Part shown: piece after piece, positions 1-64,000 of the stretch
Layout of the letters: each line of letters begins with the position of its first letter
How positions within the stretch are numbered: position 1 is the stretch's first letter
Assembly: GCF_030408675.1 (NCBI RefSeq)
Contig: NZ_CP047200.1
Span: forward strand, 1,550,001-1,614,000
DNA from: Corynebacterium durum
GTDB taxonomy: Bacteria; Actinomycetota; Actinomycetes; Mycobacteriales; Mycobacteriaceae
Length of the DNA stretch: 64,000 nucleotides
Direction: 5' to 3'
Program-made: the position numbers and the translations under genes
Notes under the pieces: model-generated
What the model was told of the DNA's origin: nothing
Databases searched by the model: none
What the model saw: the letters and a program-made list of their open reading frames with translations, nothing else

Positions 1-156
1 TGTCTTGAACGGGCCGGCAGCAAAACCATGTATCTCCATACCAACAAAGCCTAATCGGTTAGTTCCTTAAATCCCGCAACCGCTAGGATGGGACACCGTA
101 TAGAAGAAGCATCCTGATGCTTTTCATGCTTTCCGTCCCCGTCTAGGAAGAAAACA
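1..156. other. Upstream region of the cyclophilin gene
   Basis: No convincing gene lies here. A possible -10 element (TATAGA, 99-104) stands in front of a short hairpin (stem 107-112 with 117-122, loop CCTG) followed by four T, which could be the terminator of a gene beyond the window or part of the leader. A ribosome binding site (AGGAAG, about 145-150) precedes the GTG start at 157. The -35 element is not clear. Confidence 0.3.
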
Positions 157-1029
157 GTGGCTAAGAATACATCGACTAGGAACAAAGAACGCCGCGAAGA
201 GGCACTTCGCGACTTGGACCGTGAGCTACGTGTCCGTGACCGCGCCGAAAAGTCCAAGCCGCTCGGCGTAGCCGCCGCCTCTGTCCTCGTCATCGTCGCC
301 ATCGTTGGTGGCATCTGGTGGGCTGCCAACCAAAACGGGGACGACAAAAACACCGACCAGCAGGCACAGAACAGCACCAGCGCCACCCCGGACCCGGCTG
401 CCAACACTCAGCCCTTAGCGACGGCGCGAACCAACCCGCTGCCCGAGACCGTCAATTGCACCTACACTCCCGAAGGTCAAGCAGCGCGGGAGGTGTCCGT
501 GCCACCTGCCGAGAACATTCCCGCCACCGGCACAGTCACCGTCACGCTCAATACCAATGCGGGTCCCATTGGCATGACTCTAGATCGTGCGGTATCTCCC
601 TGCACGGTCAATGCGGTTCAGCACCTGGCAGCCAACAATTTCTACAACGACACGATCTGCCACCGCATGACCAGCGAAGGCATTCACGTGCTGCAGTGTG
701 GTGACCCCAGCGGTTCCGGCTCCGGCGGACCTGGGTTCAAGTTCCCTAACGAGTACCCCACTGACGAGGCCGGTGGCAACGCGACCCAGCCCGTCAACTA
801 CAAGCGCGGTACCATCGCTATGGCTAACTCCGGCCCAGACACTAACGGTTCGCAGTTCTTCCTGAACTACGGCGACTCCCCGCTGGCTCCTCAATACACC
901 TACTTTGGGCAGATCAACGAAGCCGGGCTGGCCACCTTGGACAGCATCGCGGGCAAAGGCATCAAAGACGGCGCGGGCGATGGCGCCCCCGCCGAGGAAG
1001 TCAAGATCGAGAGCGCTACCGTCTCTTAA
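157..1029 (+). CDS. Membrane-anchored cyclophilin-type peptidyl-prolyl cis-trans isomerase
   Basis: This 290-residue protein probably catalyses cis-trans isomerisation of X-Pro bonds in proteins outside the membrane. A charged N-terminus (residues 1-33) is followed by one membrane segment (about 36-56), a Thr/Asn/Gln-rich linker to about 105, and a cyclophilin domain from about 122 to the end. Cyclophilin hallmarks are the CHRM segment, LQCGDP, and the MANSGPDTNGSQFF block. The tryptophan that confers strong cyclosporin binding on eukaryotic cyclophilins is not seen, as in many bacterial members. The GTG start has an AGGAAG site 6-7 bases upstream. The gene faces rel, as ppiB does in mycobacteria. 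Confidence in the family is high; substrate is unknown. Confidence 0.93.
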   Translation: MAKNTSTRNKERREEALRDLDRELRVRDRAEKSKPLGVAAASVLVIVAIVGGIWWAANQNGDDKNTDQQAQNSTSATPDPAANTQPLATARTNPLPETVNCTYTPEGQAAREVSVPPAENIPATGTVTVTLNTNAGPIGMTLDRAVSPCTVNAVQHLAANNFYNDTICHRMTSEGIHVLQCGDPSGSGSGGPGFKFPNEYPTDEAGGNATQPVNYKRGTIAMANSGPDTNGSQFFLNYGDSPLAPQYTYFGQINEAGLATLDSIAGKGIKDGAGDGAPAEEVKIESATVS

Positions 1030-1054
1030 ACTCCTCACAGACTCCCCCACTTCA

Positions 1055-1098
1055 GAACCCTCATCCGTGGCGAAAACCCCGCACACAGATGGGGGTTC
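1055..1098 (+). terminator. Possible terminator after the cyclophilin gene
   Basis: A 15-base arm (1055-1069) pairs with 1084-1098 with one mismatch and one G-T pair. No strong T run follows directly, so this is only a candidate terminator. Confidence 0.4.
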
Positions 1099-1109
1099 TG
1101 TCGGCAATA

Positions 1110-1301
1110 TTAAAAAATTTTAAGATAGAGTCTATGAAGCAGGTTTATGCAACATCGCTGTTCAGAAACGTTTTTGCTGTATTTTTGTGGTGGAACCTGA
1201 TTTTTTGACCCCTCAACCAGGTTGCATTTTCTGATTTTGCCGTTACGCTATAAACGGAATTACAAATTTTCCTTACTCTCTCTGAAAAGGAACGGCACTC
1301 C
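1110..1301 (+). promoter_or_regulatory. Leader and probable promoter of the small secreted protein gene
   Basis: This AT-rich 190-base stretch contains a good -10 hexamer (TATAAA, 1249-1254). A weak -35 could be TTTTCT (1227-1232, spacer 16). A ribosome site (GAAAAGGA) lies about 10 bases before the ATG at 1302. No operator palindrome was seen. Confidence 0.4.
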
Positions 1302-1745
1302 ATGAAGCTGATCTCCCGTAAAGCCGCTATCGCTGCTATCACCGCAGCAGCAGTCACCGCCGGGACTATGACTGCTCCGGCAATGGCTGACAAAAAACCT
1401 GCTAATCCTCCTGCTAGCACCAGCCAGAGCGCTGCCCCCTCTTCCAGCAAAGCTCAAGGCTCTTCCAATGCAGTAGTTGGATCCTCCGAGCTTTTCTCCG
1501 GTTCCTCTGAGACCTCCGGCCTGTCCAGCTCCCGTGAGATCGACAAGGAGATCAAGGACCTGGATCCGAATGACAAGGATTACCAGTCCAAGAAAGAAGC
1601 TTTGGAGAAGAAAAAGAAGGACAGCCGTAAGGACACCATCGATAACCTCAAGGACATCCTGACGGTCCTGACCACTGTCGGTTCTCTGCTCGGTGCCCTG
1701 TACACCATCGGCAACAACCTTGATCGTTTGAACCGCAACCGCTAA
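1302..1745 (+). CDS. Small secreted protein of unknown function
   Basis: I do not recognise this 147-residue protein. It begins with a clear Sec signal peptide (residues 1-29; basic MKLISRK, Ala-rich core, cleavage after AMA). The mature part has a Ser-rich stretch (about 35-75), a highly charged segment of alternating Lys and Asp/Glu (about 77-110), a hydrophobic stretch near 118-135 and a basic tail with Asn and Arg. The C-terminal hydrophobic stretch could be a weak membrane anchor or an amphipathic helix. It has its own promoter region and a strong terminator, so it is a single-gene unit facing rel. Surface or small export roles are possible but not shown. Confidence 0.75.
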   Translation: MKLISRKAAIAAITAAAVTAGTMTAPAMADKKPANPPASTSQSAAPSSSKAQGSSNAVVGSSELFSGSSETSGLSSSREIDKEIKDLDPNDKDYQSKKEALEKKKKDSRKDTIDNLKDILTVLTTVGSLLGALYTIGNNLDRLNRNR

Positions 1746-1766
1746 ATTTTATAGGCGTTGACGCCC

Positions 1767-1802
1767 ACCGGCTGCTGTCCTTGATGGATGCAGCCGGTTT
1801 TT
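1767..1802 (+). terminator. Rho-independent terminator after the small secreted protein
   Basis: A 9-base stem (ACCGGCTGC at 1767-1775 with GCAGCCGGT at 1790-1798) is followed by a T run, in the correct position for the plus-strand gene and between two convergent genes. Confidence 0.85.
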
Positions 1803-1856
1803 GCTGTTTGTGCGTGACGACGCCCGGGCACCACCACTCCACGCACCTTACGTCAC

Positions 1857-4142
1857 CTACCCCCCAGAGGTGAGGCGGTACACGTCAAACACTCCCTCAA
1901 TGTTGCGTAGCTGCGTCATCAGCGCGCCAAGCTGTTTGGTGTCTGACACCTCGAAGGTGAACTTGCAGACGGCCACATGGTCTTCAGAGGAATGGGAATT
2001 CATAGACACCACCGCGACGCGCTGTTCATTGATCACTCGAGTCAGCTCAAACAACAAACCACTGCGATCCAGTGCCTCCAGTTGCAGTGTTGCCGCGAAC
2101 ACCGCACCGGAGCCCTCAGACGCCCACTGCACGTCAACAATGCGCTGGGATTCCTCCCGCAGCTTCTCGGCGTTCGTGCAATCCGCACGGTGAACGGATA
2201 CTCCACCGCCGCGGGTGACAAACCCGAAAATCTCATCACCTGGCACCGGTCGGCAGCATTTGGCCAGTTTCGCCATCACATCAGGGCTGCCTTCAACCAA
2301 GATACCCGTACCGTCACTCTTGGCGTGCGCTTTCTTACCCACCAGCTCACTGAATGGGGTGCGTGCTGCCAGTGCGTCTTCGGCATCGTCCTCGTTGCCA
2401 AAAATGGCCATGAGGCGGTTAGCCACATGCCCGGCGGAAACGCGCCCCTGACCTATGGCGGTGTACAGTGCATCCACGTCGCTGTAATGCAGTTCCGTAG
2501 CCACGGTTTTCATAGACTGCACTGTAAACAGGCGATGCATGGGAAGCCCGCCTCGTTGCACTTCTGCAGCCAAAGCGTCGCGGCCCAACTCCAAGGATTC
2601 CTCGCGGCGTTCCTTGGCAAACCACTGCCTGATCTTCGCTTTCGCCCGCGGCGAGACCACAAACTTTTGCCAGTCCTGGCTGGGACCAGCATCTGGGTCT
2701 TTTGAGGTGAATACCTCTACGCGGTCGCCCGACTTGAGTGTGGATTCTAGGGCGACGAGCTTGCCGTTCACCTTGGCGCCAATGCAGCGATGTCCCACCT
2801 CTGTGTGTACTGCATATGCCAAGTCCACGGGGGTCGCATCAACAGGCAGGCTCATCACGTCGCCTTTGGGGGTAAACACGAAGATCTGGCTGGTGGTGAG
2901 GTCGTAGCGCAGGTTGTCTAGGAATTCGTTGGGGTCTGCGGCTTCTTTCTGCCAATCCAGTAGTTGGCGCATCCACGCCATCTGGTCGACTTCCGCCTGT
3001 GAACCTTTATGGCTGCCCTTGGTTTCCTTGTACCGCCAGTGCGCCGCGATGCCGAATTCCGCATTGAAGTGCATGTCATGAGTGCGTACCTGCACTTCGA
3101 GGGGTTTGCCCCCCGGACCCATGACCGTGGTATGCAAGGACTGGTATACGCCAAACCGTGGGGCGGAAATGTAGTCTTTAAACCGCCCTGGCATGGCCGA
3201 ATAGAGAGCATGAACGGCGCCAATGGCGGAGTAACAGTTGTTGGGGGTATCCACAAGAATGCGGATACCCACCAGATCGAAAATCTCGTCGAAGTCGCGG
3301 CCACGGACAATCATCTTTTGGTAGATGGACCAGTAGTGTTTCGGCCTACCCATGACCTCTGCGGGAATGTTGTTTTCCTTCATGGAGGCCGACACTTGGT
3401 CGATGATTTCCGTCAAGTAACGGTCACGTGAAGGGGCACGGTCGGCAACAAGCCGCACGATCTCCTCATATTTTTTGGGGTACAGGATGGCAAAAGACAG
3501 GTCTTCCAGTTCCCATTTCACTGATGCCATGCCTAGGCGATGCGCAAGCGGCGCAATGACTTCAAGGGTTTGACGTGCCTTCTTTGCCTGTTTCTGCGGC
3601 GGCAAAAAACGCATGGTCCGCATGTTGTGGAGGCGATCAGCCACCTTGATCACCAGGACCCTGGGGTCTTGGCTCATCGCTACAATCATCTTCCTGATTG
3701 TTTCGGCTTCCGCAGCCGCCCCAAGCGCTACTTTGTCGAGTTTGGTCACGCCGTCGACAAGGCGGGCGACTTCCGCACCGAAGTCGTGTTCCAGATCGTC
3801 GATGGAATAGTCGGTGTCTTCCACCGTGTCATGCAAAAGTGCCGCAACCAGCGTGGTGGTGTCCATGCCAATCTCGGCAGCGATGGTGGCCACAGCTAGT
3901 GGGTGTGAGATGTAGGGGTCACCTGATTTTCGGTATACCCCTTCGTGCAGTCGTTCAGCCTTGTTATAGGCGCGTTGCAACAGCGCCACATCGGCTTTTG
4001 GGTGGATTTCCCGATGGATGCTCACCAAGGGATCGAGCACCGGGTCTACTTTGACCCTGTTGCCGGTAAGGCTTCGGGCAAGACGAGCAGACATGCTCCG
4101 CATGCTGACCTGCTGTTTGACCGGCTTGTTGTCTGCGCTCAC
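1857..4142 (-). CDS. rel: Bifunctional (p)ppGpp synthetase/hydrolase Rel
   Basis: Rel makes (p)ppGpp from ATP and GTP/GDP on starved ribosomes and also hydrolyses it, controlling the stringent response in the cytoplasm. The 761-residue length fits the long ribosome-associated family. In order: HD hydrolase domain ([10 protein letters not shown], His-Asp at 104-105), synthetase domain (about 260-375, with the YQSLHT block), TGS domain (about 420-480), a conserved KCCRPVPGD segment, and a C-terminal ACT domain. The intact HD motif suggests an active hydrolase. The start is GTG at 4142, overlapping the apt stop as GTGA, so translation is probably coupled to apt. The order secD-secF-binding protein-apt-rel is a known corynebacterial arrangement. 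Confidence 0.97.
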
Positions 4143-4711
4143 GAATCCGCCCCCTTGTTGTTCCCACCTTCCTCACCGTCTGCATTAACCACCGTCAACG
4201 GTGTATCTCCTAGTTTGTCGCGTCCACCAAGGCCAGCAACTTCCAACACCACCGCGTGCCCCACCACCGTTGCCCCACGTCGTTCTAGGAGGGATCGGGC
4301 CGCAACGAGCGTGCCTCCGGTGGCCAACACGTCGTCGATAAGCACTACCTTCTGACCAGCAAGCGGGATGCCTTCTGCAGGTATCTCCAATGCCGCCACG
4401 CCATATTCCAGCGCATATTCCTCGGTGAATACCGGTGGCGGCAGTTTACCCTTCTTACGGATAGCCACAATGCCCAACCCCAGTTTGTAGGCGACGGCCG
4501 AGCCGAGCAGGAATCCTCGCGCATCTAACCCACCAATCAGGTCAGCGTCGTAGCGTTCGGCTGCGGCGGCAAGCGCGTCGATCACCATGCGCAGACCGTC
4601 TTTGTTGGCTAACACAGGAGTGAGATCTTCAAATATCACACCCTCAGCTGGGAAATCTGGCACGAGTCGAATCAGGTCCGCGAGCGCTTCCCGTACAGTA
4701 GTGTACGTCAT
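4139..4711 (-). CDS. apt: Adenine phosphoribosyltransferase
   Basis: This enzyme salvages adenine to AMP using PRPP. The 190-residue protein carries the PRPP-binding motif [13 protein letters not shown] (residues 122-134) and the upstream [10 protein letters not shown] loop of type I APRTs. Its ATG overlaps the stop of the preceding binding-protein gene (ATGA), and its stop overlaps the rel start, so the three genes are translationally coupled. Placement next to rel links purine salvage with (p)ppGpp metabolism. Confidence 0.96.
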
Positions 4712-6348
4712 TTCTTTCTACTTTCTTGCCACCGATCCATGTTCCACCCGATGCCTGACAACGAGGTGTTTACTACAACGTTAGTTATTGTGCGATCAAC
4801 CACAAAAGTGTGGGGCTGAGCTGCCAATGGAATCGTCGGCACGTCAACCCACAGGCGCTCCTCCCCCTGCCGCAAGGCTTCTACGTCACCTGATGTTGCA
4901 TTGACATCACCGAACTGGCTATTCGGATCCATGGCCACCAGCACCGCATCCAGCTTGCGCGGGTCAAGCTGAGTGGTGCCATTGTCCTGCTTCCGATCCA
5001 CCGCCAAATCCTGAATAGTCCCGGCATCACCGGAGGCATCAACAACATTCACACCGGCAGGCTGGCAGCTGGCGCGCATTTTCTCCACCATCGCCGCTTT
5101 GCGCGAATTCGGGGCGATGTAGCCCACACGAATCGTCTGCCCACGTAACATCTCTGCACGCGGAATATCCACCCCAAGATGCGCAGCGCCAATGTGCTCT
5201 GTTTGTTGATTAATTGGGTCATCAGCGGTGGTCAAACGCGTACCCATTGGTTTCACGTCCACACCAGAGGCGCGTGCAGACTCCTCAGCCACCGCCGCTA
5301 TGTCAATACATGCGGCGAACGCCTGTCGGGCCTCTGGCGATGCCAATACACCCGCTTTGGCCAGCACCAACTGCTCATTCAAATCCCCCACTGCGTTACT
5401 GATGTTGAAGGGGTTTTTGGAATTGTTGCGGTCTACCCATGGAACATCTGCTTCACCGACAAGGTCCGCTACCTCAATGCTTTTGTCGGCAGCCTTAGCG
5501 GACAGGTCCGTTCCCTTCGGCCAGAGCGTCACCTTAGATAAAGCGGGTTGATCCCCCACATACTGCTCATTGGGAGTGAGGGTGACATGGCCGTCCTCCC
5601 CCACATCCGCAATCTTGAACGGACCCGCAGATACCTGCAGTTGTGCATCAAACGATCCCAGGTTGAAACCATCACTCCACACTTGGGCGATGGGCCGAAG
5701 AGTGTCAACATCCCCTTCATGCAGTTCGTCAACCAGTTGTTGCTCGTTTTTCCCAGTTTTGGATGCGATGACATGCGATGGCAGCACCGTCCCCGGGCCG
5801 AACAGGTACCGCCAGCGTGCACCCATATCACGTTTAAACACCACGGTGAATTGCTTTGATCCGGGTGTGCATTCCAGGTTTTCTACCTGCTCCATCAGTG
5901 GGATGCGGGAGTTAAAAAGTTCTGGCATGCTTCCAGCACGGAATGCCAGAAGGAAATCATTGCAGGTCACCGGCGCACCGTCGGAGTATTTTGCATTTTC
6001 AGAGATTGCGTATTCAACCCGCTGAGGCTCCCCCGGAATGGTTTTTGCAGTAGCCAGATCGCGGTTGGGAATCAACTGTCCCGACGGTCCCACCACAAAC
6101 ACCGGTGGATATAAGCGTCCAGCAAGCAGATCCGCCTGCGTTGATGCGCCTACATTGGTGCCCGCGTTTGTGGTGAACAGGGGCGTACTCAAACCGTAGC
6201 CGAAATGATCAATGTCGCGGTCGTTTCCTGAGGAGCAGGTCACCAGCGATGTCGCACATGCCACAATCGCACCCACCATCGCAGCAGCTTTCCTACCACC
6301 AGACCAGGGCCTGTGCCGCACCTTGTTGGTGAGAATGGAAGCAGACAT
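4708..6348 (-). CDS. ABC transporter substrate-binding lipoprotein, family 5 (DciAE-like)
   Basis: A 546-residue extracytoplasmic solute-binding protein of the dipeptide/oligopeptide family. The N-terminus has a basic stretch, a hydrophobic core and a lipobox ending at Cys38 (LVTC), so it should be a lipoprotein. A typical family-5 element in the first lobe is [16 protein letters not shown]. No ATPase or permease gene adjoins it. In other corynebacteria the same orphan gene lies between secF and apt and has been called dciAE; a dipeptide ligand is inherited from that name and not shown here. The ATG has a CAGGAG site 8-10 bases upstream. It is separated from secF by a hairpin, so it may also have its own promoter. 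Confidence 0.88.
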
Positions 6349-6427
6349 TCAAACAACTCCTGACGGTATCTGGGCTTGAACTAGATAAGTATAAAACCCC
6401 AACCGCCATAACGCCCATCGGGGTAAC

Positions 6428-6466
6428 AAAATACCGCCCTCCACCTGCGCTGGAAGACGGTATTTT
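6428..6466 (-). terminator. Hairpin between secF and the binding-protein gene
   Basis: An AAAATACCG arm (6428-6436) pairs with CGGTATTTT (6458-6466) and is flanked by A/T on both sides. It lies just after the secF stop and could terminate or attenuate secDF transcription into the downstream genes. Confidence 0.65.
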
Positions 6467-6490
6467 GGATACGACTAAAGTGCGATCAGG

Positions 6491-7630
6491 CTAACGATCC
6501 CGGTCCGGACGCCAGCTGGCACCAAAGGACGTATTCTGCCGGGGTGCCGCCACCGTTTCAGTAGCGTGGGCCGAGCTTGCCGCAGCATCAACATCATCAT
6601 CGACGTCCTGCGCATCAACGTCGCCCTCAGCCTCCTGGCGAGCACGGACACGGGCCACGGCCTTGTTGTGGGCACGGTACTTCTGCTGGCGGTTTTTCAA
6701 GCTCACAACGATTGGCGTGGCCAAGAACACCGATGAGAATGTACCTTCAATAACGCCAATCAACTGCACTAGCGACAAGTCCTTCAGCGTTCCCACACCC
6801 ATCAGCCACACGGCGATCACCATTAGCGCCGCAATGGGCAGTGCGGAGATCACCGTCGTGGAGATAGAACGCATCACAGTCTGGTTCACGGCTAGGTTGG
6901 CCTGCTCGGCGTAGGTGCGCCTGCGGGAATCCAATAACCCGGCCGTGTTTTCCTTGACTTTGTCAAACACCACCACCGTGTCGTACAGAGAGAACGCCAA
7001 CACCGTGAGCAAACCAATAATGGTTGCTGGACTGACCTCAAACCCGATCAGAGCGTAGGTACCGCCTATGACCACGGCGTCGACACCCAGAGCCGCAAGA
7101 GCAGCAATGGCCATATCGCGTTCGAAACGGAAGGCAATGTAGAGGAAGATCAGAATGAAGAACACACCCAACGCGATAAGCATGCGGTAAGTAATGGTCG
7201 AGCCCCAAGACTCGGATACTGTGGAATCACCCACCGCATCCGGGTTAGCCACGCCCGTCGCGTCCTTCGGTTGGAACCGCTCAAACAGCGCAGAGCGAGC
7301 TTTGTTGATCTGGTCATCTGTCAGACGCTCTGAGTTAATTTCCAGAATGCGGGAGTCACCAGAGCCAACCACCTGCACTAACTGCGGGGTCACACCAGTT
7401 GCCTGTGTAAACACTTCTTCCACCTGCGATGTTTCCGTGTCACCGGCAGGCATGTTCATCTTGGTACCGCCCTGGAAATCAATCCCTAGGGTAAAACCCC
7501 GGAAAATAATAGCCAGCAGACACACCAGAAGCAGCACACCAGTGATGCTGTACCACAACCGGCGACGGCCAACGAAGTCAAGTCCACCTTCACCTGTGTA
7601 AAGGCGTGAAAGAGTTCCAGCGTTAGTCAT
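6491..7630 (-). CDS. secF: Protein translocase subunit SecF
   Basis: SecF works with SecD at the SecYEG channel, using the proton gradient to help pull exported proteins through. The 379-residue protein has the six-helix RND-type layout: a first helix near residues 29-47, an extracytoplasmic domain opening with the conserved FTLGIDFQGGTKMN block, then five helices with GLLTVLAFSLYDTVVVFDKVKEN, the SecF signature. The C-terminal tail is charged and Ala/Arg-rich. Only two bases separate it from the secD stop, so the genes are co-transcribed. Confidence 0.97.
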   Translation of the reverse strand: MTNAGTLSRLYTGEGGLDFVGRRRLWYSITGVLLLVCLLAIIFRGFTLGIDFQGGTKMNMPAGDTETSQVEEVFTQATGVTPQLVQVVGSGDSRILEINSERLTDDQINKARSALFERFQPKDATGVANPDAVGDSTVSESWGSTITYRMLIALGVFFILIFLYIAFRFERDMAIAALAALGVDAVVIGGTYALIGFEVSPATIIGLLTVLAFSLYDTVVVFDKVKENTAGLLDSRRRTYAEQANLAVNQTVMRSISTTVISALPIAALMVIAVWLMGVGTLKDLSLVQLIGVIEGTFSSVFLATPIVVSLKNRQQKYRAHNKAVARVRARQEAEGDVDAQDVDDDVDAAASSAHATETVAAPRQNTSFGASWRPDRDR

Positions 7631-7632
7631 GG

Positions 7633-9480
7633 TTAGTTATCCTCTTTCTTTTCGTCATCCGAATCGCTCTGCTCAGCGGCTTGATCGGCAGGCAACACCT
7701 CACCAGCTGCGCGACGGTTCTTGGCGACCTGCATAACCTTGCCCAAACCATTGACGGCGGGCTTGGAGAACCATGGCACACGGGACGCCAGAATCACCAT
7801 CGGAGCAGTCACCAGGAAGGTGATCACAAGGTCAAAGATAGTGGTCAAGCCCAATGTGAAGGCAAAGCCCTTCACATCACCCACAGCCAGCACGTAGAGC
7901 ACAACAGCCGCAATCAGGGAGACGAAGTTACCTGACAAAATGGTGTGCTTTGCACGGTTCCACGCCCGCGGAACCGACGATCGGAACGTTCGTCCATCAC
8001 GAACTTCATCCTTAATGCGTTCGTAGAACACCACAAAGGAGTCCGCTGTTGTACCAATACCAATGATCAAGCCCGCAATGCCGGCCAGATCCAACGAATA
8101 ACCAATCCACCGACCCAACAAGACCAGTGAACCGTAGACCAGTGCGCCCGAGGCAAACAACGAGAACACAGCCAGCACACCAAACACGCGGTAATAAGCC
8201 AGCGCAAACAAGCTGACCAGTGCCAAGCCCACCAAACCAGCAATCAAACCTGCACGTAGTGATGCAAAGCCCAAGGTTGCGGGGATGGTTACCGACGTCC
8301 CGCCGCGCTCGCCGTTCTCACCCGCAAAGCTCAATGGTAGTGCGCCGTAACGCAGGTTATTGGCCAGATCGGTGGCCTCCTGCTCAGTGAAACGCCCTGT
8401 GATGGAAGTACCACTTCCTGGAGGAGTCGCAGACTGAATCACCGGTGCGGAAATAACCTGCGAATCAAGCGTCACAGCAACCTGACGCTGCAGGTTCTCC
8501 TGCGTCAAAGCTGCCCAGGTGGATCCACCCGGCTCATTATCATTTGACTTGAACGCAAAGTTGACTTCCATCTGCCCGTTCTGCGGGTTCAGACCACCCG
8601 TGATGGGGCGGCTGGTATCAATCTCGTTACCAGACAGACGTTTACCATGTTCCTGATCCGTCTCCCCCACAAGCAAAGGTGCGGGAGCGAGCACGTACTT
8701 TTGGCCCTGGCTTGGGTCACAGGCAACAAGGGGCTTAGCGGGGTCGTCGGTACCCGCAATCGGGTCCATGTCTTTACTTCCAGCTTCACACTGCAGCAGA
8801 GCGTACGCGGATAACTGAATGGCGGGATCAACAGACTGACGATCTTGCCGTAGCACCTCAGTAACCTTGCTTCGCTGCTCTGCGGCGGCAATGGAATTTG
8901 CGGGCTCCTTCGGTGCAGTTGCTGTGACCTTAGTGACCTCTAGGCGCTCGCCACCTTCCTGAACATTCTGGTTAATCAGGTTGGCTATGGCATCCATGGA
9001 CTGATTAGCCTGATCAGGCGTGACAATGCCGTTTTCCACCCAGCGATTCGCCATCTCCGTCAAAACAGGACTAAACGCCGCCACTGATTCCGGGGTGGCC
9101 AGATTAGACACCGGACGGAAAAGCAACTGCGATGTTTGGCCAAGAGCTCGCGCCTGCGACGTATCATCACCCGGGACCGTAATCACCAACGTGTCACCAT
9201 CAGTGACCACACTGGCGCCGGACACACCCATGCCGTTGACGCGGTTTTCCAGAATCGTCCGAGCCTGAGCAAGCTGCTCGGATGTGGGGCGCTCACCCTG
9301 CGGAACGAGGGTGACGCGGGTTCCGCCCTGCAGGTCAATACCCAACTTTGGGATCGGACTGCGATCAGGAAGGAAGAAGATGAGCGCGTAGACAATCGCC
9401 AAGAGCAGCACAAACAAAGCAAGCGCCTGTTTAGGCCACCGTGACTGTCCAATACGGGTTCTTCGGCCTTGGGAAGCCAA
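7633..9480 (-). CDS. secD: Protein translocase subunit SecD
   Basis: SecD is the partner of SecF. The 615-residue protein has a first membrane helix near 19-36, the conserved LGIDLQGGTRVTL segment, a large extracytoplasmic region that is long for the family, and a five-helix C-terminal half with GIGTTADSFVVFYERIKDE. The tail ends in an acidic Asp/Glu/Lys stretch. The start codon is TTG at 9480, supported by an AAGGAG site about 9 bases upstream. It follows yajC in the same direction. Confidence 0.97.
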   Translation of the reverse strand: MASQGRRTRIGQSRWPKQALALFVLLLAIVYALIFFLPDRSPIPKLGIDLQGGTRVTLVPQGERPTSEQLAQARTILENRVNGMGVSGASVVTDGDTLVITVPGDDTSQARALGQTSQLLFRPVSNLATPESVAAFSPVLTEMANRWVENGIVTPDQANQSMDAIANLINQNVQEGGERLEVTKVTATAPKEPANSIAAAEQRSKVTEVLRQDRQSVDPAIQLSAYALLQCEAGSKDMDPIAGTDDPAKPLVACDPSQGQKYVLAPAPLLVGETDQEHGKRLSGNEIDTSRPITGGLNPQNGQMEVNFAFKSNDNEPGGSTWAALTQENLQRQVAVTLDSQVISAPVIQSATPPGSGTSITGRFTEQEATDLANNLRYGALPLSFAGENGERGGTSVTIPATLGFASLRAGLIAGLVGLALVSLFALAYYRVFGVLAVFSLFASGALVYGSLVLLGRWIGYSLDLAGIAGLIIGIGTTADSFVVFYERIKDEVRDGRTFRSSVPRAWNRAKHTILSGNFVSLIAAVVLYVLAVGDVKGFAFTLGLTTIFDLVITFLVTAPMVILASRVPWFSKPAVNGLGKVMQVAKNRRAAGEVLPADQAAEQSDSDDEKKEDN

Positions 9481-9543
9481 TGGACTTTCTCCTTATATAC
9501 AAAACAAAAAGATGCGCCTTAACGCTTCATTAACATGATTAGG

Positions 9544-9870
9544 TTACGCTGAATCATTTTCAGCGTTATCACCGGGTTGTGTATTGGAATTACTCACCGG
9601 TTCGGTTGGCGTCGCACGCCTCACAATGACCGCGCGCTCCCAGGTAAGCACCACACCTGGTGCCACCTCCAACTCAACCTCGGTGGGCCGCAGAGCTGTG
9701 ATTGTCCCATGCACACCGGAACTTGTGACAACAGCATCGCCCACTGCCAGCCCTTCCTGCACAGTCTTGATGTCATTCAGCTGCCGCTGTTGACGACGCA
9801 TCTGAAAGAACATTGGCGCAAGAAAAACCACAAGTATCAAACCAAGAAGCACTAGTTGGTTCACGTCCAT
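9544..9870 (-). CDS. yajC: Preprotein translocase subunit YajC
   Basis: YajC is a small membrane protein associated with SecDF. The 108-residue sequence has one N-terminal membrane helix (about 5-22), the family segment FFQMRRQQRQ, and a cytoplasmic domain with the conserved GDAVVTSSGVHGTI loop. The tail is acidic and Asn-rich. It lies between ruvB and secD, the usual actinobacterial order, 63 bases before secD. Confidence 0.95.
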   Translation of the reverse strand: MDVNQLVLLGLILVVFLAPMFFQMRRQQRQLNDIKTVQEGLAVGDAVVTSSGVHGTITALRPTEVELEVAPGVVLTWERAVIVRRATPTEPVSNSNTQPGDNAENDSA

Positions 9871-9932
9871 AACGTCACAGTCTGCCAGATTTAACCTTGT
9901 CGGCGCACCCCAGCTATACCATGTACCGAGTT

Positions 9933-11033
9933 TTATTCATAGCCACCTATTGTCCCCTCGGGAGGTTCCAACCCTACATGCCGCCACGCGGCAGCAGTGG
10001 CAACCCGTCCACGACCAGTACGAGCGATCATGCCAGCGCGCACCAAATACGGCTCACACACTTCCTCAACTGTCGACGGTTCCTCCCCCACCGCAATAGC
10101 CAACGTACTGACTCCAACAGGACCACCGCCATGGCCTTTCACCAGAACATTCAGCACCGCACGATCAAGTCGATCCAACCCGCGTTCATCCACATCAAAC
10201 AGCAATAGCGCCGCCTTCGCAGCCCCTAAATCCACGTGCCCATCCGAATACACTTCGGCAAAATCACGGACGCGACGAAGCAGGCGATTGGCTATGCGCG
10301 GTGTGCCTCGCGAGCGTGAAGCAATTTCCTCAGCCGCATCATGATTAATGCTCACATTCAAAATTTTTGCGGCACGTGTAACCACCCGCGTGAGATCGGG
10401 AACGTCGTAATATTCCATTTGGGCCGTAAACCCAAAGCGGTCACGCAGCGGGCCAGTCAGCATACCCGAACGCGTCGTTGCCCCCACCAGGGTAAACGGC
10501 GCGATCTCCAAGGGTATCGACGTCGCACCGGGCCCCTTACCCACAATCACGTCAATGCGGAAGTCTTCCATCGCCATGTACAGCATTTCTTCCGCTGGCC
10601 TGGCGATACGGTGAATCTCGTCAATAAAAAGAACGTCGCCCTCCATCAGGTTTGACAGCATGGCAGCCAAGTCCCCGGCTCGTTCCAGTGCAGGACCGGA
10701 TGTCATGCGGAGACTGGTGCCTAACTCTTGAGCGATAATCATGGCCATCGTTGTTTTGCCCAGTCCGGGCGGCCCAGAAAGCAGCACGTGGTCGGGTGCA
10801 ACACCACGGTTCCGGGCACCGGTCAGCACAAGGTCAAGCTGATTGCGAACCTTCGGCTGACCAATAAACTCTTCCAGGCTCTTCGGCCGCAAGTTTGTTT
10901 CCAGATCATTGTCACCGGCTTGGGCGTTGGCATCGATCGCGCTGTCAGTCGGCCTGCCGCCGGCGTGTGCGCCTCCCCTTCCAGGGCCCTTACCTGCGGG
11001 AAGGTTAAATTCTGTTTTTTCCACGTCCGCCAT
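9933..11033 (-). CDS. ruvB: Holliday junction branch migration helicase RuvB
   Basis: RuvB is the hexameric AAA+ motor that drives branch migration with RuvA. The 366-residue protein carries Walker A (GPPGLGKT), Walker B (LFIDEIHR), sensor-type [17 protein letters not shown] and a C-terminal winged-helix domain ([11 protein letters not shown]). A Gly/Ala/Asp-rich extension of about 45 residues precedes the core. It is the last gene of ruvCAB, 35 bases after ruvA. Confidence 0.98.
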
Positions 11034-11068
11034 GGCTACAACCTACCTTGCTTTTTGAGTTGTTTGTC

Positions 11069-11698
11069 CTAGCTTGACAGCGTGGCTAGTGCTGCACGCA
11101 GCAGTGTGGAATTATCGGCCTCGGCGTGCGTCGCCAGGGTGCTTTCTACCGCAGCGGTGGCCTGTTTTTCGTTGAAGCCCAGACCCATGAGCGCTTCGAC
11201 AACTTGTTCCGTCACCGCGCTGCCGTATGGCAAGGGCTCCGCGTTTGCTGTCGCGAGGTCCGCAGAACCATCACTGCCCTCAGCAGCGGCATCAACAAAC
11301 GCGGATACCTTTTCTTTAAGTTCAACGATCATGCGCTCAGCACCACGCTTGCCCACGCCTGGAACGCGTTGGAGAGCTTTGGCATCGCCACGAGTCACAG
11401 CCTGTGCGAAGTCGGCGGTGTTAAACACGGACTGCACGGCAAGGGCAAGGCGCGGCCCAACCCCAGATACCCCGAGCAAGGTACTAAACAGATCCCTGCT
11501 TGCTGCATCTTTGAATCCGTAGAGGCTCATGGAGTCTTCGCGGACGATCAGCAGTGTCAACACGGTTGCTTCCTCACCTCGACTGAGTTCGGCGAGGGTT
11601 TGCGGGGTGGCACTGAAAAGGTATCCAACACCGCCGCATTCCACGACAGCACTATTGAGTCCGATATCAATAACGGGGCCGCGAAGGGATGAGATCAT
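11069..11698 (-). CDS. ruvA: Holliday junction branch migration protein RuvA
   Basis: RuvA binds four-way junctions as a tetramer and recruits RuvB. The 209-residue protein has an N-terminal OB-fold ([13 protein letters not shown]), a central helix-hairpin-helix region ([13 protein letters not shown] and [16 protein letters not shown]) and a C-terminal RuvB-binding helical domain ([16 protein letters not shown]). The ATG overlaps the ruvC stop (ATGA), indicating coupled translation. Confidence 0.98.
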
Positions 11699-12321
11699 TG
11701 TTGAGGACTCCTTTGAGCTGGTGAGGTGGATTTCTTCGAGGCATTGAAATCAGCTTTAGCTTTTCCTAGCCGCCCTTGTTGATGACGGCGTTGAGCCTCC
11801 GCTTGCGCATATGTGTGTTCTTGGCGCAGCAGTAGTGGTGCTCGCCAACAGTGGCATACCGCTAGCGCAAGAGCATCGGCGGCATCGGCAGGTTTAGGCG
11901 CTTCGCTAAGACCGAGAATGCGGGTAATCATGGCGGTCATTTGTTTTTTGTCCGCACGACCATTGCCTGACACGGCTTTTTTCACTTCGCTGGGCGTGTA
12001 CATGTGCACAGAAATACTGCGTTGCGCCGCTGCAAGCACCAGCACTCCCACAGCATGGGCGGTGTGCATGACGGTGGACACGTTGCCGCGTTCGAAGATG
12101 CGCTCGATCGCTACAACGTCAGGGGTATAATCATCCATCCATTCGTTCACAGCGTTGCTGAGCCGCAGCAATCGTTCTGTAAGGTCAGCGCTGGGCGGCG
12201 TGCGGACCACACCAACAGCGACGGGAAGCACCGCCCGACCTTGTCCTGCTTGCACGACCGACAATCCGCAGCGCGTCAGTCCTGGGTCGATGCCCATGAC
12301 GCGCAGCCCCTCCAAGTTCAC
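11695..12321 (-). CDS. ruvC: Crossover junction endodeoxyribonuclease RuvC
   Basis: RuvC resolves Holliday junctions by paired nicks. Its 208 residues show the acidic catalytic residues: Asp in [10 protein letters not shown], Glu in AIERIFE and the C-terminal Asp pair in [16 protein letters not shown] basic Gln/Lys/Ser-rich tail of about 35 residues extends beyond the usual core. The start is GTG at 12321; upstream in-frame options are poor. It is the first gene of ruvCAB. Confidence 0.97.
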
Positions 12322-12478
12322 CGGCCGATCGTTCCTTTCCCGCTCAGTTCCACCCCATCAACTTAGCACACAATTGCGATTCCGCGGCCGAACGCGCCAC
12401 AGATCAGCAGTGTTGCTTATCGACGCCCCGAGTACCCCACCGTTCCCGAGCCCGTACAGGGGTACTCATACAGGCGCT

Positions 12479-13231
12479 TTAGATGTCCAGCTGCGCGGCA
12501 ACCTCATCGCTAATGTCCATGTTGGTGTACACGTTTTGCACGTCGTCGCTGTCTTCCAACGCATCAATGATTCGGAAAATCCTGCGCGCACCATCAGCTT
12601 CGAGCGGGACCTGAACGGATGCGCGGAAATCGGAATCCGCTTCATCCACATCGATCCCCGCTTCCGTCAACGCATTCTTTACCGCCAGCATGTCACCAGC
12701 TTCAGAGACAACCTCGAACTGTTCGCCTAAGTCGTTGACCTCTTCAGCCCCAGCGTCCAGCACAGCCATCAGGACGTCATCCTCGGTGAGCTCGCCTTTG
12801 GCCACCAACACCACGCCCTTGCGGGTGAACAAGTACGCCACTGAACCAGACTCGGCCATGTTTCCGCCGTTTTTCGTCATAGCGGTACGTACTTCCGTCG
12901 CCGCACGGTTGCGGTTATCGGTCAGGCATTCAATGAGTATTGCTACACCATTGGGGCCATAACCTTCGTACATAATGGTTTCCCAGTCGGCTCCGCCTGC
13001 TTCTTCACCAGAACCGCGTTTGCGGGCACGCTCGATATTGTCGTTGGGGACCGAAGCCTTCTTGGCCTTTTTGATCATGTCATCCAACGTTGGGTTGGCC
13101 GCTGGATCACCACCGCCGGTACGTGCCGCGACTTCGATGTTTTTAATCAGCTTGGCAAATTCCTTGCCCCGCTTAGCATCGTTCGCGGCCTTCTTATGCT
13201 TGGTGGTTGCCCATTTTGAGTGGCCGGACAT
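12479..13231 (-). CDS. YebC/PmpR-family protein
   Basis: The 250-residue protein belongs to the broadly conserved YebC family, described as DNA-binding regulators and more recently as factors aiding translation of difficult sequences. It begins with the invariant [14 protein letters not shown] and contains GRGP-type family blocks such as [14 protein letters not shown] and FTRKGVV. The ATG at 13231 has an AAAGG site 9 bases upstream; a longer reading frame to 13279 has no such support. It lies between pdxT and ruvC, as in mycobacteria. Confidence 0.95.
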
Positions 13232-13279
13232 CAAAAACCTTTCGTCGTCACTGTAAACAGTATTAGGGAATCTGCCCAA

Positions 13280-13885
13280 TTATACTTCGTGCACATAGCC
13301 TGCCTCCGACACCATGGCAAGAAACATCTCATGTACGCGGGCGTCTCCGGTGCATTCGGGGTGAAATGACGTTGCCAGTACACGACCGCTACGCACCGCC
13401 ACCACTGCGCCAGACGCAGGACCCGACGGCACTGTGGCTAGCACTTCAACCCCATCACCAACGCGCTCAACCCACGGGGCGCGGATAAACACCGCAGGAA
13501 CCGGGGAGTCTATACCGTGGAAATCAAGGTCCGCTTCAAAAGAATCCACCTGACGCCCGAAAGCATTACGCCGAACAGTGATATCGAGCGCGCCGAGGCA
13601 CCGCGCGTCGGGCCGGGTATCCAACACCTCTGATGCCAGCAGAATCATGCCGGCGCATGTGCCGTATGCAGGAAGGCCGGATGTCAAGGCGTCGATAAGC
13701 GGGCGCAGTAGACCACCAAGTTCAAGGAGTTTAGACATGGTGGTGGATTCGCCACCGGGGAGAATAATCCCAGAAAGTCCGTTGAGGTGCTCCACACGGC
13801 GCACCTGACGATGTTGAACCCCCAGCTCATCTAGAACAAGCTCATGCTCACGGACACCGCCTTGCACGGCCAAAATACCGATCAC
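13280..13885 (-). CDS. pdxT: Pyridoxal 5'-phosphate synthase glutaminase subunit PdxT
   Basis: PdxT hydrolyses glutamine and passes ammonia to PdxS for PLP synthesis. The 201-residue class I amidotransferase shows the nucleophile Cys in [11 protein letters not shown], the His-Glu pair in SFHPECTGD, and the early GGESTTMS and [11 protein letters not shown] blocks. The start is GTG at 13885. It is separated from pdxS by tesB, an order shared with mycobacteria. Confidence 0.97.
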
Positions 13886-13897
13886 TGTTGTCTGCCT

Positions 13898-14752
13898 TTA
13901 CGTCAAGGTGGTAAGAGGAATGGCTTTGGTGCCAGGTTTGAGACTACGCGCCAACCCCTCCTGCGTCACAACTGCCACCAAGTTTCCCTGCCGGTCAAAA
14001 ATCTTGCCCTGAGTCAAGGCACGACCATTGTCCGCAGAAGGCGAGACCTGATCATACAGCAGCCAATCGTCGGCACGAAACGGACGAAGGAACCATAACG
14101 CGTGATCCAGCGACGCCTCCTGAACCTGAGCATCCTGGTGTGGAACCAGCGCCGATTGCAGCAGCGTCATATCGGACATGTACGTCAAAGTGCACACGTG
14201 AAAAGTATCATCGTCAGGCAGTTTCGCTTTCGAGCGGAACCATACCACCTGTTGGCTTGGCGTGTAGGGGTTGTGTTGAAACTGATCACTAGGAACAACC
14301 CGAATATCCCACTCGGACCATTCCTCCAACAGCGCCTTCGTGGTGTGGTGCATGCTGGAGGTATCCATAACTATTGATTCAGGATCTGGAACGGCGCGCA
14401 TCCTATCCTGGTGTGAAATGCCCTGGTCACCCTTACGATGGAAACTGGCCTGCATCACAAAAATCGCTTGACCGTCCTGTACCGCCTTCACTTGGCGGGA
14501 ACAAAAACTCCTGCCATCGCGGATGCGGTCCACCATAAAAACCGTGGGTTTGGTAGAGCGACCCGGGGCAACAAAATAGCCATGCAGCGAATGCACCTGA
14601 TACTCATTGCCCACGGTTTTAGTCGCCGCAACAAGCGTCTGCGCGGCCACCTGACCGCCAAAAGTACGTTGCAGGTTCGACTCCACTACAGGACCGCGGA
14701 AAATATCGCGATCAATGTGCTCCACATTCAGAATGAATTCAATATCAGCCAT
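13898..14752 (-). CDS. tesB: Acyl-CoA thioesterase II
   Basis: TesB-type thioesterases hydrolyse acyl-CoA esters to free acid and CoA. The 284-residue protein has two hot-dog domains, with family segments RTFGGQVAAQTLVAA, HSLHGYFVAPG, GRSFCSRQVKAVQ and, near the end, the DHALWFLRPFRADDWLLYDQVSP block. I chose ATG 14752 (MADIEF), which aligns with normal TesB N-termini; an in-frame extension to 14812 would run into the terminator after pdxS. Its place between pdxS and pdxT is conserved, but no functional link to PLP is apparent. Confidence 0.93.
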   Translation of the reverse strand: MADIEFILNVEHIDRDIFRGPVVESNLQRTFGGQVAAQTLVAATKTVGNEYQVHSLHGYFVAPGRSTKPTVFMVDRIRDGRSFCSRQVKAVQDGQAIFVMQASFHRKGDQGISHQDRMRAVPDPESIVMDTSSMHHTTKALLEEWSEWDIRVVPSDQFQHNPYTPSQQVVWFRSKAKLPDDDTFHVCTLTYMSDMTLLQSALVPHQDAQVQEASLDHALWFLRPFRADDWLLYDQVSPSADNGRALTQGKIFDRQGNLVAVVTQEGLARSLKPGTKAIPLTTLT

Positions 14753-14792
14753 GGCCAGAGGATACGGCACCATCAACAGAAGCCAACAAAAA

Positions 14793-14809
14793 TGCCCCCT
14801 GAGGGGGCA
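14793..14809 (-). terminator. Terminator after pdxS
   Basis: TGCCCCCT (14793-14800) pairs with AGGGGGCA (14802-14809), followed on the minus strand by a run of T. The predicted loop is very small, so the hairpin may open by a pair or two. It sits between pdxS and tesB and could reduce read-through into tesB-pdxT. Confidence 0.65.
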
Positions 14810-14829
14810 CATAGAGTGGCTAATGGAAT

Positions 14830-15723
14830 TTACCAGCCGCGCTCTGCCAGGCGATGCGGAACAGGAATGTCATCAACATTGATGCCCACCATAGCCTCGC
14901 CCAGACCGCGAGAAACCTGCGAGATGGTCGCCGGGTCTTCATAGTTCTGGGTGGCCTGCACAATGGCGCGTGCGCGCTTTTCGGGGTCGCCGGACTTGAA
15001 AATACCGGATCCCACGAACACACCCTCGGCACCCAGTTGCATCATCATTGCGGCGTCGGCAGGCGTCGCAATACCACCAGCGGTAAACAGCACTACGGGA
15101 AGCTTGCCCGTTTCGGCTACCTCGCGAACCAGTTCGTAGGGTGCCTGCAGCTCCTTGGCCGCTACATACAGTTCGTCTTCGGCCATGGACTTCAACCGGT
15201 TGATCTCCGCACGGATGGTGCGCATATGCGTCACAGCATTGGAGACATCACCCGTGCCTGCCTCACCCTTAGAGCGAATCATGGCCGCGCCCTCGTTGAT
15301 TCGGCGCAGTGCCTCACCCAGGTTGGTTGCTCCACAGACGAAGGGAACCGTGAAGTCGAATTTATCAATGTGATTGGAGTAGTCAGCCGGGGTCAGCACT
15401 TCGGATTCATCAATGAAATCCACTCCCAGCGACTGCAGCACCTGCGCCTCAACAAAATGCCCGATGCGCGCTTTGGCCATCACAGGAATGGATACTGCAT
15501 TGATGATGCCCTCGATCATGTCCGGATCGGACATCCTGGACACACCGCCCTGTGCGCGAATATCAGCAGGCACACGCTCCAACGCCATCACGGCGGTGGC
15601 ACCAGCGTCCTCGGCGATTTTCGCCTGTTCGGGGGTGACGACGTCCATAATCACGCCGCCCTTCAACATCTCAGCCAATCCTCGCTTGACGCGGGCAGTA
15701 CCATGGGTGGGGTTGGTGCTCAT
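14830..15723 (-). CDS. pdxS: Pyridoxal 5'-phosphate synthase subunit PdxS
   Basis: PdxS condenses ribose 5-phosphate, glyceraldehyde 3-phosphate and PdxT-derived ammonia to PLP. The 297-residue (beta/alpha)8 protein has the near-invariant [20 protein letters not shown] start, [18 protein letters not shown], the lysine of [11 protein letters not shown], and the phosphate-binding [14 protein letters not shown] near the C-terminus. The ATG at 15723 has a TAGGAG site about 11 bases upstream. The upstream region holds a perfect inverted repeat (separate entry). Confidence 0.98.
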
Positions 15724-15761
15724 TGTGGTGTTGATCTCCTACAGCTCACGGGTTATTTCAA

Positions 15762-15823
15762 GCCCAATGCTAGACGGACCTGTTCAGTCTAACCAAACGT
15801 GGCGTGGGACTCTAGCATTGGGC
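15762..15823 (-). promoter_or_regulatory. Perfect 13-bp inverted repeat upstream of pdxS
   Basis: GCCCAATGCTAGA (15762-15774) is repeated in inverted orientation as TCTAGCATTGGGC (15811-15823), 36 bases apart, 39-100 bases before the pdxS start. It could be a two-site operator for a PLP-responsive regulator or a leader hairpin. No pdxR-type regulator gene is adjacent. Confidence 0.6.
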
Positions 15824-15851
15824 ATACCTAGAACATAAAAATATATAAAGC

Positions 15852-15888
15852 GGGGTCTGCGCCGCAGTCACGCAAGGGCGCAGACCCC
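15852..15888 (-). terminator. Terminator after the unknown secreted protein gene
   Basis: A GC-rich stem (GGGGTCTGCGCC, 15852-15863, with GGCGCAGACCCC, 15877-15888) is followed on the minus strand by an AT-rich, T-containing stretch. It lies about 65 bases after the stop at 15953. Confidence 0.85.
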
Positions 15889-15952
15889 AATCACCCCCGC
15901 GGTAGCACGACCGGCCGCGTATTGAGGTCGCATCTACCGCAGGCCTTTCTAA

Positions 15953-17353
15953 CTATTGCGCATAAGACGCATAGTAAACTCTCTTTACCCCAACAGGTGT
16001 GGGGGATGTTGTTGGCGTGTCATTAGTACCCATATCTCCAATTTGAGCAAACCAGACATCACCACGGACATCTATCCCATTGTCAAATGGTTCTGCCTGC
16101 GAAGCAATCACAAACATGGATCCAGCACCAGTCGCTGTCCCATTGTCACACCGATAGGTAGCCACCGGTCCATCTGGGCTGTTCCCACGCGCGCCGCCGC
16201 TGATGGCTACGCAGCTCTTACCGTCTTCCAAATCGATTCTCCACGGGCGCGTCGGCTCTTGTGCAAATTGCCGAAATTCACCTGTATAAGGCAACACGAT
16301 CATGGTGGTATCCTTTGGGTCGCGTGAGCAGTACACAGAAGGCGTTTCTTGTGTAGCTGGCCCTTGGTAACACACAGGGAAATTATCGGCGTTGCTCCCA
16401 CACTGCATAATGCCCTCTTTGTCAGAGTATGGGGAATCAACGCAGGAATTGGCGTTTATGGCGCCGCCTCCTGTTGAATTGGTATGTGTTCCAGCGAAGC
16501 CGGGCTTCATCTGACCATTGTAGTCAATAGGACGGAAGTACTCGAACTCAGTCACGGTAACTGTGCTCTGCTTCTGCGGTTTCTGCACCTCAGAGGGGGC
16601 ATCAGAGCGCTTTTCAGAGGGCACTGCACCGGGCGTGGGTGATGCCGACTCAGAAGAACGTTGATCAGGCACAGTTGATGGTGTTGCAAGTTGGCTGGGT
16701 GCCGCGTTACTGGTTGGCGGAATAGCTGCCGTGTAGTTGGTTTCTTCCAGGGTATTGTCAGCGCTCACAGCAAAATCGCCAATGCCCTTGACTGAAATGT
16801 CATCGGCTTCCCAACTGCTGGTTATGGATTCCAATACCTGCGTTGGCGCCGTAACAAAATCTGACCATAGGGAAAGGTGATCCACTTCGGTGGTCAGTAC
16901 GCGGCGGTCACTCGACAAGATGGAATTTACTGGTTTCCAGTGATGAGTTTTCTCATCGTAGTACACGAACGATGCGCTTGCCTCAGCCGGCAGTGGTTCT
17001 GGGTACGTGCGCGTCATTTTCACCTTGCCAGTAAGCGGTGACTGCGTAGATACCTCCATCGGCGTGGTGAATATCCCCTCGCCAAGGTACTCTTTTGCAG
17101 CATGTACGGCGGCGGGGTCAAGATCTTCCACCGACATAGAGACGGTGTTGTCTTGATCACCAACAAGTACAGCTGACCGATAACCCACGGAAATCCCTTG
17201 CGGTTTCTCAGCCTTTGAGGCCACAGGGTTGACGTAAAAATCGTCACCGCCGTCCCGCTGAGACACAAGCAGAAAACTACCCGCTCCCAGTATCACCACT
17301 GCGGCAACGACTGACACCACCCGGAAAGGAGACTTAGAACGCGATATTGCCAT
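15953..17353 (-). CDS. Membrane-anchored secreted protein of unknown function
   Basis: I do not recognise this 466-residue protein. It has a short basic N-terminus, one hydrophobic segment (about 9-28) that serves as an uncleaved anchor or signal, and a long extracytoplasmic part. An N-terminal half of about 180 residues looks folded (YYDEKTHHWKPVNS, DHLSLWSDF). It is followed by a Ser/Pro/Thr-rich linker (about 200-265) and a Cys-containing C-terminal half with CGSNADNFPVCYQG and ATYRCDNGT, suggesting disulfides. ATG 17353 is chosen because AAGGAG lies just upstream; an in-frame extension to 17389 lacks a site. It stands alone between terminators. A cell-surface or substrate-binding role is only a guess. 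Confidence 0.8.
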   Translation of the reverse strand: MAISRSKSPFRVVSVVAAVVILGAGSFLLVSQRDGGDDFYVNPVASKAEKPQGISVGYRSAVLVGDQDNTVSMSVEDLDPAAVHAAKEYLGEGIFTTPMEVSTQSPLTGKVKMTRTYPEPLPAEASASFVYYDEKTHHWKPVNSILSSDRRVLTTEVDHLSLWSDFVTAPTQVLESITSSWEADDISVKGIGDFAVSADNTLEETNYTAAIPPTSNAAPSQLATPSTVPDQRSSESASPTPGAVPSEKRSDAPSEVQKPQKQSTVTVTEFEYFRPIDYNGQMKPGFAGTHTNSTGGGAINANSCVDSPYSDKEGIMQCGSNADNFPVCYQGPATQETPSVYCSRDPKDTTMIVLPYTGEFRQFAQEPTRPWRIDLEDGKSCVAISGGARGNSPDGPVATYRCDNGTATGAGSMFVIASQAEPFDNGIDVRGDVWFAQIGDMGTNDTPTTSPTPVGVKRVYYASYAQ

Positions 17354-17588
17354 TCCGCTCTCCTTAATCCGTTGTCGTATCCGTACCATTCAACATGCTG
17401 ATATATCCACAAAAGGTGCAGGTTCCCAGCCGGAACTATTTTATCCATAAATCGAACATTTAGAAGTCTTTGTTACAGCTGTGGCTGTTGTGACTTTTAA
17501 TATGCTTATTCCCTGCTTAAATGATCCTCGCATCACCACCCGTTTTCTACCCCCGGCCCTGCTTTTCGACGCCCGTCCAAACCACCGC
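17354..17588. other. AT-rich intergenic region
   Basis: This 235-base stretch lies between the stop of the small membrane protein gene and the start of the unknown secreted gene, both on the minus strand. A minus-strand TAAAAT (17438-17443) is a possible -10 for the secreted gene, but no good -35 is visible. No hairpin terminator with a T run was identified. Confidence 0.3.
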
Positions 17589-18065
17589 TCAGACATCCCC
17601 GGCGCTGTCGGCAAGCTCAAAATAGTTCGGTAGCTGCGCCGTTCCCCCCAAACGGAGGATCCGCACTAGTGGACGTGTTCGAAGTGCGCGAGTATCACTC
17701 ACGGCGTCGTTATAAAAACGTCGAGCAAGCTGGACCCTGGTTGTCGAATCTGATAATAACGCCGCCGCCTGGGACGACAACTGCGATTCCAACGCACTAA
17801 TGCGCTCGGTAAGGGATCGCTCCACCGAGGCTCGTGCGCGAAATGACGTACTGGTTAACGGGACACTTTCAGCGGCGCTTGCTAGCGCCGCTGCCTCGGG
17901 AAGGATCGCTGTCACCACTGCGGCTCGCCTATCCAACGCAGCTTGCAGGGATTGCAATGCAGAGTCGGTGCGAATGTGCAGGCGGTTAAGACGTTGTGCC
18001 GTGAAAAACGCCCACAGCATCAACGCCGTGAGCGACATAGTGAGCAAAATATAGACGATCATCAT
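17589..18065 (-). CDS. Small membrane protein downstream of pimA
   Basis: A 158-residue protein with one N-terminal membrane helix (about 3-22) followed by the basic AQRLNRLHIRTDSALQ segment and a long, Ala/Arg-rich helical region. It resembles LemA-type single-helix proteins in layout, and similar segments precede a Nudix domain in the mycobacterial gene at this position as I recall it; no Nudix box is present here. The ATG overlaps the pimA stop, so it belongs to the thrS-pimA operon. The function is unknown; a role near PIM synthesis is inference from position. Confidence 0.75.
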   Translation of the reverse strand: MMIVYILLTMSLTALMLWAFFTAQRLNRLHIRTDSALQSLQAALDRRAAVVTAILPEAAALASAAESVPLTSTSFRARASVERSLTERISALESQLSSQAAALLSDSTTRVQLARRFYNDAVSDTRALRTRPLVRILRLGGTAQLPNYFELADSAGDV

Positions 18066-19159
18066 CGCATGTGCACTTTCGTTCCATCGGCCACCGTCTC
18101 ATAGACGCGCATGACTTCCTCTGAAACTTTATCCCAGTCAAAAACCGCAGCCCGCTCTCGGCCACGTTGTTGAAGCACAGCGCGTTCAGCCGGGGCGTCG
18201 ATAAGCTGTTGAAGTGAGCGCGCAAGATCAGCGCTATCACCATTGGCAAATAGTAATCCGGCGGGTTCGGCAGAATCGGCGTTGCACACCGTGCGGAACG
18301 CCTCAATGTCGCTTGCCACCACAGTGCAACCTGCGGCCATAGCCTCCACTAAGACGATGCCAAAGCTCTCGCCTCCTGTGTTGGGGGCGACATAGATGTC
18401 TGCTCGTCCCAAAATCTCTGCTTTCTCCTGGTCACTGACGCGACCAGCGTAGGTGACGTTGGGAACATGCCGGGGAGTGCCACCGCCAATCACTGTGCAA
18501 TGAAAGGGGCGTTGCACTTGGGCCAGAGCTGCGAGCAAAATGTCTAGGCCTTTTCGCGGCTCATCAAGGCGTCCCAGAAAAACAATCTCTAGCGGGCGTT
18601 CATCATCCTCAGCACGAGGCGCCTGGGCCTTCCTAAACCGTGCTGTGTCCACACCGTTGGGAATCAGCACCGAGTCACCGCCCAGCTGTTCAACTTGCCA
18701 GCGCCTCGCCATTTCTGAGACTGCAATACCCCCGCGAATCTTCTCCAACAGGGGTCGGAGCGCAGGCAGAGCCGCCTTGAGCAGCAGCGAACCACTGCTT
18801 GAGGCATGGTACGTAGCCACGATGGGCCCTTCGACTAAACGCAACGTACGCATGGAATAGCTAGGCGAGTTGGGTTCATGGATATGCAACACGTCGAAAT
18901 TGCCATTGGTGATAAAGCTGCGGATGTAGCGGTCCATATGTGGCCCCAACGCAAGTCGTGCCACGGAACCGTTGTAACGAATTGGTATGGAACGCCCGCC
19001 TTTCATGACGAAGGAGGGGACATCCGTGTTATCAGAACACGGCCCCAGCACCTCAACATGATGTCCCTGAGCTATAAAATGCTCAGCCAAGTCAAGGATA
19101 TGTGCTTGAACTCCCCCTGGCTCGTCAAAAGAGTAAGGGCATACCATGCCAATTTTCAT
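18062..19159 (-). CDS. pimA: Phosphatidyl-myo-inositol mannosyltransferase PimA
   Basis: PimA transfers the first mannose from GDP-mannose to the 2-position of phosphatidylinositol on the inner face of the membrane. The 365-residue GT4 protein starts MKIGMVCPYSFDEPGGVQ, has the glycine-rich acceptor loop, FLGRLDEPRKGLD at the linker, and the GESFGIVLVEAMAAG donor-site motif (EX7E). ATG 19159 overlaps the patA stop (ATGA); a 13-residue upstream extension is unlikely. The pgsA-patA-pimA order is diagnostic of PIM biosynthesis. Confidence 0.96.
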   Translation of the reverse strand: MKIGMVCPYSFDEPGGVQAHILDLAEHFIAQGHHVEVLGPCSDNTDVPSFVMKGGRSIPIRYNGSVARLALGPHMDRYIRSFITNGNFDVLHIHEPNSPSYSMRTLRLVEGPIVATYHASSSGSLLLKAALPALRPLLEKIRGGIAVSEMARRWQVEQLGGDSVLIPNGVDTARFRKAQAPRAEDDERPLEIVFLGRLDEPRKGLDILLAALAQVQRPFHCTVIGGGTPRHVPNVTYAGRVSDQEKAEILGRADIYVAPNTGGESFGIVLVEAMAAGCTVVASDIEAFRTVCNADSAEPAGLLFANGDSADLARSLQQLIDAPAERAVLQQRGRERAAVFDWDKVSEEVMRVYETVADGTKVHMR

Positions 19160-20031
19160 GTCAGATCCGCCAACCACTGGGGCTGAAGCATATGCCAATC
19201 AACGGGGTGCCGCGCAATATGCACTGCGAACTCATCGGCAATCCGCTGAACAGTTTCTTGCACCTCACCCACTGTAATTTCTTCGGAAATGCTAAAGCCC
19301 CACCCGTCACCATCAAAGAAACAATGTGCTACATGCAAGGCTGCTCCGGTTCGACGTGCCAGCTCTGCAGGGCCCGCTGGCATTTTTGTCAACTCGCCAA
19401 AAAACGACACGTCCACGCCACTGCGTTTGAGGTCACGCTCCCCCATCAAGCACACCACACCACCCTGATTCAACACCTCCATAAGACGCGAAAACGGTGG
19501 CTGTCCCCCAGTCAAGGCCAGAACCTCGAAACCCAAGGACTCACGATACTCCACAAACGCCTCGTACAGCACTTCTGGTTTCAAGCGTTCAGCTACAGTT
19601 GTGAACGTTCCGGCGTGGTGCACAAGCCACACGCCCGCCATATCCCAGTTTCCCGAGTGCGGAAGCGTCAGTATCACGCCCCTTCCCGATTCAATGGAAC
19701 GATCCAGCCCACTAACTCCCTGCACACTACTATCAAGTTCCGCAAGCAGTGTCGTAGAAGAAGCCAATGATGGAAGCCGAAAAGCCTCCATCCAATAGCG
19801 CGCATAGGATCGCATGGCCGCCCGCACTAGGGAATCCGTCACGGTATCGACGCCCACAACTCGTCCCAAGTTCCTCCGCAACTGTTCCACCGACTGGCCA
19901 CCACCCCGACCCCAGCAACATGCAAGGTCAGCCGCGACATTAAACACACAACGCGCCACAGGCTGTGGCAAAAACTTAACAATCCGCCACCCAGCAAGAT
20001 ACGCAGTGGCAGTAAGATCACGCGCCGCCAC
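19156..20031 (-). CDS. patA: Phosphatidylinositol mannoside acyltransferase
   Basis: This 291-residue protein belongs to the HtrB/LpxL-like acyltransferases; in this context it should acylate the mannose added by PimA. The catalytic HX4D motif is seen in LPHSGNWDMAG, and further family blocks are GGVVCLMGERDLKRSGVDVSFFG and MPAGPAELARRTGAAL. It is translationally coupled to pimA and adjoins the pgsA stop (20032), so the three act as one unit. Confidence 0.95.
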   Translation of the reverse strand: MAARDLTATAYLAGWRIVKFLPQPVARCVFNVAADLACCWGRGGGQSVEQLRRNLGRVVGVDTVTDSLVRAAMRSYARYWMEAFRLPSLASSTTLLAELDSSVQGVSGLDRSIESGRGVILTLPHSGNWDMAGVWLVHHAGTFTTVAERLKPEVLYEAFVEYRESLGFEVLALTGGQPPFSRLMEVLNQGGVVCLMGERDLKRSGVDVSFFGELTKMPAGPAELARRTGAALHVAHCFFDGDGWGFSISEEITVGEVQETVQRIADEFAVHIARHPVDWHMLQPQWLADLT

Positions 20032-20697
20032 CTAGTTCATCTCCTCAACCGAGGTTGTTTCCGCCACTCCGGTCGGCGGCGCGCACAGATCATCAGAGCG
20101 CGGTGACTGTGCTGCCATGATGAGGCGCTGCCCAACCGTAAACACTGACCCTGCAGCCAGCAGCCATATAGCGACATCAATAGCGTACGGCACCCCCAGA
20201 CCGGTCAAACCAATTCCCATTAACCCGACGATCAAGCGCTCTGGGCGTTCCACCAAGCCACCAACCATAGTGAACCCACTGGCTTCCCCACGTGCCTTCA
20301 CATAGGAAATAACCTGCGAGGACACAAGCACCACAAACGACGCAACGATCAATGGCTGTCCAGCACCGTAGCCAAAAATCAACCACCAGGTGATGGCAGA
20401 AAACAGTGCACCATCCGTGATGCGATCACAACTCGCGTCCAACGTCGCGCCAAATTTTGTACCACCACCAGCGAGCCGCGCCATAGTGCCATCCAACATG
20501 TCAAATGCGGCAAACAAGCCAGACAACACAGCCGCCCACACCACATGCCCTGTTGGGATCAGGATCACCGCGATAGCGATGGTCACTACTGCCCCAGCAA
20601 CAGTTACCACATTGGGACTCATGCCAAGCTTCAACAGGGCTTTCGCCACCGGTTCCATAACAACGGCGGCGGGCTTACGGCCATGGACACTAAGCAT
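20032..20697 (-). CDS. pgsA: Phosphatidylinositol phosphate synthase (CDP-alcohol phosphatidyltransferase)
   Basis: The enzyme joins CDP-diacylglycerol with inositol 1-phosphate to give phosphatidylinositol phosphate, the precursor of PI and PIMs. The 221-residue membrane protein carries the full CDP-alcohol signature as FDMLDGTMARLAGG followed by FGATLDASCDRITDG, matching D-x2-DG-x2-AR-x8-G-x3-D-x3-D. About five to six hydrophobic helices follow. ATG 20697 (MLSVHGRKP) fits the family and overlaps the HIT gene stop by 8 bases; a frame extension to 20793 is a shadow inside that gene. Confidence 0.95.
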   Translation of the reverse strand: MLSVHGRKPAAVVMEPVAKALLKLGMSPNVVTVAGAVVTIAIAVILIPTGHVVWAAVLSGLFAAFDMLDGTMARLAGGGTKFGATLDASCDRITDGALFSAITWWLIFGYGAGQPLIVASFVVLVSSQVISYVKARGEASGFTMVGGLVERPERLIVGLMGIGLTGLGVPYAIDVAIWLLAAGSVFTVGQRLIMAAQSPRSDDLCAPPTGVAETTSVEEMN

Positions 20698-21322
20698 GGG
20701 CGGCCCCCGGGGCGTCGTCAAGCGCGATCCACCCTTCCGCCAACAGTCGGCGAGTTTCTCGCAGCACCTGCGGGAGTACTTTTGTGCCGTCAATGACCGT
20801 CATAAAGTTCGCGTCGCCCGACCAGCGCGGGACAATGTGCAAGTGCAGGTGATCCCCAACCGAACCGCCCGAGGCTCGCCCGAGGTTGCACCCCCAGTTA
20901 ATGGCATCAGGATGAGATACCGTTTTCAGCACCCGAATGGCAGTCCGTGAGAATTCCATCAGCTCGCTTGATTCCACCAGTGTCAAATCCTCCAGATTTG
21001 CCACCTTGCGGTATGGAACAACCATCATATGCCCAGCATTATAGGGGTAAAGGTTCAGCACGCAGAAGACGTACTCGCCACGCGCAATGATCAGCCCGTC
21101 CTCGTCCGACATTTTCGGCACCTCGATAAAAGGATCACGCCCTACAGTGGCCGAGTGAGAGTCCTGCACACCCTTCGCGATGTAGCTCATGCGGTACGGT
21201 GCCCACAGACGCTGCAACCGGTCAGGCGTGCCGACGCCGTGGTCTACCACGGCATCATCCTGCGCGCCGTCAGCATCGTGATTATCGTCGGGAAGCAAAA
21301 GATTCCTCGCTTGGTTGATCAT
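20690..21322 (-). CDS. HIT-family nucleotide hydrolase/phosphorylase
   Basis: A HIT-superfamily protein with the catalytic [10 protein letters not shown] triad and the supporting [16 protein letters not shown] block. The mycobacterial counterpart at this position has been described as a diadenosine tetraphosphate phosphorylase; that activity is inferred here. The stop is certain. The start is not: ATG 21322 (210 residues, overlapping thrS by 41 bases) and GTG 21250 (with AGGA upstream, no overlap) are both possible. It lies between thrS and pgsA in the conserved order. Confidence 0.9.
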
Positions 21323-23411
21323 TGACACGCTCACGAACCCACGACTCAATGACATTCACCGCCTCGGCGATAGGCACACCATTAACCTGAGTGCCATCAA
21401 GGAAGCGGAAACTCACGGCATTGTTCTCTGCGTCACGAGCACCAGCAAGCAGCATAAACGGAACCTTGCCAGTCGTGTGGTTCCTGATCTTTTTCTGCAT
21501 ACGATCATCCGAGGTATCCACAGCTGCGCGAATACCCCGCTCGCGTAACTGCGCGCACACGTTTTCCAGATACGGCACGAACTCCTCTGCGACGGGGATG
21601 CCCACCACCTGATGTGGAGCAAGCCATGCCGGGAATGCGCCGGCATAGTGTTCTAACAGCACCCCAAAGAATCGCTCAATCGACCCAAACAGGGCGCGGT
21701 GGATCATGATTGGGCGCTTCTTCGAGCCGTCAGGGGCCGTATATTCCAGGTTGAACCGTTCTGGCAAGTTGAAGTCCAACTGCACCGTAGACATTTGCCA
21801 GGTGCGGCCAATCGCATCGCGCGCCTGCACTGAAATCTTCGGACCGTAGAATGCTGCCCCACCTGGGTCAGGAACCAAATCAAGTCCAGAATTATCGGCA
21901 ACGCGTTGCAGAATCGCTGTCGATTTTTCCCAAATCTCGTCCAGACCAACAAACTTATTGGGATCTTTGGTGGACAGCTCCAGGTAAAAATCATCAAGGC
22001 CGTAATCCCGAAGTAGTGAAATGATGAACTCCAGAACTGTTGTCAGTTCTTCTTCCAGCTGGTCTTCGGTGCAGTAAATGTGCGCATCATCCTGGGTGAA
22101 GCCGCGAGCACGCGTCAATCCCTGGATCACACCCGACTTTTCGTAGCGGTATACCGTCCCGAACTCAAACAACCGCAACGGCAACTCGCGGTAAGAACGA
22201 CCGCGTGAAGCAAAGATCAAATTGTGCATCGGGCAGTTCATCGGCTTGGCGTAGTAATCTTGCGCCTGCTTTGTCACATTGCCATCAGCGTCGGTTTCCC
22301 CATCCAGCTGCATGGGTGGAAACATGCCATCTGCATAAAAGTCCAGATGACCAGACTTTTCAAACAAGTCACCTTTGGTCAAGTGCGGAGTGTTGACAAA
22401 GGAGTATCCAGATGCGATATGCCGACGGCGGGAATGCTCCTCCATCTCCAACCGCACGATGCCACCGTTCGGATGGAACACGGGGAAACCAGATCCAATC
22501 TCATCGGGGAAGCTAAATAAATCCAGCTCTGCCCCCAACCTGCGGTGGTCGCGTTTTTCCGCTTCGGCGAGCATCGTCTGATACTCCTCAAGCGCTTCCT
22601 TGGATTCCCATGCCGTGCCGTAGATACGCTGCAATCCCGCATTAGATTGGTCGCCGCGCCAGTAAGCAGCAGAGGATCTGGTCAGCGCAAATGCGGGAAT
22701 ATATCGCGTCGTCGGCACGTGCGGTCCACGGCAGAGGTCGTACCACTCCACCTCACCTGTTCGGGGGTTGACGTTGTAGTAACCGGTCAGTTCACCAGCC
22801 CCCACTTCGGTGGCCTCGTCCGAGTCGGGATCCACATTGCCTTTATCTTCAATCAGCTCCAGCTTGTAGGGTTCGTTCTTCAGAGCCTCCCGCGCATCTT
22901 CCAGCGATTCATACACGCGGCGCTCAAACTTCTGGCCTGACTTGATGATTTTCTTCATGCGCTTTTCAATGCGCTTCAAATCCTCTGGGGTGAACGGCTC
23001 TTCCACGTCAAAGTCGTAATAGAAACCGTTATCAATAGCTGGACCAATACCCAGCTTCGTCCCTGGGAACTCTGCCTGCACGGCCTGTGCTAGCACATGC
23101 GTTGCCGAATGCCGAATCACTGCGCGCCCGTCGGGACTGTGCGCTGGGACCGGCGTGAACTCAGTAGTCTCCTCTGGAATAAAAGAAAGGTCTTTGAGGT
23201 TGCCGTTGTTATCGCGAACGCACACGATGGCGCTTTCACCTTTATTCGGCAACTCCAGATCCCTCATCGCAGCCCCCACTGCAGTACCGGCTGGGACAGA
23301 AAATGACGGGAAACTGCTGCTCTTTACAGACACATTATTCACGGAACTACCGTGCTCCTTCTTGTGCTCAGGCGAGTGCGGCATACCTGGCCGCCCCCGC
23401 AATGGATGCAC
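21282..23411 (-). CDS. thrS: Threonyl-tRNA synthetase
   Basis: ThrS charges tRNA-Thr and edits mischarged serine. The 709-residue protein has an N-terminal TGS domain (about 28-90), an editing domain with [12 protein letters not shown], the catalytic class II core ([17 protein letters not shown] motif 2) and a C-terminal anticodon-binding domain. The start is taken as GTG 23411 because GAGGTAGG lies 6-10 bases upstream; ATG 23384 is an alternative without a clear site. It is the promoter-proximal gene of the PIM operon. Confidence 0.96.
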
Positions 23412-23522
23412 AGTTGACCTACCTCAATCCAGAAATGCCAACTGCATGTGCACATCCTACCCCGAGGCCGAAGCCACACTCTAGTTGGCATCAACGAGCC
23501 GATATCTCGCCCCGGCTCATGT

Positions 23523-24785
23523 TTACGCCGCGTCGAACAGCCCAGCACCCCAATATTTGCCACGATCTCCCCCAGCCTCATCTACCCCAGGCGGGCAGAA
23601 AAACACAGCCGAACCGATATGCGTGGTCCATTGGTTGATCCGGTCGCCTTCATCCAACCGTTCCTGGATGGGAATGAACTGCTCTCGGGGATCCTTCTGG
23701 AAGCAAATAAATACCAACCCTGAATTCGAGCTTTGCTCGCTTCCTGGCTGGGGCGGAAGGTCATAGTTGTAGGCGCGTCGGGCGATCTTCTGCCCAGGCT
23801 TATCCACCGGGTTAGTGGAGCGCGCCATGTGGCTCATGCGATCAATGAGCGGAATACCGTAGTTATCCACTGCGGAATAGTCGGGGGTGTCAAACTCCCA
23901 GTCACCGGTCAATGGGGCACCGCTGTCAAGCTTCCGCCCGAAAGCAATCTCCCTGGATCCCCGGTCAAGGATCTCCCAGGTATCCATGTTCATGGAAATA
24001 CGTCTGACAATCATGCAGGTACCTCCCTGCACCCAGCTGGGCCCCTGATCAATCCACACGATGTCATCAAAATCGGCATCAGACCTGGGGTTCACGGTTC
24101 CGTCTTTCAACCCGAATAGGTTTCGTGGTGTTTCACCAGCACTGTGCGCCCCATGGGCGGAAAGGAACCCTTGTTGCATCCACCGGGTCGCCACGTAATC
24201 CACGCCGGCCCGAATCATGTGTCGGGTGGCATGCGCAAGTGTTGTGGGATCATCCGCACACAGCTGCAACACGATGTCCGCTTCACCCCAGGCATCATCA
24301 AGTTTGTCCCTAGAAAACGCAGGTAAGGGTGCCAACCATTCAGGACGCAGGTCAGGGTTACCAATCAGATCAAAGAACTTACTACCAAAGCCACAGGTGA
24401 TGGTCATGTTGGCTGGCACTGTAACCATTTCCGGTTCCAGATCCCCTAGTGGAGTGTGGCCTGCACATAGTCGCCGGGCATCATCGGTCCAGAGCTTCAG
24501 TAGTCGTCGAATCCCCTCCCGGTCAACGTCCGCGCGAACAGTAAACGCCACAAGGTTCAACAGCGCTTGCCCAGGCGTTGCGATCCCCGCCTGGTGCGGG
24601 CCATCAAACTCGACCACCGATGCCACGAGTTCCGGTTCAGCGGAAGCCATGGCATCGCTTATCGACGCCCCGCCTCCCTCCTGTCCCGCGCACGCCGACG
24701 CTGCAGACACCGCAGCCCCAGCAGAGGCGACGGTAAAACCCGTGAGAAAACTCCTCCGGTTGAGCTTCTTCGGCTGGTCGGACAT
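23523..24785 (-). CDS. Tat-exported DyP-type heme peroxidase
   Basis: A 420-residue Dyp-type peroxidase with a twin-arginine signal (NRRSFLTGFTVAS, Arg10-Arg11), so it is exported folded with heme. The conserved GLKDGT segment provides the distal-pocket Asp of the GxxDG motif; later family blocks are GREIAFGRKLDSGAPL and HMARSTNPVDK. The EfeUO iron-uptake partners are absent, and instead it is the last gene of a CopC-PCuAC-DyP set, so a link to copper handling fits better than iron uptake. In Streptomyces a DyP (DtpA) works with copper chaperones, which is a useful comparison but not proof. Confidence 0.92.
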   Translation of the reverse strand: MSDQPKKLNRRSFLTGFTVASAGAAVSAASACAGQEGGGASISDAMASAEPELVASVVEFDGPHQAGIATPGQALLNLVAFTVRADVDREGIRRLLKLWTDDARRLCAGHTPLGDLEPEMVTVPANMTITCGFGSKFFDLIGNPDLRPEWLAPLPAFSRDKLDDAWGEADIVLQLCADDPTTLAHATRHMIRAGVDYVATRWMQQGFLSAHGAHSAGETPRNLFGLKDGTVNPRSDADFDDIVWIDQGPSWVQGGTCMIVRRISMNMDTWEILDRGSREIAFGRKLDSGAPLTGDWEFDTPDYSAVDNYGIPLIDRMSHMARSTNPVDKPGQKIARRAYNYDLPPQPGSEQSSNSGLVFICFQKDPREQFIPIQERLDEGDRINQWTTHIGSAVFFCPPGVDEAGGDRGKYWGAGLFDAA

Positions 24786-24843
24786 GAGAACATACGTCCT
24801 TTACTGTTGTGGACTGTGCGGGAGGGCGGGCGTCGGCAAGTGA

Positions 24844-25482
24844 CTAGTGGTTGTGATCGTGATCGTGATCATGCTCAGCATCGGGTGACGGTGCTTCCGA
24901 CATGCCGTTGTTCCCTTCCACGCCGCCATCGGAGCCGTAGTTTTCTTCGCCCGATGCAATGGTACGGACAGGAATGTCTGGAACTTCAACAGTGGTGCCG
25001 TTGGAGAACATCAGTTTGACATCCACATCTTCACCAGCCTGAATAGGCTTGTCGTAGTTCATCACCATCAGGTGATCAGCACCGGGCTTAAGCTCATGAG
25101 ACCCGCCTGCGGGAATCGTAATACCGCCCTCTTTCTTCTGCATCTTGCCAGCGACAACCTCGTGGATTTCAAATGAAGCACCATCAATATCAGCTTCAAA
25201 ACCTGTGAGCGTAACCTCCTCTTTGGTTTCATTCTTGATGGTGCCGAAAATCCCGGTCATAGATTTGTCTGCAGGTTTAGCCTTCACGTATGCATCAGCA
25301 AACTGAAGCTCAGAACTCGTAGCAGCCGTGGACGAGCTTGTCTGAGTCGTGGAGCTGGACACCGCAGCAGAGGTTGCCGTGTCGGTACGACTATCGGAGT
25401 CACGCTGACCGTTCGAGCAACCGGCCAAGACCAAGCTTGCCGCTGCAACAGCCACCACAGAGTAACGAATACGATTGGACAT
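24844..25482 (-). CDS. Copper chaperone PCu(A)C-family lipoprotein
   Basis: This 212-residue lipoprotein (lipobox VLAGC, Cys22) has a Ser/Thr-rich linker and a PCuAC domain (about 65-180). Its probable copper ligands are in EIHEVVAGKM and in DHLMVMN, corresponding to the His/Met sites of the family, with the IPAGGSHELKPGADH block between them. The spacing of the first His-Met pair differs slightly from the textbook motif. An His/Asp-rich tail (EHDHDHDHNH) could bind further metal. Such proteins carry Cu(I) in the extracytoplasmic space, classically to cytochrome oxidase. It lies 58 bases before the DyP gene. Confidence 0.93.
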   Translation of the reverse strand: MSNRIRYSVVAVAAASLVLAGCSNGQRDSDSRTDTATSAAVSSSTTQTSSSTAATSSELQFADAYVKAKPADKSMTGIFGTIKNETKEEVTLTGFEADIDGASFEIHEVVAGKMQKKEGGITIPAGGSHELKPGADHLMVMNYDKPIQAGEDVDVKLMFSNGTTVEVPDIPVRTIASGEENYGSDGGVEGNNGMSEAPSPDAEHDHDHDHNH

Positions 25483-25516
25483 GTGTTTTACTTCCTTGTC
25501 TTTTAGCTTGACCTGT

Positions 25517-26104
25517 TTATTTGGTTCGGTTCTTCAACAATGCTCCGACCACCGCTATTACCGCAAGAAGTCCGATGACCCCGATACCCCAAATAAACAG
25601 TGGCGTATGAGATGACTCCGAGGCAGCACCTGCGGACGGAGACGTGGTGGGGGCAGTAGATGTCGCCGGTGATGCAACGGATGTTGCGTCCCCCGCTACA
25701 GTAAATGTCGTTTTACCGCGGGTAGCATGACCGTCTGACGATGTGATCTGGAAACCGACCATGTAGTCGCCGGGACCAGGTTGAACATCTTCTGGAACAG
25801 TCACAGACACCACCGGACCGTTTGTCTCCGGCTGCGCTGTAAACAACACCGCGGATGTTGCAGAATCACTGACCGCCACAGTGTTAAACGATTTCTGCGG
25901 AACACCTGAAAACTCCAAGGAAATTTCACGCGGAAAAACATCCACCGTGGACCCGTCGGCTGGAGTGGATGCCAACACAACATCATGCGCCTGGGCAGGA
26001 GGAGTGGCACTCACCGCGCAAAAAGACAATGCCACACAGAGCCCACACACACGAGCAGCCCCGTGAAACATGGTTAGCGCGCCTTGCTTCACTGTTATAC
26101 TCAC
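25517..26104 (-). CDS. CopC-domain copper-binding protein, membrane-anchored
   Basis: A 195-residue protein (184 if it starts at ATG 26071) with a Sec signal peptide ending PAQA, so that the mature protein would begin with His (HDVVLASTPADG), the Cu(II)-binding N-terminal His of CopC. A second ligand pair is seen in SSDGHATRGKTTF. After the CopC domain come a Thr/Ser/Ala-rich linker and one C-terminal membrane helix (about 168-188) with a basic end, giving a surface-tethered copper binder. First gene of the CopC-PCuAC-DyP operon. The GTG start at 26104 has its purine-rich site too close, so 26071 may be the true start. Confidence 0.9.
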   Translation of the reverse strand: MSITVKQGALTMFHGAARVCGLCVALSFCAVSATPPAQAHDVVLASTPADGSTVDVFPREISLEFSGVPQKSFNTVAVSDSATSAVLFTAQPETNGPVVSVTVPEDVQPGPGDYMVGFQITSSDGHATRGKTTFTVAGDATSVASPATSTAPTTSPSAGAASESSHTPLFIWGIGVIGLLAVIAVVGALLKNRTK

Positions 26105-26267
26105 ACCCCTTCACATGACATCATCAGACATGTCGACACTCGCAGACGACACCAACTAGTCGTACCACATGCCATTTCAGTTCCAGAGACTAATCGCAGA
26201 ACCATCTTTAGTACACCCTCATTAGGGTAGTCCATGCGTGGAAGATGTGTGCTGCAACATCACAAAA

Positions 26268-26296
26268 CCCCCAACCGCGAGTGATGCGGTTGGGGG
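26268..26296 (-). terminator. Terminator of tRNA-Val(CAC)
   Basis: A perfect 11-base stem (CCCCCAACCGC, 26268-26278, with GCGGTTGGGGG, 26286-26296) is followed on the minus strand by TTTT. It lies 8 bases after the 3' end of the tRNA gene. Confidence 0.85.
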
Positions 26297-26303
26297 TATA
26301 CAG

Positions 26304-26375
26304 TGGTCCTAGCTGGGATCGAACCAGCGACCTTTCCGGTGTGAACGGAACGCTCTTCCACTGAGCCATAGGACC
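26304..26375 (-). tRNA. tRNA-Val (CAC)
   Basis: A full cloverleaf reads on the minus strand: acceptor GGTCCTA/TAGGACC, anticodon stem TTCCG/CGGAA with loop TTCACAC giving anticodon CAC (codon GTG), and a GGTTCGATCC T-arm. CCA is not encoded. Confidence 0.95.
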
Positions 26376-26533
26376 GCAATCCATACAGGATTGGTTGCGG
26401 CTTACAAGGTAGCACGGGCTGTGCGAAGTATCCTAATCCGCAGGTCGTAGCACGCACGTAGTCATCAGCACCTCCCCGGACGTCCCTGCATATATGCAGT
26501 GTTTGTCTGAAGCCTGTCTACTGACCTGCTGAT

Positions 26534-26563
26534 TTGTGTTGGCAGCCAGTTTCGGGCTAATGT
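26534..26563 (+). promoter_or_regulatory. Probable promoter of the plus-strand tRNA cluster
   Basis: TTGTGT (26534-26539) and TAATGT (26558-26563) form a sigma-A-like pair with an 18-base spacer, about 45 bases before the first tRNA-Gly. Confidence 0.55.
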
Positions 26564-26609
26564 TTGTTCTCGCACCACAGAATTATTGTTAATTAATGGT
26601 TTGGTGCAT

Positions 26610-26682
26610 GCGGATGTAGCGCAGTTGGTAGCGCATCACCTTGCCAAGGTGAGGGTCGCGAGTTCGAGTCTCGTCATCCGCT
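26610..26682 (+). tRNA. tRNA-Gly (GCC), copy 1
   Basis: A 73-base cloverleaf with acceptor GCGGATG/CATCCGC and anticodon loop TTGCCAA (anticodon GCC). CCA is not encoded. First tRNA of the six-gene plus-strand cluster. Confidence 0.97.
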
Positions 26683-26707
26683 CTCGTTTCTTTTTTGAGA
26701 CGATTAT

Positions 26708-26782
26708 GCGCGTTTAGCTCAGCGGGAGAGCGCTTCCCTGACACGGAAGAGGTCACTGGTTCAATCCCAGTATCGCGCACCA
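26708..26782 (+). tRNA. tRNA-Val (GAC), copy 1
   Basis: Cloverleaf with anticodon stem CTTCC/GGAAG and loop CTGACAC (anticodon GAC). The 3' CCA is encoded (26780-26782). The sixth acceptor pair is a T-T mismatch, present in both copies. Confidence 0.95.
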
Positions 26783-26815
26783 AGAGATACGCACATCTCT
26801 ATAATCATAGTGCAT

Positions 26816-26888
26816 GCGGATGTAGCGCAGTTGGTAGCGCATCACCTTGCCAAGGTGAGGGTCGCGAGTTCGAGTCTCGTCATCCGCT
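26816..26888 (+). tRNA. tRNA-Gly (GCC), copy 2
   Basis: Identical to copy 1 over 73 bases, including anticodon GCC. Part of the 193-bp duplication. Confidence 0.97.
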
Positions 26889-26925
26889 CTGGTAGCCTGA
26901 AGGGCACCTGAGGCGGCAACGCCAC

Positions 26926-26996
26926 GGTGGAATGGCCGAGTGGTGAGGCAACGGTCTGCAAAACCGTGCACACGGGTTCGATTCCCGTTTCCACCT
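26926..26996 (+). tRNA. tRNA-Cys (GCA)
   Basis: A 71-base cloverleaf with acceptor GGTGGAA/TTCCACC, anticodon stem ACGGT/ACCGT and loop CTGCAAA (anticodon GCA). It is the only single-copy tRNA of the plus-strand cluster. Confidence 0.96.
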
Positions 26997-27005
26997 CGCT
27001 GTTAT

Positions 27006-27080
27006 GCGCGTTTAGCTCAGCGGGAGAGCGCTTCCCTGACACGGAAGAGGTCACTGGTTCAATCCCAGTATCGCGCACCA
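27006..27080 (+). tRNA. tRNA-Val (GAC), copy 2
   Basis: Identical to the copy at 26708-26782, with anticodon GAC and encoded CCA. Confidence 0.95.
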
Positions 27081-27113
27081 AGAGATACGCACATCTCTAT
27101 AATCATAGTGCAT

Positions 27114-27186
27114 GCGGATGTAGCGCAGTTGGTAGCGCATCACCTTGCCAAGGTGAGGGTCGCGAGTTCGAGTCTCGTCATCCGCT
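27114..27186 (+). tRNA. tRNA-Gly (GCC), copy 3
   Basis: Third identical tRNA-Gly(GCC) and last gene of the cluster, followed 5 bases later by the terminator stem. Confidence 0.97.
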
Positions 27187-27191
27187 CTGGT

Positions 27192-27228
27192 AGCTCTGCC
27201 ATCGCCATCGCGCGTGGTGGAGCTTTTT
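27192..27228 (+). terminator. Terminator of the plus-strand tRNA cluster
   Basis: AGCTCTGCCA (27192-27201) pairs with TGGTGGAGCT (27215-27224) with two G-T pairs, followed by TTTT. Confidence 0.8.
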
Positions 27229-27378
27229 GCATGTCCGCAGGCCTGATAGACACCACGATGATGCACTAGCAAAAAGCCCTGCGCGGCAATGATGGTAAAA
27301 TATCCCCTGCCAATTCTGGGCATACTGCTTCAGATTTTATGCTCCTGTGATCCCTAGCATACGTAGATAGGTAATACG

Positions 27379-28617
27379 GTGAACTCTACCCTCAACACCC
27401 GATTGCGCACATTGTGGGTGAGCCCCGAACCTGCGGCTACCGAACCTTTTCCGTCTCGTGTACGAACTACTGCGTGGGATCACATTGGTAATTCAATTCT
27501 GTGGCCTTTAGCAATGATTCTGGTCGCACACAGACTAATCATTTTGTCCATTAACGGTGATGTCACTGACGATTTCTCTACCGTGTACTATGCGTTGCGC
27601 AGGTTCATTGAGGGTGTCCCTGTCTACAACGAAAATTATCACCACGTAGACCCGCACTACCTCTACTCCCCTGGTGCCACACTATTACTATCGCCTCTAG
27701 GGTTTTTAGGGCATTTTGGCCTGGCACGGCTGGGATTCATTGGCGTTAATGCACTCGCCATCATCCTCGCTGTTGGACTGCTGACGCGCATGTTTGGTTT
27801 TTCGCTGCGGTCGTTTGTCTGGCCGCTGTCGATTTCTCTCGCTTTTCTTACCGAGTCGGTACGCAGCACCCTGATTTTCTCCAACATCAACGGCATTCTG
27901 CTACTTGCATTATGCGGGTATTTTTTCCTGCTACTACGCGACAAGCAGTGGTGGGCTGGCGTGGTTATCGGCGTGGCTATTCTGATTAAGCCGCTCTTCC
28001 TCCCCTTGTTGTTCTTGCCTTTAGTGAAGCTACAGTGGCGGGCCATCGTGGTGGGCCTTGTTGTGCCTGTACTGTTTAATCTCGCAGCTCTGCCGCTGAT
28101 TAAAGATGTCAACGACTATTCGGAGCGGCTTCTCCCCTACCTAAGCCAGACTCGTGACTACTTTAATAGTTCGCTTCCTGGCATCGCTTTGTACTACGGA
28201 ATGCCTACCGCACTGAAGCTTATGCTTTTTGCCGTGTTCGCAACTGCGGTAGCCGTTGGCGTAATAATGCTGCTTCGGTGGCGCTATAGTGATCCGCTGT
28301 TCTGGATGACTACTACCTCAACATTGCTGCTTAGTGGCGTGTTTTTCCTGTCTTCCCTGGGACAGATGTACTACTCAATGATGTTTTTCCCCATGATGTT
28401 CACCGTTGTACTGCGCAAATCAGTGCTGCATTCCTGGGTGGCATGGGTGGCTGTGTATTGTTTCTTCTCCCCCGATTCGTGGGTGTCGCACCGCTGGTAT
28501 GCGATCAGCCGATGGACAGCTTTTACGCTACCGACAGTCGGCTGGGGTTTGCTTATCCTGGTCATTGCCACGGCTGCGACGACCTGGTGGTGGAATGAAC
28601 GCCGGAGCGAAGGATAA
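27379..28617 (+). CDS. aftC: GT87-type alpha-(1->3)-arabinofuranosyltransferase AftC-like
   Basis: A 412-residue polytopic membrane protein with about ten hydrophobic helices, of the GT87/GT-C type. The first extracytoplasmic loop carries adjacent acidic residues (GDVTDDFSTVYYALRRF), where GT-C enzymes keep their catalytic Asp, followed by the aromatic PHYLYSPGATLLLSP segment. In mycobacteria AftC, which branches the arabinan of arabinogalactan and lipoarabinomannan from decaprenylphosphoryl-arabinose, lies directly before msrB, as here. The identification rests on family and synteny; other GT87 mannosyl- or arabinosyltransferases cannot be excluded. The GTG start lacks a strong ribosome site. 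Confidence 0.8.
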   Translation: MNSTLNTRLRTLWVSPEPAATEPFPSRVRTTAWDHIGNSILWPLAMILVAHRLIILSINGDVTDDFSTVYYALRRFIEGVPVYNENYHHVDPHYLYSPGATLLLSPLGFLGHFGLARLGFIGVNALAIILAVGLLTRMFGFSLRSFVWPLSISLAFLTESVRSTLIFSNINGILLLALCGYFFLLLRDKQWWAGVVIGVAILIKPLFLPLLFLPLVKLQWRAIVVGLVVPVLFNLAALPLIKDVNDYSERLLPYLSQTRDYFNSSLPGIALYYGMPTALKLMLFAVFATAVAVGVIMLLRWRYSDPLFWMTTTSTLLLSGVFFLSSLGQMYYSMMFFPMMFTVVLRKSVLHSWVAWVAVYCFFSPDSWVSHRWYAISRWTAFTLPTVGWGLLILVIATAATTWWWNERRSEG

Positions 28618-28689
28618 ACGGGAATAGTTGCGGCGTCGATACGCGTTGTGTAGTGCACAAGCTCCCATGCGATAGAAAGGCCTGGTGTC

Positions 28690-29100
28690 GTGACTGATTT
28701 TAAACTTCTCACTGATGATGAGTGGCGCAAACGCCTCACCAACATGGAATTTCATGTTTTAAGGGAGGCGGGTACAGAACCACCGTTTGTCGGCGAATAC
28801 ACTGACACCACGGCAAGCGGCGTGTACTCGTGCCGCGCATGCGGAGAAGAATTGTTTCGGTCCACTGAAAAGTTCAGCTCACACTGCGGCTGGCCATCCT
28901 TTTTCTCACCATTGGCCCAAGACCGCATCATACAGCGTGCGGACGATTCCCACGGAATGCGTCGCACCGAGGTGCTGTGCGCCAACTGCGGTTCCCACCT
29001 CGGGCATGTTTTTGAAGGTGAGGGATACGACACCCCCACCGACCTGCGCTACTGCATCAACTCCATCTCGCTGACCTTCGAGGAAGGCCAACAACAGTAG
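28690..29100 (+). CDS. msrB: Peptide-methionine (R)-S-oxide reductase MsrB
   Basis: MsrB repairs the R-diastereomer of methionine sulfoxide in proteins. The 136-residue protein has two zinc-binding CxxC motifs (CRACGEELF and CANCGSHLGHVF), HCGWPSFF, and the catalytic Cys in RYCINSISL. The start is GTG at 28690 with GAAAGG about 11 bases upstream. It is flanked by aftC and hemQ as in mycobacteria. Confidence 0.97.
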   Translation: MTDFKLLTDDEWRKRLTNMEFHVLREAGTEPPFVGEYTDTTASGVYSCRACGEELFRSTEKFSSHCGWPSFFSPLAQDRIIQRADDSHGMRRTEVLCANCGSHLGHVFEGEGYDTPTDLRYCINSISLTFEEGQQQ

Positions 29101-29109
29101 GTGATACAG

Positions 29110-29820
29110 CTAGGGCAGCACTTCGATGATCTCGCTGACGTCCGCTACTCGACGCCCAGTGAAAAACGGCGTTTCCTCACGCACATGCAGGCGCGCCTCG
29201 GTGTAGCGCATCTTGTGCATCAGGTCAACGATTCTGCCTAGATCCGGCCCTTCAAAAGCGAGGATCCACTCGTAATCCCCCAGCGAAAATGACGGGACCG
29301 TGTTGGCGCGAACATCAGGAAAATCTCGCCCTGAACGCCCATGTTCAGCAAGGATGCGGCGACGGTCCTTATCGTCCATGAGGTACCAATCATAGGACCG
29401 AACAAAGGGGTACACGGTGATCCACGCACCCGGGTCTTCCCCCATGATGAAGGATGGAAGGTGGGATTTGTTGAATTCGGCGGGGCGGTGTACAGCCGTA
29501 CCTGTCCAGAAAACCTCTGAGACTTGCCCGAGCACTGTCGTACGGCGGAAGTCGTTGTACGCCTTCTGGATATCCTCGATGTTCTCGGCATGCCACCAGA
29601 TCATGTAGTCCGCTTCTGCGCGGATACTGGAAATATCGTATATTCCGCGCACTACAACGGTTCCTGTGGACTCTAGTTGGGCAAAAAAGTCCTGGGTTTG
29701 AGAGATAATGTCGGCACGTTCGACGCCCAATCCACCTGGAATGATGCGGAATACAGCCCACTGCGTGTAACGCTGCACACTGTTGAGAGCAGCATAATCC
29801 AGACGACGTGATTCGGTCAT
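29110..29820 (-). CDS. hemQ: Coproheme decarboxylase HemQ (chlorite dismutase-like)
   Basis: HemQ oxidatively decarboxylates coproheme to heme b, the last step of the coproporphyrin-dependent pathway of Gram-positive bacteria. The 236-residue protein shows the WITVYPFVRSYDWYLM segment with the substrate-site Tyr, AEHGRSGRDF, which includes the likely proximal heme His, and the PSFSLGDYEWILAFE block. The chlorite-dismutase distal Arg context is not seen. ATG 29820 is preferred: AAAGGAT lies 8 bases upstream, whereas the 29847 option has none. The gene is convergent with msrB. Confidence 0.95.
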   Translation of the reverse strand: MTESRRLDYAALNSVQRYTQWAVFRIIPGGLGVERADIISQTQDFFAQLESTGTVVVRGIYDISSIRAEADYMIWWHAENIEDIQKAYNDFRRTTVLGQVSEVFWTGTAVHRPAEFNKSHLPSFIMGEDPGAWITVYPFVRSYDWYLMDDKDRRRILAEHGRSGRDFPDVRANTVPSFSLGDYEWILAFEGPDLGRIVDLMHKMRYTEARLHVREETPFFTGRRVADVSEIIEVLP

Positions 29821-30021
29821 TCGGGACATCCTTTCGATGATGCACATAGATTATTCAGACATTGTAGGGATACTGCGGCACATGCTGTGGGTGGGTTACT
29901 CAATCCCACTACACGGCAGGTCCGTATCCATCATAAGTATGATTCCAAAAACTCTCCCCTCAAACCCCCTTTTTCGGCGCGCCTCCCGCTGTGGCTTCAG
30001 TTGTGGGATAGCTTTGTGCGT

Positions 30022-30624
30022 GTGACCGACTCTGAAGCTACAGTGCATGCCTCCGCAGCCGCCGACGCAGCTCCGCAGTTCTTTGCCGACGCTGTGGAAT
30101 CCCTCTACCAGGCACAGCTTCGGCCCGAGATCTCAGTGGGTACAATTCGCCCGCCGCAGCGCTTGGCACCGTACAGCCACGCCATTGGTTTGGAAGTCAT
30201 GCACCCTGAAACCGATATTGTTACGCCTGATTCCGAAGGCGACGCTTTTGGGCGTTTGATTATCCTCCATGATCCGCAAGGCGAAGAAACCTGGAACGGG
30301 CAGCTCCGCCTCGTAGCCTATATTCAGGCTGACATGGACGATGCCGTTGCAGGCGACCCGCTTCTCCCCGATGTTGCGTGGGAATGGCTGCGTGAAGGAC
30401 TTGGGGACTCCACTGCGACGTTTACCAACCTAGGTGGCACCGTCACGTCAACCACATCAGTACGTTTCGGTGACATTGGTGGCCCACCTCGCGCCTACCA
30501 ACTAGAGCTGCGAGCATCATGGACAGCTGAAGACAATAACCTCGCTCCGCATGTGGCGGCTTTTGCCACCGTGCTGGCAAGCGTTGCAGGACTTCCCCCA
30601 GAGGGCGTGCGGATGATCCGCTAG
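30022..30624 (+). CDS. DUF3000 family protein
   Basis: A 200-residue soluble protein of the actinobacterial DUF3000 family, found between hemQ and rnd in mycobacteria too. It has no signal peptide and no catalytic motif that I can name. Conserved-looking blocks are RPEISVGTIRPPQRLAPYSH and ATFTNLGGTVTSTTSVRFGD. GTG 30022 (VTDSEATVH) is chosen because an upstream extension to 29887 is basic and unlike the family. The function is unknown. Confidence 0.8.
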   Translation: MTDSEATVHASAAADAAPQFFADAVESLYQAQLRPEISVGTIRPPQRLAPYSHAIGLEVMHPETDIVTPDSEGDAFGRLIILHDPQGEETWNGQLRLVAYIQADMDDAVAGDPLLPDVAWEWLREGLGDSTATFTNLGGTVTSTTSVRFGDIGGPPRAYQLELRASWTAEDNNLAPHVAAFATVLASVAGLPPEGVRMIR

Positions 30625-30653
30625 TACGTCCCAGACGATAGCCTCGCTGGTCG

Positions 30654-31676
30654 CTACTGTTTTATCGCATCGCCCACAGCATCAACCATGGTGTTGAGTG
30701 TGGTGAGGCCAATACCCGTCTGATACCACTCAGCAGCGTTTAAGTACACAATGTGTCGGTGCTGCGCAGCCCTGCTTTTTCTCACCACCTTGCTGCCTAG
30801 TATGTCCTCTTCTTCCTCAGCGGCGGTGGATGTTGCACTCTGATCATGCGTGTCAATCAGGGTGTCTCGATTGATCACAAACAAAAACTCCGGGTCTGCC
30901 TTCGCGATGTCCTCTGCAGAGTATTTCACGGGTTCACCTCCATGAAGTCCGTCAATGCCTATGAAGCCGAGATCGTACACTAGCGAAAACCGGCTATGTA
31001 CGCCGTACGCTGTGGTTTTTCCTTTGCTATTTACAACAACCAGCGCTGTGGCTCCAAGCGCAGCCACCTGTTCACGAACGGTCACTACTTTTTCATCCAA
31101 GGCGGCTAGCTCCGCTTCAACGTCCGCATCCACGCCAAAAATTCGCCCCATCTGTCGCGCGTTGGCAGCATTGTTCCCCAGTACATCCGTTCCAGCGTCA
31201 GCAAGTTCCACAGTTGGCGCGACGGCTGCGAGCTTCTCATAGGTCACTGCCGTACCGCTGCTCGTTAGTATGAGGTCAGGCTTCAGCTCGGCTATGCGCT
31301 TCAGATCTGGCTTACCCAACGGTCCGACCTCGTCAGTACCACCATAGTTTTCTGCGCTAGGTGGGACTATCCTGCCAGCAGGAATTCCCACAATTGCGGA
31401 ACCGAACCCCATGCTGTCCACATAATCCAGGGCTCCATAGTCCAGAACAACTATCCGCTGCGGGCGTTTGTCCAGCACGGTTTCTCCCTGTTTGTGAGAA
31501 ATAGTCACGGGATAGTGTGCTGCATTTTCTGCCGATGTGGTGGTGCTAGTACTCGTCGCTGAGGAGTCAACATCATCTGACGGCGAACCGCACCCCGCTA
31601 CGGCCAACATGACGATCATGACAGCTGCGGCAGCAGGGTCAATGATGACGCGCGGCCTCAACCAGTTCACAACCAA
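30654..31676 (-). CDS. Iron-siderophore-type ABC substrate-binding lipoprotein (orphan)
   Basis: A 340-residue class III (FepB/FhuD-type, periplasmic-binding-2 fold) solute-binding protein. It has a signal peptide with lipobox ending VAGC, a Ser/Thr-rich linker and the two-lobed domain (RIVVLDYGALDYVDSMGFG; ELKPDLILTS; PEFLFVINRD). Ligands of this class are siderophores, heme or cobalamin; the ligand here is unknown. No permease or ATPase adjoins it. The start is TTG 31676 or, more plausibly by spacing from GAGG, GTG 31670. No clear DtxR box was seen in the short divergent promoter region. Confidence 0.88.
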   Translation of the reverse strand: MVVNWLRPRVIIDPAAAAVMIVMLAVAGCGSPSDDVDSSATSTSTTTSAENAAHYPVTISHKQGETVLDKRPQRIVVLDYGALDYVDSMGFGSAIVGIPAGRIVPPSAENYGGTDEVGPLGKPDLKRIAELKPDLILTSSGTAVTYEKLAAVAPTVELADAGTDVLGNNAANARQMGRIFGVDADVEAELAALDEKVVTVREQVAALGATALVVVNSKGKTTAYGVHSRFSLVYDLGFIGIDGLHGGEPVKYSAEDIAKADPEFLFVINRDTLIDTHDQSATSTAAEEEEDILGSKVVRKSRAAQHRHIVYLNAAEWYQTGIGLTTLNTMVDAVGDAIKQ

Positions 31677-31714
31677 CTCACCTCATTCCATGTCCGTCCT
31701 GTGGCTATAGCGGC

Positions 31715-31728
31715 TACACTATTAAAAC
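31715..31728 (+). promoter_or_regulatory. -10 element of a probable leaderless rnd transcript
   Basis: TACACT (31715-31720) lies 8 bases before the ATG at 31729, and no ribosome binding site is present, which fits transcription starting at or next to the start codon. Confidence 0.5.
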
Positions 31729-32922
31729 ATGTCAATCCCCCTTGTGGAGCCGCGTGATGGGCTGCCGCCGTTATGCGAATCCCCTGACCAGTTTCACGAG
31801 GCGCTTGCACGCTTGGAGGCCGGAAATGGCCCACTTGCCATTGACACAGAACGAGCCTCCGGCATCCGGTACGGGAACCGCGCCTTCCTAGTGCAGATAC
31901 GTCGAGCAGGTTGTGGAACAGTCCTCTTTGATGCCGAGCAGCATCGTACCGAACTCGGAGAGATCCTGAAACCCCTGCTCAATAGCACTACATGGGTACT
32001 GCATGCAGCGGTGTCTGATCTGCCAAGTCTGCAGAACTTTGGGTGGTTTCCTATTCGGTTATTCGACACAGAGGTAGCGGGCCGTCTAGCGGGGTTCGAT
32101 CGGGTGAATCTTGCAGCCATGGTGGAAAAAGTCCTGGGCCTGCACCTTGCCAAAGGGCTAGCACAGTCGGACTGGTCCAGGCGTCCCATCCCTGCTGCAT
32201 GGTTAACCTATGCGGCGCTGGATGTGGAGGTGCTACTGGAACTCGCGGACTCCATGGCTGCCATCTTGACCGCCGATGGAAAAACTGCGTGGGCCGAGCA
32301 GGAGTTTGAGCACATCAGGCTTCAAGCTCGTCAGCCGCAGGCTGAATCAACATGGCAAGATATGAAAGGCATCAGCGTTTTGACACGACCCCCGCAACTC
32401 GCTGTCGCCCAAGCACTGTGGACCACGCGGGAGGCCATTGCACTCCGCAAAGACCTGTCACCCGGACGGGTATTGCGCAACCGTGTGCTTCTCGACGTCG
32501 CGCGCACGCTCCCCACATCCCCTGTTGAGTTGGCAAAGATCCCTGGCTTTCCCAAAAACAAGGGTGCTGCGTACCGTTGGTTCAGGGTGGTATCACAGGC
32601 CCTTCACACCCCTCGCGAGCAGTGGCCGCAGCCATCACCACAGGTCTTTGACCCTCAGAGCCGCTCATGGACAAAGCACGATAAAGCGGCTGCCGCTGCT
32701 CTATCAGATGCTAAAAATATTGTCGCCGAGATCGCATCCCGTTACCACGTGCCTGAGTCGTATGTCCTTCCCACAGCCATTATCAAAAAGGCAGTGTGGA
32801 GCACCCGTGTAGCCAAGAACATCACGTCCAAGGAACAATTGCAGGACTTGTTGGCACAACAAGCGGTCCGACCTTGGCAACGTGGGCTAGTGCTGGAACC
32901 GCTAGCTGCGGTCCTGCTGTAA
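31729..32922 (+). CDS. rnd: Ribonuclease D-like 3'-5' exonuclease
   Basis: A 397-residue DEDDy exonuclease that should trim stable RNA 3' ends. Exo I is seen in [10 protein letters not shown], Exo II in [14 protein letters not shown] and Exo III with its Tyr in [15 protein letters not shown]. An HRDC domain follows (about 210-290; [21 protein letters not shown]). The C-terminal portion includes a second helical region. The stop overlaps the convergent dxs stop by 21 bases. Confidence 0.93.
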
Positions 32923-34797
32923 CCAGTCCAGAATGCGCTGCGCGACACCTTCTGCATCCAGCTTCTGGTCATGGAGAATCTCACTGCGAGACGCATGATC
33001 AAGGAACTCCTCCGGTACCGCAAGGTGACGTAGAGGAGTATCAATACCTGCAGCACTGAGTGCTTCACTAAGAAGCGAGCCAACGCCTCCGTGGATAACG
33101 CCATCTTCAAGAGTGACCACCATGTCATGCTCAGATGCGGTTTGCACAATCGATTCCGCAACGGGAACAACCCACCGTGGGTCAACCACGGTCACGGCGT
33201 AGCCTGCAGCATCAAGGGATGTGGCAGCCGCTAATGCTGTCTCGACGAAGGCACCCACCGAGACAAGCGCAACACGGACAGCAGTGTCGGACGGCGCTTC
33301 AGAACGGAATAGCACCTCGACACCATCGTCATAAGTCTCTACCGCTTGGTGGACAGGGGGCAGCGAGCCTTTAGGGAAACGGACGGCAGTTGGGCCGTCG
33401 TTAATGGCAAGTGCTTCACGAAAAAGCATCCGCAACTGTTCACCGTCGCGGGGTGCGGCAACACGCATGCCAGGGATGATGGAGAGAATCGAAAGATCCC
33501 AGACGCCGTTGTGGCTAGCGCCGTCGGAACCCGTGATACCGGCACGGTCAAGAACGAGGGTGAGTGGGAGCCGCAGTAACGCGACATCCATGAGCAACTG
33601 GTCAAAGGCACGGTTGAGGAAGGTAGAGTACACAGCAACAACTGGGTGCACGCCCCCCAGCGCGAGACCTGCCGCAGAGGTGATGGCGTGCTGCTCGGCA
33701 ATGCCAACATCGAAGAAACGATCAGGGAACTCCGCGCCGAACTTATCAAGGCCAGTGGGCCCCGCCATGGCGGCTGTGATAGCCACAATGTCGTTACGTT
33801 CGCGTCCGGCCTTGAGCAGTTCTTTAGAAAACACCGAAGTCCAGCCCGGTTGTGCCTCGAACACCGGCTTCCCTGTCACAGGATCGATAATGCCTGTGGA
33901 ATGCATTAGATCAGCTTCGTCATTTTCCGCAGGGGCGTAGCCGCGACCTTTTTCCGTCACTACATGGATGATCAGCGGGCCGTCGTAATCCCGCGCATAG
34001 CGGAAGGCATGCTCCAGCTGTTTCAGGTTATGTCCATCCACCGGGCCGATGTACTTCATTCCCAGTTCAGGGAACATTTCAGTGCGGATAACGGTGTATT
34101 TCACCCCCTCTTTCAGCGCATGCATCACATCAAAGGTGCGTTTACCCACCCAACCCATCGAATTGAGCGTACTTTTACCCTGTTCCATCACCTTGTCGTA
34201 GAAGGGCTGCATCCGCAGGTCCGCGAGGTTATCCGCGAAACCACCGATGGTCGGTGAGTAACTGCGACCGTTATCATTTACGATGATAACGACGTTACGG
34301 TCTTTACCTGCGGCAATGTTATTCAGCGCCTCCCAGCACATGCCGCCAGTGAGGGCGCCATCCCCCACGATGGCAACCACATTACGGTCAGCCTGCCCGG
34401 TAAGTTCAAATGCTTTAGCCATGCCGTCGGCGTAGGACAACGCAGCGGACGCGTGGCTCGATTCCGTCCAGTCATGTTCACTTTCAGCACGAGACGTGTA
34501 CCCAGACAGGCCGTCCTTCTGCCGCAATGTATCAAACAAATTAGCTCGCCCAGTCACAATCTTGTGCACATAGCTTTGGTGGCTGGTATCAAAAATGATG
34601 GCGTCACGTGGAGAGTCAAACACTCGGTGAAGCGCCAAAGTCAGCTCCACCACCCCCAAATTGGGGCCTAGATGCCCGCCTGTCGCCGACACTTTTGCGA
34701 CAAGAAACTCACGTACCTCCGTGGCCAGCTGCGTCAACTCGTCCGTTGACAACGCCTTGAGATCCTCAGGCGACGAAATGCGATTCAGAATACTCAT
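32902..34797 (-). CDS. dxs: 1-deoxy-D-xylulose-5-phosphate synthase
   Basis: Dxs condenses pyruvate and glyceraldehyde 3-phosphate to DXP, the entry to the MEP isoprenoid pathway and to thiamine precursors. The 631-residue thiamine diphosphate enzyme has [17 protein letters not shown] with a catalytic His, the ThDP-binding [16 protein letters not shown], and the transketolase-type [15 protein letters not shown] segment with the C-terminal domain following. It is in the conserved rnd-dxs-TrmA-like order. Confidence 0.97.
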
Positions 34798-34913
34798 TGG
34801 CGTGAGCTAAAAACCTTTGCTGTTAGAAAACGGCTTACCACAAATCAACTGTGAAAATCTGCGGCTGCCCTGCCACGATCAGGGTGCAGAACAGCCACAG
34901 TATGCTGATTATC

Positions 34914-36170
34914 TTACCCCCTGCCCGCAGGCGATGTGGGCGTAAATAGCCCAAAAGTCTCACAGTGGTGTGTACCTGGAAACGCGTTAAACACACGTAA
35001 CCTGCGTAATCGATAACCATGTTCCACCCAACTTCGGGTATCCCGGGCGAACGTAGCGGCGTCACACCCTATGTGCACAACGACACCAGGATGCCTCGCA
35101 GCTACATCAGCAATCACCTGATCACCAGCACCCTGCCGCGGGGGATCCAACACCACAACCGCAGGATCAGGCAACTGCGCCAGGCGACGCTCCACCTTCC
35201 CAGTCACAAAACTCACCCGAGCATCACCTGACAACGCTGCCACCCCACTGTCGTGCGCGTAAGGCGACACCTCCACCGAATACACCTCAGCAGCATCACC
35301 ACACGCGCGCAGTAATGACGGCACAAACAACCCCACCCCGCCGTACAAATCCCACGCAACCACCCTGCCTGGCTGCTTATCGACGCTCTCTCCTGCCGCA
35401 CATTCCCGACGCACCCACTCCTCCACAGTGTCCGCGTATACCTCGGGAGCGCGCCTATGAGCCTGCCAAAAACCAGTGGCAGGAAACTCAAACGTCGTGT
35501 TGCGCACAGTCTCTTGCACCGTGCCAGTCCCCTCCAGCACAGATGTCACCTGCTCAACGCGTTGGCCTCGTCCTACCTTCCGGGTCTCCACCACATGTCG
35601 ATGACCAGTGCTGTCAATCGCAACGACCAACTCCGCGCCGGGACGAAACGTTCTTGCCCCTGGCCCAACGATGCCGTCTAGCAAACCAGGAACAGCCTGC
35701 GTGCACTGCGCATCCGCAACCACGTCACGCGACCTTCCCGCGCGTAGCCCAGCGCGACCATGGGGGTCCACCCCCAGTCGCATGCGGGTGCGCCATCCCG
35801 TCGGTGTATCAAAGTCCACGAGTTCAGGTTCAGGAACATCGTTGAGCTGACCGAGACGTCGTAGCTGTTCAACAACGGTCGCAGCCTTGACGGTGAGTTC
35901 ATGGTCAGGGACGAGCTCCCCCAAGTCACAGCAGCCCGCGCCAACTGCGGCTGCGGGACAGCGCTGGTGAGTTCGCTGCGGTGACGGGGTAAGTACTCGA
36001 GCCACTGTTGCCCGCGCAAAGTTCTTTTTCTCCTGGGTGAAAGTTATTTCTACAGTGTCTCCAGGGATGGCACCGCGAACAAAGACGACTCGGCCGTCGA
36101 CATGCGCAATACCTTCACCACCGTGAGCAAAACTTTCAATGTCAACAGTTGCCACTGGTGGCTTATTCAT
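34914..36170 (-). CDS. TRAM-domain class I SAM-dependent RNA methyltransferase (TrmA/RlmD family)
   Basis: A 418-residue RNA uridine-5-methyltransferase-like protein. An N-terminal TRAM domain (about 5-60) is followed by a Cys-containing segment (RCPAAAVGAGCC with a later DAQC) that could bind an Fe-S cluster. A SAM-binding core then carries VAWDLYGGVGLFVPSL, VVVLDPPRQGAG and the catalytic Cys in VVHIGCDAATFARD. Whether tRNA or rRNA is the substrate cannot be told. Its start overlaps the end of the DUF3159 gene (36163), so these are co-transcribed. Confidence 0.9.
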   Translation of the reverse strand: MNKPPVATVDIESFAHGGEGIAHVDGRVVFVRGAIPGDTVEITFTQEKKNFARATVARVLTPSPQRTHQRCPAAAVGAGCCDLGELVPDHELTVKAATVVEQLRRLGQLNDVPEPELVDFDTPTGWRTRMRLGVDPHGRAGLRAGRSRDVVADAQCTQAVPGLLDGIVGPGARTFRPGAELVVAIDSTGHRHVVETRKVGRGQRVEQVTSVLEGTGTVQETVRNTTFEFPATGFWQAHRRAPEVYADTVEEWVRRECAAGESVDKQPGRVVAWDLYGGVGLFVPSLLRACGDAAEVYSVEVSPYAHDSGVAALSGDARVSFVTGKVERRLAQLPDPAVVVLDPPRQGAGDQVIADVAARHPGVVVHIGCDAATFARDTRSWVEHGYRLRRLRVFNAFPGTHHCETFGLFTPTSPAGRG

Positions 36171-36834
36171 TCATATCCTCGGATTCTTGTGGGCGGGGTG
36201 TTGGTTCTTCCCCGTCTGCTTGTTTGATGGCTGCGTTGGCTCGGCGAACTGCCCACACAGACACGAGCATCATAACGCCAGTCAGTGGCCATCCAGTCAG
36301 AATTTTTGCCACGGCCAAGGAGTTCGTGGCATCGGCATCGTAGAAGAATTTTTGGATGAGGAACCTAATGAGAAACACCAAGCCCCAACCGATGGTGGCG
36401 ATGTCGTAGGTATAGCGGGCTTTCTTGTTGGCGCGCCACGACATTCCGTCGCCGTTGATGCCCTTCCACACCACGCCAACCGCAGGCCAGCGGATTATCA
36501 CTGAGATGAAGAAAATGGCGGCGTAAAGCAGCGACATCCATATGCCGTACAGGAAAAATCCTTTAGCGTCGCCAGTAAACCAGGCGATCGCCGCACCAAT
36601 GCCCACACCAATGAGTCCCGAAAATGCCGGCTGCAGGTTTTCCCTGCGGATGATGCGCCAAAGGAACACTCCACAGGCCACCCCCATCGCGGCCATTAGT
36701 GCGGGCATAAGTCCCCACCGCGCGTTAACAGGAATAAGGATGAGGATGGGCAGTGTGGAGGAGATAAGTCCACTCACTCCACCCATCTGTTCCATGATGG
36801 TGGGGGCTTCTTTTTTCTCTTGACTTTCGTCCAC
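36163..36834 (-). CDS. DUF3159 membrane protein
   Basis: A 223-residue protein with about five to six membrane helices between residues 18 and 205, of the actinobacterial DUF3159 family, and acidic Asp/Glu/Pro-rich ends. Mid-sequence RWPAVGVVWKGINGDGMSWR looks like the conserved loop. The GTG start shares one base with the preceding DUF3710 stop (TAGTG), so translation is coupled. The function is unknown. Confidence 0.82.
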   Translation of the reverse strand: MDESQEKKEAPTIMEQMGGVSGLISSTLPILILIPVNARWGLMPALMAAMGVACGVFLWRIIRRENLQPAFSGLIGVGIGAAIAWFTGDAKGFFLYGIWMSLLYAAIFFISVIIRWPAVGVVWKGINGDGMSWRANKKARYTYDIATIGWGLVFLIRFLIQKFFYDADATNSLAVAKILTGWPLTGVMMLVSVWAVRRANAAIKQADGEEPTPRPQESEDMNE

Positions 36835-38468
36835 TAGCGCTCCGACCGCATCTGTTGTAGCGCCGACCCCTCAGCACCCATGCGTGAGGCATCACGACGC
36901 CCCATGCGACCGCTCCGCTCCGATGATTCCGCACTCGGACTTTCGCCTCGGCGCGAAACTTGATCTTCTCCGCTGGTGGTGACGGAGGCGTTTTCGGCAC
37001 CAAGCGCGTGCCGACCACGACGGCTTTCCTGACGATCCCCATCCAACACAGTTGCAGAGCGGTTACGAGTACTGGTGGCCGTTGCCGTGGCGGTACTTCC
37101 CAGCGAGGCCGAAACGGAACTCATTGGCGCAACAGTTCGTGCGCGGCGTTTCCCACCCTGAGAACGCGCCGTCGGTGCTGAAGTAGGCGATGCTGCCGGC
37201 GCTGATGAAGGTTGCCGCAGGTTTGAGGAGTTCCCCTGATGCGAATTACTGTGTATTTCACGATGCGCTTCGCGCTGAGGCTTGCCAGTTTGTCGCGGCA
37301 TCATCTGTGTTATGTCGGTGGCTGGGGTTGGCGGCGTCGGCTGCAGCGGCGTGGCCTGTGGGCGCGCAGATTCAGAATAGGCATGCCGGGACCGCTCTTG
37401 CTGGTTCTCACGCAACTCGTGGCGGTGTTCACGTCGAAGCTGTTCCTGATGCTGCTGTTGCTCGCGTTGTGCGTGGTCATGATGGGTTTGACCACTATGT
37501 TCCCGACTGCGGTGTGACTGCTCACGCGTGCGTTCTTGCACTGGTTCTTGTTGCGGAGGTGTCTCAGCAGCCGCTGCTGGCGTAGCAACTTCCGCAGCTT
37601 TATCGGGCGAAGTTTCTGCGGCGTTGTTTTTATCCTTCTGGCGCTTTTCCATCGCTTGCTGAACTTTTTTGGCGAGCTTATCAGGCAGCGACACTGGGAG
37701 GGGCTGACCGGCAAAAATGGGTTCATCACCGCGGTAGACAAAGGTCCTGGCCACCACGTCACGTCCAAGCTCAGTCATTTGATCAGCGGTTGCATTCGGG
37801 GCGGCAATTGTCATGCGTAGCATCCAGCGCGGGCCATCCGCACCGATAATGCGGATGGTAGCTTCAGGGGCCAGGCCTACGATTTCACGGCCCCATGGAC
37901 CATGTTCGATGTGCACAATCAGCCCATCGTTGCGCATACCTTCCGCCAGTTCCTTGGTGGTCTGCCGCCATTGCCCCTCAGACCGAGGCGCAGCAAAAGC
38001 AACAGGTGTAATGCGCCCATAGGGAGTCACAATGTGCAGCATGCGGGGACCGTTGCCGTCCATCTCCACCTGGACTTCAGAGTGCAATGGGAGGGGAATT
38101 TTCAATGACCCAAGGCTGAGCGTCCCACGTGAAAAGTCAGAGAAATCGAAGTCTTCAAAAGGAACCGTATCACCATCGAAGGGTCCAACGTCACCCTCAT
38201 CAACCTCGTAATCTACGTCGTCTTCGTCCGAATAATCATCCTCCGAATAATCATCTTCTGAATAATCATCGTCCGCGTAGCTTTCATCTGGATAGTCATC
38301 GTCTGAGTAGTCATCGGAATACTCATCGTCAATATAATCCTCGTCGGCAGGGACGTCATCGTCATCTATGTAGTCGTCGTCTATCCAGACGTCGTCGTCC
38401 GATCGAACGTCGGTCGCTGAGTAACCCGACTGATCTTTTTTATTTTTGGAAAAAGGCCATAATGACAT
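36834..38468 (-). CDS. DUF3710 protein with acidic N-terminus and long disordered C-terminus
   Basis: A 544-residue cytoplasmic-looking protein in three parts. Residues about 20-105 are extremely acidic, with imperfect repeats of the type DDYSEDDYS. About 110-265 form the DUF3710 domain (SLGSLKIPLP, MLHIVTPYGRITPVAFAAPRSEGQW, HGPWGREIVG). From about 270 to the end is a Gln/His/Arg/Glu- and then Ser/Arg-rich low-complexity region. The mycobacterial counterpart, as I recall it, is about 260 residues, so the C-terminal half is an addition. It lies upstream of DUF3159 and downstream of dut, as expected. The function is unknown. Confidence 0.82.
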   Translation of the reverse strand: MSLWPFSKNKKDQSGYSATDVRSDDDVWIDDDYIDDDDVPADEDYIDDEYSDDYSDDDYPDESYADDDYSEDDYSEDDYSDEDDVDYEVDEGDVGPFDGDTVPFEDFDFSDFSRGTLSLGSLKIPLPLHSEVQVEMDGNGPRMLHIVTPYGRITPVAFAAPRSEGQWRQTTKELAEGMRNDGLIVHIEHGPWGREIVGLAPEATIRIIGADGPRWMLRMTIAAPNATADQMTELGRDVVARTFVYRGDEPIFAGQPLPVSLPDKLAKKVQQAMEKRQKDKNNAAETSPDKAAEVATPAAAAETPPQQEPVQERTREQSHRSREHSGQTHHDHAQREQQQHQEQLRREHRHELRENQQERSRHAYSESARPQATPLQPTPPTPATDITQMMPRQTGKPQREAHREIHSNSHQGNSSNLRQPSSAPAASPTSAPTARSQGGKRRARTVAPMSSVSASLGSTATATATSTRNRSATVLDGDRQESRRGRHALGAENASVTTSGEDQVSRRGESPSAESSERSGRMGRRDASRMGAEGSALQQMRSER

Positions 38469-38530
38469 GTCTTAGTTCCTTAACGTCCATGCAAGTCTAG
38501 CGAGCACCCTATCAGTTCAGTTCGTTGTCG

Positions 38531-38992
38531 TTATATTCCTGAAGAGCCGTACCCCTGTTCGCCACGCTCAGTGGTGTCCAACTCGTCCACTTCCTCAAAG
38601 TCCACAAGCTCTACTTTTTGGACCACAAGCTGGGCGATTCGATCACCACGTTTGATAACAAAAGGTTCACTAGGGTCAAGGTTAATCAAACATACTTTGA
38701 TCTCACCACGGTAGTCTGCGTCGATTGTGCCTGGGGCGTTGACAATGCTCAACCCATGCCGCGCAGCTAACCCCGAACGCGGATGTACTAACCCCACCAT
38801 TCCTAGTGGCAGCGCAATGGCAATACCGGTGCCTACCAGCAACCGCTCGCCCGGATGGATGATGACATCAGTGGTGGCAGACAAATCTACCCCCGCATCC
38901 CCTCGATGGGCGCGCTGCGGGACAGGGATGTCAGGATCCAGCCGACGTAGCTTAATGGTGGCGGGGTAATGACTATCGTTGTTAACGCTCAC
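38531..38992 (-). CDS. dut: dUTP diphosphatase
   Basis: Dut hydrolyses dUTP to dUMP, keeping uracil out of DNA and feeding thymidylate synthesis. The 153-residue trimeric-type enzyme contains its motifs in order: [48 protein letters not shown] and the C-terminal [13 protein letters not shown] 38992 gives the usual length; an in-frame extension to 39028 would overlap the promoter of the divergent gene. Confidence 0.96.
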
Positions 38993-39069
38993 GCCTAATA
39001 CGATACGCACGAAACCACCCATATTCACAGCTTCACAACCACTAACGCCAGCACAGCCGTCGCGTCAAG

Positions 39070-39083
39070 TAAACTATTAACCC
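39070..39083 (+). promoter_or_regulatory. -10 element of a probable leaderless DUF3093 transcript
   Basis: TAAACT (39070-39075) is 8 bases before the GTG at 39084. No ribosome site exists. The arrangement closely matches that before rnd. Confidence 0.5.
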
Positions 39084-39596
39084 GTGACTGACGCGATCTC
39101 CGACGCCACTAAGGTCTTGTACCGCGAAAAGCAGTGGGTTCCATGGTATTGGTGGTTCCTTGCCGCGTTTATCGTGGCACTAACCACAGCGCAGCTGGCA
39201 CATAATCGCAGCATATTGTGGATCTACATCCCTGCCGCCATACTCACTGCGGCGGCGGCATGGGTGTTGCTGTCCTTATCTTCCACAGTAGTCACTGTGG
39301 AAGAGGATTCTGACGGAGTACGTTGGCTTGGAACGCGCAACGCGATTCTGCCCCACACCGTGGTCTCGCGCTGCCTGGCTGTACCCACGACAGCAAAGCG
39401 GAACGCAATGGGACGTCAGCTTGACCCCGCAGCCTTTGTGGTCTCGCATGGATGGGTCCCCGAAATGGCGATGTTTGTGCTCGATGATCCAGACGACCCC
39501 ACGCCCTACTGGCTGATCAGCACACGCAATCCTGAAAACCTTCTCAAGGCTTTTGTACCAGCGTTACTACAGGGCGACAGTTCAGCTGATACGTAG
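39084..39596 (+). CDS. DUF3093 membrane protein
   Basis: A 170-residue protein with two N-terminal membrane helices (about 20-38 and 45-65) and a cytoplasmic domain of the DUF3093 type; the YREKQWVPWYWWF start and the TRNPENLLKAF end are typical. It is conserved next to dut in mycobacteria. Function unknown. Confidence 0.85.
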   Translation: MTDAISDATKVLYREKQWVPWYWWFLAAFIVALTTAQLAHNRSILWIYIPAAILTAAAAWVLLSLSSTVVTVEEDSDGVRWLGTRNAILPHTVVSRCLAVPTTAKRNAMGRQLDPAAFVVSHGWVPEMAMFVLDDPDDPTPYWLISTRNPENLLKAFVPALLQGDSSADT

Positions 39597-39607
39597 AACG
39601 CATACGT

Positions 39608-39654
39608 AAAGCCGCAGATTGTTGTTACCCCCGCAACACGCAATCTGCGGCTTT
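39608..39654. terminator. Bidirectional terminator between DUF3093 and DUF4193
   Basis: AAAGCCGCAGATTG (39608-39621) pairs perfectly with CAATCTGCGGCTTT (39641-39654), with A on one flank and T on the other, between convergent genes. Confidence 0.85.
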
Positions 39655-39670
39655 ATTGGTGGAACCCGGC

Positions 39671-39964
39671 CTAAGCGCAGTCAAGGCAAATGATGGAGCC
39701 GTCTTCCTCAATGTGAGAAATACGATTGCGGCGTTGCACGAGGAAGCAGCTGGAGCATGTGAATTCGTCTTCGCGGCGAGGCACAACTGTCACATTCAGC
39801 TCCTCGCCAGACAAATCGACCGAGGGAAGGTCAAACGGCTCGACGATTTCACCATCGTCGTCCATGCCGTTTGAGGCGTTTTCAGCAGCCTTAAGACCTT
39901 CAAGAGAGTCAGTTTCCAACTCATCTTCGGCGCGACGGCGGGGGGCGTCGTAATCAGTAGCCAT
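39671..39964 (-). CDS. DUF4193 zinc-ribbon-like protein
   Basis: A 97-residue acidic protein ending in a CSSC...CLDC pair typical of a zinc ribbon. The family (DUF4193) is conserved in actinobacteria beside dut and suhB. The N-terminal part is charged with RRRAEDELETDSLEGLK. A nucleic-acid or protein-binding role is plausible from the zinc ribbon but unproven. Confidence 0.88.
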   Translation of the reverse strand: MATDYDAPRRRAEDELETDSLEGLKAAENASNGMDDDGEIVEPFDLPSVDLSGEELNVTVVPRREDEFTCSSCFLVQRRNRISHIEEDGSIICLDCA

Positions 39965-40116
39965 ACCTGTTATGTCCTTCCGCTATGTTGGGTGTTCCGG
40001 TGCATCATACACGCACCGGGCTAGGCAACGTATCGACGCGCATATTAAGCCACATTTCACTCGTTGTCATATCTACACAGAAAAAAATTTGTTTCCGCAG
40101 TTCGGCGTGTCGCGAT

Positions 40117-40956
40117 TCAGTGAGCCAACGGCTTCAGTGCGCCTATTGACTGCAGCAGTGCGTACATCTCTTCGGCCACCTCTGGAGCAGCGACAACAAT
40201 GATCTCACCAGCGCTGCCCGGCATGGATGGCGACGGGGCCCACACTTTTGCACCAGCCTCTTGGGCGATGAGCAGACCAGCCGCAAAATCCCAGGCGTTC
40301 AACCCATGCTCGTAGTACGCGTCAACTCGCCCAGCAGCAACCGCACACAGGTCGAGGGCCGCACTGCCGAAACGTCGAATGTCACGTATATGAGGCAGGA
40401 TATTATCCAGCAACGATGCTTGCACGGCGCGTCGAGAAGCGTCATAGCCGAAACCTGTTGCGACAAGGGCGGTGTGGAGTTCGCTTTTCGACGTCACCCG
40501 CAACCGCTGCTTCTGACCAGCCTGCTGCAGCCACGCTCCCTCATCGTGTGCAGCGTGAAAAAGTTCCCCTGTCTGCACATTCACGACCGCACCTGCGATA
40601 ATCTCTCCTCCGTATTCGGCGGCAATGGAGACCGCATACTGCGGAATGCCGTAGAGAAAATTGACGGTCCCATCAATCGGGTCCACAATCCAGGTGACGC
40701 CGGACTTTGAGGAACGGTTACCACCCTCCTCCCCCAGCAACCCGTCCTCTGGACGTAACTGCGCCAGCTGATCAGCAATGTAGTCTTCAGCAGACTTATC
40801 CACGATGGTGACTGGATCAACATCGGAGCTTTTCGTTGTGGTGACCTCGTCCAAGCTGACAATCTCGGCGCGCTGGCGCGTGATGAGTTCCGCCGCGCCA
40901 ACCGCGATCGTAGTAGCTGTTTCCATTAAAGAAGTAGGATTGACCATGGGTTCCAT
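40117..40956 (-). CDS. suhB: Inositol monophosphatase family protein SuhB
   Basis: A magnesium-dependent phosphatase of the IMPase family, probably releasing inositol from inositol phosphate for PI and mycothiol. The 279-residue protein carries metal-site motifs GEEGG, WIVDPIDGTVNFLYG and, near the C-terminus, LNAWDFAAGLLIAQEAGA. The start is uncertain: ATG 40956 has a GGGTGGG stretch upstream; 40947 and 41001 are alternatives. It is divergent from ppgK. Confidence 0.93.
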   Translation of the reverse strand: MEPMVNPTSLMETATTIAVGAAELITRQRAEIVSLDEVTTTKSSDVDPVTIVDKSAEDYIADQLAQLRPEDGLLGEEGGNRSSKSGVTWIVDPIDGTVNFLYGIPQYAVSIAAEYGGEIIAGAVVNVQTGELFHAAHDEGAWLQQAGQKQRLRVTSKSELHTALVATGFGYDASRRAVQASLLDNILPHIRDIRRFGSAALDLCAVAAGRVDAYYEHGLNAWDFAAGLLIAQEAGAKVWAPSPSMPGSAGEIIVVAAPEVAEEMYALLQSIGALKPLAH

Positions 40957-41007
40957 TGTGTACCCACCCATGCATCTTTTCCATATCATTTCTGCCAACA
41001 ATGTGGC

Positions 41008-41019
41008 TACAATGAGTGC
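41008..41019 (+). promoter_or_regulatory. -10 element of a probable leaderless ppgK transcript
   Basis: TACAAT (41008-41013) lies 6 bases before the ppgK ATG, preceded by GGC as in the rnd promoter. There is no ribosome binding site. Confidence 0.5.
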
Positions 41020-41772
41020 ATGAGCAAAATTGGTTTTGGCATTGACGTGGGCGGATCGGGCATCAAAGGGGCCCGAGTAGATCTAGAAACCGGCGAATTT
41101 GTCGGTGATCGCATCAAGATTCTTACCCCTAAACCCGCCACTACTGACGCCGTCGCAGAAACCATCGTTGCCATCCTGAACCAGGCTGGGTGGGATGGTC
41201 CCGTGGGCATCACCCTCCCCTCCGTGGTGAAGAACCAGCACGCACACACCGCCGCAAACATTGATCCAAGCTGGGTCAACACTGATCTCACCGAGCTTTT
41301 TTCCTGGCACCTTCCAGAACGTCGAGTCCATGTACTCAATGATGCCGATGCCGCCGGTCTTGCCGAGGTTAAGTTCGGCCACCCTGATGCTTCCCATGGC
41401 TCCGTCATCATGCTGACCTTTGGCACCGGCATCGGCTCAGCCTTCTTCCAAGATGGTGTCTTATTCCCTAACACCGAGTTGGGGCATCTCGCTTTCAAGA
41501 ACTCTGAGGTGGAAAAATATGCCTCATCTGCCGTTAAAGATAACGAGGAACTTTCCTACACCCAATGGGCTAAACGAGTCTCAAAGGTTCTCACTGAGTT
41601 TGAGCGCCTGTTCTGGCCCTCGCTGTTCATCGCCGGTGGCGGTATTTCCCGCAAATCAGAAAAATGGATACCTAAACTGACATCCACAACGCCAGTCGTC
41701 GCTGCAGAACTACGCAATCGCGCAGGTATTGTTGGTGCAGCAATGGCTGTTGAACAGGGCCTCCTGCCCTAA
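41020..41772 (+). CDS. ppgK: Polyphosphate glucokinase
   Basis: PpgK phosphorylates glucose using polyphosphate (and often ATP) as donor. The 250-residue ROK-type protein begins GFGIDVGGSGIKGARVD (phosphate-1 motif), has VLNDADAAGLAE with the catalytic Asp, and MLTFGTGIGSAFF. It is between suhB and sigA exactly as in mycobacteria. Confidence 0.95.
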   Translation: MSKIGFGIDVGGSGIKGARVDLETGEFVGDRIKILTPKPATTDAVAETIVAILNQAGWDGPVGITLPSVVKNQHAHTAANIDPSWVNTDLTELFSWHLPERRVHVLNDADAAGLAEVKFGHPDASHGSVIMLTFGTGIGSAFFQDGVLFPNTELGHLAFKNSEVEKYASSAVKDNEELSYTQWAKRVSKVLTEFERLFWPSLFIAGGGISRKSEKWIPKLTSTTPVVAAELRNRAGIVGAAMAVEQGLLP

Positions 41773-42090
41773 CCCAAAGGCCGGGCAACCTCAAAGAGAG
41801 TGGTTCTTATCACTCCCTTTGATGACGTGCGGTTTTTCCCACGAGGCCCCCTTATTTCAACCTCTATGGGAATGTTGCTATATACTGGTGTGTTGACCGT
41901 GGACAACAGTTGACCGTCGTTTCAGATTCGCCCCCGCCTTTTATGAGGCATTCAACCAGCATATTGGGTAGAAACACCGACGCGCTTAACTATTTCTCCC
42001 ATCAGCATTGCCTACGCAATGCGTGGACATCGCGCCACGCGGGACGCAGGTGATGCCATATTGACGAGCAATTGAAGCGAAAGGGCGTAC
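41773..42090 (+). promoter_or_regulatory. Long leader/promoter region of sigA
   Basis: This 318-base gap has no gene. Just after ppgK a stem (41791-41802 with 41811-41822) could act as a terminator, though no T run follows. A candidate sigma-A promoter is TTCAAC (41856-41861), 19-base spacer, TATACT (41881-41886). Downstream, the nonamer GTTGACCGT occurs twice (41892-41900 and 41909-41917), spaced 17 bases, a possible regulator site. GAAAGGG precedes the GTG at 42091. Confidence 0.4.
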
Positions 42091-43725
42091 GTGGCAGCCA
42101 CTGATCGTTCAGACTTGGCACAATCCGAGGGTGCAGCAAACTCCGCTCAAGGCACAGCTGTCAAAAAGACAGCTGCCAAAAAGTCAGCGGTAAAGAAAAC
42201 TGCCCGCAAATCCGCGCGTAAGGCTTCACCCCGTGCGGCTCGTTCTGCTGCCGCAGACTCGGTGTCAACCCCAGAAACCACCGCCGATGCCGCTGAGGGA
42301 GCGGCCCCAGCGAAAAAGGCGGCAGTGAAAAAGACAGCCAAGAAGGCAGCAAAGAAAACTGCCAAAAAAACGGCGAAAAAGACAACCCGCAAATCCGCAG
42401 CGAAAAAGACAGCCGTCAAGAAAACCTCTCCCAAGAAGGTTGCGGCCAAAAAAGCTGATGACGCTGTTGTTGATGAAATTGTGGATAGTACAACACTTGA
42501 CGCCTCCGCTGACAGCATGGGTGACGAGCAAGACTTCGACGGCGCCATTGATAATGATGGCATTGATACGGACAGCATCGACGATGACGACGATGCTGAC
42601 TTCCTGGGTAACCCCCTGCCCGCCGACGATGATCACGAAGATATTGACGACGATCTTGATGACATGGGCGACCGCTCGGCAACTGAGGACAGCGACTCTG
42701 AAGACGAGGATGACGACGGATCCTCAGTGTGGGACGAGGATGAGTCCGCCGCGCTACGTCAAGCCCGAAAAGATGCGGAACTGACAGCCTCGGCCGACTC
42801 TGTGCGCGCCTATCTCAAGCAGATAGGTAAAGTGGCGCTGCTCAACGCTGAGCAGGAAGTATCACTGGCTAAGCGCATTGAGGCTGGTCTCTACGCCACC
42901 TACCGCATGGAACAGATGGAGGAGGCGTACGCCGCTGGCGACAAAGATGCCAAGCTTACCCCTGCAGTGAAACGCGATCTGCGCGCCATCGCACGCGACG
43001 GCCGTAAAGCCAAAAACCATCTGTTGGAGGCAAACCTCCGTCTGGTGGTGAGCCTGGCTAAGCGCTACACCGGTCGTGGCATGGCCTTCCTGGACCTGAT
43101 TCAAGAAGGAAACCTGGGTCTGATCCGCGCCGTCGAAAAATTCGATTACACAAAGGGCTACAAATTCTCGACGTACGCCACGTGGTGGATTCGGCAGGCC
43201 ATTACTCGTGCGATGGCTGACCAGGCACGCACGATCCGCATTCCGGTACACATGGTGGAAGTCATTAACAAACTTGGCCGCATCCAGCGTGAACTTCTTC
43301 AGGATTTAGGCCGCGAACCGACCCCCTACGAGCTGTCCAAAGAAATGGACATCACAGAGGAGAAGGTTCTGGAAATCCAACAGTACGCACGTGAACCCAT
43401 CTCGCTTGATCAGACCATTGGCGATGAAGGAGATAGCCAGCTGGGCGACTTCATTGAAGACTCCGAAGCGGTTGTCGCCGTGGATGCGGTGTCGTTCACC
43501 CTTCTGCAGGATCAACTGCAGGACGTGTTGCACACGCTGTCGGACCGCGAAGCCGGCGTGGTGAAGCTCCGCTTCGGACTTACCGATGGCATGCCTCGCA
43601 CCTTGGACGAAATCGGCCAGGTCTACGGTGTGACCCGCGAACGTATCCGCCAGATCGAATCAAAGACAATGTCTAAGCTACGCCACCCATCACGCTCCCA
43701 GGTACTGCGTGACTACCTAGAGTGA
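42091..43725 (+). CDS. sigA: Primary RNA polymerase sigma factor SigA
   Basis: SigA directs housekeeping transcription. The 544-residue protein has an N-terminal histone-H1-like Lys/Ala stretch (about 20-50 and 73-127, repeats of AKKT), an acidic region (about 128-225), then regions 1.2-4. Region 2 reads [16 protein letters not shown] through [14 protein letters not shown], and region 4 carries the helix-turn-helix [20 protein letters not shown]. The GTG start has GAAAGGG upstream. The core is nearly identical in type to mycobacterial SigA. A strong terminator follows. Confidence 0.98.
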
Positions 43726-43741
43726 CGCTCCTTGCTTGCGC

Positions 43742-43790
43742 AACAGAACCCGCCACCTGCTTTACGATTGAGGGTGGCGGGTTCTGTTAT
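43742..43790 (+). terminator. Strong terminator after sigA
   Basis: AACAGAACCCGCCACC (43742-43757) pairs perfectly with GGTGGCGGGTTCTGTT (43773-43788). It lies between the convergent sigA and DUF418 genes and may serve both. Confidence 0.85.
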
Positions 43791-43809
43791 CCAAAGAAGA
43801 CTCACGTAG

Positions 43810-45201
43810 CTAGCGATCAACTGGCGGTTGAAAATGCCCCGGCCGTGGTGCAGGCGTTGATGGCCCATCATGATGGGAGGCGTAGGGCTGCACATGCAGG
43901 GGCTGCATCGGTGCAATCAGACCTCCTGGATACTGGCTGTACAATCCATTTTTGCCATAAGACAACCGCCGATGCACCGCTTCAAAGGGGCCAGGTTTAC
44001 CGAGAAGTTCCATGATCCACGCTGCGAAAAGGGTCACGAGCCAGACGCCGATAGCGATAATTGTGCTAAAAAACGCTCCTCTATCATGTCCATAGTTCAG
44101 TATAAATGGTGCCGTGATGATGAAGAAGACAATACTTTGCAGCAGATAGCCAGTCATTGAACGCTTACCCAAAGCACATATCATGCGAACAAACAACGGA
44201 ATCTTCGGTGTTTCCCCCTGTTGGCCTCCGGCGTTAATTCGACGCTGTAGTGGAAGCGTAGCAAGCGCAGCCATGGCAACAAAACCGGGTCCAGTATAAA
44301 TTCCAATCATGGTATTCATCAGCGCAAAGGAAGAATTCACTTTATTGGAAAAAACACCAATATCACTAAAACCAAGAGGCATACCAATACCTATGATAAT
44401 AAAACCCGATACAAAAGCAGCAATAAGAAGTTGCTTTTTAAATTCCTCAACGCGGCCAAGAACATTATGCCTCGCTGCAACGAACCCTAGAATCATCACC
44501 GGGATAAGAGGTGCCACAACCAGAAAAAAGATGATCGCTTGAGCCAGCAAAGCAAGAGCACCTGTCTGCAAAACCTCAGGATACGTGTTAGCTATTCCTG
44601 ATTGAGTTTGGGCAAGAAATGAGTTTTGCGAGTTGCTGTTAGAAATATTAGTGATGCTATCAGAGAAGATCGCTACCAGTATAGCACCCGCCACGGCAAA
44701 AACCACCCAAAAGGCAGCAACGCCTCCAGCTATCCACAACATTACCTTGTCTGACACCCCGATCATCAGCCCCAATAAAATGCCTACACAACCATAGAGA
44801 AACATGATGTCACCAAAAAATATGAACACCATATGAAACGCCCCGAAAAGGGCGAGGAATCCGTAGCGTCGTGCAAGCACGCCTCGCGCTTTTCCGATGG
44901 GATATTGCTTGCGATATAAGCTCATGGCAATCATCCCAACGCCATACCCCATCAGCGTTGCAAACATGGGCAATCCACGAACATGGACGAACATATTTTC
45001 CAGAACAATAGTCACTTTATCCCACACACTATTATTCAAGATCCCGCCTGACGATGCGCCAGGCAGCGGTGCTCGAGGCGACAACCATGCAGTTGTAACG
45101 TTCGCCATCGCAATGCCCAGCAACGTTAATCCACGAGCGAAATCAGGTGCTATTAGTCGTGTTGCTGGTTCAGTACCTTGTTGCGTGGGTAATACTGACA
45201 T
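43810..45201 (-). CDS. DUF418-family membrane protein
   Basis: A 463-residue polytopic protein with about ten membrane helices. The LIAPDFARGLTLLGIAMAN start and the C-terminal GKRSMTGYLLQSIVFF are typical of DUF418 proteins, which are related in fold to acyltransferase-3-type membrane proteins; no substrate is known. The tail is Pro/His-rich. ATG 45201 has AGAGGA about 9 bases upstream. The coding region is clearly more AT-rich by eye than sigA or dxs, suggesting a different origin. Confidence 0.85.
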   Translation of the reverse strand: MSVLPTQQGTEPATRLIAPDFARGLTLLGIAMANVTTAWLSPRAPLPGASSGGILNNSVWDKVTIVLENMFVHVRGLPMFATLMGYGVGMIAMSLYRKQYPIGKARGVLARRYGFLALFGAFHMVFIFFGDIMFLYGCVGILLGLMIGVSDKVMLWIAGGVAAFWVVFAVAGAILVAIFSDSITNISNSNSQNSFLAQTQSGIANTYPEVLQTGALALLAQAIIFFLVVAPLIPVMILGFVAARHNVLGRVEEFKKQLLIAAFVSGFIIIGIGMPLGFSDIGVFSNKVNSSFALMNTMIGIYTGPGFVAMAALATLPLQRRINAGGQQGETPKIPLFVRMICALGKRSMTGYLLQSIVFFIITAPFILNYGHDRGAFFSTIIAIGVWLVTLFAAWIMELLGKPGPFEAVHRRLSYGKNGLYSQYPGGLIAPMQPLHVQPYASHHDGPSTPAPRPGHFQPPVDR

Positions 45202-45290
45202 TTCATTCCTCTAATTTTGCTTTTATGGCAACGCACAGTCAAGGATACTCTTCCACCTAAGCAACTCAAGAGCAACTGATGGAAGAAAAA

Positions 45291-45329
45291 CTGCACGCAC
45301 CCAACATTAAAGCGATTGGGCACGTGCAG
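45291..45329 (-). terminator. Terminator after the Gln/Gly-rich membrane protein gene
   Basis: CTGCACGCACCCAA (45291-45304) pairs with TTGGGCACGTGCAG (45316-45329) with one weak pair, followed on the minus strand by TTTTTC. Confidence 0.85.
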
Positions 45330-45374
45330 CCATGTCCACTGCTATGCGCAATAATTATACGAGCCAGCTAAATA

Positions 45375-46058
45375 CTAGCCACCTAAGGCGTCTTGTACGG
45401 CATCATTAATGCACTGCTGCTGCGCCGATGAGTTAGTAGGGTAATCATTTTGGCATTTCTGGATTGCTTCGCCAGAATTTGCCATTAAAATAGAGAAGCC
45501 AATGATCCCTATAACAAAAAGTGCTGTTGTAAGGCCAGAGATGATCAAAGATGCAACGGACATGCCCATGCGACGATAGGGACCTTGAATTTTCTTGGCC
45601 CTCAGAACCGCAATAATACTAAGAATTAAGCCGACGAGCGCGGGTAGCCATGCTATGATTAGGCCAATGATGCTGATAGCAAATACAATTGCGGCAATGG
45701 ACAGTCCCAGCGCCCACGGCGCTAGCGTATTTCTTTCCTGAATTTCAACACCGCCATACGCAGGTGCACTGGGATATCCCCCGGCACCATATGAGCCAGA
45801 AGTATTTTCTGCACCCGGGTAACTGGGGTACCCAGTGCCCGCTGGTTGTGCACTTGGCTGACCAAAATCTTGTTGACCGTATCCCTGCTGGCCGGATGTT
45901 GCTTGGCTGTACTCTGGCCCAGAACTACCTTGGCCAAATTCCTGGCCGTAGTTTTGCTGTCCAGCCTGGTAGCCACCATTGGCAGCGCCGGTGTTCTGGG
46001 GATCGTTGGAGCCATAAGGCTGCCCAGTGGATCCGTACGGGTTATCTGGTGTGCTCAT
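45375..46058 (-). CDS. DUF4190-like membrane protein with Gly/Gln/Tyr-rich N-terminus
   Basis: A 227-residue protein. Residues 1-110 are low-complexity (Gly, Gln, Asn, Ser, Pro, Tyr; repeats such as QQGYGQQDFGQ). Two or three helices follow (about 115-190: LAPWALGLSIAAIVFAISIIG; MSVASLIISGLTTALFVIGIIGF), the layout of DUF4190 proteins, and then a short Cys-containing extracytoplasmic end (KCQNDYPTNSSAQQQCIND). ATG 46058 is supported by AAAGGAT; longer frames are not. The function is unknown. Confidence 0.82.
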   Translation of the reverse strand: MSTPDNPYGSTGQPYGSNDPQNTGAANGGYQAGQQNYGQEFGQGSSGPEYSQATSGQQGYGQQDFGQPSAQPAGTGYPSYPGAENTSGSYGAGGYPSAPAYGGVEIQERNTLAPWALGLSIAAIVFAISIIGLIIAWLPALVGLILSIIAVLRAKKIQGPYRRMGMSVASLIISGLTTALFVIGIIGFSILMANSGEAIQKCQNDYPTNSSAQQQCINDAVQDALGG

Positions 46059-46176
46059 ACATATCCTTTCGGGATGTGGTTCAAATAAAACTGTTCGACA
46101 ATTTTCGCGAGGAATGTGGCCAACAGCACTTGAACCTTCGTGCACGCACCACTCTACCAATTGTTAGGGTATGATC

Positions 46177-47892
46177 CTACCAACTGCGTAGATAGGCGAT
46201 TCTGTCTCGGAGCTGTTGTGCGGTGCACATAGCTGTTGGAGGGCCGCCGCAGTTGCGGCGTGCCTCGTTATGAATAGCCCCATGTGGCCGTCCGGTACGC
46301 GAGGACATAATCGATACTATTGCGTTGAGTTCTTTGCGTAGTTTCGGAATTTCATCACTCGCCACAGCAGATTCCGTCTCGGCAGTAGCTGGTGTTGACG
46401 CGGCTTGTTTTTGTTGTTCTTCACGTTTTTTCCGTTCCTCATCGGCCCGAGCTTCCACTTGATCAGCTTGGCGCTGTTTGAGCAGGGCACGCATTTGCTC
46501 GGCGTCGAGAAGCCCGGGTAACCCTAGGTAGTCTGCTTCTTCTTCCGAGTTGACCATCGCACCTGTGCCGTAGGTGGAGCCGTCGTAAATGAGTGAATCG
46601 AGTTCCGCTTCAGCGCCAAGGGATTCGTAGGTGGGTGTGTCGTCCGGTTCGTTTTCTTCTTTGTTTGCCTGGACAAGGAGTTCGTCGTCCCAGCCCTCTT
46701 TGATGCGATCAGGCTTTCCAAGGACGTGATCGCGCGATGTTTCCAGACGCGCTGCCAGATCCAACAGAACCGGGACGGATGGTAGGAACACAGATGCAGT
46801 CTCGCCGGGCATTCTGGATCGAACAAAGCGACCAATGGCTTGTGCGAAAAACAGCGGGGTAGACGCAGAGGTGGCGTAGACACCGACGGCAAGTCGGGGA
46901 ACGTCGACACCTTCGGAGACCATGCGCACGGCGACCATCCATTCGTGGGTAGAGTTGGAGAACTCTTCAATCCTGTCTGACGCTCCTTCCTCGTCGGAAA
47001 GGATTACCGCCACTGGCGTGGACGACAATTTTTCCAGGATTTTGGCGTAGGCACGTGCGGTGGTTTTATCAGTTGCTATCACCAATCCACCCGCATCAGG
47101 CATATGTTTGCGCAGTTGGAGAAGTCGCGTATGAGCGGCCTGCAAAACTGCGGGAATCCAGTCGCCACGCGGGTCGAGGGCGGTTTTCCACGCGCGGGCC
47201 GTTTGCTCGGCGTTGAGGGGTTCACCAAGGCGCGCGGCGTACTCCTCCCCCGCACTGGTACGCCAGCGGGCTTCACCTGAGTAGGCGAGGAAGACAACGG
47301 GGCGCACCACGCCGTCGGCAAGCGCGTCGGAGTACCCGTAGGTGTGGTCGGCTTTGGATTTCAGGTAGCCTTCGCCGTCATCTTCGTAGCGGACAAACGG
47401 AATGGCCGCGTCGTCGGAACGGAAGGGCGTTCCCGTGAGGGCTAGCCTGCGTTCCACGTCCGCGTAGGCGGTGCGAATGCCATCGCCCCAGCTTTTTGCG
47501 TCTCCACCGTGGTGAATTTCGTCCAGGATCACCAAGGTACGTCGCGCGGTGGCCACAGCATAGTGCTTATAGGGGTGCATGGCTACTTGGGCGTAGGTGA
47601 CCACAATGCCGTCATATTGCGGGTTGACCACGCCGTTGGCATTGGTGAAATGCGGGTCCAACGCCAGCCCCGCCCGTGCCGCAGCGTGGGACCACTGTAT
47701 TTTCAGGTGCTCTGTGGGCACCACGACAATCACACGGTCAACGGTCCTGTTGTTTTTCAGCTCGGTAGCCACTCGCAGCGCAAAAGTGGTTTTACCGGCA
47801 CCTGGGGTCGCCACCGCAAGGAAATCCTTGGGGCGGTTCATCAAGTATTTTGTTAGCGCTGCGCGCTGCCAAGCGCGTAGATTACCACTCAC
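46177..47892 (-). CDS. DEAD/DEAH-type superfamily 2 helicase
   Basis: A 571-residue SF2 ATPase. Walker A is ATPGAGKT (29-36), motif II LDEIHHG, motif III LTGTPFRSD and motif VI QAIGRFVRSR; VSEGVDVPRLAVG is motif V. The architecture resembles the actinobacterial helicases found beside DUF3039 rather than a complete restriction enzyme; no nuclease or methylase partner is present. The C-terminal 120 residues include a charged coiled-coil-like stretch and a small terminal domain with Cys (ARRNCGGPPTAMC). The GTG start overlaps the DUF3039 stop (GTGA). The substrate is unknown. Confidence 0.88.
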   Translation of the reverse strand: MSGNLRAWQRAALTKYLMNRPKDFLAVATPGAGKTTFALRVATELKNNRTVDRVIVVVPTEHLKIQWSHAAARAGLALDPHFTNANGVVNPQYDGIVVTYAQVAMHPYKHYAVATARRTLVILDEIHHGGDAKSWGDGIRTAYADVERRLALTGTPFRSDDAAIPFVRYEDDGEGYLKSKADHTYGYSDALADGVVRPVVFLAYSGEARWRTSAGEEYAARLGEPLNAEQTARAWKTALDPRGDWIPAVLQAAHTRLLQLRKHMPDAGGLVIATDKTTARAYAKILEKLSSTPVAVILSDEEGASDRIEEFSNSTHEWMVAVRMVSEGVDVPRLAVGVYATSASTPLFFAQAIGRFVRSRMPGETASVFLPSVPVLLDLAARLETSRDHVLGKPDRIKEGWDDELLVQANKEENEPDDTPTYESLGAEAELDSLIYDGSTYGTGAMVNSEEEADYLGLPGLLDAEQMRALLKQRQADQVEARADEERKKREEQQKQAASTPATAETESAVASDEIPKLRKELNAIVSIMSSRTGRPHGAIHNEARRNCGGPPTAMCTAQQLRDRIAYLRSW

Positions 47893-48128
47893 TTCTTGCG
47901 CAGACCTCGGTAAATGCGTTCACAGTCGGGGCACACAGGCGAACCTGGTTTCGCTTGCTTGGTGACGGGAAATGTCTCACCGCAGAGGGCTACGACCATG
48001 TTTCCAGTCACTGCAGATTCGACGATTTGATTCTTTTTAACGTAGTGAAAAAACTTTGGGGTGTCATCGCTTGTGGCGTTGTCTTCCCTGACATCTGGGC
48101 GCTCGATGGTCTGCGTTGTCGTACTCAC
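47889..48128 (-). CDS. DUF3039 family small protein
   Basis: A 79-residue protein of the DUF3039 family, conserved in actinobacteria upstream of this helicase. It has three Cys (VALCGETF; PVCPDCERIYRGL) that, with a His, could bind zinc, and ends in basic residues. The GTG start at 48128 lacks a strong ribosome site. Coupled to the helicase by a GTGA overlap, so it is likely a partner or regulator of it; this is inference. Confidence 0.85.
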   Translation of the reverse strand: MSTTTQTIERPDVREDNATSDDTPKFFHYVKKNQIVESAVTGNMVVALCGETFPVTKQAKPGSPVCPDCERIYRGLRKK

Positions 48129-48273
48129 CTAAACCATAATGCCCCAACACCCACCCCTGTGGCACCCTGAGACGAGCATAAGGGATAAAGTTGGGAGTGC
48201 GGCGGGTGGTGTACCTGCGCTTTCCGCCCTTATTGAGTCCCTCGATCCACCCAGGTTTAGGCATATTCACCTC

Positions 48274-48708
48274 ATGTTTTCTCACCTGTTTCACCTGCTT
48301 CGCAGCCGCACACGCCACCGTGCGGGACGTCGCAATCAGGTAGAACTCATTACCGACGCTCGTCAGTCCCCACTGGAGAACTGGCAGTACCGTCGCACCA
48401 TGTACAACTGGCTGCAGGGGTCACGCATCCCTATTTTGCTTACCGCTGGCGCGGTGTACTGGTTGTGGGAAAATTGGGTAATCACGGGCATATTGTTCCT
48501 CATTTCCGTGCCACTGCCTTGGATCGCTGTGGTGATTGCTAATGGCGTGGGGCAACCCCGCGACCCGCGACGTCCACAGGTATATAAGCCTCAGATGGCT
48601 CGTGAACAGGCTCGACAGGCGGCACATGCGGCGCTAGAGTCTGAGAAGCAAAAAGAACTACCGGGGGTTGTTGACCACAACACTGATGGCAACGCTGCTG
48701 AGCACTAG
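48274..48708 (+). CDS. DUF3099 membrane protein
   Basis: A 144-residue protein with the DUF3099 hallmarks: VELITDARQSPLENW near the start, two membrane helices (about 50-68 and 72-92) and the IPLPW-like SVPLPWIAVVIANG. The C-terminus is charged and probably cytoplasmic. ATG 48274 is the best start; the upstream extension to 48139 does not look like protein. CATATT six bases before the ATG and no ribosome site suggest a leaderless transcript. Function unknown. Confidence 0.82.
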   Translation: MFSHLFHLLRSRTRHRAGRRNQVELITDARQSPLENWQYRRTMYNWLQGSRIPILLTAGAVYWLWENWVITGILFLISVPLPWIAVVIANGVGQPRDPRRPQVYKPQMAREQARQAAHAALESEKQKELPGVVDHNTDGNAAEH

Positions 48709-48719
48709 ACTCGGGGGTT

Positions 48720-50300
48720 GTGCGTACTGTTTTAACCTCCGCCGCCACCCAGCTTGTTGAACTGTTTCGTTCACACAACTTCACCGCATCAGCTATCGCT
48801 CATCGCCTCGGAACAGGCGCGCACGCTGCGCTTTTTCGCGGCGAGCCTGCCGCAGTCCGACGCGTAGCCAGTGACGACACGGCGTTCGATTTTTTCGTCC
48901 GCTCTTTTCTCCTTCATGACATGGCCCCCACCAGTGAGTGGGTCCGGTGGCTTGGTCAGCCGCTTGTCGACGCCCTGACTACCGCATGCTCGCTGGAACC
49001 GTACGGCACCAGCGACGACGCATTAGATCCGACGCTGCGCTGCGTGATCGACATTCGCCCACATGTCATCGCTGGACATGATCGGTGGATATTCTCTGAT
49101 GCTGATGCCACCATGGCTGGACACATTCCAGGTAAAGATCATGTGCTTGGTGTTGGGTTGGCGTCGTTGTCACTGGCTCAGTCCGTGCCTTCATCACCAG
49201 TGAAGTCTTTACTTGATGTAGGGACCGGCTGCGGAATTCAGCTGCTGGCACAATCAGACGCGGCAGCCCAGTTAACTGGGACAGATATTCATCCACGTGC
49301 CCTCGATTACGCTGAGGCGACATGCACGGCTGCGGGCCTCCCACATGCCGATTTGCTGGAGGGAGCGTGGTTTGAGCCGGTGAGAGGGCGTCGATACGAA
49401 CGGATCGTGTCAAACCCACCGTTTGTCGTCGGATTGCCTGAGGTGGGGCATGTGTACCGAGACTCGGGATTGAGCCTTGACGGTGCGAGTCAGCTGATGA
49501 TCTCCCAAGCCCCAGAACACCTGACTGTTGGCGGGACAGCACATCTTGTTGCTGCATGGGTACATAAAGAGGGGGAATCCTGGCAACAACGTGTGGCATC
49601 GTGGCTACCTGACCATGGTGTGGTGGCGTGGATATTGCAGCGTGATGTTGTTGATCCTGAGCTGTATGTAGGCACGTGGCTTCGTGACGAGTCCCTGGAT
49701 CCGCGTGATCCTATCGTCGCGGAGCAAGCAACCGCCTGGCTGAACTTTTTCCACGAGCAGTCGGTTACAGGCATCGGATTTGGTTATGTGGCGATCCAGC
49801 GGGTGGGTTCTCTTGATGACGGCTCACAGCCATCAGAGGTTGTCGCCGAGGAGCTTCACCACGATTTTTCCGATCCGCTGGGTCCAGAGGTTGAGGATTA
49901 CTTTGTTCGGAGTGCCTGGTTGCGAAACACAACCATGGACGATATTGCACATAGCCAGCTGGCAGTTCGTCCTGGTGTGGCCATTGAACATGTTGATGTC
50001 ACTAGCGACATCAACTCCGGTTTCTCCCCTGCGGTAGTGCGCGTCACGCGAACAGATGGGCCGCGTTGGTCTCACGATATTGATGAGCATCTTGCAGCCA
50101 TACTCGCAGGGCTTAACCCCCATGGGCTAAACCTAGAGGAAACGGCATCGCTCTATTTTCTTAGCCAGGGAATTGATGTTTCACCAGTGCTGATGAACGA
50201 TGTGATAGCCGCCATTGTGGATCTTTTACGTCACGGAATAGTGCTGCCATCAGACCTGCTTGAACTTGACACAGCACCCCATGGAAAGTCCGAAGCATGA
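48720..50300 (+). CDS. Class I SAM-dependent methyltransferase (N5-Gln/small-domain type)
   Basis: A 526-residue protein with an N-terminal helical domain (1-150) resembling that of RsmC/PrmC-like enzymes, a SAM-binding motif [11 protein letters not shown] (164-174), an acidic GTDIHPRAL end of strand 2, and the catalytic-loop motif SNPPFVVG (231-238). NPPF is used by enzymes that methylate planar amide or exocyclic amino nitrogens (Gln, adenine, guanine), so RNA or protein may be the substrate. A further C-terminal domain of about 200 residues is shared by actinobacterial homologues but has no known role. Four-base overlap (50297-50300) with dtd. Confidence 0.85.
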
Positions 50301-50731
50301 GGGCCGTGTTGACGCGCGTTAGTTCTGCACAGGTGACAGTAGACGGTGTTGTGGTTGGTGCAATTGACTGCCCCGAGACCTGCGGGATCTTGGCGCTTAT
50401 CGGTGTCACCCATGACGACGGTCCAGATGCTTGCGACACGATGGTGCGTAAAATCGCCGAACTGCGTATTTTGCCGGACGAAAAGTCAGTCACCGACGTG
50501 GGTGCACCAGTACTGGTGGTCAGCCAGTTCACCTTGTACGGAAGGACAGCGAAAGGTCGGCGCCCGTCGTGGTCAGATGCAGCGCCTGGCAATGTTGCTG
50601 AACCACTGGTTGATCGCATTATTCGGGGATTACAGACACGAGGTATTGCAGTGTCTACAGGCGTGTTCGGAGCGATGATACAGGTCACTTCGACAAACGA
50701 AGGGCCTTTTACTGTGATAGTTGAGTGTTAA
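50297..50731 (+). CDS. dtd: D-aminoacyl-tRNA deacylase
   Basis: Dtd removes D-amino acids from tRNA. The 144-residue protein begins [17 protein letters not shown] and has the active-site SQFTLYG motif; the second motif reads NEGPFT rather than the commoner NxGPVT. The ATG overlaps the stop of the methyltransferase gene. The A/T tract before sigB follows the stop. Confidence 0.95.
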
Positions 50732-50751
50732 AAAAAAATTTTTTCCGCTGT

Positions 50752-50780
50752 GGGAACAAACTTCCTGTCCTGTCCGTTAA
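50752..50780 (+). promoter_or_regulatory. ECF-sigma (SigH/SigE-type) promoter of sigB
   Basis: GGGAAC (50752-50757, positions read from the GGGAAC core) and CGTTAA (50775-50780) are separated by 17 bases, matching the actinobacterial ECF consensus GGAAC/T-N16-19-CGTT. A run of nine A and six T lies immediately upstream (50730-50745) and may bend the DNA. The site is 36 bases before the sigB start codon, as expected for SigH control of sigB in corynebacteria. Confidence 0.8.
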
Positions 50781-50815
50781 ACGCACTGAGACCGACGATC
50801 AGCAGGAGGCATAGC

Positions 50816-51805
50816 ATGACTTTACCGTCCACACAGGATTTTGATGCTGAGGAGATCGACCGCGGCAGTCGCCAAGGGCAAACAAATGATAACCCTTCCG
50901 CTGACTTAGTGCGTGTTTACCTGAACGGGATCGGCAAAACTGCGCTCCTGACTGCGGAGGATGAAGTGCAGCTGGCGCAAACCATTGAGGTTGGTTTGTA
51001 TGCAGAGCACTTGTTGGAAAATTCGGAGGACCCCCTTACTCGCGCCATGAAACGCGACCTTAAGGTTCTGGCTCGCCAAGGGAAGCACGCCCGTTCACAC
51101 CTGTTGGAGGCAAATCTTCGCCTTGTAGTCAGCCTAGCCAAACGCTACACCGGTCGTGGAATGCCATTGCTTGACCTTATTCAGGAAGGCAATCTTGGTT
51201 TGATTAGGGCGATGGAGAAGTTCGACTACACCAAAGGTTTCAAGTTCTCTACGTATGCAACCTGGTGGATCCGACAAGCCATCACCCGTGGGATGGCCGA
51301 TCAGTCCCGCACTATTCGCCTTCCTGTGCATTTGGTGGAGCAGGTAAACAAGCTGTCCCGCATCAAGCGGGAGCTTTACCAAAACCTCGGGCGTGAGGCG
51401 ACTAATGAAGAACTAGCTGAAGAGTCTGGCATTGATGAATCCAAGATTGAGCTTCTGCTCCGCCAGTCTCGTGATCCGGTGAGCTTGGACATGCCGGTGG
51501 GAGCCGATGAGGAAGCGCCGCTGGGTGATTTTATTGAAGATTCTGAGGCAACGGATGCGGAGGCAGCCGTTGTGGCATCTCTGCGGCATTCGGATATCCG
51601 CTCAGTGCTAGCCTCCCTGGAGGTGCGTGAGCAGGAGGTTATTAGTCTACGCTACGGGCTTGACGACGGCGTGCCACGCACCCTGGATCAGATCGGACGG
51701 AAGTTCGGATTGTCTCGCGAGCGTGTTCGCCAAATCGAACGCGAAGTGATGAGCAAATTGCGCGATGGTGAGCGTGCAGAGAAACTGCGAGAGTACGCAA
51801 CGTAG
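50816..51805 (+). CDS. sigB: Principal-like sigma factor SigB
   Basis: SigB is a non-essential group 2 sigma factor for stress and transition-phase genes. The 329-residue protein lacks the long SigA N-terminus but shares region 2 ([24 protein letters not shown] is split here by eye into [14 protein letters not shown] and [12 protein letters not shown]) and region 4 ([20 protein letters not shown]). ATG 50816 has a perfect AGGAGG 7 bases upstream; a longer frame from 50750 would begin inside the promoter. It lies between dtd and dtxR, the conserved sigB-dtxR neighbourhood. Confidence 0.97.
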
Positions 51806-51820
51806 TTTTTCTTGCCCATT

Positions 51821-51865
51821 ATGGCTGGCCTCCCCTATTTTTAGGCGAGGCTAGCCATTCCTTAT
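51821..51865 (+). terminator. Terminator after sigB
   Basis: ATGGCTGGCCTC (51821-51832) pairs with GAGGCTAGCCAT (51847-51858) with one mismatch, followed by a T-rich stretch. Confidence 0.75.
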
Positions 51866-52089
51866 TGTTTTACTGCGTTACACACCCTGATTATTGCTAT
51901 CTTTGCAGCTCACAGCATCGCTGCTGGACCACTTGGGTCGGCGTTGGATGTTTAGTTTTGCGACACATAGAGATTGGCTCTTTTACATAACCGTCCAGAC
52001 ACGGCACGCCGTTCTGGTTTGCCTACACGACTTTTCCATTAATGTATAGATTAAGTAGTGATTGAGTTCCACAAGAAGGGTCTAGTTCC
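51866..52089 (+). promoter_or_regulatory. Upstream region of dtxR
   Basis: No gene is seen. TATAGA (52045-52050) or the overlapping TAATGT (52040-52045) could be the -10 of dtxR, with TTGCCT (52019-52024) as a poorly spaced -35. GAAGGG lies about 10 bases before the GTG at 52090. No DtxR-type palindrome was found, so autoregulation is not indicated. Confidence 0.35.
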
Positions 52090-52767
52090 GTGAAAGACTT
52101 AGTAGACACCACCGAGATGTACCTCCGCACCATCTACGAGCTGGAGGAAGAAGGCGTCACACCACTGCGGGCACGCATTGCGGAACGGCTTGAACAGTCT
52201 GGACCAACCGTCAGTCAGACCGTCGCCCGTATGGAACGTGATGGCTTAGTGGTGGTCGCTCCCGACCGTAGCCTGCAGATGACTGATAAAGGTCGCAGGC
52301 TGGCAACCGCCGTGATGCGCAAGCACCGTCTTGCCGAGCTGCTGCTGACTGACATCATTGGCTTGGATATTCACCGCGTCCACGCCGAAGCGTGCCGCTG
52401 GGAACATGTGATGAGCGACGAGGTGGAACAATGCCTTGTATCCAAGCTGGATAATATCGAGCGTTCTCCTTTTGGCAACCCGATCCCAGGCTTAAGTGAC
52501 CTCGGTATTGAATCCCCAGACATTCTGCCTGGAAAGCGCATCATTGACCTCCCCGAAGACACCCCGATCAAGGCTCGCGTGGTTCAAATCAACGAGATCT
52601 TGCAGGTTGATGATAAGCAGTTCAATGCCTTATCCTCCGCAGGCATCATGGTTGGCTCCGATATTGAGGTCAGCCACCACAATGGTGTGGTGCAACTTCT
52701 TCATAAGGACAACGCCGTTGAACTCGACGAGGACTTAAGCCACGCCATTCGCATCGAAGAGCGATAA
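52090..52767 (+). CDS. dtxR: Iron-dependent transcriptional repressor DtxR
   Basis: DtxR represses iron-uptake and heme genes when bound to Fe(II). The 225-residue protein keeps every ligand of the diphtheria repressor: Met10, Cys102, Glu105 and His106 of the primary site; His79, Glu83 and His98 of the ancillary site, with the C-terminal Glu/Gln pair at 169 and 172. The DNA-binding helix [17 protein letters not shown] is conserved, and a C-terminal SH3-like domain follows. The first 50 residues are essentially those of C. diphtheriae as I remember it; divergence is concentrated in 110-160. GTG start. Confidence 0.98.
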
Positions 52768-52785
52768 CCGGTCACCTTTTGCTTA

Positions 52786-53973
52786 TCACGCCGCCCCCTC
52801 TGCGCGCTGCGCAGGGTGGGTGTATTTTTCACGCAACGTCACGCTTCCGGCAAGGCAGGCTTTGAGCATCTGATCACACAGCCCCGCGTAAAATCCTTTC
52901 ATAAGCAGGTCAGCTAGGCCGTGGTCACTTTTCGCCTCCAATGCGCACCGCACTGCCGGAACTGTGCGTACCCGGTATCCGCATTGCGACGCCGCGAGAG
53001 CATAACTACACAGGGCATTGGCCCGCAGTTCACCAGTAAAACACCGCCCAACTGCCAATGCCAGTTCCATAAAAGCCCGGGTGGTTCCTGGAGCTATTGA
53101 GTCGTTAACGCTGCGGTCTGCGGCAACTAAAGCGACGTCGCGAAGCAACGGATGAGCAAAGAACACAGCACCGTTGATGAGTAGTTCGGTGTCTGCCGCA
53201 ATGGCTTCTGCAAGGTCGCAGTTGGCAATTACTTCGGCATCGCAGTCGTTGATCGTGTCCCGCACGGCAGCGAGGACTTCCCACAGTTCATCCATTGCCG
53301 CAGCAAATGTCCCTGAGCTTTCCGGGGTATGGGCCTCGGCGAGGTCGGCGAGCGATTGCGCCATTTCCGTAATCTGTTTTTGCACAACATGGGCTTCAAT
53401 GTCGTCGTCAAAGGCGTGGATTGGTTGAAAATGGTCTAGCATGTCGGTTCGAGTAATGTCGGGCAGCATGCCCTTGCTAAGAAGATCCCGCGTTGATGCA
53501 GCACTGGCCACTGGTGCGATACATCCGGCATCCCAGTTGTCACGTCCGGTTGTTGCAGGTCCCACGTCATGTTGTGTGAGGCCGAAAACCCTGCGATAAG
53601 GCTCACCAGTGTAGAGCGACGGAGTTGCCCACACAGCAGCGAGTGGAGCGTCATGGTCGCGAGCGATGGCGCAGAGGCTACGAACGTAATCCTGAGCGCA
53701 TGGTGCAGAGTTGGAATCACTGTAGATCCCATTGTCAATGATGAAACCAAAGATCAGGTCCGTGCTCATGGTGAGATTGCGGAGAATGTCTGCGATGGCG
53801 TCCGTCCGGTTGCTGTCTGTGCGAAATAGCGGTCCGAGAACATATTTTCCCGGCTGCTGTGTGGACTCACTTCTGTGAAACCCTGCGAGGACAATGGATT
53901 TCTCGGGGTAGAACCCGAGTATCCCTGGCAGGTTGGCAAACATATCTGCTGGCGTGCAAAGTGTAGAAGTCAT
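52786..53973 (-). CDS. DUF4192 family protein
   Basis: A 395-residue protein of the actinobacterial DUF4192 family; the N-terminal PADMFANLPGILGFYPEKSIVLAGF is the typical family start. No catalytic motif, signal peptide or membrane helix is seen. It is convergent with dtxR. GGAAG lies just before the ATG. Two inverted DnaA boxes lie 53-87 bases upstream of the start. Confidence 0.85.
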   Translation of the reverse strand: MTSTLCTPADMFANLPGILGFYPEKSIVLAGFHRSESTQQPGKYVLGPLFRTDSNRTDAIADILRNLTMSTDLIFGFIIDNGIYSDSNSAPCAQDYVRSLCAIARDHDAPLAAVWATPSLYTGEPYRRVFGLTQHDVGPATTGRDNWDAGCIAPVASAASTRDLLSKGMLPDITRTDMLDHFQPIHAFDDDIEAHVVQKQITEMAQSLADLAEAHTPESSGTFAAAMDELWEVLAAVRDTINDCDAEVIANCDLAEAIAADTELLINGAVFFAHPLLRDVALVAADRSVNDSIAPGTTRAFMELALAVGRCFTGELRANALCSYALAASQCGYRVRTVPAVRCALEAKSDHGLADLLMKGFYAGLCDQMLKACLAGSVTLREKYTHPAQRAEGAA

Positions 53974-54025
53974 GCTTCCACTGTGACGTAGTGCGTTTGG
54001 TTGCTGCTGTGGCTTCTGTTCTTCC

Positions 54026-54060
54026 TGTGGATAACATCGTCTTCTTCTGAGTTATCCACA
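54026..54060. promoter_or_regulatory. Pair of perfect inverted DnaA boxes
   Basis: TGTGGATAA (54026-54034) and TTATCCACA (54052-54060) are two consensus DnaA boxes in opposite orientation. With the adjoining C and G they form 10-base inverted arms around a 15-base centre. They lie upstream of DUF4192, far from any oriC gene set in the window. Confidence 0.65.
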
Positions 54061-54191
54061 ACGCGTGATCCGATCGGACTGCACGGTGCGGGTAGGCTGG
54101 TGGTGCGGCCGTGTATGCGTAGCGTCCGATGACGTTCAGACAAGGCATCATAAAATGTGCGTTGCAGGGAATCTTTCGGCGGTGTGGAAAG

Positions 54192-54244
54192 TTGTGTTAA
54201 TTATGGGCACATTTATGTAACACCATGTAAGACCGTGTAACACC
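54192..54244 (+). promoter_or_regulatory. Promoter and triple decamer repeat before the PAC2 gene
   Basis: TTGTGT (54192-54197) and TATGTA (54214-54219) with a 16-base spacer form a plausible promoter. Three tandem decamers, ATGTAACACC (54215-54224), ATGTAAGACC (54225-54234) and GTGTAACACC (54235-54244), start at the -10 and run to the ribosome site. One helical turn per repeat suggests an operator array. Confidence 0.55.
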
Positions 54245-54258
54245 GAAGGAGGATCATC

Positions 54259-55221
54259 ATGTCACAGGAACAACCACGTATGTACGAACTGGAATATCCA
54301 TCCCCAGATATGTCGGCCAGCGACACTGAGGGTCCAACCCTCATTGTTGCTTTACAAGGCTACGCCGATGCCGGACAGGCCATTGATGCCAGTGCGCAAC
54401 ACATTCTGGCTGCCCTGGAACATGGTCTAGTGGCATCGTTTAATAACGATGAGTTAGTGGACTACCGTTCCAGGCGCCCTACCGTCGTGCTGGATCATAA
54501 CCGCATCGCTGACGTGGATCCATTAGAGATCGGGCTTCATGTTGTCCGAGATAACGCTGGGAAGCCATTTTTGCTGTTGACTGGACCCGAGCCAGATATG
54601 CGCTGGTCGGCTTTTACTAAAGCAGTGGCTGATCTTGCTGAGCGTTTCGGCGTGTCTCAGACGTTGTGCCTGTATTCCGCGCCGATGGCCGTACCACATA
54701 CTCGGCCGTTAGTGGTTACTGCTCATGGAAATATCCCTGAGCTCACTGGTAAGCATTTCACCTTGGATTCTAGGATCCACATTCCCGGCGCGGCATCGTT
54801 AATGTTGGAGCGCACTTTAGATGAGCGCGGCAAGAATGTTGGTGGGCTCACGGCTCATGTGCCGCATTATTTGGCCGCGTCGGACTATCCGTTGGCTACT
54901 CTACGGTTATTGGAATCGCTGAGTGACGATGCCGGGCTTTCTATTCCTTTGGGCACGTTGCAGGCAGACGCTGATCGCGTCATGCAGCAGTTGAGTTCGC
55001 AGATTGACGACGCCCCGGAAATTCACCAGGTAGTGCGGGCGCTGGAGCAGCAGTACGACCGTGAGCTGGAGCGTTATGAAGCGTCCCAAGAGTCAGCCGC
55101 CTTGGACTTTGAAGCGATTCCTTCTGGTGAAGCACTCGGCGAAGCGTTTGAGCAGTTCTTGGCCACCTTTGATCCACCAAACGATTCGGACAGCTTGGAA
55201 AACGGCGATAGCGATAAGTAG
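54259..55221 (+). CDS. PAC2 family protein
   Basis: A 320-residue cytoplasmic protein of the PAC2 family (proteasome-assembly-chaperone-like fold), which in actinobacteria has unknown function. Family segments are TLIVALQGYADAGQAIDASAQH, the DYRSRRPTVVLD block, LLTGPEPDMRW and GLTAHVPHYLAASDYP. The C-terminal 80 residues are acidic and helical. ATG 54259 follows GAAGGAGG at good spacing. It is convergent with and almost touching the ABC-2 permease gene. Confidence 0.88.
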   Translation: MSQEQPRMYELEYPSPDMSASDTEGPTLIVALQGYADAGQAIDASAQHILAALEHGLVASFNNDELVDYRSRRPTVVLDHNRIADVDPLEIGLHVVRDNAGKPFLLLTGPEPDMRWSAFTKAVADLAERFGVSQTLCLYSAPMAVPHTRPLVVTAHGNIPELTGKHFTLDSRIHIPGAASLMLERTLDERGKNVGGLTAHVPHYLAASDYPLATLRLLESLSDDAGLSIPLGTLQADADRVMQQLSSQIDDAPEIHQVVRALEQQYDRELERYEASQESAALDFEAIPSGEALGEAFEQFLATFDPPNDSDSLENGDSDK

Positions 55222-55965
55222 CTATTCACGGTTAATTGCTGCAATCCCGACGGCGATGCCCACTCCGGCGAGGGTTACTGCGGAGAGCACACCGTAAAGT
55301 ATGGCCTGGTCGCTAGTGAGTCCTTGATCAAGCAGTATGCGCAGGGCTTGGACGAGCCAGTTGGCCGGGTTGACGGTAGCCGCGGTGCGCATCCACTGTG
55401 GCCCATAATCAAGTGGGATGAGCAGTCCGGACAGTATCAGCAGGGGGAAGATCAGGGTTTGTTGGACTCCCCAGAACAGCCAGTCGTGGTTTTTGCTGGC
55501 CAGCGCTAGCGCGTAGGAGAGAGCACCGAGTCCCACACCAAAGATGGCCAAGAGAATGACGCCGAGAATAAAACCGGATACGGTGACGTGGTAGCCGAAT
55601 GGTAGTGCAACCAGCACAATAATGAGGGCCTGCACCGCGGTGGGCAGTAGTTCCTTGCATGCCCGCCCGATCAAGAGCGACGATCGGGAAAGCGGCGCGA
55701 CGAGGGTGCGTTCGTGGGCACCGCTCATCATGTCGTAGAGCAGGTTTGATCCAGTGGCACCACTGCCGAAGAGCACAATCATGACCAGGACTCCTGGGAC
55801 GAACCAACGTAACGTCTCCCCCGCTGGCTGCCCAGATTGTCCCACGAGTAGTGGGCCAAATATCCCGAGGAAAACCAGGGGTTGGACGAGACTGAAGATG
55901 AGGCTGAAAGGGTCTCTAAGTAATGGTCTGAGTTCTCGTACACAAACGTTCCAGGTGTCTTTCAT
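55222..55965 (-). CDS. ABC-2 type transporter permease (DrrB-like)
   Basis: A 247-residue exporter permease with six membrane helices and the ABC-2 pattern: an N-terminal RELRPLLRDPFSLIFSLVQPLVF segment, and LILSGLLIPLDYGPQWM before the last helices. The ATG overlaps the ATPase stop (ATGA), so the two make one exporter. The substrate could be a drug, lipid or antibiotic; nothing in the window decides this. Confidence 0.9.
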   Translation of the reverse strand: MKDTWNVCVRELRPLLRDPFSLIFSLVQPLVFLGIFGPLLVGQSGQPAGETLRWFVPGVLVMIVLFGSGATGSNLLYDMMSGAHERTLVAPLSRSSLLIGRACKELLPTAVQALIIVLVALPFGYHVTVSGFILGVILLAIFGVGLGALSYALALASKNHDWLFWGVQQTLIFPLLILSGLLIPLDYGPQWMRTAATVNPANWLVQALRILLDQGLTSDQAILYGVLSAVTLAGVGIAVGIAAINRE

Positions 55966-56933
55966 GAGTGGTCTCCTGATTCGCGAAGTGACGTTCCGGT
56001 AAGTGCTAGGAACACGTCGTCAAGGGTGGGTGGCACAGCGGTGACGCGTCGAACGGGAATGTCCGCAGCGTCGAAAAGCGCCAGTAGTTGTGGTAGGGCC
56101 TGACACCCATGAACTGCGGTGAGTGTGATGGTGGTGGTATCCACAGTGAGGCTGGAGGAATCGGGTACGACTTGCTTGACGATGCCTACCGCACGCTGGA
56201 TGTCTGCAAGGTTCATCAGGTCAAGGGTCAGGATGTCGCCCGCATAGCGTTGTTTCAACATGGTGGCGGGGGCGTCGGCAATGATGTGCCCCTTGTCCAT
56301 GACCATGATGCGTTCAGCGTACTGGTCTGCCTCTTCCAGATAGTGCGTGGTGACGAAAACGGTGGTGCCGTAATGTTCGCGCAGATTGGTGATGTGTTTC
56401 CACAGGTTGGCGCGGCTTTGCGGGTCGAGGCCGGTGGAGGGTTCGTCAAGGAAGATGAGCTGTGGGGAATGCATGAGACCCAGAGCTATGTCGAGTCGCC
56501 GCCGTTGACCACCAGAGAGGCGTTGGACGGTGGTGCGCACGCAGGATTCGAGTCCCAGCGTTGTGATCAAGTCATCCGCACGTGTCCTGGCTGCGGCCGT
56601 GGACATCCCGTAAAAGGCACCTTGACTGACCAGTTCGTCGCGGACGCGTTGTGGCAGGCTGCCGCTGCTGTTCTGGCCCACATAGCCGATGTGTGCGCGT
56701 ACCTTGTGTGGCTGGGTCCGTGTGTTGTAACCACACACGATTGCCTCACCGCTGGAGGGCGCGATCAGGGTGGTGAGCATGCGTATCGACGTCGTTTTGC
56801 CCGCGCCGTTCGGCCCGAGGAACGCCACCATTTCACCCTGCTGTACCGCAAAGTTCAGGTCTGTAACCGAATTGGTTGTAGCTTTGGCGAAACGCTTGGT
56901 CAGATTATGCGTTTCAATGATGGATTCTGACAT
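55962..56933 (-). CDS. ABC exporter ATP-binding protein (DrrA/CcmA type)
   Basis: A 323-residue ATPase with Walker A GPNGAGKTT, signature LSGGQRRRLD, Walker B LIFLDEPSTGLD and a switch His in VFVTTHYLEEAD. The C-terminal domain of about 90 residues is the regulatory part typical of DrrA-like proteins. ATG 56933 (MSESIIETHNL) is chosen; the frame extension to 56963 overlaps the divergent gene's upstream region. It pairs with the downstream permease and is divergent from a WYL regulator that may control it. Confidence 0.92.
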   Translation of the reverse strand: MSESIIETHNLTKRFAKATTNSVTDLNFAVQQGEMVAFLGPNGAGKTTSIRMLTTLIAPSSGEAIVCGYNTRTQPHKVRAHIGYVGQNSSGSLPQRVRDELVSQGAFYGMSTAAARTRADDLITTLGLESCVRTTVQRLSGGQRRRLDIALGLMHSPQLIFLDEPSTGLDPQSRANLWKHITNLREHYGTTVFVTTHYLEEADQYAERIMVMDKGHIIADAPATMLKQRYAGDILTLDLMNLADIQRAVGIVKQVVPDSSSLTVDTTTITLTAVHGCQALPQLLALFDAADIPVRRVTAVPPTLDDVFLALTGTSLRESGDHS

Positions 56934-56995
56934 GCCCCGCACGCTAACAACCCATGCGGTCATTTCTTGTCCGCATGGCGTGCAACACTAGCATC

Positions 56996-57979
56996 ATGAC
57001 TGATGTGACGTCCCGTATTCTCCGCCTACTCACCCTGCTGCAATCGCATCGGCACTGGTCAGGGCCTGAACTAGCCACCACACTCAATGTGACAGAAAGA
57101 ACAATTCGCCGTGATGTTGATCGATTGCGTGAGCTTGGGTACAGGATTGACTCGCTCGCAGGAAGTGATGGCGGCTACCGCCTAGAGTCCGGAACTGGCA
57201 TGCCTCCACTGCTGCTCACTGACGACGAAGCCGTCGCCATGGCCATTGGCCTGCGCATTACTGCATCCCAGCAGCTCATCACCGAAGTTGATGCCACAAT
57301 CACAGCGTTGACCAAGCTGGAACGCATGCTCCCGGCGCGGCTGCGGCGGCGAGTATCTGCTCTCAACGCAGCAATCAATAAGGCAACATCATTTCAGCAG
57401 GATACTGGGGTATCTGCAGAGACTCTGGGGTTGCTCGCTGTGGCGTGCCGTACCCATGAGCGGGTGCGTTTTAGGTACACCTCTGCATCAGGCGAGGTGA
57501 CACATCGCCTGGCGGATCCGTATGTCTTAGTACCTAAGGTTCAGCGCTGGTATGTGCTCTGCTGGGATGAAGGGCGTGATGATTGGCGGACGTTTCGTGT
57601 TGATCGGCTTTCTGGGCTGGAGCTGACTGGAGTGCGGTGCGAGCCGCGCGAGCTGGATGCGCGAGACGTCGAAAAGCGACTGATGTTTCCTGCAAGAAAG
57701 CAGCGACGCAGGCATGAAGTGCAGGTAACTGTGGCACTGTCTGCGGAGGAAGCACAGGCGAAGTTCGGTCGATGGGTGCCGGAGATTGAGAAAGTTGGTG
57801 AAAACCAGTCGCGGTGGTGCGTGCAAGTTGTGGATACCTATGAGCTTGTACACGCATTGTGGTGGATGCCCACTGGGGTTGATTACACGGTTGAGGTAGC
57901 CGAACCACTACGTTCAGCGTTTCAGGACGCCTTGGAAAGGATGACACAGGCGGCTGGCGGTGGACAGCTGTCGGCGTAG
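56996..57979 (+). CDS. HTH/WYL-domain transcriptional regulator
   Basis: A 327-residue DeoR-like regulator. The N-terminal helix-turn-helix (about 20-60; ELATTLNVTERTIRRDVDRL) is followed by a WYL domain (about 145-215) with PKVQRWYVLCWDEGRDDWRTFRVDRL, which includes the Trp-Tyr pair; in this family the third residue is Leu or a relative (here Val). WYL domains usually sense nucleic-acid or small-molecule ligands. ATG 56996 has no clear ribosome site. It is 62 bases from the divergent ABC exporter start, suggesting local control. Confidence 0.9.
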   Translation: MTDVTSRILRLLTLLQSHRHWSGPELATTLNVTERTIRRDVDRLRELGYRIDSLAGSDGGYRLESGTGMPPLLLTDDEAVAMAIGLRITASQQLITEVDATITALTKLERMLPARLRRRVSALNAAINKATSFQQDTGVSAETLGLLAVACRTHERVRFRYTSASGEVTHRLADPYVLVPKVQRWYVLCWDEGRDDWRTFRVDRLSGLELTGVRCEPRELDARDVEKRLMFPARKQRRRHEVQVTVALSAEEAQAKFGRWVPEIEKVGENQSRWCVQVVDTYELVHALWWMPTGVDYTVEVAEPLRSAFQDALERMTQAAGGGQLSA

Positions 57980-58026
57980 CTGGGCAGCGGCTGCATACAA
58001 TGCTCCGCTGAAAGCTATTGAAAACT

Positions 58027-58045
58027 AATGAAAATAGTTTCCATT
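58027..58045 (+). promoter_or_regulatory. Zur-like palindrome upstream of the Opp/MFS operon
   Basis: AATGAAAATAGTTTCCATT is a 19-base palindrome with seven of nine pairs matched. The inner 15 bases (58029-58043) match the actinobacterial Zur box TGAAAATCATTTTCA at 12 positions. It lies 131 bases before the start of the first ATPase gene and just upstream of a TACTGAT-type -10 (58061-58067), so it could block transcription when zinc is plentiful. Confidence 0.55.
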
Positions 58046-58175
58046 GATCTTTGGTTGCCATACTGATAACCTGGCCGGAGTTCTAATGAGTAATCACTTT
58101 CAATAGAGTATGCGTCAACAAATCTAAGATCTCAGGACGTTATCCCCGGCTCAGCAACGAAGAAGGGTGGTCACT

Positions 58176-58964
58176 ATGTCACCTATGGATAACACCGGTG
58201 GTGTTCTCACCATCAATGACTGCACCATATCGTTTGACGGAACCCCTGTCCTCCGTATCGACGCCCTTCACATTGACGACACTCCGCGCACCATAGCAGT
58301 ACTTGGGGTATCAGGGTCTGGAAAATCTACGCTCGCCGCGCTCATTGGCGACTATCTCAGCCCCGCGGCCGCTGTCACCGGCACATGCACGCGCAACGGC
58401 ACGGTCAGCATGGTGGCGCAGGATGCGTTCGGTGCACTCAATCCCTTGATGCCTGTGATCAAGCAAATCGCGCTCACCGCTGGAAGTATCGACGCTGCGA
58501 CGAACCTTCTGGAGTCCGTTGGCCTTAAGCAAGAGCTACACCAGCGATTTCCGCTGCAACTTTCCGGCGGCCAACGTCAGCGTGCCGCACTGGCCTTTGC
58601 CCTAGGGCCCTGCCCGCGCCTTATTCTCGCTGACGAAGTCACGTCCGCGTTGGACCCTGTTGCGACCGCCGATGTTGTGAGCACCCTGCGGTCCGTGCGC
58701 GACAACAACGACGCAACACTGCTGTTTATCACTCACGACCGCGGGGCAGCGGCCGCGCTGTGCGATCAGGCCATCATCATGATCCCCAACCAGGACGGTA
58801 GCCACCGTGCCCACCTGTGCACCGACGACGAATGGGCAGAGCTACGCTCACTCTTCGGTGCGGGACAACGCATCACTGACAGTTCTTTTGCCATGACTTC
58901 TTTTGCGATGACTGCCACAGCCGAGACGGGAGCTGAGAGCATGTCCGAGGTTTCAGCCCTGTGA
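58176..58964 (+). CDS. Peptide/nickel-type ABC importer ATPase 1 (DppD/NikD-like)
   Basis: A 262-residue ATPase of the Opp/Dpp/Nik class: Walker A GVSGSGKST, Q-loop VAQDAFGALNPLMPV, signature LSGGQRQRAALAFAL, Walker B LILADEVTSALD. It lacks the usual Opp C-terminal oligopeptide extension with Fe-S-type Cys residues. ATG 58176 has GAAGGG 8 bases upstream. First gene of an operon preceded by a Zur-like palindrome; its stop overlaps the next GTG. Confidence 0.92.
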   Translation: MSPMDNTGGVLTINDCTISFDGTPVLRIDALHIDDTPRTIAVLGVSGSGKSTLAALIGDYLSPAAAVTGTCTRNGTVSMVAQDAFGALNPLMPVIKQIALTAGSIDAATNLLESVGLKQELHQRFPLQLSGGQRQRAALAFALGPCPRLILADEVTSALDPVATADVVSTLRSVRDNNDATLLFITHDRGAAAALCDQAIIMIPNQDGSHRAHLCTDDEWAELRSLFGAGQRITDSSFAMTSFAMTATAETGAESMSEVSAL

Positions 58965-59752
58965 ATGATCACTTAGCCATTCAAATGGAGGATATCTCAT
59001 ACGAGCCAATCCTTCACAACATATCCATCAGCATCGCACCGAGTGAAAAAGTCGCGATCATTGGGCAATCCGGCGCCGGGAAAACCACACTTCTTCGCCT
59101 GCTCACTGGGGCGTACTGCCCCACCAGCGGCAGCGTCACTGAGGTAACACGCGGGCGATTCACCTACATCCCACAAGATCTCGACGCGAGCTTAAACCCG
59201 GCACTGTCAGTGGCGACTATTGTGACAGAACCAGTCGCTATTGCGCATGGGCGCGCTGCTGCGAGGAAAGCCAAGACTCGTGCGCAAGAACTTCTTGCCC
59301 AACTGGGTCTGGGTGCCGAGTTCCTGACACGTAAACCTGCGCATTTGTCTGGCGGCCAGCGCCAACGCGTCGGCATTGCCCGTGCTCTGATCACTGACCC
59401 GGAGATCATCTTTGCAGATGAAGCCCTCAGCGCTCTCGATGCCGACACACGGGAAATCGTCACAACTATGTTTGGTGACAACGATGCGACACTGATTTTG
59501 ATCACGCATGACCTCGCCGCAGCAACACTGTTGTGCGATAGGTGGGTCTTGCTGGATAACGGCACCATCGCCGAGGAAGGCACCATTCAATCCTTGTGGG
59601 ACACTACTCCCCCGGTTTCCCCGGCGCGGCAGGCGTTCCTTGATGCTGACCGCATCCTCCATCCCACTCTCTGGCACGACGACCACCGCATTGGATATTC
59701 CGCGAGTGAGCGACTGGCGGCAGACGTGCTGTCCGGCGAGGATGAAGTATGA
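58961..59752 (+). CDS. Peptide/nickel-type ABC importer ATPase 2 (DppF/NikE-like)
   Basis: A 263-residue ATPase with Walker A GQSGAGKTT, the Q-loop IPQDLDASLNPALSV typical of Dpp/Nik ATPases, signature LSGGQRQRVGIARAL and Walker B IIFADEALSALD. Together with the first ATPase it forms the heterodimeric motor. GTG start overlapping the previous stop (GTGA) and a stop overlapping the MFS start (ATGA) show tight translational coupling. Confidence 0.92.
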   Translation: MNDHLAIQMEDISYEPILHNISISIAPSEKVAIIGQSGAGKTTLLRLLTGAYCPTSGSVTEVTRGRFTYIPQDLDASLNPALSVATIVTEPVAIAHGRAAARKAKTRAQELLAQLGLGAEFLTRKPAHLSGGQRQRVGIARALITDPEIIFADEALSALDADTREIVTTMFGDNDATLILITHDLAAATLLCDRWVLLDNGTIAEEGTIQSLWDTTPPVSPARQAFLDADRILHPTLWHDDHRIGYSASERLAADVLSGEDEV

Positions 59753-61011
59753 GCGTGCTCCACGATGCCTCTCGTTTCCTCCGACTACCGCTGTTGGTGC
59801 AGTTGCTGTTGGTGACCCAGATGTTGTTCAACGTCGGTTTCTATTTGGTCGTTCCCTTCCTGGCCACATATATGACGGACAACCTGGCAGCCAGCGGCGC
59901 CATGATCGGCTTTATCCTGGGTTTACGTACCTTTAGTCAGCAGGGGCTGTTTTTCATTGGCGGTGGGTTGACGGATCGTTGCGGAATTAAACCGGTGCTT
60001 CTCTTCGGTATTGCCATCCGCGTTCTGGGCTTCGTAGTGACAGGAACTGCGCACTCGACCTTTCACATCATGGTGGGCGTTGTGCTCATTGGTTTCGCCG
60101 CCGCGTTGTTCTCACCAGCTGCGGAAACAGCCTTGGCAGTGTCTGGACGAGACGTGGAAAAAGCCAGAGTGATGACCCGCTCTGAACTTTTCGGCATGGA
60201 CGCGTTCTTTTCCCGCGTTGGCGCACTCACTGGCCCTCTACTTGGCGCCGAACTCATCGATGCAGGTTTTCACTTGACCTGTTTCGTGGCGGCCGGAATT
60301 TTCGCCTTCCTTTTTGTGAGCCACCTGCTGCTTATTCCAAGCGTACACACGGAATCAAGCAGCTCAATGCTGACTGGTTTTTCGTCAGTGCTGCGAAACC
60401 GTAGGTTCTTGGTCTTTGCGCTTGCATATTCGACGGGACTTGTGGCCTACAACCAGCAGTACTTGTCCCTGCCAGTGGAACTGACCCGGGAAACAGGGCA
60501 TGCTGACGCCCTAGGGTGGATGTTCGTATTTTCCAGCGTGTTTGTACTGACACTGCAAATGCCGCTCACACGACTGTCACGCTTGACCTCCTCTCACCGC
60601 GCTATCTGCCTCGGTTTTGCCTTGATGGCCTTAGGTTTTGCTGTAGTTGCGCTTGCTGCACCGCTTGCACCACTTCCTGGGCTGTGGGCGCTGGCACCGG
60701 CTGTGGCGATGCTTGTCCTGCTGCATGCCGGACAGATGATCGCCATCCCATTGTCCCGTGACCTGGTGGGCACCATTGGCGGTGAAAAGAACCTGGGCAG
60801 CTACTACGGATTCCTCAACTCCTTCGGTGGGGTCATGGTCCTGCTTAGTTCCCTGGTTGTGGGTCTGCTGCTTGACGACGCCGCAACAGTCGGTCCCCAC
60901 GCATCATTCCCGTGGCTGCTGCTTACTGTGCTTCTCGGAGCGTCGGCAGTTGTGATGCCTCGACTGGCGCGACATACACCACAAGCGCAGGTCAGCGCCG
61001 TACAACACTAG
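59749..61011 (+). CDS. Major facilitator superfamily transporter (MdtH-like exporter)
   Basis: A 420-residue protein with about 12 membrane helices. The GLRTFSQQGLFFIGGGLTDRCGIKPVLLFG segment is here cited in parts: GLRTFSQQG, GGLTDRCG and KPVLLFG, the MFS motif A region resembling MdtH-type drug exporters. Its place inside an Opp-type import operon, with coupled translation, suggests it exports what the importer brings back in metal-bound form. In S. aureus the MFS protein CntE exports staphylopine beside the CntABCDF importer. The substrate here is unknown. Confidence 0.9.
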   Translation: MSVLHDASRFLRLPLLVQLLLVTQMLFNVGFYLVVPFLATYMTDNLAASGAMIGFILGLRTFSQQGLFFIGGGLTDRCGIKPVLLFGIAIRVLGFVVTGTAHSTFHIMVGVVLIGFAAALFSPAAETALAVSGRDVEKARVMTRSELFGMDAFFSRVGALTGPLLGAELIDAGFHLTCFVAAGIFAFLFVSHLLLIPSVHTESSSSMLTGFSSVLRNRRFLVFALAYSTGLVAYNQQYLSLPVELTRETGHADALGWMFVFSSVFVLTLQMPLTRLSRLTSSHRAICLGFALMALGFAVVALAAPLAPLPGLWALAPAVAMLVLLHAGQMIAIPLSRDLVGTIGGEKNLGSYYGFLNSFGGVMVLLSSLVVGLLLDDAATVGPHASFPWLLLTVLLGASAVVMPRLARHTPQAQVSAVQH

Positions 61012-61024
61012 AAATGGAGAAATA

Positions 61025-62530
61025 ATGATGATACGGACAACACTGAAACAAGGACGTCGCTCTGCGTGCGCCTTCATCGCAGCGGTGGGCATCAGCGTGG
61101 CAGCAGCCGCCTGCACCACGCCTGAGGGCGGACAGAGCCAAGATAGTTCCAGCCTTGCCATATCGCTGCCATTCAAACCTGTGGCATCCCTGTCGCCGTT
61201 TTCCGATGACGCGGTACTGAACACTCGCATGGGGATCGCCGAAACCCTGGTCACACTAGACGCTGACGGCAAACCACAACCGAAGCTCGCTGAATCATGG
61301 ACAACCCCTGACCCCAACAAGGTGGTCTTCACCCTGCGCGACGGGATAAAATTTCACGACGGCACTCCAGTGAATGCAGAGAGCATAGTGACCTCCTTAC
61401 ACCACGCCTGGGATGCGCCAAGCCGCCCCAAAGGCTTAGGGAAAAAGGCTCTCACATTCGAAGCTACGGGCGATCGCGAAGTCACCGTCACCTCGGAGGT
61501 AGCCGACCCGATCCTCCCCCAACGTTTCGCCGACCCAGGAACCGTGATCCTCTCCCAAGACGCGTACACAGGTGATACCCCCACAGTCAAAGGACATGGT
61601 ACTGGACCTTTCCAGCTGTCAGAGGTGGATTCCACTTCAGCAACCGCTACCAAGTACGCAGACTACTGGGACGGAGCTCCAAAACTTGAACGCCTCACTG
61701 TGCGATTCATTGAAGACAGTAACGCCCGCGCAAATGCCATTCGCGCAGGCGAAGTCTCTATGGCCCAAGCAGTACCGATTGCCCAACTCGGTGAACTGCG
61801 CGACCTCACCATTGACTCAACCCCGCTTCCCCGCGGCGTGTACTTGCATCTGAACACCAGCAAAGGGGAATTCGCTGATCCTGCTATTCGTGCCGCAGCC
61901 GCACAAGCAGTTCGCCCTGATGCCATAGTAGACAGCATCTACGAAGGTCACGCTGGCAAAACGCATGGCAGCCTGTTTAACGAAAAAGCCGAATGGGCCT
62001 CCCATGTTGACTCCCACAACAACACTGACAACGCAGCAGACGCACACGGCAAGGCCATCACGCTAGTGACGTGGAAAGAACGTCCTGAGCTTGGTGAGGT
62101 AGCCTCCGTTGTTGCTGATCAACTCCGCGAAGCCGGATTCGAGGTAAACGTGGTGGTGCGTGACTATAAGTCCATGGAACCAGCGCTGCTGGGTGGTGAA
62201 TATGATGCCGTGATTGGCTCCCGCAACTACCAGTCCGGGGCAGCGGACCCTGTGTCCTTCCTGGCATCTGACTACACATGCGAAGGCTCCTACAACCTGT
62301 CGCGGTACTGCAACCCTGAGATAGATGAGGCCATCGCTAAGGCCGATGGCACCACCGACAATGAAGAACGGTACACGCAGGCAGCAGAGGTTGGAGCAAA
62401 GATCGTGGGCGACAATGCCGTCATCCCGCTTGCACATGAGTACTCCATCAACGCTTACAACACTGTCTCCAATCTAAACTTTGATCCCTTTGAGCGCCTG
62501 CTCGTCACCAAAGACACTGCCCACTCCTAA
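61025..62530 (+). CDS. Peptide/nickel/metallophore-type substrate-binding lipoprotein
   Basis: A 501-residue family-5 solute-binding protein, with a signal peptide and lipobox AAAC (Cys30), so it is anchored outside the membrane. Family segments include LAESWTTPDPNKVVFTLRDG in part (FTLRDGIKFHDGTPVNAES) and GHGTGPFQL, the latter like nickel and metallophore binders. It lies directly between the MFS transporter and the permease. ATG 61025 or 61028 follows GGAG at 6 or 9 bases. Ligand unknown: peptides, nickel or a metal-opine complex. Confidence 0.92.
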   Translation: MMIRTTLKQGRRSACAFIAAVGISVAAAACTTPEGGQSQDSSSLAISLPFKPVASLSPFSDDAVLNTRMGIAETLVTLDADGKPQPKLAESWTTPDPNKVVFTLRDGIKFHDGTPVNAESIVTSLHHAWDAPSRPKGLGKKALTFEATGDREVTVTSEVADPILPQRFADPGTVILSQDAYTGDTPTVKGHGTGPFQLSEVDSTSATATKYADYWDGAPKLERLTVRFIEDSNARANAIRAGEVSMAQAVPIAQLGELRDLTIDSTPLPRGVYLHLNTSKGEFADPAIRAAAAQAVRPDAIVDSIYEGHAGKTHGSLFNEKAEWASHVDSHNNTDNAADAHGKAITLVTWKERPELGEVASVVADQLREAGFEVNVVVRDYKSMEPALLGGEYDAVIGSRNYQSGAADPVSFLASDYTCEGSYNLSRYCNPEIDEAIAKADGTTDNEERYTQAAEVGAKIVGDNAVIPLAHEYSINAYNTVSNLNFDPFERLLVTKDTAHS

Positions 62531-62549
62531 CTGACTATGCCTGCGTGAT

Positions 62550-64000
62550 ATGCCTACTCGACCTTTCACCCGTTTCAGTGGCGCACTTACCTCACTGCTG
62601 CTTGTGGCATCATCGCTCCTGATCACGGCACTTCTGCCGTGGTTAGGAAACCGCGATCTTGCCCTCGCCGTGTTTCGGGCACGTGAAGCTGAACGTGATC
62701 CCGACCCGGAGATACTGGAAGCGATTCGAACCGAACTCGACCTACCCACCAATCCTGCTGAAGGTGTGATGGAATGGTTGCGCGGCGCGATCACTGGGGA
62801 TTTTGGCGTTAGCTGGGTTGACCCCAGCCGAAACGCGGCCGACGTGGCACTGGGAGGATTCGGTGTCTCTTTCACCCTCGCGGCGCTATCTACTGGAACC
62901 GCTGTCATACTGTCCTGGTTCTTGGTGTGGCCCCGGCTGCGCAGCATTGTTCGCGGCACCGCTACACGTTCCTCAGACATCATGGGAATGGCGTTACTAG
63001 GCACCATCCCAGAGTTTGTCCTAGCCGTTGTGCTGCTTGTATTGTTTGCCCTGCGGCTCAGGATCTTTCCAGTGAGCGGTTTTTCCAGCTACACACATAT
63101 GGTCTTGCCCACTCTCGCATTGGCACTTCCTTCGGCAGGGTTGCTCGGGCGAGTATTGCTGATCACCATTGATGGCATTGGCCGGGAAGAATGGGTGCGG
63201 GTATGGCGACGAGGCGGGGTTTCGCCACGCCAGCTCTATCGCGCGATATCGATCCGCGCGGCGGGAACCATCGCCCCGCAAGTGGTGCTGTTTTTGGCAG
63301 GAACACTCGCTTCCACAGCCTTAGTGGAACAAACATTTAACATTGCGGGCCTCGGGCGGAGTGCGGTGACAGCCGCACTGGATCAAGATGTACCCGTACT
63401 TCAAGTCATCGTGCTGACAATGGTGATCGTCGGTATTGTCGCTGGTTCCGCAGCGCACTGGCTGCGCATGTGGATTCTCGGCCCGCTACTCAAAGCTCAA
63501 GGAAACTATGCCTCCTACTCGGTGGTGACCGCTCGGCCACATGGCACAATCCCCTTTCTTGTAGTCTGCATTCCTTTCCTTTCAGTATTGCTCGCCATGG
63601 TGCTGACTCGTCCAACCTTGGATGTTGAGGCACGACTGCAGGCACCTTCCGCGCAGCATTGGCTAGGCACCGACCAACTGGGCCGCGACCTGCTGGCGCG
63701 CTTAGCTGACGGCATGGTCTACACCATCGGGGCGTCGATACTTGTGACCGCCATCTGTGCCCTCCTCGGGTTTGGAGCAGGGTTATCGGGGCGATGGGCC
63801 GCACGGCTGGGCGACACCCTCAATGCACTACCCATCATCCTTGTGGGCCTAGTACTCGCAGGCGTGTTCGGCAGATCGATCATGACCGCCGCCATCGCAG
63901 TGATTGTCGTCGGCTGGATCCCCTTAGCCGCACACACCTCCACAGTAGCTGCCGAAATCCGTAAATCCGGTTACTACACTTGGGCACAACTACAAGGGGC
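62550..64000 (+). CDS. Fused DppB-DppC-type ABC importer permease (3' end beyond window)
   Basis: From ATG 62550 the frame is open to the end of the window (483 codons). Residues 1-300 form a DppB/NikB-type permease: an N-terminal helix, a short extracytoplasmic region with DFGVSWVDPSRNAADV, several helices, an EAA loop (VSPRQLYRAISIRAAG), and a last helix ending MWILGPLL. With only a short linker it continues into a DppC/NikC-type permease starting TIPFLVVCIPFLSVLLAMV in part, with the characteristic HWLGTDQLGRDLLAR motif. No stop or frameshift lies at the junction (63480-63560). A single polypeptide thus supplies both membrane halves. The ribosome site before ATG 62550 is weak, 19 bases after the previous stop. 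Confidence 0.9.
   Translation, partial: MPTRPFTRFSGALTSLLLVASSLLITALLPWLGNRDLALAVFRAREAERDPDPEILEAIRTELDLPTNPAEGVMEWLRGAITGDFGVSWVDPSRNAADVALGGFGVSFTLAALSTGTAVILSWFLVWPRLRSIVRGTATRSSDIMGMALLGTIPEFVLAVVLLVLFALRLRIFPVSGFSSYTHMVLPTLALALPSAGLLGRVLLITIDGIGREEWVRVWRRGGVSPRQLYRAISIRAAGTIAPQVVLFLAGTLASTALVEQTFNIAGLGRSAVTAALDQDVPVLQVIVLTMVIVGIVAGSAAHWLRMWILGPLLKAQGNYASYSVVTARPHGTIPFLVVCIPFLSVLLAMVLTRPTLDVEARLQAPSAQHWLGTDQLGRDLLARLADGMVYTIGASILVTAICALLGFGAGLSGRWAARLGDTLNALPIILVGLVLAGVFGRSIMTAAIAVIVVGWIPLAAHTSTVAAEIRKSGYYTWAQLQG

Follow-up and report, generated by a model that had tools for sequence, protein, structure and literature searches.

The last part of the window, the whole 64,000-nucleotide stretch of Corynebacterium durum DNA analysed here, carries five genes on the same strand (58167-64292), whose neighbours either overlap by 4 bp or sit 13-19 bp apart. 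The gene order begins with an ATPase of an Opp/Nik-type ABC importer (58167..58964, + strand; GTG start, with an ATG at 58176 as a possible alternative; PF00005, 52.8 bits), in which the Walker and signature motifs are intact as judged by eye. A second ATPase of the same importer (58961..59752, +; PF00005, 104.9 bits) overlaps the first by 4 bp and is followed by an MdtH/EitD-like MFS transporter (59749..61011, +; PF07690, 102.7 bits), a family-5 (NikA/Opp5A-like) substrate-binding lipoprotein (61025..62530, +; PF00496, 194.3 bits) and a fused DppB-DppC permease with two BPD_transp_1 stretches (62550..64000, +, running on to the equivalent of 64292). The permease comprises 580 amino acids (complete in L038:6551-8293) and ends 292 bases beyond the window. 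Gene content and position agree with the first-pass annotation, and the union of an Opp-type importer and an MFS pump in a single operon is a cnt-like trait. The top NCBIfam matches of all five proteins lie under the curated cut-offs: NikE for the two ATPases (97.8 and 137.5 bits; cut-off 332.55), MdtH for the MFS protein (NF008650, 139.7 bits, cut-off 469), Opp5A/NikA for the binding protein (NF045468, 210.5 bits across most of the length) and Opp2C for the C-terminal half of the permease (158.4 bits, cut-off 300). The binding protein thus stays well short of the curated NikA/Opp5A cut-off, which is set at 600 bits.

A putative Zur operator, a 21-bp inverted repeat of the 10-1-10 type with the sequence TAATGAAAATAGTTTCCATTG, is located at 58026..58046, about 130 bases upstream of the ATG at 58176. 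Scored with a matrix built from published C. glutamicum Zur sites, it reaches 22.7, the highest value in the window (scores of an earlier run differ slightly owing to pseudocounts); none of 2000 dinucleotide shuffles of the 187-bp intergenic region attained this score, and 17 of the 21 bases are identical to the published cg0795 site of C. glutamicum, read on the other strand. A second site at 23017-23037 (20.9) lies inside a gene that by eye resembles threonyl-tRNA synthetase and was taken as a chance match. If up to three mismatches are allowed, the plain consensus has two matches in the window, where 1.73 would be expected, and 105 per strand in the genome compared to 45 for the reversed pattern; a pattern-based genome-wide scan returned 49 sites per strand versus 40 for the reversed pattern, few of them convincing. 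Moreover, the published adhA site, which is not bound by Zur in C. glutamicum, scores 23.5 and thus exceeds the window box. The box is weak on its own, and the strong evidence is comparative.

Among 242 genomes of the genus, importer and MFS gene were each found in 35, and 32 genomes are common to both sets (Fisher p = 5e-33, kinship uncorrected), which supports the proposed tie between importer and pump. The cassette is present in conserved order in 27 of 35 genomes, including two (L077 and L088) where one of the ATPases was not separately detected; an adjacent MFS gene is missing in four of the 35 genomes with the binding protein. The commonest neighbour family outside the cassette was seen at 9 of 40 loci. 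A WYL regulator and an ABC-2 exporter that adjoin the operon are absent from the neighbour families recurring at four or more of the 40 loci, and were therefore excluded from the unit.

Predicted boxes with a score of at least 16 precede 8 of 33 corynebacterial cassettes and none of 153 control genes; at a score of at least 14 the counts are 10/33 and 1/153, respectively (Mann-Whitney p = 2e-8). The control set leaves out genes that begin 1.2 kb or less from the start of a cassette or an MFS gene, and was defined after a first set had given four of 182 genes over the threshold; all four had picked up the box of an adjacent cassette or MFS gene (L076, L088, L096 and L103). Scored apart from the 33 cassettes were two lone binding-protein genes, three single MFS genes (L101-L103), an MFS gene located on another contig (L099), and a further five that lie next to, or terminate, another operon. 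Eight of the nine MFS genes outside the five-gene operon have no strong box, the exception being L103 (19.1). Against a role of Zur, 19 of the 33 cassettes are without a box at a score of at least 12. The box noticed in the first pass is the top matrix site of the window; such boxes are enriched in front of related cassettes, and a predicted site at the promoter recurs in relatives.

The genome itself encodes a single Fur-family protein, which in NCBIfam reaches 79.9 bits with the Fur model but 43 bits with that of E. coli-type Zur, both values being under the cut-off; the Fur-family protein of Streptomyces likewise scores higher as Fur. We call the protein Zur because it is the sole family member and because Zur has been listed among the regulators present in all corynebacterial genomes sequenced by the time of that survey (PMC2823685). 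A Zur-like box was sought and not found at either of the two ZnuA-family loci of this genome, which thus lend no independent support to a zinc regulon and weigh against the zinc reading.

Outside the genus, the five genes recur in unchanged order on the two plasmid records examined, one from Rahnella and one from Klebsiella, with proteins 31-41% identical to those of the window gene by gene. Matches to the published proteobacterial Zur consensus (PMC4219657) end 24 bp (Klebsiella), 35 bp (Rahnella) and 35 bp (Chimaeribacter) upstream of the annotated first gene, and number 7, 4 and 4 versus 0.41, 0.11 and 0.06 expected, counting both strands and shifted registers. The enterobacterial box is of the proteobacterial type, unlike the corynebacterial motif. 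Neighbours of the Klebsiella cassette include zigA (701.7 bits), hisI and the gene for a repressor resembling Zur (84.8 bits, cut-off 167). The cluster on the K. pneumoniae plasmid pKP0937-1, which we take to be a pLVPK-type plasmid, shares with the window the identical five-gene order and a Zur box upstream, but differs by an identity of only 32-40%, the other Zur motif and the zinc genes nearby. A Zur-regulated cluster has been marked on pLVPK (PMC2770081).

In Streptomyces, an importer 40% identical to that of the window has a box of the actinobacterial type in front, and genes for a ZigA-like GTPase and L32 are close by. Two Streptomyces importers have boxes (19.1 and 21.9) upstream of the binding-protein gene, and both loci contain L32 and a gene annotated as GTP-binding protein. 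Relatives of the binding protein (E ≤ 1e-30) occur in 530 plasmid records, 479 of which are from Klebsiella; relatives of the MFS protein (E ≤ 1e-40) occur in 771, some of them adjoining a different importer. In view of these relatives, we read the operon as a Zur-controlled cassette for the acquisition of zinc complexes. The link to zinc and Zur suggested in the first-pass annotation is supported by predicted boxes in corynebacteria, Streptomyces and enterobacteria, as well as by the zinc-related neighbours in Klebsiella.

The affinity of the binding protein bears on two competing explanations, namely that the system imports a nickel complex (e.g., nickel-histidine) to supply urease, or that it is a plain oligopeptide importer with a drug pump, the zinc link being incidental. 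In a search of its family profile against the PDB, NikA proteins (210 bits) outrank DppA (136), CntA (129) and OppA (112), and the AlphaFold2 model (pLDDT 87.9) retrieves S. aureus NikA at Foldseek rank 1. In the structure comparison, DppA ranks only about 3-4 Z below NikA and E. coli YliB ties with NikA (36.7 vs 37.3); the VIA-align list served as a second look, in which a missing family is not thereby excluded. S. aureus NikA (Opp5A) and Opp2 are the nearest NCBIfam models for the binding protein and the permease C-half, and NikA is the first Foldseek structure; the staphylococcal proteins belong to a nickel system, however, and the window proteins stay under the family cut-offs. To our knowledge, the S. 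aureus operon contains no MFS gene, and we found no literature on S. aureus NikA with histidine. In favour of nickel, the nearest models and, in the profile search, the nearest structures bind this metal. Supply of urease would also fit with the urease encoded in the genome and with the nickel-transporter-family genes that adjoin the Chimaeribacter relative. Yet urease (over cut-off) is found in 15 of 35 cassette genomes and 76 of 207 others (p = 0.57), and the operators in three groups of relatives are of the Zur rather than a nickel type. We consider nickel import for urease very improbable, since no association with urease was seen across the 242 genomes. Family-5 proteins and MdtH-like pumps are generic, and together with the level score of YliB this would suit a peptide importer; the profile ranking of NikA over peptide binders, the recurrent Zur-like boxes and the zinc neighbours render such an assignment quite unlikely.

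The role of the pump and the origin of a chelator give rise to further alternatives. The MFS protein carries the antiporter-type motif C, in which G158, G162, P163 and G166 do not vary among the 21 sequences aligned; this motif is a mark of antiporter-type MFS proteins. Against a chelator pump, its best family is a multidrug efflux transporter (MdtH). The protein is 40-42% identical to MFS genes adjoining FecCD importers on two enterobacterial plasmids, presumably eit loci. YbtX of the yersiniabactin locus is an MFS protein that acts as an importer of the metal complex, and the proximity of related genes to FecCD importers could indicate a second, YbtX-like importer instead of an exporter; given the general meaning of motif C, its invariance makes this option rather improbable. 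EitABCD resembles the window in its MFS protein beside an ABC importer, but the importer is of the FecCD type and ascribed to iron; eitABCD/eitCBAD have been described as iron transport systems (PMC3251573, PMC7074816).

The combination of Opp-type importer, MFS exporter and zinc regulation is reminiscent of the staphylopine cnt and bacillopaline loci (PMC7438024), where a self-made opine is exported and its metal complex re-imported, and the first-pass annotation had suggested that synthesis genes might follow just beyond position 64000. The sequence continues instead with core genes, which were judged by eye, six of them being checked by Pfam. They encode two helicases, of the DEAD-box and DUF3418 types, a member of the carboxymuconolactone-decarboxylase family, AhpC/TSA, a LysR-type regulator, NrdR and the start of a LexA-like protein. 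Closer names were given by eye, namely AhpD-like for the decarboxylase-family protein, OxyR for the regulator and HrpA for the DUF3418 helicase; LexA was recognised by eye only. No CntL/CntM-like gene, including a nicotianamine-synthase-like CntL beside the transporters, was recognised among these downstream genes, and synthesis genes went unrecognised on either side of the operon. The opine dehydrogenase CntM (PF10100) was found in none of the 242 genus genomes, this one included, nor in 14 control genomes, while the profile matched one of 394 class genomes (G049, 7e-196). The binding protein, too, is closer to NikA than to CntA, the CntA model reaching 68.5 bits compared to 210.5 for Opp5A/NikA. 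For this genome an opine metallophore is rejected as exceedingly unlikely, barring an opine enzyme outside PF10100.

A self-made metallophore of another kind, such as an NRPS product encoded elsewhere, might likewise be exported and re-imported. Condensation domains (E ≤ 0.001; 91 of the 100 positive genomes exceed the family cut-off) are more frequent in cassette genomes (27/35) than in others (73/207; p = 4e-6), and the sid genes of C. diphtheriae are reported to aid growth in low zinc. Yet eight of the 35 cassette genomes have no such domain, and as the genomes are related, the association may reflect ancestry. The NRPS cluster of this genome (C1:38.5-72.7 kb) is iron-siderophore-like, its top Zur-like site scoring 11.2; we reject it as the zincophore source and judge this kind of metallophore unlikely overall.

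With moderate confidence, we propose that the operon is a Zur-repressed zinc-acquisition cassette, in which importer and pump act as a shuttle. The proposal draws on the genes, their conserved order, the predicted Zur-like boxes in two phyla and with two motifs, and the zinc-starvation neighbours of some relatives. Upon zinc shortage, Zur would leave the box at 58026-58046 and the five genes would be co-transcribed. The NikA-like lipoprotein would then catch an extracellular zinc complex, which the fused permease together with the two ATPases would drive inward. The MFS protein, an H+ antiporter by type, would most likely expel the metal-free chelator, such that importer and pump would constitute a shuttle. 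Of the export and re-import scheme outlined in the first pass, the zinc/Zur link and the importer-pump tie stand, while the opine synthesis genes do not. More tentatively, the bacteria could import zinc on a chelator that they do not make as a dedicated product, strip off the metal and return the chelator via the MFS protein; the chelator may stem from neighbours, the host or a common metabolite, e.g., histidine. Since such a synthesis-free shuttle would need no biosynthesis genes, the cassette could move as a self-sufficient five-gene unit, and this would explain its varied chromosomal sites in corynebacteria and its presence on enterobacterial plasmids.

Contrary to the initial statement that such a system had not yet been reported from corynebacteria, the C. 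diphtheriae operons dip2125-2128 and dip2162-2165 have been described as Zur-regulated NikA/OppA-type importers (PMC6711530), and the loci nik1 and nik2, probably the same two operons, as aiding growth in low zinc (PMC12445094). The window shares with them a NikA/OppA-type binding protein, a PF00528 permease and a predicted Zur box. The published listing, in contrast, gives the dip operons two separate permeases, one ATPase and no MFS gene, whereas the window has a single fused permease and an internal MFS gene; one dip operon adjoins the sidAB synthesis genes. The built-in MFS gene, the fused permease, the cross-phylum spread and the missing synthesis genes are new, and in the open-licence literature we found no paper describing the five-gene cassette. 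Current annotations label its products as peptide/nickel transporter and MFS or drug pump, and these labels would be corrected if our reading holds true. The cassette would then represent a portable zinc-scavenging unit spread across Actinomycetota and Pseudomonadota, the use of metallophores would be separated from their synthesis, and the role of a pump within an importer operon would become directly testable.

The operon proposed by the first-pass annotation is present in full: genes for two ATPases, an MFS transporter, a family-5 binding lipoprotein (SBP) and a fused permease follow one another in this order on the + strand from position 58167, with 4-bp overlaps or gaps of 13-19 bp at their junctions. 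The source genome is a single contig of 2,786,863 bases, of which the window covers 1550001-1614000, and the fused permease ends past the window edge, at the equivalent of position 64292. Metallophore synthesis genes had been suggested as a possibility just beyond 64000. The genes read there encode a DEAD-box helicase, a carboxymuconolactone-decarboxylase-family protein, AhpC/TSA, a LysR-type regulator, a DUF3418 helicase and NrdR, followed by the start of a LexA-like gene (judged by eye), and none of them is a candidate for metallophore synthesis. Just upstream of the operon, region 55222-57979 harbours an ABC-2 exporter pair on the - strand (DrrA-type ATPase and ABC2_membrane permease) and a WYL-domain regulator on the + strand, which is divergent from and overlaps the pair. 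This exporter/WYL arrangement does not count among the recurring neighbours of the cassette.

The Zur-like box claimed upstream of the operon is retained as a predicted operator. With a score of 22.7, the site at 58026-58046 is the best of the window under a matrix that combines four Zur sites of C. glutamicum (PMC2823685) with the S. coelicolor consensus; when the 187-bp intergenic region was dinucleotide-shuffled 2000 times, no shuffle reached this score. The sole other window site scoring at least 15 (20.9) is located within a threonyl-tRNA-synthetase-like gene. The C. glutamicum adhA site resembles a Zur box and is reported not to be bound by Zur (PMC2823685); it scores 23.5, and therefore a matrix score alone is no proof of binding.

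Across the genus, the upstream regions (-350 to +60) of 33 cassettes were compared with those of 153 other genes in these loci whose distance from cassette starts was 1.2 kb or more. This distance rule was set after earlier controls had yielded four high scorers, all of which were cassette or MFS boxes viewed from the neighbouring gene. Boxes scoring at least 16 precede 8/33 cassettes versus 0/153 controls, with 10 versus 1 at a threshold of 14 and 14 versus 3 at 12 (Mann-Whitney p = 2e-8 for the box scores); 19 of the 33 cassettes score below 12. At three loci (L081, L082, L089; partly visible in L080) an approximately 26-bp inverted repeat, TATTGAA-12-TTCAATA, occupies the spot of the 21-bp box elsewhere; its half-sites are alike, its spacing is 5 bp longer, and the L082 copy is one base off. 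Among nine scored MFS genes outside the five-gene operon, only the single MFS of locus L103 has a strong box (19.1). The four of these nine that lie convergent to an importer lack a strong box of their own, an argument against the pump being controlled by Zur independently.

At a threshold of E <= 1e-40, the binding protein and the MFS are each found in 35 of the 242 genus genomes, and both in 32. The order ATPase-ATPase-MFS-SBP-permease is seen in 27 of the 35 binding-protein genomes (one ATPase not separately detected in L077 and L088), while four carry a convergent MFS beside the importer and four have no adjacent MFS. In 40 loci, the cassette families each occur in 32-34 and the next neighbour family in nine. 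The recurrent neighbours mark shared locations: 8-9 loci have the cassette at a helicase/PAC2 site and 5 at a dxr/rseP site (gene names assigned by eye). Some further families are seen in four or five loci. From this we conclude that the cassette occupies differing genomic places and that its limits are the five genes. The SBP reading frame appears split at L089:8417-9984 (genome G177) and L098:8119-9475 (G235), which could be sequencing error or decay. At L100:4051-10216, a same-family MFS closes a second Opp-type operon that has no strong Zur-like box and an SBP 27% identical to that of the window. In L101, L102 and L103 a lone same-family MFS lies between rplL (Pfam-checked in L102 only) and a PorA-family gene, ahead of rpoB; that location has been described for dip0438-0445, a zinc-regulated gene cluster in C. 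diphtheriae (PMC6711530), and DIP0445 is termed PorA-like (PMC12445094).

Relatives of the binding protein (E <= 1e-30) are found in 530 plasmid records, 479 of them from Klebsiella. Both enterobacterial loci examined, one from Rahnella and one from Klebsiella, share the five-gene order, at identities of 31-39% (ATPases), 40-41% (MFS), 38-39% (SBP) and 36-37% (permease) to the window genes. An E. coli-type Zur motif (consensus from PMC4219657) ends 24 bp (Klebsiella), 35 bp (Rahnella) and 35 bp (Chimaeribacter) before the annotated first gene; motif matches number 7, 4 and 4 versus 0.41, 0.11 and 0.06 expected, counting both strands and shifted registers. Klebsiella carries a second such motif between hisI-zigA and a Zur-like repressor, and a figure legend marks a Zur-regulated cluster on plasmid pLVPK (PMC2770081). 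The Chimaeribacter operon contains no MFS and is flanked by a DUF1007-NicO pair before and an annotated nickel transporter gene after it. On two Streptomyces plasmids the importer follows boxes scoring 19.1 and 21.9, with no MFS annotated within the stretch fetched; one plasmid has genes for L32 and an annotated GTP-binding protein about 2-3 kb upstream, the other has them 4 kb downstream, and the first of the two GTPases is of the CobW family (ZigA match of 517.5 bits, under the 600 cut-off). A GTDB scan based on two peptide patterns, which lists no enterobacterial cassette, kept 80 loci of 509 confirmed stretches, and among these 80 identities above 33% were confined to Corynebacterium (47-62%) and Propionibacterium australiense (36%).

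Does the carrier itself make a chelator? The opine dehydrogenase postulated for the metallophore is found in none of the 242 genus genomes, and the model used matches elsewhere in the class. NRPS condensation domains occur in 27/35 cassette genomes versus 73/207 others (p = 4e-6, kinship uncorrected), which speaks against a purely borrowed chelator. The source genome harbours a large NRPS cluster at G000:C1:38519-72704 (L155-L157). Its siderophore-type genes (Peripla_BP_2, SIP, Lys/Orn monooxygenase, AMP ligase) make it look like a locus for an iron siderophore, and no Zur-like site in it scores above 11.2. These genes, the low-scoring site and the uncorrected kinship temper the argument from the NRPS association.

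The assertion that no such system is described for corynebacteria needs correcting: C. diphtheriae is already known to have Nik-type importers regulated by Zur, along with a possible metallophore locus (PMC6711530, PMC12445094). The window importer is Nik-like too, but has a fused permease and an internal MFS. Opine zincophore loci of other organisms likewise combine an Opp importer with an MFS (PMC7438024), whereas the cassette lacks synthesis genes nearby. Our literature search found no description of a five-gene cassette that has a fused permease and an internal MFS, lacks nearby synthesis genes and occurs in two phyla.

We consider it very likely that the cassette is under Zur control, and only slightly less so that it serves zinc acquisition. 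Uptake of zinc as a complex rather than as the free ion is probable, and an outward action of the MFS pump on the chelator is an evenly balanced proposition. The source genome encodes one Fur-family protein, whose NCBIfam matches all stay under cut-off, at 79.9 bits for Fur and 43 for E. coli-type Zur; we name it Zur, since the genome has no other Fur-family protein and Zur is counted among the regulators detected in all corynebacterial genomes sequenced at that time (PMC2823685). No Zur-like box is present in the 3.8 kb scanned at each of its two ZnuA-family loci (L149, L150), and therefore the window operon may be a main Zur-controlled importer in this genome.
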